Shown piece after piece: positions 1 to 23,825 of a stretch of DNA of 23,825 nucleotides. A program made the translations under genes and the position numbers. How positions within the stretch are numbered: position 1 is the stretch's first letter; each line of letters starts with the position of its first letter. Source of the stretch: a virus; IMG/VR virus record IMGVR_UViG_3300037011_000309, positions 1 to 23,825 of that record; one strand, written 5' to 3'. The notes under the pieces were generated by a model. It was not told the origin of the DNA. It saw nothing but the letters and a program-made list of their open reading frames with translations, and made no database searches.

Positions 1-1
1 A

Positions 2-109
2 AAATATAAAGCTGAGGGGAAACCCAGAATTAAAACAGTTCTGATCATATCAAGGAAATTAAATTTAAATAAGGATATTGTTAAAAAACTATATGACTCA
101 TCTATATAA
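2..109 (+). CDS. 3' end of an unidentified gene (partial)
   Basis: An open frame runs from the window edge to a TAA at 107-109, giving 35 C-terminal residues (begins KYKAEGKPRIK, ends LYDSSI). The other two forward frames stop almost at once. The lysine-rich, AT-biased codon use resembles the neighbours, and the gene lies on the same strand, so this is probably the tail of a real upstream gene. No family can be named from this fragment. The coding call rests only on the open frame and codon use. Confidence 0.45.
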   Translation, partial: KYKAEGKPRIKTVLIISRKLNLNKDIVKKLYDSSI

Positions 110-133
110 ATTAAATATTGGCATTTCATAAAT

Positions 134-165
134 GATCTACTAGAATCACGGGTTATAGTAGGATC
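134..165 (+). repeat. Imperfect inverted repeat in the leader of the dUTPase-like gene
   Basis: GATC-TACTA (134-142) is matched by TAGTA-GGATC (156-165), a stem with one bulged G and a 13-nt loop. An overlapping CGGG/CCCG pair (149-152 and 165-168) could form an alternative small hairpin. The region lies between the partial upstream gene and the start at 206. It could be a weak terminator for the upstream gene (no T-tract follows), an operator or a leader structure. The CTACTA/TAGTAG arms recur in the hairpin upstream of the gene at 18890. Confidence 0.35.
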
Positions 166-205
166 CCGATAAAAAGATTTATTAACCAATCAAGGATTGA
201 CCCCG

Positions 206-1039
206 ATGGCTTTTCTTGGTACAATAATTAAGACATTGGATATTAGAGACATTAAAGAAGAGGTTATTTATCCGGGCTTAACGTCGTTTTCGGATTTATT
301 TGCTTTACAGAAGATCCTTATTAATCATTATGTAAAGATAGAGGGTTTACCACAATATCCCATTGATATCCATACTAAGCAAAGCCAGAATATTATAAAA
401 GATTTTTCTGCCCGTATCATAGAAGAATTTGGAGAGGGATTTGAATCTTACGAGATAATGATGGATATGTTCCATCATGGAGAAGATGAGTCAGATATGA
501 TACCACACCTTCAGAATTTTAATGAAGAAGTCGCTGATGCCATTCATTTCTGGTTAGAGCTTATGATATTTTCTGGTTACGAAGTATCTCACCTTAAAAA
601 ATGGATGGAAACAGATTGGGAAGTATCCTTTAGTAATCCTGACTTACTTTCAGAATACATGAAATTAGGTGGATATTTAGTGGAAACTCATTTACCTTTA
701 GTTAAAATCCCCAAAAGGATGGTAATAAGGGATTCAGATCTTAGGGATGAATTTTTAAGAGGGGGTCGTGCTTTAAGTAAAGTATTACGTCAACAAATGA
801 AAGTTTACCTTTGGGATATAACCTATTGGCTTCAATTAGCTAGGAATACTTTAAAAAATAAACCCTGGAAACAAAGCCACATGTTAACTGATCTAGGTCA
901 ATATGAAAATGCTCTTAAAAAATGTGCTTATTCTATGTTTACCTTTCTTGCTTTTTCAGGTTTTACTAAGGAATCACTATTTCATATTTACTATAAAAAG
1001 AATAAGGTTAACCAATTCAGAATTAAATCTAAGTATTAA
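206..1039 (+). CDS. dUTPase/dCTPase-like all-alpha NTP pyrophosphatase
   Basis: This looks like a dimeric-type (dUTPase_2/MazG-like) nucleotide pyrophosphatase, which hydrolyses dUTP or dCTP to the monophosphate and pyrophosphate. The Mg-binding pattern is visible: helix EEFGEGFE at residues 73-80 and EEVAD at 107-111 (ExxE, later ExxD). The C-terminus ends in KKNKVNQFRIKSKY, matching the KN..N..R...GY tail of this family. About 277 residues is a normal length. The start is placed at ATG 206; a TTG at 197 would add three residues. The next gene begins 1 bp after the stop. Followed by two thymidylate-synthase-fold genes, it would supply dUMP or dCMP to them, as T4 gp56 does for gp42. The substrate (dUTP, dCTP or both) cannot be read from the sequence. 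Confidence 0.65.
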   Translation: MAFLGTIIKTLDIRDIKEEVIYPGLTSFSDLFALQKILINHYVKIEGLPQYPIDIHTKQSQNIIKDFSARIIEEFGEGFESYEIMMDMFHHGEDESDMIPHLQNFNEEVADAIHFWLELMIFSGYEVSHLKKWMETDWEVSFSNPDLLSEYMKLGGYLVETHLPLVKIPKRMVIRDSDLRDEFLRGGRALSKVLRQQMKVYLWDITYWLQLARNTLKNKPWKQSHMLTDLGQYENALKKCAYSMFTFLAFSGFTKESLFHIYYKKNKVNQFRIKSKY

Positions 1040-1040
1040 T

Positions 1041-1322
1041 ATGGGAACACAAACTGTAACACAAGAGACAAGAGCTCAACGATTATTATTAGCCGATAGA
1101 TTAAGGGGATTATCGGGTAGTATAAGAGCATCTAGGTTAGAATATAATCGTATATATGGGCCTGGAGTAACCGTTATACCAAGGGGTAACATAGTAAAAA
1201 TCCTACATACAAAAATGAATTATCGTTCACCTGAAAACCCAAGTGGCGATATTTGGTGTAGAGTAAAAGACTTATGGGGTGATTTAGAAATGTGGGTACC
1301 ATCTACATTTATCGTTGTATAA
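1041..1322 (+). CDS. Small SH3-like hypothetical protein
   Basis: This is a 93-residue protein starting at ATG 1041, directly after the previous stop. A longer reading from 903 would overlap the dUTPase-like gene by 137 nt and is not credible. The N-terminal 40 residues are charged and helical (MGTQTVTQETRAQRLLLADR). The rest has the look of a bacterial SH3-type beta barrel: GVTVIPRGNIVKILH, then WCRVKDLWGDLEMWVPS, with the G..V.V...W.V....WV spacing. No catalytic motif is visible. It lies 2 bp before the thymidylate-synthase-like gene at 1325 and is probably cotranscribed. It could be a protein- or nucleic-acid-binding accessory of the nucleotide module; the SH3 assignment is pattern recognition only. 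Confidence 0.75.
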   Translation: MGTQTVTQETRAQRLLLADRLRGLSGSIRASRLEYNRIYGPGVTVIPRGNIVKILHTKMNYRSPENPSGDIWCRVKDLWGDLEMWVPSTFIVV

Positions 1323-1324
1323 AA

Positions 1325-2149
1325 ATGATAATTAGCAAACATAGCACAAGTCAGGAAGCTTGGGAATGGATAAATGAATTTTTAGCTATGAAAGAACCAG
1401 AAGTGGTAGCTAATGGTGGAGTTCGTAGTGGTCCACAGATGATATCTTATGACCATTTTATGGAAATAAATAAGGCTTGGGTAGACCCAGAATTTGATTT
1501 TGGGAAAATGTTTGGATACCGTATTCAAAAATGGTCTAAATTAATTTCTAATTACATTGATTTCGATTTTCTTGATATTGCCAGGAGCCAAGTATTGGAA
1601 AGAGAAAATAAAAGGGCTCAACACTATACTGTAGTTTATAAATTTTCTAATACACAAACATCTGGTCATGCCTGTTTAATATCTCTGGTATTTCAAAGAA
1701 GGATTACTCAAGATAATCCTATAGTCGTTATGAATATAAGATCATCAGAGGTAACTAAAAGGCTATTAATGGATTTTCTTTTGGTGGAAAGAATTATCGA
1801 GTATGTGTATGGTCCTAAACATGGTGCAAGTATTAAGGTTTATTGTGCTAATGTATATTTATCGGGTGAAGCCTTTACTATGTATAATACTCTTAAACCT
1901 TTGAGGAACTTATTAGCAGGTAATGATACCCCAATGGCAGGTAGGATATTGGGTTTATTAGATAAATTTGAAAAACCAGAGTCTTTGAATATAAAGTACA
2001 GGGTACATTTAAGAGCAGTGAAAAGATTACATAATATAGATGTTAAATCATTATTTGCTAAAAACCTTAAATTATTCCCAGACCAAATAACTAATTCTGA
2101 TGAAAAGAAACCTAAGAAATTATTAAAGAAAAATACTATTAATAAATAA
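1325..2149 (+). CDS. Divergent thymidylate-synthase-fold protein
   Basis: The 274-residue product resembles a thymidylate synthase/dCMP hydroxymethylase with weak conservation. FGYRIQKW near residue 60 corresponds to the family's YG.RLR..W. HACLISLVFQRR around 115-126 places Cys117 where the nucleophile loop lies. IRSSEV at 138-143 matches the phosphate-binding RS.D/E loop, with Asp150 eleven residues after Arg139, where dUMP-specific enzymes have Asn. The usual HIY segment is replaced by CANVYLSGEAF. The C-terminal 60 residues are Lys-rich and unrelated to the core. Start at ATG 1325, 2 bp after the previous gene; a start at 1292 would overlap that gene. A canonical relative lies 300 bp downstream, so this could be an inactive partner, a subunit of a heterodimer, or an enzyme with a different pyrimidine substrate. 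Confidence 0.55.
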   Translation: MIISKHSTSQEAWEWINEFLAMKEPEVVANGGVRSGPQMISYDHFMEINKAWVDPEFDFGKMFGYRIQKWSKLISNYIDFDFLDIARSQVLERENKRAQHYTVVYKFSNTQTSGHACLISLVFQRRITQDNPIVVMNIRSSEVTKRLLMDFLLVERIIEYVYGPKHGASIKVYCANVYLSGEAFTMYNTLKPLRNLLAGNDTPMAGRILGLLDKFEKPESLNIKYRVHLRAVKRLHNIDVKSLFAKNLKLFPDQITNSDEKKPKKLLKKNTINK

Positions 2150-2153
2150 AACA

Positions 2154-2459
2154 ATGAATAAAATTTATTTTCAACCTGCCGAACAAAGAGTATTAGTTTT
2201 ACCTGATGATCCTGATCAAAAGATAGGTAATATATACATACCTACTAATATACAACAAGATAAACCAAGATTCGGCTATGTTATATCAATAGGAAGTGGT
2301 AGTATAGAAATACCTATGAGATATTATATGGGCCAAAGGGTTATGTTCAGTCACTTCTCTGGAGTAGAAGTAGAATTAAACATAGATGACAAGGATAGGA
2401 AATACCTTGTCATGAATCAATTGGATATAATGGGTGTAATAATAGAGGATAAGGTATGA
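2154..2459 (+). CDS. GroES-like co-chaperonin
   Basis: This 101-residue protein has the GroES/T4 gp31 layout: a first strand QRVLVLPDDPDQ, a glycine-led mobile-loop segment GNIYIPTNIQQDKPRFG, GYVISIGSG, then MGQRVMFSHFSGVEV and a closing YLVMNQLDIMGVI that matches the YL.M...DI.G.I ending of the family. The loop contains an IYIP hydrophobic patch where GroES contacts the GroEL apical domain. It would cap the host GroEL ring and help phage proteins to fold. It sits 4 bp after one thymidylate-synthase-like gene and overlaps the next by 4 bp (ATGA), so the three are cotranscribed and probably coupled. The mobile loop looks shorter than in host GroES. Confidence 0.8.
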   Translation: MNKIYFQPAEQRVLVLPDDPDQKIGNIYIPTNIQQDKPRFGYVISIGSGSIEIPMRYYMGQRVMFSHFSGVEVELNIDDKDRKYLVMNQLDIMGVIIEDKV

Positions 2460-3172
2460 GAGTATATGCAAATTGTTATGAGTTAATGTCTGAAATATTC
2501 AGGGAAGTATGGGAGATGGGACAAATTTGTCACCCATTTTCAATGCAGAATAAGATCGTAGTAGATGACCCAGATTATGAGACTAAGGAAATAACTAATT
2601 ATAGTTATTGTCTCACTAATTTATTTAAAATAGATTATCTATTTTTTGCAGACCCAACTTCTATGATATGGGCAGAAGAAGAATTTAAAGAAAGAGTCAC
2701 TCCTATTCGTATTAATCCGGGAAAAGCTTGGTTTATAAGGGATTATGTTTGGAAACAATTTCTTAATGAGCAGGGAAAATTTGATTACACATATAATGAA
2801 AGAATGAGAAGTCAATTACACTTCATTATAGATGAATTAATAGATCACCCAGATACTCGTCAGGCAATCATCAGTATATGGGATCCACTTATAGATACTA
2901 AAAGGTTGGGTGGAAGTAAAAGAATACCATGTTCTTTAAATTACCAGTTATTATACAGAAATGGTAGGTTACACATAATATATAATCAGAGAAGTGCTGA
3001 TGTTGTAACTCATTTTGGGAATGATGTATTTCTTGCTTGGAAATTAATGGAATACATAGCGGAAAAAACCCAGTATAAAAAGGGATATTTATTTCATAAT
3101 ATAGGCTCATTACATACTTATAAAAAAGATTGGCCAAAACTAAAGCAATGTATTGATGATATCAAAATATAG
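2456..3172 (+). CDS. Thymidylate synthase / dCMP hydroxymethylase family protein
   Basis: This enzyme class transfers a one-carbon unit from methylene-tetrahydrofolate to C5 of dUMP or dCMP. Family motifs are clear: YTYNERMR..L near 110, TRQAIISIWDP near 134-144, the nucleophile loop IPCSLNYQ with Cys159, QRSADV starting at Gln178, and GSLHTYKKD near the C-terminus (HTY for HIY). In an ungapped alignment the residue eleven after Arg179 is Asp190, preceded by Asn189. In thymidylate synthase this position is the dUMP-reading Asn; in T4 dCMP hydroxymethylase it is Asp. A one-residue gap would instead align Asn189, so substrate is open between dUMP and dCMP. At 238 residues it is slightly short. 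Start ATG 2456 overlaps the GroES-like gene by 4 bp; the 3' end overlaps the polymerase by 17 bp. Confidence 0.85.
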   Translation: MRVYANCYELMSEIFREVWEMGQICHPFSMQNKIVVDDPDYETKEITNYSYCLTNLFKIDYLFFADPTSMIWAEEEFKERVTPIRINPGKAWFIRDYVWKQFLNEQGKFDYTYNERMRSQLHFIIDELIDHPDTRQAIISIWDPLIDTKRLGGSKRIPCSLNYQLLYRNGRLHIIYNQRSADVVTHFGNDVFLAWKLMEYIAEKTQYKKGYLFHNIGSLHTYKKDWPKLKQCIDDIKI

Positions 3173-5279
3173 ATATCACATAGTTCAAGATATAGGGGAG
3201 CTACACCAGTTAATAAGGTATTGTAAACAAACTGGTTATTGCTCCTCAGATTTTGAATCTACTGGTACTAGTGCCATGTATCCGGGTTCTAAACCTACTA
3301 TACTTGGGGTATCTTTCCAGCCGGGGAGTGCGTGGATAATTCCATTAGCCCACAAGGAAAGTATATTCCAAGATAATTGGGTTAGAGTATTACAATTATT
3401 TGGTAGAGAAATAATAGAAAACCCAATTATTGTTAAAATAGGTCAGAACATTAAATATGAAATGAATTGGTGGAGAAAATATGGTATCATCATGAGGGGT
3501 AGAGTATTTGATACTATGCTTGCTAAATACATTTTGGATGAGGAAAGACCACATGACTTAAAGAGTATGGTAGAAAGATTTATACCAGAACATGCAGGTT
3601 ATGATTTGCCTGGTCAACCTAGTGATAAAGCTACTCCAGAACAAATGATTATGTTTTGGAGTAATGTTCCATTAGAAACCCTTTCAAAGTACTGTGCTTT
3701 GGATGCAGACTTAACATTTAGATTATGGATATTTTTTGAACAAAGGTTAATAGACAATGGGTTTTATCCTTTGTTTAGGAATATGATGATGATGGCATCT
3801 AGGGTATTAAGTGAAGCAGAATATGAGGGAATGGAAGTTGACATGGGGTATGTTAAATCTTTAATAGACATTTATCAACAAAGAATTTCTGATTGTGATA
3901 AAGCTTTAAGAAATAACCCATTAATCCTTAAATATGAAAAGGAAAGGTTACGTGTAGTAAAACAAGATATATTATCGGAATATGCTGTAACCGGTAATAG
4001 AAAAAAAGCTTCTGTACTATTGGCAGGTGGTTATAATACTAAAAAAGAAAAGGAATTACTTGCGTCTATTAATTTTGGTAGTCCTAAACAAATGATAGAG
4101 TTATTATTTGATAATGAATATGGATTTAGATTTGATATAGTAAAATTTACTACAGATAAAAAAACTAAGAAACCAACTAAAACTCCATCTACAGATGAAG
4201 ATACATTAACAGAATTACTTATTCAGGATGATACTGGTTTTATAAAAAGCCTTTTGGAATACAGAGAATTAACTAAACTTTACTCAACGTACATTGATGG
4301 GATATGGAAACGTACACATTCTGATAATCGTGTTCATGGATCCTTTCTGTTACATGGAACAGTTACTGGTAGATTATCATCAAGAAATCCTAACCTACAA
4401 AATATACCCAGAGATACCACAAGTAGCGACATCAAAAAAATGTTCATTGCTCCTAAGGGTTGGTTAATTTTGCAATTAGATTATTCTCAGGCAGAATTAA
4501 GGGTACTAGCAACATCTGCTAAGGAAGAAACTATGATTAAATGGTTTAAAGATGGTAAAGATATACATACGGCATCATGTGCTTTGAAATGGGGAGTAGA
4601 GTATGATTTTATATTAGGTATATTAAAGGATGATAATAACCCAGATTTTAAATTATGGAAAGCCAGAAGGAAGCAAGCAAAAACAATTAACTTTGGAATT
4701 GTTTATGGGCAAACTGCTATTAAATTAGCAGAAAATCTTGCAAAGGAGGGAGAGAAAGTTACGATTAATGAAGCTCAAGAATTTCTCGATGATTTCAATA
4801 GGCAATTTCCTAAAATCAGGAGATTTATTGATAGACAAAAAAAGTTTGCTGCCCAGAATGGGTATGTGTATAATTTATTTGGGCGCAAGCGGAGATTGTT
4901 AAATATAAATTCAGACAATTGGGGTAAAAAATCAGAAGCTGAAAGACAATCTGTTAATGCCCCAATACAAGGAGCAGCTTCTGACTTTGCTTTATTCAGT
5001 TCCATTTTAATAAGAGAATCTAAGAAGAAAGGAATAATTCCTTCAGAATTAATACAAGTAGGGACAGTTCATGATTCATTAATATTTTATTTTAACCCAC
5101 TTATCATACATTCAGCAATACCCGTACTTTACGAGATATGTAGAAACCCAGAAACTAAGACTTGGTTTAATTTTGAAATACAAGATATTGAGATGAAAGT
5201 AGATTTCGAAATAGGTAAAAATTGGGGAGAATTACATGCCTATGATAAGACAGTGGATTATAGTACATGGGTTGCTTAA
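3156..5279 (+). CDS. polA: Family A DNA polymerase with 3'-5' exonuclease domain
   Basis: This is the replicative or repair DNA polymerase of the phage, 707 residues. The exonuclease domain occupies roughly residues 1-200: DFE with Asp32 and Glu34, GQNIKYE with Asn98 and Glu102 (Asp in E. coli Pol I), and YCALDADLTFRL with Tyr179 and Asp183. The polymerase domain follows: TGRLSSRNPNLQNIP, motif A LQLDYSQAELR with Asp442, motif B RKQAKTINFGIVYG with Lys509 and Phe513, and motif C VHDS with Asp640. Phe513 predicts discrimination against dideoxynucleotides. Motif C has Ser641 where Pol I has Glu; the metal-binding Asp is kept. No 5' nuclease domain is fused; that activity is encoded at 7665. The ATG at 3156 is preferred to TTG 3153. 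Confidence 0.95.
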   Translation: MISKYRYHIVQDIGELHQLIRYCKQTGYCSSDFESTGTSAMYPGSKPTILGVSFQPGSAWIIPLAHKESIFQDNWVRVLQLFGREIIENPIIVKIGQNIKYEMNWWRKYGIIMRGRVFDTMLAKYILDEERPHDLKSMVERFIPEHAGYDLPGQPSDKATPEQMIMFWSNVPLETLSKYCALDADLTFRLWIFFEQRLIDNGFYPLFRNMMMMASRVLSEAEYEGMEVDMGYVKSLIDIYQQRISDCDKALRNNPLILKYEKERLRVVKQDILSEYAVTGNRKKASVLLAGGYNTKKEKELLASINFGSPKQMIELLFDNEYGFRFDIVKFTTDKKTKKPTKTPSTDEDTLTELLIQDDTGFIKSLLEYRELTKLYSTYIDGIWKRTHSDNRVHGSFLLHGTVTGRLSSRNPNLQNIPRDTTSSDIKKMFIAPKGWLILQLDYSQAELRVLATSAKEETMIKWFKDGKDIHTASCALKWGVEYDFILGILKDDNNPDFKLWKARRKQAKTINFGIVYGQTAIKLAENLAKEGEKVTINEAQEFLDDFNRQFPKIRRFIDRQKKFAAQNGYVYNLFGRKRRLLNINSDNWGKKSEAERQSVNAPIQGAASDFALFSSILIRESKKKGIIPSELIQVGTVHDSLIFYFNPLIIHSAIPVLYEICRNPETKTWFNFEIQDIEMKVDFEIGKNWGELHAYDKTVDYSTWVA

Positions 5280-5305
5280 AATACTATTAATAATAAAGGG
5301 ATATC

Positions 5306-5773
5306 ATGAATAAGGAAAAGAGATTAGAATTGTATGCTAATAGTTCTAAATTAATGAACATACAAATATCTTATGGAGATGAGGATTTCCATTTTAATTT
5401 AGCAGATGAATTGGTTATTAATGAAAATAAAATAAATCATGAAGCTCAGGTTCAACCATCGTCCTATGCTTTTTTAAATATGCTTTACAAAAAGCTTATT
5501 AGAGGTATGAAGGAAGTGGAAAAGAAAATGGAGAAAAAAGAAGCTGAATTATTCATAAAATATAAGGGTCAGATAGATGAGACTACTGGTAAGAAAAATG
5601 CTAATGAAACTGCAAGAGCCAGAGTATTAGTTAATCCAGTATATATATCTTTACAGGAAGATTTTATTGAAGCTGAACACCAAGCTATGATAATAGAAGT
5701 ATGTGTAAAATCATTTGAACAAAGAGTAAACTTAATACAAACATTATCCGCTAATTTACGAAAGGAGAAATAA
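5306..5773 (+). CDS. Small helical protein, candidate recombination mediator (UvsY-like)
   Basis: This 155-residue product is predominantly helical and charged, with a coiled-coil-like stretch at about residues 65-95 (RGMKEVEKKMEKKEAELFIK) and a C-terminal helix ending LIQTLSANLRKEK. It has no catalytic motif and no signal sequence. It lies 26 bp after the DNA polymerase and 2 bp before the SSB, followed by the recombinase. In T4 the mediator UvsY has a similar size and composition and loads UvsX onto gp32-coated DNA. The assignment rests on that context, size and helical character, not on a recognised motif, so treat it as a hypothesis. AAAGGG lies close upstream of the ATG at 5306. Confidence 0.4.
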   Translation: MNKEKRLELYANSSKLMNIQISYGDEDFHFNLADELVINENKINHEAQVQPSSYAFLNMLYKKLIRGMKEVEKKMEKKEAELFIKYKGQIDETTGKKNANETARARVLVNPVYISLQEDFIEAEHQAMIIEVCVKSFEQRVNLIQTLSANLRKEK

Positions 5774-5775
5774 TT

Positions 5776-6504
5776 ATGGCAAAAAAGACTTTGAAGGAAA
5801 GACTTCAGGACAAAAGGGAAGAATTAAAAACACGTTCCCAATCAGGTAATATCTTTTTCATAAAGGCAGATACGACTACTAGAGTTCGTATTCTACCTGT
5901 TGGGGAAGACGAGGAATTTGTTAAAGAAGTAACCCAGTTTTACTTGGGTTCAGAAATTAAGGGGGTAATATCTCCTAACTCATTTGGTAATCCCTGTGCT
6001 ATCATGGAAGCTTATGAAGAACTTAAGGATTCTAATGATGATGAGGATAAGACATTAGCTAAGAAATTTGCACCTCGTCAGAGATATCTTGCTTTTTGTC
6101 TTATATACAAGGATGAAAAGGGAAGAGAGATTAATGACGATAGTCCTAAATTCGTATTGCTTACAGCAGGTATGTATCAGGATATTCTTGATCTTTACCT
6201 TGACGAAGATGAATGGGGGGATATGACTGATCCTGATAAAGGGTATGATTTGAAATTATCTCGTACTGGTTCCGGTAAAACAGATACTGAATATTCAGTA
6301 GTTGCTTGTAAAAATACAGTATTACCTAAAGCATTCCGTAAGGTATATGATTTAAAGGATGAATTGAAATCCATTATCCCTACTTACGAGGAAACAAAAG
6401 AAATAGCTGCTAAGTTTTTAAACATTGATACAGAAGATGAAGAGAAAGCAGATAAGAAAAAACTTGGTGGTAAAAAATTGAAGAAGAACAGCGATGCTGA
6501 TTAG
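5776..6504 (+). CDS. gp32-like single-stranded DNA-binding protein
   Basis: The protein (242 residues) should coat single-stranded DNA during replication and recombination. The N-terminal arm is basic (KKTLKERLQDKREELKTR). The core follows the gp32-type OB pattern: FFIKADTTTRVRILPVG, a central GNPCAIMEAYEEL, RQRYLAFCLIYKDE, and DPDKGYDLKLSRTGSGKT with TEYSVVAC. The C-terminus is rich in Asp/Glu and Lys (NIDTEDEEKADKKK, ending NSDAD), like the protein-interaction tail of phage SSBs. T4 gp32 binds zinc through a Cys/His set; here only one Cys remains in that segment, so the zinc site appears lost. A GGAG at 5764-5767 lies 8 nt before the ATG, one of few plausible Shine-Dalgarno sites in the window. 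Confidence 0.85.
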   Translation: MAKKTLKERLQDKREELKTRSQSGNIFFIKADTTTRVRILPVGEDEEFVKEVTQFYLGSEIKGVISPNSFGNPCAIMEAYEELKDSNDDEDKTLAKKFAPRQRYLAFCLIYKDEKGREINDDSPKFVLLTAGMYQDILDLYLDEDEWGDMTDPDKGYDLKLSRTGSGKTDTEYSVVACKNTVLPKAFRKVYDLKDELKSIIPTYEETKEIAAKFLNIDTEDEEKADKKKLGGKKLKKNSDAD

Positions 6505-6538
6505 GAAGAAAAAAGAAATAAGGAAAGCTGGGGCAATA

Positions 6539-7675
6539 ATGACTGATATCGCCATTGCTAAAAAGTATCGAGGTGCCGGTATAGCAAGTAAAATATCAGT
6601 ATTGCCTGAGGATTCTCTATGGTTACCATCACGCCATTTGTATTTAAACTATACGATGGGTGGTGGTATACCTTATGGGAAAATATGTGAAATCTTTGGT
6701 GGGGAATCTTCTGGTAAAAGTTTAGTTGCTATGGATTTTGCATACTGTGCTCAACATCTTGAGGGTATAGTTTTATGGAACGATTCAGAACAAAGTTTTG
6801 ATCCTGCTTGGTCTAAGGCTAATGGGCTAGATTTAGATAGGATAATGTTGTATCCAGAAACTTCTATAGAAAAAATATCTGATTGGGCTGCAGATATGTC
6901 AGTTACTTTTAGATCTAAGCTAAGGCATAATGAGCCAATATTATTGGTTACTGATTCTCTTGCAGCTTTAGATTGTGAAACAAATATAAATTCTGTTCAA
7001 TCAGATGCTAAGGCAGAGATGGGTAATAGGGCTAAAGCAGTTTATAAATATCTTAGGATAAGGAATCAATTGTTTTCTGAACTTGGCATAATATTAATTT
7101 TCATTAACCAGCTAAGGAAAAAACTTGGTGCAACTATATTTGAGGACCCGGATACTACTCCAGGTGGTAGTGCAATGAAATTCTTTGCTCACCAGAGAAT
7201 GGCTTTTTTCCAAAAGAAACAAATTACAGAAGGCAAAAAAGATAATAAAATCTGGTTAGGTAACGAGGTAAGTATCAGGATGAAGAAAAATAAGGTAGCT
7301 CCTCCTAGACCTTCTTTTACAACAGAGATTTATTTTAACGAAGAATATGGTAAAGTGGGATTTAACAAATATAGTAATTTGTCTCAATTACTTATTCAAA
7401 CAGATGCTGTTGATGTTAAAAAGGGAAAACGTGGATACTGGTTAGGGGAAGAAAAAATTGCTGAAGGTAAAGATGATCTTGATTCTAAATTGGAAAAAGA
7501 TGAGGAACTTAGAAAGAAACTGGTTAGAAAGTCGGGAGTCAACACGCTTAGTAAAACCCAACATAAGCTGGATAAATTGGCTGAAGCAGGTGTTAACAGG
7601 TATCAAGTACGTGATAAAAAAATTGCTAAGCAAATCGAAGAATCAGATGAAATCATAGGTGATGATGAAGAATAA
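6539..7675 (+). CDS. RecA/UvsX-like recombinase
   Basis: This ATP-dependent strand-exchange protein has a RecA core. Walker A GGESSGKS is at residues 54-61, followed by a hydrophobic Walker B strand ILLVTDSLAALD, then IILIFINQLRKKLG and TPGGSAMKFFAHQRM, the DNA-binding and ATP-sensing segments. The start is taken at ATG 6539 (378 residues, MTDIAIAKKYRG); the frame is open back to ATG 6494, which would overlap the SSB gene by 11 bp and add a Lys-rich leader. The C-terminal 80 residues are charged and end in IIGDDEE, an acidic tail that in RecA proteins modulates DNA access. Following a candidate mediator and an SSB, it completes the order expected for a phage recombination machine. Confidence 0.92.
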   Translation: MTDIAIAKKYRGAGIASKISVLPEDSLWLPSRHLYLNYTMGGGIPYGKICEIFGGESSGKSLVAMDFAYCAQHLEGIVLWNDSEQSFDPAWSKANGLDLDRIMLYPETSIEKISDWAADMSVTFRSKLRHNEPILLVTDSLAALDCETNINSVQSDAKAEMGNRAKAVYKYLRIRNQLFSELGIILIFINQLRKKLGATIFEDPDTTPGGSAMKFFAHQRMAFFQKKQITEGKKDNKIWLGNEVSIRMKKNKVAPPRPSFTTEIYFNEEYGKVGFNKYSNLSQLLIQTDAVDVKKGKRGYWLGEEKIAEGKDDLDSKLEKDEELRKKLVRKSGVNTLSKTQHKLDKLAEAGVNRYQVRDKKIAKQIEESDEIIGDDEE

Positions 7676-8567
7676 ATTAGTCATACTTGATGGGAGTCAT
7701 TTAGCTTATAGGGCTTACCATAAGTTCCCTAACCTTCATACTTTGGATGGGGTAAATACTTCTGTAGTCTATGGAATACCCTATATTGTAGAAAGTTTGA
7801 TAAGGAAGTTTATCCCTGATAAAGCCATAATTACCTTGGATGGTGGACGGAGCCCCTTTAGGATGGGGCTCTTACCATCTTATAAACAACGGGATCAGAA
7901 ATTAGGTTTCGACAAGGAAGATTTTTATCGTCAGAAAGACGATGCCATGAAGTTTATGAATGCTCTGGGTATATCTATATCGGGTAAAAAAGGTTTTGAA
8001 GCTGATGATTTAATTGCTATGATTTCCAGAAGATATGCTATTAGGGGATGGGATGTTATTATTATTTCTGGTGATAAGGATTTTAACCAGTTGATAGATG
8101 ATAATATCTTAGTTTATAATACTGGTAAGAATGTATTAATGGATCAATTTAATTTGATAAAATATACCGGGTATGATCCAGATCAATGTGTAGATTACCT
8201 ATGTTTAACAGGAGATCATTCGGATAATATACCGGGGTATCCGGGTATTGGGGAAATAAGGGGGGTTAAATTTTTACAGGAATTTGGCAGTGTAAATAGA
8301 TTTTTGGGGAGTGATAATAAATTTGGTAAGGTAGATAAACAAAAACTAAAAGAAATCTATAAATTTAACCGCCAAATCATAGACCTTAAATTTTTCTATA
8401 GGAAATTTTTAATCAAAGAAAAGATGCCTATAGAACATGGGATTTTTAATGATGAGAAATTAAAAAAGCTTTGCAGACAATTTGAAACAAATTCATTTTT
8501 AAAACCACAATTCATTAATACTTATAAAACACTTTATGAAAAGACAAATCTTTATCACGGGAGCTAG
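7665..8567 (+). CDS. 5'-3' exonuclease / flap endonuclease
   Basis: This 300-residue protein belongs to the FEN/5' nuclease family (T5 D15, T4 RNase H, the N-terminal domain of Pol I), which removes RNA primers and 5' flaps. Metal-binding carboxylates are visible: LVILDGSHLAYRAY with Asp9, TLDGG, GFEADDLIAMI, and IISGDKDFNQLI. The helix-three-turn-helix signature LTGDHSDNIPGYPGIG follows. Because the DNA polymerase gene in this block has no 5' nuclease domain, this gene probably supplies that function in trans. ATG 7665 was chosen; GTG 7659 and ATG 7662 are in frame and would add one or two Met. It overlaps the recombinase by 11 bp and the next gene by 32 bp. Confidence 0.93.
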   Translation: MKNKLVILDGSHLAYRAYHKFPNLHTLDGVNTSVVYGIPYIVESLIRKFIPDKAIITLDGGRSPFRMGLLPSYKQRDQKLGFDKEDFYRQKDDAMKFMNALGISISGKKGFEADDLIAMISRRYAIRGWDVIIISGDKDFNQLIDDNILVYNTGKNVLMDQFNLIKYTGYDPDQCVDYLCLTGDHSDNIPGYPGIGEIRGVKFLQEFGSVNRFLGSDNKFGKVDKQKLKEIYKFNRQIIDLKFFYRKFLIKEKMPIEHGIFNDEKLKKLCRQFETNSFLKPQFINTYKTLYEKTNLYHGS

Positions 8568-9120
8568 TGGTGTAGGAAAAACTACGTTAGCAAAATATAT
8601 TTCTGAAAATTATGGTATTCCATATATATCTGCATCAGCTAAAGATGTATGGCCAAGATTTGGTTTTGAAAACCATGAGGATGCTTTAAGAAAATGCTTA
8701 GCTGATCCTATATTAGGATTTGAGTATCAAAAAGCTATTTGGGTTAAGAGGCATGATGCTCTGAGTTTAGCTGGGGATAACTTTATAACAGATAGAAGTC
8801 CTATTGATAACTATGCCTATTACATATTACAACAAGGGTATTATTCTGAAGAATATAATAAAGCTATGAATAGTTTATGTATAGCAGATTTTGCATTAGC
8901 TAATACAGTTATTTTTATAAGGCTAAGTAGTGATATTATATTAGAAAATGACGGTAAAAGAATATTAAATATAACTTATCAGAAATTAGTAGATAACACG
9001 ATAGGTTGGGTATTAAGTCACCAATTCGGGTTATTAACTTATAAGAAGGAATTGATTTTCATAAGTAATTGGGATTTTAATAACCGCATAGAAATAATAA
9101 ATAATCACCTATCTTTATGA
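8536..9120 (+). CDS. P-loop nucleotide-kinase-like protein
   Basis: The 194-residue product opens with a P-loop, FITGASGVGKTT (Walker A at residues 9-16), and has FITDRSPIDNYAYY at about 84-96, a DR.P.D pattern seen in thymidylate kinases and AAA_28/NadR-like kinases. A following VIFIRLSS strand fits the NMP-kinase fold. The likely role is phosphorylation of a nucleoside or deoxynucleoside monophosphate, for example to return a (modified) pyrimidine dNMP to the triphosphate pool. The substrate cannot be told from sequence. The gene overlaps the flap nuclease by 32 bp and the SbcD gene by 4 bp (ATGA), so it is in the same transcript. A non-kinase P-loop ATPase remains possible. Confidence 0.65.
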   Translation: MKRQIFITGASGVGKTTLAKYISENYGIPYISASAKDVWPRFGFENHEDALRKCLADPILGFEYQKAIWVKRHDALSLAGDNFITDRSPIDNYAYYILQQGYYSEEYNKAMNSLCIADFALANTVIFIRLSSDIILENDGKRILNITYQKLVDNTIGWVLSHQFGLLTYKKELIFISNWDFNNRIEIINNHLSL

Positions 9121-10094
9121 GAAAGGTTATAGCTCTGGCTTCGTCTGATTGGCACTTATTTAATTGGCCTCAATTTAATGAGAAGAGGAGAAGATTAAAA
9201 GTTTCCAATCAATTTATCCAGTTCATAACTAATCATGCAAGGGATTTGAGTGTACCAATCCTATTCCCAGGAGACTTGTTTCATACCCCTCAGGGTATAG
9301 ATAATGCCGCTTACGAATTTTTTAATCCATTATTTAGGCAATTAGACGAGGAAAATAAAGTTCACATATATGGGGTAGGTGGTAATCATGACCAATCTGA
9401 AACTAATACTAGATCCCATAAGTCTCCTTCTTTGTTTCTTGGGGCTTGTAAAGCTTTCCCAAACCTTTTTAAAAACGTTGAATTTAAAAGACTTGAAATT
9501 AAGAGACTTAATATCATGGGCATTCCTTATATTAGCCATAACGTTGGTATTCGTGACCTTGTTAATGAAGCTAGGGAAGATATAAGAGAGGGTTGTCATA
9601 ATATATTGCTCATTCATTGTGATCTTTGGGGTGCAAGAGATCCTAGTGGGTATGAAGTTAATACAGTAGAAAATATACCTCGCAATTTGGGTAAATTTTT
9701 TAGGGGATTTGACATAGTACTATCGGGTCATATACATAAACATGATAAAATTGGGAATAACATTTATATGGTAGGAGCTCCTTATCAACAACGTAAATCT
9801 GATATGGGTTGTGTAATGGGTTACCTTCTAATATATGATGACTATTCAGTTGAATTTAAAAGATACCCGGGGCCAGAATTTAAAGTATACGATAAGGAAG
9901 AAGGACACCCAGAAACTAATGATTTTTGGATACCCATAATTAAATCAAAGAAAAGAGAAAAGGGGGAAGTAGTTAAATTTTCTACTAACATGTCTAAACA
10001 ATCATTGGCTAAAAAGTATCTAAGAACAAAGGGTATTACTAGCAAAGTTAAAATAAAAGCTTTAATAAATATTTTACATAAAACAGATGACTAA
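9117..10094 (+). CDS. sbcD: SbcD/Mre11/gp47-like nuclease
   Basis: This metallophosphoesterase (325 residues) is the nuclease subunit of the SbcCD (Mre11-Rad50, T4 gp46-gp47) complex, which processes DNA ends and hairpins for recombination. All phosphoesterase motifs are present: SSDWH (Asp11, His13), PGDLFH (Asp53), GGNHDQ (Asn90, His91), LLIHCD, and LSGHIHKHD. The Lys-rich C-terminal 60 residues probably hold the region that contacts the ATPase partner. That partner lies 270 bp downstream at 10365. The gene shares its ATG with the stop of the kinase-like gene (ATGA), and its TAA overlaps the next ATG (TAATG). Confidence 0.93.
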   Translation: MRKVIALASSDWHLFNWPQFNEKRRRLKVSNQFIQFITNHARDLSVPILFPGDLFHTPQGIDNAAYEFFNPLFRQLDEENKVHIYGVGGNHDQSETNTRSHKSPSLFLGACKAFPNLFKNVEFKRLEIKRLNIMGIPYISHNVGIRDLVNEAREDIREGCHNILLIHCDLWGARDPSGYEVNTVENIPRNLGKFFRGFDIVLSGHIHKHDKIGNNIYMVGAPYQQRKSDMGCVMGYLLIYDDYSVEFKRYPGPEFKVYDKEEGHPETNDFWIPIIKSKKREKGEVVKFSTNMSKQSLAKKYLRTKGITSKVKIKALINILHKTDD

Positions 10095-10252
10095 TGGAAT
10101 GGAAAACACCTAAAAGGTATGACAAAAGGGTAGTAACAAGGTTCTTGTATTTCCCTGTTAACATCGACGGTATTACTCGATGGTTAACGAAAGTCACTAT
10201 GGAACAGGAGTATGTTTTTGGTTTTTGGATGAACAGGAAATTCATAGACTAA
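10094..10252 (+). CDS. 52-residue protein between SbcD and SbcC (I)
   Basis: This short gene starts at ATG 10094, sharing one base with the SbcD stop (TAATG), and ends with TAA at 10250-10252. The product is MEWKTPKRYDKRVVTRFLYF, continuing to TRWLTKV, EQEYVFGFW and a C-terminal NRKFID. It is aromatic and basic, which is protein-like rather than random, and the frame follows the codon style of the neighbours. No known domain is recognised. The tight coupling to SbcD and to the next small gene supports translation. It might be a small accessory of the SbcCD complex, but that is only guilt by position. Confidence 0.7.
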   Translation: MEWKTPKRYDKRVVTRFLYFPVNIDGITRWLTKVTMEQEYVFGFWMNRKFID

Positions 10253-10410
10253 TGGGAAACCTTAAAGGTACAGCCTATAGAACAGAAACTTATCTGAGAA
10301 TGAAAACAGATAGGTTATTCCGTTGGAGAATGAAAACTAAAACCAAACTAAAACACATCAAACAATGGTTCTATTCGGTATTATGGAAGTCGAAGGATTC
10401 GGCCCTATAA
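10252..10410 (+). CDS. 52-residue basic protein between SbcD and SbcC (II)
   Basis: ATG 10252 shares its A with the preceding TAA, the same TAATG junction as at 10092. The frame is open further upstream to 10180, but that longer version would lie inside the preceding small gene. The product (MGNLKGTAYRTETYLRMKTD, then RLFRWRMKTKTKLKHIKQWF) is strongly basic with regular Lys/Arg, suggesting nucleic-acid contact. Its last 46 bp overlap the start of the SbcC gene, a large overlap for this genome. This makes it somewhat less certain than its twin, although a later SbcC start at 10383 would shorten the overlap to 28 bp. Confidence 0.5.
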   Translation: MGNLKGTAYRTETYLRMKTDRLFRWRMKTKTKLKHIKQWFYSVLWKSKDSAL

Positions 10411-12149
10411 AAAAATCAACGTTCAATTGGAGTTTACCGGGACTTAATATAATACAAGCACCTAATGGTTATGGTAAAACTAAATTCATTAATGCTTTGT
10501 TTTGGTGTCTATATGGTAAAACTCTTTCTGGTTCTGTAGAAACATGGGAATTTACAAAACTTAAAGATTATCGGGGTACTATGGTAGAGGTGAATGCCTT
10601 TATAAACGAAGATATTCTTAGGGTGATAAGATGTAAAGATTTTACGGGTAAAATAGAAGGAGCTAAGGGTAAGAACAGGTTTATTGTCATGGTAAATGGT
10701 AAAATATTTAATGTAAAAGAAAAGAAAAATATTCAAAAAGACCTAGAAAAAATTATAGGTTATTCTCCAGAACTATTTAAAAATTCTATCATTTTTGGTC
10801 AAAAACTTAAGAGATTAATTACTGAGACAGGTCCTAATAAGAAGAAGGTATTTGATGAGGCATTTGAAGTAACATACATTGCAAAGGCTAAAGAAATCGC
10901 AGAGTTAGAGAGAGATAAAATAAAACCTGCTTATGATGATCAGTTACTAAAGGTAAATAATCTCTCAAAAGATCTTCATAACATACAAGATAAGGTTCTT
11001 AGAGAAAAAGAAATTACAGATAATTTCGAAAAGAATAGAGATGAAAATATATCAGAACAAAATTTCTATATCACTCAGAATCTTGAGAAAATAGACATGC
11101 TAGATGTAGAATATTCTGCTATCGATATTTATACTGATGATTTATTAAAAGAAACTATATCCAAACTTAATGGTTTAGGTAAAGAACATGATATAATTAC
11201 TAATGTGGCAAGGTTAACTTTAAAACTAGAACAAGGAGAAAAACAGATTAGGGATTTGAAAATGGCTTTAAAAGATATTCCAGAGGTTTGTAGTAATTGT
11301 AATAAGCCATATACAGAATTAGAAAGACAAGAGGAAAAGGATAGAATCAAAACAAAATATAAAAAAGTTTTGCATTCTAATGAAGAGCTAATAGGTTGTC
11401 TTTCAGATGCAAAGGGAGCATATTCTAGTCTTTTAAAACTAAAAAAAGAAGTAACTCATTTAGAAAATAATAAAGTTATACTAGAAGAAAATCGGGCAAA
11501 TCATAATAAGCTTCAAAAAGACAATGAAAACCGAGAAAATACGATAAAAACTCTAAAGGTTCAGACTCTAAAAAATAATTACGACCAATATGCGCGCGAT
11601 TTAAGGACGATCGAAGAAGAATTCCTAAAAGAAAAGGAAATCTTAAGAATTACTCATAAAAGGCTTAAGATCAAAGACTGGTTAATAGATGACCCTTTAT
11701 CTAATAAGGGTCTAAAAACGTATATATTCGAAACTATGCTCGAGAAATTAAATGATAAGTTATCATACTACTCTAGTTATATAGGTTTCCAAGTATTATT
11801 TGATATAGATATGGAAAGCCATAATAAGGATTTAATCACTTATATTTATAATGGAATCAATGTAGTACCTTATGAAGATTTATCTGGGGGTCAACAACAA
11901 TCGGTAGATGTGGTATCGGCATTCGCTATACATGATGTGGTGAATGCAGATAGAGAATGTAACCTTCTTATCATGGATGAAATCTTCGAATCATTAGATA
12001 AAAATAATATAGAGATTGTTACAGAACTTATCCAAGACAAAGCTAAATATAAGTCTTTATATTTAGTTACTCACTTGGATAATTTTAACCCCACTAACGC
12101 AAATATTATAGGGATCTTATTTGAAAACGGAATAACTAGCCTTTCATGA
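10365..12149 (+). CDS. sbcC: SbcC/Rad50/gp46-like ATPase
   Basis: This is the SMC-like ATPase partner of the SbcD-like nuclease, 594 residues. The N-terminal lobe has a first strand FGIMEVEGFGPI and Walker A APNGYGKT (32-39). Two coiled-coil arms surround a zinc hook, CSNC at Cys309 and Cys312, the usual CxxC dimerisation site. The C-terminal lobe carries the ABC signature LSGGQQQS (from 506), Walker B LLIMDE (Asp538, Glu539) and the switch histidine VTHLD (His570). The protein is short compared with E. coli SbcC, as is typical of phage gp46. ATG 10365 keeps the first beta strand whole; ATG 10383 is the alternative. A 45-bp gap follows before the nuclease gene at 12195. Confidence 0.95.
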   Translation: MVLFGIMEVEGFGPIKKSTFNWSLPGLNIIQAPNGYGKTKFINALFWCLYGKTLSGSVETWEFTKLKDYRGTMVEVNAFINEDILRVIRCKDFTGKIEGAKGKNRFIVMVNGKIFNVKEKKNIQKDLEKIIGYSPELFKNSIIFGQKLKRLITETGPNKKKVFDEAFEVTYIAKAKEIAELERDKIKPAYDDQLLKVNNLSKDLHNIQDKVLREKEITDNFEKNRDENISEQNFYITQNLEKIDMLDVEYSAIDIYTDDLLKETISKLNGLGKEHDIITNVARLTLKLEQGEKQIRDLKMALKDIPEVCSNCNKPYTELERQEEKDRIKTKYKKVLHSNEELIGCLSDAKGAYSSLLKLKKEVTHLENNKVILEENRANHNKLQKDNENRENTIKTLKVQTLKNNYDQYARDLRTIEEEFLKEKEILRITHKRLKIKDWLIDDPLSNKGLKTYIFETMLEKLNDKLSYYSSYIGFQVLFDIDMESHNKDLITYIYNGINVVPYEDLSGGQQQSVDVVSAFAIHDVVNADRECNLLIMDEIFESLDKNNIEIVTELIQDKAKYKSLYLVTHLDNFNPTNANIIGILFENGITSLS

Positions 12150-12194
12150 AGCCTTGGTATTGTAAGTATACTATTTAAAATAAACCTTAAGGCC

Positions 12195-12764
12195 ATGACT
12201 AATTCCAAAAGAAAAGGTTCTAAAAATGAAAGGGGTATTGCCCACCTATTTTCAGAATGGACGGGGTTTAAATTTTCTAGGACTCCACAATCAGGTGGAA
12301 TGGGTTGGCATAATAAATTATCTACTGGAGACATAATTTGTATAGATGAGTTACACATGTCTGAATTCTCATTATCTATAGAATGTAAATTCCATTCTGA
12401 TTTAGATTTTTCTCACATGATAGATGGTACTATTGGTAAGAAAACAAATAAAGTAGTTGATTTTTGGGAACAATGTGAAAGAGATGCTAAAAGGTTAAAG
12501 AAAATACCATGTTTATTCATGAGGCGTAATGGTATGAAAACAGATATGCACTTCGTGGCTATCCCTTTATCTTTTTATATGATATATCTATCTTCTTATG
12601 ATTTTATACCTAAATTCGGGTATATAGCTTTTCAAAATGATGAAATGAAAATAGCAATATTAAACTCTGAAGATTTTTTTAGTTTACCTTATAAACAATT
12701 TCATGGGGTTGCAAAGGCTTATAGAGTTAATTGGTTAGTTAAAAAAATACTTAAAAAACGATGA
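12195..12764 (+). CDS. PD-(D/E)XK nuclease, Holliday-junction-resolvase-like
   Basis: The 189-residue protein has the pattern of a small restriction-endonuclease-fold nuclease: KGSKNERGIAHLFS with Glu12, SRTPQSGG, STGDIICID with Asp46, and SIECKFH with Glu63 and Lys65 (E-x-K). The KG..NER...F...F.R.P.SGG opening resembles archaeal Hjc and phage resolvases, which cut four-way junctions. This suits its position after the SbcCD, recombinase and flap nuclease genes. Its C-terminal third (residues 110-189) is larger than in a minimal resolvase and is unassigned. A related PD-(D/E)XK nuclease with another substrate is the main alternative. The stop overlaps the NusG-like ATG by 4 bp. Confidence 0.7.
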   Translation: MTNSKRKGSKNERGIAHLFSEWTGFKFSRTPQSGGMGWHNKLSTGDIICIDELHMSEFSLSIECKFHSDLDFSHMIDGTIGKKTNKVVDFWEQCERDAKRLKKIPCLFMRRNGMKTDMHFVAIPLSFYMIYLSSYDFIPKFGYIAFQNDEMKIAILNSEDFFSLPYKQFHGVAKAYRVNWLVKKILKKR

Positions 12765-13540
12765 AAAAGAAATTCCCAGATTATGTTTGGGTGGTAGCCT
12801 ATATTAATAGGGATTATGTGGATAGGGTGGAAAGCGATTTATTAAGTAAGGGTTTCGGAGCTGTAAAGGTTTTTATACCTACAACAAGAATATTAAAAAA
12901 ACAATTTAAAGGTAAAAATGAATATGAATATGTACCTTTGCTATTTAATTATGGGTTCTTTCAGATTCCTTATAAACAAGCTTGTGATGCAGAATTTTTA
13001 AGGAAATTAAAAGAAAAGATACCAGCTATATATGCTTGGGTAGTAGATCCGCTTCAATTGGTTAGATCAAAACCAAATTTAAGAATGGATAATTCTGGTA
13101 GAATGTTACCAGAAGAGGAAACTGATGAAAAAACTAAATTACGTATTTTAAGAAGTGATTTTGCCCCTATAGTAGCTATTGCTCGTGAGGAAGAAATAGT
13201 AGATTTACTAAAGATAGCTGAAAAATTATCCGTATTTTCCGACGAGATAATAGATAAATTAGAAGTAGGATCTTTTATTACGTTAAGGGGATATCCTTAT
13301 GAGGGTATGCCTGCAGAAATTATGGTTATAAATAAAAAGGATAAAAGGGTAAAAGTTAGGTTGCTTCTTGAAACCTATATGGCAGAAGTATTGGTTAATT
13401 TTGAAAATATATTTTATACAGTATATTCTAATTTCGATGAAGAGCTTAAGGAGAAGAGTTTAGAGGAATTAGCTTCTAAAGGTAGTAGAAGATTGGATAA
13501 ACTTTATGCACAGTTATCATACGGAGATGGCGAAGGATAA
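12761..13540 (+). CDS. NusG/Spt5-like transcription factor
   Basis: The 259-residue product has an N-terminal NGN-like domain (residues 6 to about 100): YVWVVAYINRDYVDRVESDL, then KVFIPTTRILKKQFKG, and VPLLFNYGFFQIP, the equivalent of the NusG PL.PGY.fv segment. A KOW-type domain follows at about 168-215: VGSFITLRGYPYEGMPAEIM then KRVKVRLLLETYMAEVLVNF. NusG-family proteins bind the clamp of RNA polymerase and change pausing, termination or coupling to translation. A phage-borne copy suggests control of transcription through the long operons and hairpins of this genome. An insertion of roughly 60 residues separates the two domains. The stop overlaps the next gene by 14 bp. Confidence 0.8.
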   Translation: MKKKFPDYVWVVAYINRDYVDRVESDLLSKGFGAVKVFIPTTRILKKQFKGKNEYEYVPLLFNYGFFQIPYKQACDAEFLRKLKEKIPAIYAWVVDPLQLVRSKPNLRMDNSGRMLPEEETDEKTKLRILRSDFAPIVAIAREEEIVDLLKIAEKLSVFSDEIIDKLEVGSFITLRGYPYEGMPAEIMVINKKDKRVKVRLLLETYMAEVLVNFENIFYTVYSNFDEELKEKSLEELASKGSRRLDKLYAQLSYGDGEG

Positions 13541-14510
13541 AATTAATGAAGAAGCTTGGAAAATACTTAATATTGATGAGAGAACATCATTAGGATTATC
13601 ATTGTCTTTTAACAAGTCAACTTGGGAGGCTGGTGAGATAATGAAAAAGGCCCATTTTAAATATTTAGAAATCCAAAAAAGAGCCAGAAAATTCCTAGAG
13701 ATTTTTACTAATCATTTCGAGAAATATGGCGGATTATTCCCAGAAGATATAAATTTATCATTTGCCTTTAAAGAATACCTTACATTAACTATTCTGGAAA
13801 GAAAAACTATTTCTAAGGCTACAAAATATATGGAGGATGCTAGTTATAGTATTGCATCTAGAAGGAATAAGTTAATCATGAGGGAATTAGAAAAACTTGC
13901 TAGATCTAATGAGGAATCTTATAGGGACTTTTATTCGCTTATTTTGGATTTTGATAGGTGGAATAATTTTAGAATTTTACCTTTAGAAGTTCAAGAACCT
14001 TCAGCTTTTAAAAGAAGGAATAAAGTAAGGAATAAAAAGCATTTAAGGAACTTAACCAATTTACCTCAGTATTCTGTTTTAAAATTAATAGAAATATATG
14101 GATATAATGGTAAATACCCTAAACTTTATTTACCTCTTATATCCCAATATATTAAGGATGGGTATAAGGTTATACAAATAAAGCATAATTCCATTAATGT
14201 GGGGGAAATAACCCAAATAGGATTTTTTCTTTTTGAGTCAAGAGTCAAGGCTATAGAATTTGCTAAACTTATAGCCAATTACTTTATGGGCGATAGAAGA
14301 AATTGTCGGGAAGGGCAAAAATTTTGGCCTAACTTCAGAGTAATGATATCTGAAGCCATTAATTTTAGGGAAATAGAAAATATACATAAATCCCGATCTT
14401 ATCTAGATAAAGCAATCTTTGACCTTGATAGAAAATTATCCAGATCCAAAAGAGAAAACAAATCTACAGGAGAACAAAGAGTAGAAGACTCAAAACTTTT
14501 TTATCAATGA
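13527..14510 (+). CDS. Large hypothetical protein, mostly helical
   Basis: The product is about 327 residues from ATG 13527 (MAKDKINEEAWKILNIDERT); an ATG at 13506 would lengthen the overlap with the NusG-like gene from 14 to 35 bp. I do not recognise the family. The N-terminal 130 residues look helical and charged (HFKYLEIQKRARKFLEIF and similar). A central basic segment, KRRNKVRNKKHLRNL, lies near residue 190. The C-terminal part contains QIGFFLFESRVKAIEFAKLI and ends in a Lys/Arg/Ser-rich tail. No Cys/His cluster, membrane segment or nucleotide-binding loop is evident. It is the last gene of the long replication block, before a new promoter. Confidence 0.85.
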   Translation: MAKDKINEEAWKILNIDERTSLGLSLSFNKSTWEAGEIMKKAHFKYLEIQKRARKFLEIFTNHFEKYGGLFPEDINLSFAFKEYLTLTILERKTISKATKYMEDASYSIASRRNKLIMRELEKLARSNEESYRDFYSLILDFDRWNNFRILPLEVQEPSAFKRRNKVRNKKHLRNLTNLPQYSVLKLIEIYGYNGKYPKLYLPLISQYIKDGYKVIQIKHNSINVGEITQIGFFLFESRVKAIEFAKLIANYFMGDRRNCREGQKFWPNFRVMISEAINFREIENIHKSRSYLDKAIFDLDRKLSRSKRENKSTGEQRVEDSKLFYQ

Positions 14511-14533
14511 GGGTTAAAAAGGACCCTAAAAAT

Positions 14534-14564
14534 TTGCTAGTGGATAAAATAGTTTATATATTTG
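14534..14564 (+). promoter_or_regulatory. Bacteroidota-type promoter for the 14600 operon
   Basis: TTG at 14534-14536 and TATATTTG at 14557-14564 are separated by 20 bp, matching the -33 TTG and -7 TAnnTTTG pattern of the Bacteroidota primary sigma factor. TTGC is followed by TAGTGG, and the -7 box by CATTATATTAAT, both shared with the other promoters here. Predicted transcription start is near 14571, giving a leader of about 29 nt. Confidence 0.8.
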
Positions 14565-14592
14565 CATTATATTAATTTATTATATATAAACT
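14551..14592 (+). repeat. Perfect 10-bp inverted repeat over the promoter and leader
   Basis: AGTTTATATA at 14551-14560 is the exact reverse complement of TATATAAACT at 14583-14592. The axis falls at 14571.5, close to the predicted start of transcription. The left arm covers the first half of the -7 box. It could be an operator for a dimeric regulator or a cruciform-prone sequence; only the right arm would be in the RNA. Confidence 0.7.
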
Positions 14593-14599
14593 AGATACT

Positions 14600-15043
14600 A
14601 TGCAAACATTCCTTCCATATGAAGAATTTCATACCTCTGCAATGGCACTCGATAAAAGGAGATGCTGGAAACAAGTAGTAGAAGCCCGTCAAATAGTTGA
14701 TGTACTTGAGGGTAAAAAAGTAAGTTGGGCTAATCATCCTGCAGTTAAAATGTGGATAGGTCATGAATTAGCGATGAGGCAATATTTCAATGAGTTCCTT
14801 GAGGTATGTAAGGAAAAACACGATATTAATACCAAGTACGAAAAGCTATATATAGGAATACCTAGATATCTTATTGATTACCCCTGGTGGCTTGGGGATA
14901 AAAACTTTCATAGGGCAATGAGGTCAAGGCTTATTAAAAAGGATAGGGATTTCTATTTACCGTTATTCCCCGAGGATGAGGGGTTTAATGATGGTAGATA
15001 TTTTTGGCCAGTTATGGAAACTAAAACATTCAGAATGATATGA
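14600..15043 (+). CDS. Pyrimidine-dimer DNA glycosylase family protein
   Basis: The 147-residue protein has the hallmarks of the Pyr_excise/MSMEG_6728 family, distant relatives of T4 endonuclease V (DenV), which excises UV-induced pyrimidine dimers. The start MQTFLPYEEFHTSAMALDKR, then KQVVEARQIVDVL, WANHPAVKMWIGHELAM, PWWLGDKNFHRAMRSRLIKKD and FYLPLF..D.....RYFWP give a near end-to-end family pattern. Glu28 in the KQ.VEA motif is the likely counterpart of the T4 catalytic Glu. The DenV N-terminal Thr2 is not conserved, as is usual in this branch. It is the first gene after its own promoter and overlaps the next by 4 bp. Confidence 0.85.
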   Translation: MQTFLPYEEFHTSAMALDKRRCWKQVVEARQIVDVLEGKKVSWANHPAVKMWIGHELAMRQYFNEFLEVCKEKHDINTKYEKLYIGIPRYLIDYPWWLGDKNFHRAMRSRLIKKDRDFYLPLFPEDEGFNDGRYFWPVMETKTFRMI

Positions 15044-15615
15044 GTCATAAAAGAAGAAAATATGAAGAGAATCTTCATCCTGCTGATGGACATTTTGCCA
15101 ATATGAAATTTAAGGATTTGAAAAGGGAATGTGTTATCAGGGGAATGGACTTTGATGAAGTTTTATCTTCAGGAGTACATGAATTGTATAGTTTCTTTAA
15201 GGAACATTTTTATGATGATGTTAGACATGGGCTTTTGGATGAATTTGATGATTGGCAGGAAGAAAAAATAAGGGTGGTTATGGAGGCAAGGGGTGAAAAT
15301 CCCGATATATTAGTTCACCCAGCATTACGTTTGGGATACGTTGCTGAGAAAGATGATGAAGGCAATACTACTAAACGTAAGAGAGCTAAGATGGTTACTA
15401 AGAAATTAAAAAGGAAAAGAGAAAGAACTAATGACAATATTTTTCAGGGTACTAAAAAGGCTTATACATTTGAATTACAGCAACAGGGTAAAGATAAAAA
15501 AGAAGTGATCAAAAAAGTTATAGAAAAATATCCCGATGCTTCTGAGAAATCAATCAGTATTTGGTTTAATAAATCTAAGAAATTACACAAAGTTAAAATT
15601 GGAGGTAAATCATGA
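15040..15615 (+). CDS. Basic hypothetical protein with SAP-like and HTH-like parts
   Basis: The 191-residue product is strongly basic. Residues 20-57 (FANMKFKDLKRECVIRGMDF, then DEVLSSGVHELYSFFKEHF) resemble a SAP-type helix-extension-helix, with the ..M....LK..C..RGM.. pattern. A Lys/Arg-rich linker (KRKRAKMVTKKLKRKRERT) near 125-140 is followed by a C-terminal helical region, KKEVIKKVIEKYPDASEKSI ending in SIWFNKSKKLH, that could be a helix-turn-helix. Together these suggest a DNA-binding or transcription-associated protein. I do not recognise a named family. It is coupled by ATGA to the gene before and to the membrane protein after. Confidence 0.85.
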   Translation: MSHKRRKYEENLHPADGHFANMKFKDLKRECVIRGMDFDEVLSSGVHELYSFFKEHFYDDVRHGLLDEFDDWQEEKIRVVMEARGENPDILVHPALRLGYVAEKDDEGNTTKRKRAKMVTKKLKRKRERTNDNIFQGTKKAYTFELQQQGKDKKEVIKKVIEKYPDASEKSISIWFNKSKKLHKVKIGGKS

Positions 15616-16001
15616 TGAATTTATTATTAGCATTATTCCTTATTGTGTTTGAAGCAATACCCGAAGGATTAGCCGACAGGGGGATGAAAACTTTTGCCGG
15701 TATACTTGAAGCTCTGAAATTGGTTGTGATAACCGGTTTACTATTCCTGTTCTTTAACGGGATAATAAGGTTTGAATATAATTCTTACATCTGGTATATA
15801 GTAGTGGGATACATATTAGTAAGATTTTCTTTATTTGACCTGCTTTATAACCTATCAAGGGGAGTAGAACTTAACCATGTTGGGACTACAAAATTATATG
15901 ATAAGGTATATTTTTCTATAACTAAGAAGATGCCTTTTCCATATATACTATTTGTTAAGTTGGTATTCATTACCTGTGGGATATCTATGCTATTAAAGTG
16001 A
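15612..16001 (+). CDS. Small integral membrane protein
   Basis: The 129-residue product has four hydrophobic segments at about residues 2-17, 33-51, 58-79 and 108-127. A short loop contains DRGMKTF, and a larger polar loop lies between segments three and four (SRGVELNHVGTTKLYDKVYF). This makes it a likely inner-membrane protein. No holin or transporter family is recognised. The start ATG 15612 overlaps the previous stop (ATGA); ATG 15615 is in frame as an alternative. GGAGGT at 15601-15606 lies 5 nt upstream and could act as a Shine-Dalgarno site, although it is also coding. The stop overlaps the next start as GTGA. Confidence 0.85.
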   Translation: MMNLLLALFLIVFEAIPEGLADRGMKTFAGILEALKLVVITGLLFLFFNGIIRFEYNSYIWYIVVGYILVRFSLFDLLYNLSRGVELNHVGTTKLYDKVYFSITKKMPFPYILFVKLVFITCGISMLLK

Positions 16002-16867
16002 CTGGGTTAGGGAAATTTGCTGTACATAAGTGGAAGTGGTATTTAGTAGACTTCCGAGATATTAGGGATGTGAAACTGATAAGAAAACATTTTGATAGTA
16101 AAGTACAAGCAGATAGGTACAATAAGAAATTTGGGAATAAAAGATACCATTTCATATCTGGATTTAAGGCTTTAGAAATGGGATTAAAGGATGGAGAAAC
16201 CTATCAAAGGCATGAATTATCCCGATATTCTAAATATGAGTTCCCACCTGGAGTGGAAACACAGTTACAAAAGCAATATTATAGATATTGTTATAGAAGA
16301 AAATTGAGACGTAAAAAACGCAGACCTATGGTAAAATTAAAAGATGTCAAAGAAATTCTGGACCAGAAAGAAGTTCTTTTCTTTAAAAGATTAAGGGGAT
16401 ACGGGACTTATTATATGGCTTATTCTAATAAGGTTAAGGGGTTTGATCAGTTTAGAGAAAGGTACGATTATCCTTATGATATAGTAAATCTTTCAGCAAT
16501 ATATTTATGCCTTAAAAAGCATTATGATTGCGGTCCGTTTGATAGGGCAGAAGTAGCCATGTACATTTATGAGTATTTCAGGGAAAGGGTAATTAAATGG
16601 AGATGTGGGGTAGATATGAGTCATAAAGAAGAGGATGAAGTAAGGGCTGAATTTATGGCAAGAGGTTTTATAGATATAGGAAAATCTGATTTTGTTAAGG
16701 ACGATAATGCTTGGGTAGAGACTATTTTTATTAAGCCAACATTAGTTTACCCCGAGGAAGGATGGTTTAATCATAAGGATGCAGGTTATCTGGACCATTC
16801 GGTATTTGAGTTACAAACATTGGTAGGAATACAAGGGTATACCAAAGCTGTTCAAATTGGGTGCTAG
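15998..16867 (+). CDS. Hypothetical protein with GTG start
   Basis: The 289-residue protein is unrecognised. It starts at GTG 15998, which forms a GTGA overlap with the stop of the membrane-protein gene. No in-frame ATG lies near, so the GTG start is well supported. The N-terminus, KWKWYLVDFRDIRDVKLIRK, has alternating aromatic and basic residues. A very basic block, YYRYCYRRKLRRKKRRPMVK, lies near residue 100. The C-terminal half is acidic to neutral, with YDIVNLSAIYLCLKKHYDCG and a segment beginning at EVAMYIYEYF. The basic block suggests contact with nucleic acid or phospholipid. It ends the operon; 75 bp follow with a hairpin before the next gene. Confidence 0.85.
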   Translation: MTGLGKFAVHKWKWYLVDFRDIRDVKLIRKHFDSKVQADRYNKKFGNKRYHFISGFKALEMGLKDGETYQRHELSRYSKYEFPPGVETQLQKQYYRYCYRRKLRRKKRRPMVKLKDVKEILDQKEVLFFKRLRGYGTYYMAYSNKVKGFDQFRERYDYPYDIVNLSAIYLCLKKHYDCGPFDRAEVAMYIYEYFRERVIKWRCGVDMSHKEEDEVRAEFMARGFIDIGKSDFVKDDNAWVETIFIKPTLVYPEEGWFNHKDAGYLDHSVFELQTLVGIQGYTKAVQIGC

Positions 16868-16870
16868 AAG

Positions 16871-16903
16871 CCTAGAAAGTGGAATATTTCCCTAAAGTCT
16901 AGG
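16871..16903 (+). repeat. Hairpin between the 15998 and 16943 genes
   Basis: CCTAGA (16871-16876) pairs with TCTAGG (16898-16903). Inside lies a second short stem, GGAA (16881-16884) with TTCC (16888-16891) over a TAT loop. The stem lies just after the 16867 stop and just before the AT-rich element at 16911. No T-tract follows, so it is a poor intrinsic terminator; an operator or an mRNA-end stabiliser is possible. Confidence 0.4.
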
Positions 16904-16910
16904 AAATACT

Positions 16911-16925
16911 ATTATAATATATAAA
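16911..16925 (+). promoter_or_regulatory. AT-rich promoter-like element, class 2 (16943 gene)
   Basis: ATTATAATATATAAA ends in TATATAAA (16918-16925), 17 bp before the ATG at 16943. It matches ATTATTATATATAAA upstream of the 18890 gene and TTTATTATATATAAA upstream of the 14600 gene. TAnnTTTG is absent. Its resemblance to the T4-type late box TATAAATA is suggestive only. Confidence 0.4.
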
Positions 16926-16942
16926 ATGATTAATCACTAAAA

Positions 16943-17548
16943 ATGTTATGTATGGAAGGTAAAACAATTAAAAAGGTACTGGAATTAGGTGACCAATTTG
17001 TCCTATTAAAAATGGATGATGGAACCTTTATTTCGGCTAGAATCATTGACCCAGAAATCCCTGAAGATGATGTTAAGGAATTTTTTGAATCTGAGAAATC
17101 TACTAAACTATCTAAGGATGACAAAGAGAAAATCTCAGAAAAAGAGAAAATCTCAGAAAAAGATGATGACCTAACATGGGACGATTTATTGGAAATGAAA
17201 CGTAAAGCTCTGGTAAAATTGGTAGATGAGAAAAAACTTCTCGTTGATCCAGATGATTTCGAAGATGATGATGAAGGGTTAAGAAAAGAAATCGCCGAAG
17301 AGCTTGAGATAACAGTTCCTAAGAAAGGTAAATCTGAACCAGCCCCAGAAGAAGACGCTAAAAAGGATGATGATGATTATACATGGTCAGATCTGGTAGA
17401 TATGGATTTCGAAGAACTTACAGATCTCTGTAAAGAAAACAAACTGGATACTGATCCGGATGATTTCGATGAAGATACAGAAACAGATAAACTTCGCCGA
17501 GCTATCGCTAAGGAATGTGGGATTGAAGCACCTCCTAAGAAAAAATAA
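16943..17548 (+). CDS. Acidic protein with two internal repeats
   Basis: The 201-residue protein begins with a small beta-rich N-terminus (KVLELGDQFVLLKMDDGTFI) and an acidic linker. Two homologous repeats of about 48 residues follow: DLTWDDLLEMKRKALVKLV..DPDDFEDDDEGLRKEIAEELEI and DYTWSDLVDMDFEELTDLC..DPDDFDEDTETDKLRRAIAKECGI. The W.DL..M....L..L......DPDDF.......LR..IA.E pattern is like HeH/LEM/SAP-type two-helix modules. The linker contains a perfect 18-bp tandem duplication. The acidic composition and more C-rich codons suggest a well-expressed protein. ATG 16943 is preferred; ATG 16952 also fits. Partner and function unknown. Confidence 0.88.
   Translation: MLCMEGKTIKKVLELGDQFVLLKMDDGTFISARIIDPEIPEDDVKEFFESEKSTKLSKDDKEKISEKEKISEKDDDLTWDDLLEMKRKALVKLVDEKKLLVDPDDFEDDDEGLRKEIAEELEITVPKKGKSEPAPEEDAKKDDDDYTWSDLVDMDFEELTDLCKENKLDTDPDDFDEDTETDKLRRAIAKECGIEAPPKKK
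17123..17158 (+). repeat. 18-bp perfect tandem duplication in the 16943 gene
   Basis: AAAGAGAAAATCTCAGAA occurs at 17123-17140 and again at 17141-17158. It encodes two copies of KEKISE in the acidic linker before the first repeat domain. Identity at third codon positions shows that it is recent. Confidence 0.9.
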
Positions 17549-17550
17549 AA

Positions 17551-17730
17551 ATGGGACCAAAATCAGATATAGGAGCTAAATTCGATAAGGGCAAGAAGGA
17601 AAGGATTCTTGCCCTTTCTCTTGAGTTAAGTGACCAAGATTTAGCCGAAGTAATCCAATTCTTACTAGAACTTCAAACAGAACATAACAAGAAAAACCTA
17701 ACCCCAAACGTGGACACGATATCAATTTAA
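17551..17730 (+). CDS. Small hypothetical protein, 59 residues
   Basis: ATG 17551 follows the previous TAA by 2 bp within an A-rich stretch, the usual start context here. The 59-residue product begins MGPKSDIGAKFDKGKKERIL, continues with LSDQDLAEVIQFLLELQTEH as a probable amphipathic helix and ends NVDTISI. Codons match the neighbouring genes. A perfect 11-bp hairpin lies inside the gene, at codons 13-22, and the last 8 bp belong to the 36-bp repeat that precedes the promoter of the 17797 gene. If the hairpin terminates transcription, the gene might be only partly expressed. No family is recognised. Confidence 0.6.
   Translation: MGPKSDIGAKFDKGKKERILALSLELSDQDLAEVIQFLLELQTEHNKKNLTPNVDTISI
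17587..17622 (+). terminator. Perfect 11-bp hairpin followed by a pyrimidine-rich stretch
   Basis: AAGGGCAAGAA (17587-17597) and TTCTTGCCCTT (17606-17616) form a perfect stem with the 8-nt loop GGAAAGGA, followed by TCTCTT. It looks like an intrinsic terminator for the 16943 gene, but lies inside the frame of the 59-residue gene. It could alternatively be an attenuator or RNA-processing site. Confidence 0.5.
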
Positions 17731-17758
17731 AAACATTTTTCGGGGTTTTGTTGCAAAC
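17723..17758 (+). repeat. 36-bp repeat copy 1, upstream of the 17797 promoter
   Basis: This 36-bp sequence starts CAATTTAAAAAC, has TTTTTCGGGGTTTTG in the middle and ends TTGCAAAC. It is identical to 23779-23814, and GGTT follows one base later in both copies. Its last 8 bp contain the -33 TTG of the promoter at 17751. It may be an upstream promoter element or carry a regulator site. Confidence 0.85.
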
Positions 17759-17782
17759 TGGTTATTACGGAATATATATTTG
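17751..17782 (+). promoter_or_regulatory. Bacteroidota-type promoter for the 17797 gene
   Basis: TTG at 17751-17753 and TATATTTG at 17775-17782 are 21 bp apart. TTGCAAACTGGTTA and TATATTTGCAT are close to the other promoters here. The predicted start is near 17789, only about 8 nt before the ATG, so the mRNA would be nearly leaderless. Confidence 0.85.
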
Positions 17783-17796
17783 CATAAATAATAATA

Positions 17797-18438
17797 ATGC
17801 AGAAACCCTTTATATATACCAGATTTTTTCGTTCCCTAAAGACTTATGATCATAGGTTCTGGGGAAAATTCGAAAACAATCTAGTAAATTTTATCTCATT
17901 CCAGAATCAGAATCCGATAGAATTTACAGATTTTGATGAAAGGGAATGGCATTGGCCAAATAATAATTTCCCTCGTGAGGACCTATATAATATAATTATA
18001 TTAATTGCAAAGATCCTGAAGGTAAAGATCATGTGGAAAAGGGAAATAAGTTTTTTTGGTAATGATCATGAAATTCGGAAATCGCTTTTGATTATAGGAG
18101 AAAGAAATAGAACTATTATATGTTGTCACCTTTTGGTTTATGTGATTGATGGTATATTAAGGTTCGAGGATTTTATCAAGAAGAATGAATGGGAATTAGC
18201 AAAAACTAAAGGATTCCCTTCACGGATTAAATATGCTAAAACGCTAACTAAAGTCCATGTTTGGAGAATATTGTCATTATTTGCTTTAAGTCAGATTGAA
18301 GATAAAGTCTATAAAGTTAGGCTAGAGAATTATATAATGGGTCAATATAAACTTGACTATAAGAATTATGGGCAGGAACAGAATGCTTATTGGAATGCAG
18401 TGAGTAAAACTTTTTATCCAAAGAGGATGATGTTATGA
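17797..18438 (+). CDS. Hypothetical protein, possible DUF7168-like core
   Basis: The 213-residue protein begins MQKPFIYTRFFRSLKTYDHR. A central segment, REDLYNIIILIAKILKVKIM, then SFFGNDHEIRKSLLIIGERN and LLVYVIDGILRFEDF, has a helix, two strands and a helix. This resembles the region after the DUF2786 helices in the protein encoded at 22752 (ALYNILCKYNFCRMI, LLGTKDNVESVKFLADQLEE). The match is by eye and weak. A C-terminal part, YKLDYKNYGQEQNAYWNAVS, is Tyr-rich. The gene has its own strong promoter with a leader of about 8 nt, preceded by a repeat found again at the window end. The stop overlaps the next start (ATGA). Confidence 0.82.
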   Translation: MQKPFIYTRFFRSLKTYDHRFWGKFENNLVNFISFQNQNPIEFTDFDEREWHWPNNNFPREDLYNIIILIAKILKVKIMWKREISFFGNDHEIRKSLLIIGERNRTIICCHLLVYVIDGILRFEDFIKKNEWELAKTKGFPSRIKYAKTLTKVHVWRILSLFALSQIEDKVYKVRLENYIMGQYKLDYKNYGQEQNAYWNAVSKTFYPKRMML

Positions 18439-18809
18439 ATAGGTATAAAATAATATTAGATGAATGGCAAAGATTAAACCAAGCTAATACAGACCTTGAA
18501 AAAGAGTATGAAGGTAAGATTAAAGGAGATGCTCATTTAAAAAGGAAATTGGATATTTTGGGTAGAAGGGATGCTTTGAAAAGAAAAGCTTTATCTATAG
18601 GTACCCAACATAATGTATGTAGAGTAATGGGTAAAAGACAAAGAAAAAGTTTAAAGAATCCTACATTAATGGTAACACAAAGATTCAATCTATTTTTCAC
18701 AGATGTATCTGAGGAAGAAGTTAATGATCTGGTTAGATTACATGTCAAAAATCTTATTCAGTATACGGTAACATTTTATAAACCTGGCGTAATATTAACT
18801 ACAGACTAA
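18435..18809 (+). CDS. Small basic hypothetical protein
   Basis: The 124-residue product starts MNRYKIILDEWQRLNQANTD and has a charged helical first half (EKEYEGKIKGDAHLKRKLDI, then RRDALKRKALSIG). A second half, SLKNPTLMVTQRFNLFFTDV, then VNDLVRLHVKNLIQYTVTFY, has alternating strand and helix character. It has no recognisable domain, membrane segment or metal site. It is coupled by an ATGA overlap to the gene at 17797, so the two products probably act in the same process. The gene ends 80 bp before the coiled-coil gene at 18890, and the gap contains a hairpin and an AT-rich element. Confidence 0.82.
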   Translation: MNRYKIILDEWQRLNQANTDLEKEYEGKIKGDAHLKRKLDILGRRDALKRKALSIGTQHNVCRVMGKRQRKSLKNPTLMVTQRFNLFFTDVSEEEVNDLVRLHVKNLIQYTVTFYKPGVILTTD

Positions 18810-18829
18810 GTCAAGAAATTTGGAAATTC

Positions 18830-18847
18830 TAGTAGTGAAAGCTACTA
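18830..18847 (+). repeat. Short inverted repeat before the 18890 gene
   Basis: TAGTAG (18830-18835) and CTACTA (18842-18847) flank a 6-nt spacer. The right arm runs directly into the AT-rich element ending TATATAAA. The same arms appear in the leader at 134-165. It is possibly an operator; no T-tract follows. Confidence 0.45.
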
Positions 18848-18861
18848 TTATTATATATAAA
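18847..18861 (+). promoter_or_regulatory. AT-rich promoter-like element, class 2 (18890 gene)
   Basis: ATTATTATATATAAA ends in TATATAAA (18854-18861), 28 bp before the ATG at 18890. It differs at one position from the element at 16911. A hairpin sits immediately upstream, as at 16871. TAnnTTTG is absent, so this is a candidate for a different promoter class. Confidence 0.4.
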
Positions 18862-18889
18862 TCAAGTTTAACAATTAACAATTAAAAAA

Positions 18890-19309
18890 ATGGGAAAACC
18901 TAAAACATTCGAGGAAGCTCAGGAGCAGTTTGAAGCTCTGAGAGAAGCTTTAAAAGAAGCTAAAAATGAACTCCGGGAATTTATGGTCGAAAACAAGATC
19001 AAAAAAGACAAAACTCCGGAAGACCCTAAATTGGCCAAGAAGTTTGAGGGGCTTACAAAAAAGGTTGATGCTGCCAAAACTGCTGCTGAACAGGCAAAAG
19101 AATCAGTTAAGGAACTTAAACCTAAAAAGGTCCGTGAAACCAAGTACGAATATCCTGACGGTCTTACTGACAAGGAGAAAAAGAAATTTCGTGCTAAAAT
19201 GCGCAGAGAAGCCAAAGCCGGGGAAAAGAAAGAAAAAGGTGGAGATGCCGCTCCAGCTCCCAAGAAAAAACTGGCAAAGAAAGAAGAAAATGAGGGTGAT
19301 GACGACTAA
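18890..19309 (+). CDS. Lys/Glu/Ala-rich coiled-coil protein
   Basis: The 139-residue product begins MGKPKTFEEAQEQFEALREA and continues as a long heptad-like helix to about residue 80. A tyrosine-containing segment, ETKYEYPDGLTDKEKKKFRA, follows. The C-terminus is Ala/Pro/Lys-rich and ends acidic (NEGDDD). Codons with G or C in third position (gcc, ctc, cgg) are more frequent than in adjacent genes, as expected of an abundant product. It has its own AT-rich upstream element and hairpin, an A-rich start context and a strong terminator behind it, so it is a single-gene unit. It could be a nucleoid-like, scaffold-like or structural protein. No family is recognised. Confidence 0.85.
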   Translation: MGKPKTFEEAQEQFEALREALKEAKNELREFMVENKIKKDKTPEDPKLAKKFEGLTKKVDAAKTAAEQAKESVKELKPKKVRETKYEYPDGLTDKEKKKFRAKMRREAKAGEKKEKGGDAAPAPKKKLAKKEENEGDDD

Positions 19310-19329
19310 GTCGTTACATCTTATTTGAA

Positions 19330-19394
19330 CCCCCGACCTCATGACTCAGATTATAGGGTAAATGATATTAGGTTGGGGGCTTCTTTATTTTTAA
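19330..19394 (+). terminator. Intrinsic terminator after the 18890 gene
   Basis: CCCCCGACCT (19330-19339) pairs with AGGTTGGGGG (19370-19379), ten pairs including one G-T, over a 30-nt loop with a possible 4-bp inner stem. CTTCTTTATTTTT follows. The GC-rich stem stands out in this AT-rich genome. It should end the transcript of the coiled-coil gene. Confidence 0.75.
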
Positions 19395-19413
19395 TAACCT
19401 CACACGTAAGAAC

Positions 19414-20193
19414 ATGGAAAAGAAAGTAAGAATTACACTCTTCGATAAGGAGGGTCGTATATCAGATGAGAAATGGGTTAATCAAAATTCAGAATTCTAT
19501 GGTGGACCTAAGGAGGTACATGATGGACCATTTCGTATTGAATTTACTTTTATGGATCAGTCTGATGTGGATAAAATCATAAAGTATATTTCTCAATTAA
19601 TTGGTTCTCTTCCTTTACCTGAAGCAAGAGGAAGAAAGTCTGAAAATAATGAACCACTTGAACCTGCTCAAAGACAGGTTATCATTGACTCAGTTCTGAA
19701 TGAAGCTGAAGATCAAGATCAATTAATTAAACTATTAAGGGAACAAGGTTTTGTATTCCTTACATGGGACCATCTAGAAACATTGGAATATTCAGAAAAT
19801 ATTAAGATGAAAGATGGTCATAAGGATTATCAGTGGATGATAAAAAGATTGAAAATAGCTAAAAATCCATTGGTAGATAAATATGACCCTATGTTATTAT
19901 TTGGGATTGTCCTTATGGGTGAAAGAACTGAAAAGGTTATTGTTTACCTAAATGGTGAATTTCAAAAATCAGTTAAGGTACCTTTACCAGAGAAACCAAG
20001 AGAAACTGTTAAGAAGACAGAAATGATGAAATTCCCTAGTGCAATGATTCAGGATGAAAGGGATAAATTCAGATATGAACTCCGCCAACTTCAACTTAAT
20101 CCCGAAAGAGAGATCACTAGATTCTTTAAACGTTGGAGACCTTTTGTAGAAAACGTTCCTGCAATTTCTCAGGATAAAAAAGAACAGGATTAA
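19414..20193 (+). CDS. Hypothetical protein, mixed alpha/beta
   Basis: The 259-residue protein starts MEKKVRITLFDKEGRISDEK. The N-terminal 70 residues look beta-rich (DGPFRIEFTFMDQSDVDKII). A linker rich in Glu, Asn and Pro follows, then a helical section with ALNEAEDQDQ-type acidic residues. A later part contains LLFGIVLMGERTEKVIVYLN, and the C-terminus is basic (FRYELRQLQLNPEREITRFF then KRW). There is no signal sequence or catalytic motif, and I cannot name the family. It follows the terminator by about 20 bp, with no TAnnTTTG promoter seen in the gap, so read-through or another promoter type must supply its transcription. Confidence 0.88.
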   Translation: MEKKVRITLFDKEGRISDEKWVNQNSEFYGGPKEVHDGPFRIEFTFMDQSDVDKIIKYISQLIGSLPLPEARGRKSENNEPLEPAQRQVIIDSVLNEAEDQDQLIKLLREQGFVFLTWDHLETLEYSENIKMKDGHKDYQWMIKRLKIAKNPLVDKYDPMLLFGIVLMGERTEKVIVYLNGEFQKSVKVPLPEKPRETVKKTEMMKFPSAMIQDERDKFRYELRQLQLNPEREITRFFKRWRPFVENVPAISQDKKEQD

Positions 20194-20224
20194 TTGCATA
20201 GTGGTTATAAAGGTATTATATTTG
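20194..20224 (+). promoter_or_regulatory. Bacteroidota-type promoter for the 20249 operon
   Basis: TTG at 20194-20196 lies 20 bp before TATATTTG at 20217-20224. TTGCATAGTGGTTA upstream and the following CAATATAATTAAT closely match the other promoters. The predicted start is near 20231, about 18 nt before the ATG. The -33 element lies just after the previous gene's stop codon. Confidence 0.85.
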
Positions 20225-20248
20225 CAATATAATTAATAATTAACAACT

Positions 20249-20629
20249 ATGATCTTTACACCAGCACAGCAAATCATCATTAAGGACATTTGTTCCTTAC
20301 AATTCCAGGTATTAGAAAAAATCTTAATAGAACCCATACTAGGTAAGGCAGAAGACGAAGATGATTTCACTATTGAAGAAATGCTTGCTATGCACGGGTG
20401 TGATCGAAAAGATTTTGATAAAGGTTTAATAGATGCCTATGAGCAATTTCAGAAATTGCATAAAGACCCAGATAAATTATTTGAATTGGGTAGATATGAA
20501 ATGGCTGTATTTATTCAGATTCTACATGTTCTCGAAGATGATATGTGGAAGGATACATATCCTAACGCTTTATTGAATTTATGGAATAAGATATTTATTT
20601 GGGAAACCACAAATGAAATGAGGAATTAA
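20249..20629 (+). CDS. Small acidic hypothetical protein
   Basis: The 126-residue product starts MIFTPAQQIIIKDICSLQFQ and is mainly helical. It has an acidic patch (GKAEDEDDFTIEEMLAMHGC) in the first half and FLQ/W-rich helices in the second (YEMAVFIQILHVLEDDMW). No motif, membrane segment or export signal is visible. It is the first gene downstream of a strong promoter and lies 2 bp before the KTSC gene, so it is probably expressed early and together with it. Small acidic proteins in such positions are often anti-host or regulatory factors in phages, but nothing in the sequence proves this. Confidence 0.82.
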   Translation: MIFTPAQQIIIKDICSLQFQVLEKILIEPILGKAEDEDDFTIEEMLAMHGCDRKDFDKGLIDAYEQFQKLHKDPDKLFELGRYEMAVFIQILHVLEDDMWKDTYPNALLNLWNKIFIWETTNEMRN

Positions 20630-20631
20630 TT

Positions 20632-20871
20632 ATGGAAAGAACTAAAATTGAAGGTTCCAGTAATATAGCAGAAATAGGCTATGATTACGATAATAAAACT
20701 TTGGAGATTAAATTCCATAGTGGTGGTATATATCAGTATTGGCCAATATCCCCAAGTGGGTGGGATTCATTTTTAAAGGCCGAATCGAAAGGGTCATTCT
20801 TTACTCAACATATAAAGAATAATAAAGGTGTCAATTATAGGAAATTAGATGACTTGCAAGCGAGTAAGTAA
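20632..20871 (+). CDS. KTSC-domain protein
   Basis: This 79-residue protein is essentially a single KTSC domain: SSNIAEIGYDYDNKTLEIKF, SGGIYQYWPISPSGWDSFLK, AESKGSFFTQHIKN. The S..I..IGYD....L.I.F.SG..Y.Y....P.....L..A.S.G.FF...I. pattern is the family signature, including the late serine that precedes the final helix. KTSC domains are found alone or beside RNA-related proteins and their biochemical role is not established. The start ATG 20632 is 2 bp after the preceding stop. A 31-bp gap precedes the exported protein downstream. Confidence 0.85.
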   Translation: MERTKIEGSSNIAEIGYDYDNKTLEIKFHSGGIYQYWPISPSGWDSFLKAESKGSFFTQHIKNNKGVNYRKLDDLQASK

Positions 20872-20902
20872 TTTCTTTATGTCTAACTAATTGTAATGAA
20901 TT

Positions 20903-21373
20903 ATGAAAAGACTAGTATGCTTTGTGGTAATGTTTTCCATCTTCTGGGTTTTTACATTAAGAGCAATGGCTCCATGTGATAATTCCTTTATAGTTATAAG
21001 TCCAGAATTAATTTGTAAGTATGGAGTAGATGATTCTATACTAAGGGCTTTTATATCTTTGGAAAGTGGGTTTAAAGAAGATGCAGTAAATCCCATAACT
21101 GGTGCAAGAGGGATACTTCAGATATTACCACCTATGGTTACAGAAGTAAACAGGATAATGAAAGAATATGATTTACCAGAAGTTCAGTTTACTTGGGATG
21201 ATGCTTGGGATGCAGAAAAAAGCATTGAGATTTGGTATATAGTACAATCATACCATAATCTAGATTATGACGTTAAAAAGGCATGTCGATTATGGTTTGG
21301 TGTAGGGACTCAATACGATGGATTAACTTGGGGAGGATATCATAAGTTAATTCAGAAAAGGATATTGACTTGA
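20903..21373 (+). CDS. Exported lytic-transglycosylase-like protein
   Basis: The 156-residue product carries an N-terminal signal peptide (MKRLVCFVVMFSIFWVFTLR, cleavage likely after AMA at 23). A lysozyme-fold SLT domain follows: FISLESGFKEDAVNPITGAR with the probable catalytic Glu54, GILQILPPMV, and later WYIVQSYHNLDYDVKKACRL. These correspond to the family's ES.f...a.s..GA.G..Q..p, and to its Y..G pattern near the end. It should cleave peptidoglycan glycan strands in the periplasm. Its position among small accessory genes, away from any tail genes in view, fits a role in host lysis or cell-wall remodelling. No spanin or holin lies next to it. Confidence 0.8.
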   Translation: MKRLVCFVVMFSIFWVFTLRAMAPCDNSFIVISPELICKYGVDDSILRAFISLESGFKEDAVNPITGARGILQILPPMVTEVNRIMKEYDLPEVQFTWDDAWDAEKSIEIWYIVQSYHNLDYDVKKACRLWFGVGTQYDGLTWGGYHKLIQKRILT

Positions 21374-21395
21374 ATTTAATTTAATACACAGAAAC

Positions 21396-22211
21396 ATGAA
21401 ATCAAATGTATCTTTGAAAGATCTGTATCTTCCTGTGGAAAAAATGCCTATGGGGGATTTATTACCGAAATACGATCATATTTCGGGGTTGCTCTATGCA
21501 ATGGTTATTACTTTGCCTTCTGGTGAAAAAAGGATTGTAAACTATTGTAGTGAAGATTACCACTTGGTAAGAAATGAAGAAATTCTTCCTCCGTTAATTG
21601 AAGAGGTAAGTAGGTTCTATGATATAGAAACTAATTGTATTATGAGGGGGTATTCTCGTTTCTATATTGATATAATTTTAAAGAACCAAGAACTGGTAAT
21701 GGATAAAAATGATAAGGTTTATGCTAAAATCAGAGTAGCAAATTCCTATGATGGTTCCAGAAAATATAATTTTGCTATGGGGTTCTGGAGACAGATATGT
21801 AAAAATGGGTTAATGGGATTTACGAATTGGGATTCAGTTAACAGAATGCACACTCCTGGGTTAGAGGAATTAACCAATTTTTCCAAAGTAATGGAAATGG
21901 TTTCCTTATTTCTTGCAGAAGCAGAGGATCATTTTGATAAATACAGAGAACTTCATGGTCAATCTGTAAGGAATCCTTTGTTAAGGATTGAGGAAATTGC
22001 AGAAGAAACTGATTTTCCAGTATCTATGGTAGAAGAGGTGACTGCTCGTTTAGAAGAAGAAAAGAAAACATTGAATACTTCAGAAGTGACTGACTGGTTA
22101 ATCTACAATGCTTTTAACTATCAGCTTAACCATAATGAAGAATATAAGGCTAAAGAGGAAAGAAAGGCTAAGATTGATAGTCAGGTTTTTAATTACCTTT
22201 TATCATACTAA
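21396..22211 (+). CDS. DUF932-like protein
   Basis: The 271-residue protein has the layout of the DUF932 (phage/plasmid-like) family. Features are EDYHLVRNEEILPPLIEEVS, IRVANSYDGSRKYNFAMGFW, RQICKNGLMGFTNW and HTPGLEEL. The N..D...... G..R..C.NG...G. core resembles the family motif. DUF932 proteins are widespread in phages and plasmids with no established enzymatic function. The C-terminal third is helical and acidic (RIEEIAEETDFPVSMVEEVT, then EEEKKTL). It lies 22 bp after the transglycosylase and 5 bp before the membrane-anchored gene. The domain call is by pattern memory. Confidence 0.7.
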   Translation: MKSNVSLKDLYLPVEKMPMGDLLPKYDHISGLLYAMVITLPSGEKRIVNYCSEDYHLVRNEEILPPLIEEVSRFYDIETNCIMRGYSRFYIDIILKNQELVMDKNDKVYAKIRVANSYDGSRKYNFAMGFWRQICKNGLMGFTNWDSVNRMHTPGLEELTNFSKVMEMVSLFLAEAEDHFDKYRELHGQSVRNPLLRIEEIAEETDFPVSMVEEVTARLEEEKKTLNTSEVTDWLIYNAFNYQLNHNEEYKAKEERKAKIDSQVFNYLLSY

Positions 22212-22216
22212 GTAAT

Positions 22217-22612
22217 ATGAAGAAATCTAATAACATGGGGTGGTTACCTTGGGTGGTATTTATATTCTTGGTGATTCTTGCAGATAGGGAAAATGCTTTT
22301 AGAAGAGAAAGGATAATCAACATATCATTAAGAAATAGTTCTTACCCATTACCTGACCAAACTAAAGGGGAACCCCTATTCTATTCTTTACAAAAGCATG
22401 ATTGGGTATATGGGTCAAACCCCAGAGCTAAGGCGCCAAGTTCCACGATAGAGCCTTATGAAGATATAGAGAAATACCTTAAGAAGAATATTCCGATTTA
22501 TAAAAAGAAAACATATTGGGGTGAGGAATGGGATGAGATCGATAAACCAGATATTATCTGGGATGATGAAGGTGATGATCATGAGTTGGATCCCGAACAT
22601 AAAATAAAATAA
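22217..22612 (+). CDS. Membrane-anchored acidic hypothetical protein
   Basis: The 131-residue product has an N-terminal hydrophobic segment at about residues 8-22 (GWLPWVVFIFLVILA) that could be a signal anchor or uncleaved signal. The rest is polar. A middle part has NPRAKAPSSTIEPYEDIEKY, and the C-terminal 40 residues are acidic and Trp-rich (YWGEEWDEIDKPDIIWDDEG). The charge pattern around the anchor (KK before, DRENAFRRER after) leaves the topology uncertain. It follows the DUF932-like gene by 5 bp and ends the operon; a new promoter begins 35 bp later. It has no recognised family. Confidence 0.78.
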   Translation: MKKSNNMGWLPWVVFIFLVILADRENAFRRERIINISLRNSSYPLPDQTKGEPLFYSLQKHDWVYGSNPRAKAPSSTIEPYEDIEKYLKKNIPIYKKKTYWGEEWDEIDKPDIIWDDEGDDHELDPEHKIK

Positions 22613-22647
22613 AGGATCAAAAAGGATCAAAATTGTTTCAGGTTTAT

Positions 22648-22679
22648 TTGCATTATGGTCGATAATGTATATATATTTG
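22648..22679 (+). promoter_or_regulatory. Bacteroidota-type promoter for the DUF2786 gene
   Basis: TTG at 22648-22650 and TATATTTG at 22672-22679 are separated by 21 bp. TTGCATTATGGT and TATATTTGCATATAATTAAT match the extended pattern of the other promoters. The predicted start is near 22686, a leader of about 66 nt before the ATG at 22752. The sequence before -33 (ATTGTTTCAGGTTTA) resembles part of the 36-bp repeat. Confidence 0.85.
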
Positions 22680-22717
22680 CATATAATTAATTGCAATAAA
22701 AACCTAAACTCATTATC

Positions 22718-22771
22718 ATGGAAAACACAATTAACTTTAACACTATCATTTATGGCAGAAATAGACGATAG
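22718..22771 (+). other. Short upstream ORF overlapping the DUF2786 start
   Basis: ATG 22718 opens a 17-codon frame (MENTINFNTIIYGRNRR) ending TAG 22769-22771, which overlaps the ATG at 22752 in another frame. It is the first ATG after the predicted transcription start. It might act as a leader peptide that couples or limits translation of the downstream gene. It may also be chance. Confidence 0.3.
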
Positions 22772-23492
22772 TATTCTGGAAAAAATCCAAAAGCTTTTAC
22801 GCTTACAGAAAAGCGCAGAAGAGATTGGTAGTCTGCATGAGGCTAATCTCGCAGCAGAGAGGGTAACTGACCTACTTCTAAAGTATAATCTAGAGTTGGA
22901 GGATATTGGTAATCATACTCCAGCAGAGAAAACTGATCTTCATAGGTTTAATGAAGAAGATATAACGAATCCTAAAAATGAAGGGAAATGGGTTCACGCC
23001 TTATATAATATATTATGTAAATATAATTTCTGCAGGATGATAATCTCTGTCAATAGATTTGATCACCTAAAGGATTATGCTATATTACTAGGTACTAAGG
23101 ATAATGTGGAATCTGTGAAATTTCTTGCTGATCAATTAGAAGAAAGAATACGTTCTGCAGAGAAGGAAGCCTGGAAACATAATATATCTCCAGAAAAAAG
23201 GAATGCCTTTAGGAGGGGATTTTTTATGGGAGCAGTAAGGGGAATTGATACCCAATTAAGGGAGAAACGAGAAAGAGAAACACAAGCTAATGTAAAGGTA
23301 ACTTCTCTGGTTCTTTCAAGGGATTCTAAAATGAGGGAATTTATGGAACAGCAATTTTCCAATTTGAGACAGTCAAGGGGAACAAGAACCTCAGCAGTTA
23401 ATGGGTATGCTCAAGGACATGCTCATGGGAGAAATATGAGTATTAATCGTGGAGTGGAAGGAAGTAGTAACCAACATAAAGCAATAGGATGA
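22752..23492 (+). CDS. DUF2786-like protein
   Basis: The 246-residue protein starts at ATG 22752. The longer frame to 22665 would begin inside the promoter and is rejected. An N-terminal helical pair, ILEKIQKLLRLQKSAEE then EANLAAERVTDLLLKYNLEL, matches DUF2786 (K...LL.LA.....EA..A...A..LL..+.+). A DUF7168-like section follows (WVHALYNILCKYNFCRMI; YAILLGTKDNVESVKFLADQ), then REAFRRGFFMGAVRGI-type Arg-rich helices. The C-terminus (GYAQGHAHGRNMSINRG) is Gly/His/Arg-rich and probably disordered, and ends in an uncharged tail. The function of these domains is unknown, though they are common in phages. The stop overlaps the next ATG (ATGA). Confidence 0.8.
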   Translation: MAEIDDSILEKIQKLLRLQKSAEEIGSLHEANLAAERVTDLLLKYNLELEDIGNHTPAEKTDLHRFNEEDITNPKNEGKWVHALYNILCKYNFCRMIISVNRFDHLKDYAILLGTKDNVESVKFLADQLEERIRSAEKEAWKHNISPEKRNAFRRGFFMGAVRGIDTQLREKRERETQANVKVTSLVLSRDSKMREFMEQQFSNLRQSRGTRTSAVNGYAQGHAHGRNMSINRGVEGSSNQHKAIG

Positions 23493-23776
23493 AAAACAAA
23501 GGTAAATTGTATACTATTGGGTCACCCATAAAAGTATACGGTAAAAACGGTACAGGACAAATAAAGGCCGCGATGAAAAAGCTTTTCCTGCACCCTAAAC
23601 ATTTTAAAATCGGATGGATATTATCTATCCCAGTCCCAATCGGACATAAAGAATTTTATTTAATGGCTTCTGATGCAGAATCATTGAAAATGTTGCCTGC
23701 AGATTTTTGTGAACGTTTACAGGATATTTTAAATCCACCAAAGGAACCAGTAATTCCAGCTGATCTAGAAACTTGA
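23489..23776 (+). CDS. Small hypothetical protein
   Basis: The 95-residue protein begins MKNKGKLYTIGSPIKVYGKN and contains a basic stretch GQIKAAMKKLFLHPKHFKIG, then WILSIPVPIGHKEFYLMASD, and ends PPKEPVIPADLET. The middle looks like a small alpha/beta domain with a Lys-rich face. No family is recognised. It shares an ATGA overlap with the DUF2786-like gene and so is coupled to it. Its stop lies 2 bp before the second copy of the 36-bp repeat, as at 17730 where a gene also runs into the first copy. Confidence 0.8.
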   Translation: MKNKGKLYTIGSPIKVYGKNGTGQIKAAMKKLFLHPKHFKIGWILSIPVPIGHKEFYLMASDAESLKMLPADFCERLQDILNPPKEPVIPADLET

Positions 23777-23778
23777 AA

Positions 23779-23814
23779 CAATTTAAAAACATTTTTCGGG
23801 GTTTTGTTGCAAAC
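23779..23814 (+). repeat. 36-bp repeat copy 2, at the window end
   Basis: Identical over 36 bp to 17723-17758, then G for T, then GGTT. It contains TTG at 23807-23809, which would be the -33 element of a promoter whose -7 box lies past the window edge at about 23830. This predicts a further gene immediately downstream. Confidence 0.85.
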
Positions 23815-23825
23815 GGGTTGTTTAG

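Follow-up and report, generated by a model that had tools for sequence, protein, structure and literature searches.

Two thymidylate-synthase-fold genes in a probable viral DNA-precursor cassette and a predicted role in cytosine modification

What could a phage gain from two genes of the thymidylate synthase (TS) fold placed between a nucleotide pyrophosphohydrolase gene and a DNA polymerase gene? This arrangement occurs in the window studied here, that is, the whole 23,825-nucleotide stretch of IMG/VR record IMGVR_UViG_3300037011_000309, for which an earlier note had described genes at 206, 1325, 2456 and 8536 and a GroES gene between the second and third of these; all five were found (Table 1). 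Taken as a whole, the region is best explained as a DNA-precursor cassette preceding the replication genes, a reading to which we assign a probability of about 60%. In the proposed pathway, the gp56-like enzyme would convert dCTP (and dUTP) to dCMP (dUMP); the 2456 TS homologue, with Cys159 as the nucleophile and Asp190, would act at C5 of dCMP to give a 5-substituted dCMP; and the neighbouring kinase, together with the host NDP kinase, would convert this product to the triphosphate used by PolA. The group added could be hydroxymethyl, methyl or hydroxyl. The 1325 protein would enter this scheme as a far diverged second TS-fold protein that keeps the nucleophile, the phosphate Arg and the cytosine-reading Asp but has neither the Glu that activates folate nor the trans Arg for phosphate.

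Table 1 Genes and key residues of the predicted precursor cassette (positions in the window)
Feature	Position	Strand	Basis
dUTPase_2 / T4 gp56-type all-alpha NTP pyrophosphohydrolase (dCTPase-dUTPase type)	197..1039 (start 197/206)	+	PF08761, motif
TS-fold companion (TS-like)	1325..2149	+	predicted structure, profile comparison, invariant C/R/D
GroES / Cpn10 co-chaperonin	2154..2459	+	PF00166, E 8.3e-15
TS homologue, probably cytidylate type	2456..3172	+	PF00303, E 2.7e-17
Family A DNA polymerase (PolA)	3153..5279	+	PF00476, E 1.6e-90
P-loop nucleoside-monophosphate-kinase-like	8536..9120	+	PHROG thymidylate kinase, E 5.2e-13
1325 protein, Cys117	1673-1675		
1325 protein, Arg139	1739-1741		
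1325 protein, Asp150	1772-1774		
2456 protein, Arg156 (Cys-3)	2921-2923		
2456 protein, Cys159	2930-2932		
2456 protein, Asp190	3023-3025		

In 55 of 57 distinct loci the TS and TS-like genes lie together beside DNA polymerase I; the pair is also present in approximately 103 phage records, including Muddy, GTE2, Serbin and PMBT14, where it is usually annotated as "TS + hypothetical protein". The TS-like gene was present at every TS locus (55/55), and searches with the TS subfamily and with the TS-like family returned equal record counts (103) with the same genus make-up. PolA is the constant downstream neighbour of the pair, the gene order is conserved, and in 43 of 52 loci the gene immediately before the TS-like gene is of the dUTPase_2 type. 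Members of the 1325 family come from actinobacterial and proteobacterial phages and also from phage contigs that had been binned with Spirochaetaceae or Dysosmobacter.

The surrounding genes agree with the T4-like set that had been pointed out previously, comprising a gp56-like pyrophosphohydrolase, a TS homologue and a nucleoside-monophosphate-kinase-like gene. The 206 protein scores 29.1 bits against PF08761 (cut-off 22.9) and carries the motif EEFGE-x30-EVAD of the EExxE...ExxD type; T4 gp56 itself matches the same family with 25.4 bits, so that the assignment of the 206 protein to the gp56 type holds. The gene at 8536, which shows an AAA_28 match and weak dNK matches, is conserved in the cassette. 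For GroES, the earlier note had suggested a role in the folding of the phage replication proteins. Only 12 of 57 loci have it between the two TS genes, another 23 have it downstream of PolA, and in 22 it was not found. Because its position varies, a function as a TS chaperone was rejected; its presence in the cassette is incidental, and no special tie to TS folding is indicated.

A key question is whether the 2456 protein, of a type called "thymidylate synthase" in the phage records, deserves this name. The gene is a homologue of the PF00303 family, scoring 63.2 bits against a curated cut-off of 24.3; its AlphaFold2 model (pLDDT 95.8) has members of the TS family as top PDB matches in Foldseek, and the superfamily residues C159, R179, S180, D182, H220 and Y222 (equivalent to Cys146, Arg166-Ser167, Asp169, His207 and Tyr209) are kept. 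Nevertheless, it is probably not a true thymidylate synthase. The protein departs from the ThyA signature by Asp for Asn177, Arg for Leu143 and Ser for His147, it ends 16 residues beyond Tyr222 and lacks the C-terminal tail of ThyA, it scores below the NCBIfam equivalog cut-offs for thymidylate synthase, and its family forms a clade of its own (99/98) apart from ThyA.

A telling residue is Asp190, located eleven residues past the RS-loop Arg at the position of E. coli TS Asn177. As had been proposed from an ungapped alignment, the aligned residue is this Asp and not Asn189; it was present in 64 of 64 D-type members, and the corresponding Asp150 of the 1325 protein, likewise eleven residues past the RS-loop Arg, was present in all 78 relatives. 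In the same alignment, Asn occupies this place in ThyA and in the homologues from SPO1 and M6. Replacement of Asn177 by Asp turns TS from dUMP to dCMP, and Asp177 combined with a changed residue 147 marks the TSs of cytosine-modified contigs (PMC8670742); in the 2456 family, position 147 is occupied by Ser or Thr. These features make cytidylate a quite probable substrate.

Could the cassette nevertheless represent an ordinary dTMP supply, in which dUMP from the dUTPase is methylated by TS and the resulting dTMP is phosphorylated by the kinase, with the 1325 protein being either a regulator or a degenerate copy of TS? The gene set of Azira was published as thymine synthesis and similar genes are annotated in Serbin, a dUTPase_2 family member lies upstream, and dCMP deaminase adjoins TS in several cultured relatives (phages T4 and Thanatos likewise have dCMP deaminase). 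This interpretation is unlikely in view of the invariant Asp, the missing Leu143, His147 and C-terminal tail, and the separate clade. Moreover, 7 of 26 records of relatives contain a separate ThyX, and Huwbert, G013 and G017 each have an additional ThyA with a full score; therefore, dTMP supply is an unlikely role for the TS pair in these ten relatives.

Which product the 2456 enzyme would form is less evident. The signature of hydroxymethylases is an Asp or Glu three residues before the catalytic Cys (PMC6400193), and it was absent from the 2456 family (0/64), in which all 64 members carry Arg (Arg156) instead. Among the T4-type residues, Y113 fits Tyr96, and the Ser94 position corresponds to Tyr111 or Thr112 depending on the alignment. 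As both the Cys-3 Asp/Glu and the ThyA signature are absent, neither known product class fits this TS; of the earlier suggestion of a dCMP-type enzyme, the substrate part is favoured by the invariant Asp and the separate dTMP synthases of relatives.

One candidate activity is that of a flavin-dependent dCMP 5-hydroxylase like AfhB of phage HY126, which would use no folate and lead to 5-hydroxycytosine DNA. MilA and AfhB are the best Foldseek matches of the 2456 model; the AfhB structures 9iqu and 9iqc rank 4th and 5th (TM 0.76-0.80 by target length) and are also the best profile matches, Asp177 is common to both proteins, and the C-terminal tail needed for hydride transfer is missing in the 2456 protein. 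We regard this activity as improbable, since AfhB has Glu at Cys-3 where the 2456 family has Arg, and the folate-activating Glu is apparently kept (E45 in the alignment); AfhB is known here from PDB titles alone, and the literature library searched contained nothing on AfhB or HY126.

The presence of a modified cytosine in the phage DNA, as predicted from the proposed pathway, is slightly favoured in our estimate. Several observations run against it: the Arg at Cys-3, the dCMP deaminase neighbours in a gene set that papers take as thymine synthesis, and a C5-cytosine-methyltransferase-like protein, found in 14 of 16 IMG/VR relatives and in MT121964, which would be left without a substrate if every cytosine were 5-substituted. 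A carboxymethylcytosine route via this methyltransferase-like protein was considered and rejected, as no CmoA was found in 16 genomes. The annotations of PMBT14 and the Yersinia phage list no glycosyltransferase, and the literature library searched contained no measured base composition for Muddy, GTE2, Serbin or PMBT14.

Another important question is whether the 1325 protein belongs to the TS fold at all. Direct sequence searches against Pfam, NCBIfam and the PDB gave nothing useful (there was no Pfam match and no NCBIfam model matched), its sole PHROG match, phrog_34294, has no assigned function, and small-alignment hhalign was weak; only deep profiles and structure were informative. The AlphaFold2 model built with 58 homologues (pLDDT 90.2, pTM 0.87) was compared by Foldseek with 350,542 PDB chains, and all 50 of the matches listed were of the TS family (best E 7.8e-6), with modest TM-scores of 0.37-0.56 for the best matches; the CMP/dCMP enzymes MilA, AfhB and T4 dCH were the best among them. 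HMM-HMM alignment of the 1325 and 2456 superfamilies gave E 8.4e-6, whereas the controls gave E >= 0.12 (11 unrelated families from the loci studied) and E >= 0.039 (60 column-shuffled decoys); it paired Cys117 with Cys159, Arg139 with Arg179, Asp150 with Asp190 and Tyr187 with Tyr222. Judging from the predicted structures and profiles, the two proteins are distantly related and both TS-fold, as the earlier note had supposed from a weaker pattern. Since the shared features are conserved across very divergent phages, the likeness in aligned conserved residues is not a matter of chance.

What, then, would the 1325 protein do? It could be a catalytically dead TS fold serving the replisome by binding nucleotides or single-stranded nucleic acid. 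Its divergence follows that of PolA, SSB, RecA and FEN (r 0.87-0.92 in loci without a duplicate), and in the alignments there are no conserved counterparts of Glu58, trans Arg126/127 and His207. We find this rather doubtful: the nucleophilic Cys117 and the phosphate-binding Arg139 are, like Asp150, invariant (78/78), and Glu or Asp occupies the folate-contact position in 74 of 78 members; such conservation would be difficult to account for if the protein neither bound nor converted cytidylate.

Alternatively, the TS and the 1325 protein could form an obligate heterodimer, the latter being a non-catalytic or regulatory subunit. Known TS enzymes are dimers whose active site is shared between the subunits, the two genes are adjacent, often overlapping, and invariably co-occur at TS loci, and the partner has lost both the Glu that activates folate and the trans Arg for phosphate. 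We give this arrangement little weight. In two loci (L069 and L077), a 1325-type protein is kept without TS and retains Cys, Arg and Asp; furthermore, once the replication backbone is accounted for, TS does not co-vary with its partner (partial r -0.20 to -0.01) but does so with the dUTPase_2 gene (partial r 0.62-0.75). The partnership envisaged in the earlier note gains no support from these data. Going by its conserved residues, the 1325 protein is most likely more than a structural subunit and itself deals with cytidylate, either the same one or a modified form, and a catalytic rather than regulatory function is predicted with a small preference. A more tentative proposal is that the 1325 family (phrog_34294/13667 and relatives) may constitute an unrecognised class of TS-fold cytidylate enzymes with altered cofactor chemistry, whose reaction, coupled in series to that of the Arg-type TS, would give an undescribed cytosine derivative.

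Some 100 phage records, among them those of Muddy and of relatives isolated on Mycobacteroides abscessus, thus list as a "hypothetical protein" what is apparently a TS-fold protein for cytidylate, and a conserved set of nucleotide genes so far taken as thymine synthesis has to be read differently. An altered cytosine is predicted in the cultured phages carrying the pair, which would bear on their restriction resistance.

Among known systems, T4 offers a close parallel. Its dCMP hydroxymethylase gp42 shares with the 2456 protein the TS fold, Asp at the 177 position (T4 Asp179), the Cys nucleophile and the absence of a TS-type C-terminal tail, and the T4 pathway likewise combines a gp56-family pyrophosphohydrolase with a kinase (dNMP kinase in T4). 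However, gp42 has Asp at Cys-3, whereas the 2456 family has Arg throughout and forms a separate clade, and, unlike in T4, the cassette contains a second TS-fold gene and no glucosyltransferase was seen. The CMP hydroxymethylase MilA, a cytidylate-specific TS-fold enzyme, is the best structural match of both the 1325 and 2456 models, but it serves an antibiotic pathway, acts on CMP and has low identity (11% to 19%). AfhB (dCMP hydroxylase; 9iqu, 9iqc) is, like the 2456 protein, a phage TS fold with Asp at 177, and differs by its Glu at Cys-3. ThyA has in common with the 2456 protein the fold, the Cys, the RS loop and the His207/Tyr209 positions, while Asn177, Leu143, His147 and the tail are its own. 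Finally, SPO1 gp29 and the M6 TS homologue (dUMP hydroxymethylase type) are likewise TS-fold enzymes with which phages modify the bases of DNA, but, in contrast to the 2456 protein, their residues at 177 and Cys-3 are Asn and Asp, respectively.

The earlier note had described a cluster of thymidylate-synthase (TS)-fold genes, and these genes are indeed present in the window, where the main genes all lie on the plus strand; this 23.8 kb IMG/VR virus record probably covers only part of a larger phage genome. At positions 14600-15043, a pyrimidine dimer DNA glycosylase of the T4 DenV type is encoded (PF03013, E 8.7e-15).

Features of the window and of related loci (L) and contigs (G)
Feature	Position	Strand
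dUTPase_2-like	197-1039	+
TS-like (companion)	1325-2149	+
GroES	2154-2459	+
TS	2456-3172	+
Family A polymerase, UvsY-like, gp32-like SSB, UvsX/RecA-like, 5'-3' exonuclease	after TS, in this order	+
P-loop kinase-like gene	8536-9120	+
SbcD, SbcC, resolvase, further genes	after P-loop kinase-like gene	+
dCMP-deaminase-like genes beside TS-like, Asp-type TS missing	L077 10827-11279; L069 3910-4344	
Canonical ThyA directly beside the Asp-type TS pair	L080 3668-4639; Huwbert gp68 (L139 12367-13170)	
C5-cytosine-methyltransferase-like set	L157-L162, L164-L172 (e.g. L164, contig G001 76397-77119)	

Very divergent contigs mostly keep the order dUTPase_2 - TS-like - TS - PolA - UvsY - SSB - RecA - exonuclease - kinase - SbcD - SbcC, in which the kinase and GroES are the mobile members. 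The proposal that GroES helps to fold the phage replication proteins found no support; in 12 loci the gene separates the TS pair, in 23 it lies downstream of PolA, and in 22 it was not found. The RecA of some relatives is 736-829 aa long (L030/L031, L013) versus 393 aa in the window, and PolA 1092-1421 aa (L019, L020, L063) versus 708 aa, possibly owing to inteins or extra domains. Among 57 distinct TS-like loci with sufficient sequence, TS was located within 2.5 kb of the TS-like gene in 55, and all 55 TS loci contained the TS-like gene. The pair occurs in phage records from Gordonia, Mycobacterium, Streptomyces, Microbacterium and Curtobacterium as well as Serratia, Pseudomonas, Yersinia and Brevundimonas; the TS-like gene accounts for 18 + 85 records and the TS subfamily for 103, and the two lists, compared by counts, agree in genus make-up. 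Some gut phages carry two TS-like copies.

The 1325 protein matched no Pfam or NCBIfam model. The earlier note had held that an unrelated predicted fold would refute the paralogue claim; the structure model (pLDDT 90.2, from a 58-sequence alignment) revealed a TS fold, as each of the 50 PDB matches listed belongs to the TS family, with MilA, AfhB and T4 dCMP hydroxymethylase at the top. The TM-scores of the best matches (0.37-0.56) indicate a diverged version of this fold, with which the label "pyrimidine hmase synthase" given by two depositors agrees. Profile-profile alignment of the TS-like and TS superfamilies yielded E 8.4e-6, while the controls, 11 families without relation to TS and 60 profiles with shuffled columns, never scored better than E 0.039; thus, the claimed paralogy holds as distant homology. 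The nucleophile Cys, phosphate Arg and Asp177 (E. coli numbering) are invariant (78/78), and the folate-contact position is Glu or Asp in 74 of the 78 proteins; conserved equivalents of Glu58, the trans phosphate Arg and His207 were not found in the TS-like alignments.

Do the two proteins work as a dimer? Judging from the sequences, this is unlikely. Both L077 and L069 keep the TS-like gene with its key residues, and there a dCMP deaminase instead of TS precedes PolA. Distance correlations over modest samples (26-37 loci) revealed that TS covaries with dUTPase_2 even once the replication backbone is accounted for (partial r 0.62-0.75), despite the TS-like gene between them, and no extra link of TS to TS-like (-0.20 to -0.01), whose distances follow PolA, SSB, RecA and the exonuclease. 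The suggested partnership is therefore unsupported.

Another question is whether the pair supplies thymine, as published for this gene set in Azira. ThyX is present in 7 of 26 related records, and Huwbert, G013 and G017 have a second, full-scoring ThyA (residues inspected for the Huwbert and L080/G017 copies); this role is therefore unlikely in those phages. The two ThyA genes directly beside the pair are insertions. A dCMP deaminase adjoins the pair in some relatives, which is not decisive, because T4 encodes one too, as does Thanatos, whose cytosine is substituted. A C5-cytosine-methyltransferase-like protein (PF00145, 331-359 aa) occurs in 14 of 16 IMG/VR relatives and MT121964, and is missing from nine other relatives, mostly cultured; its motifs are altered (P-x-C in motif IV, ENL/ENV, NSQxxRxRL), with an invariant Lys at the expected place of motif X. 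Its presence argues against complete cytosine 5-substitution in the branch that encodes it. CmoA was not found in the 16 genomes of relatives searched.

The 2456 protein is a TS homologue (PF00303, E 2.7e-17) that lacks the TS-type C-terminal tail. The solved structures closest to its confident model (pLDDT 95.8) are those of the cytidylate enzymes MilA and AfhB, the latter a dCMP hydroxylase from a phage, with thymidylate synthases behind and T4 dCMP hydroxymethylase at rank 44. Its family forms a clade (support 99/98) separate from ThyA, T4 gp42 and dUMP-type enzymes, although the other side of the tree joins long branches. Of 69 aligned TS proteins, five have Asn at position 177 (E. coli ThyA, Huwbert gp68, L080 ThyA, and the SPO1 and M6 homologues) and the remaining 64 have Asp. 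Asp177 with an altered residue 147 has been linked to contigs with modified cytosine and to dCMP specificity (PMC8670742), and the 2456 family has both features; on these residues, the TS genes are likely of the dCMP type. Asp or Glu three residues before the catalytic Cys has been linked to hydroxymethylation (PMC6400193); the 2456 family carries neither there, and 64 of the 69 proteins have Arg. This Arg fits neither known product signature: the residue is Leu in ThyA and Asp in SPO1, M6 and T4 gp42, whereas it is Arg in the 2456 family.
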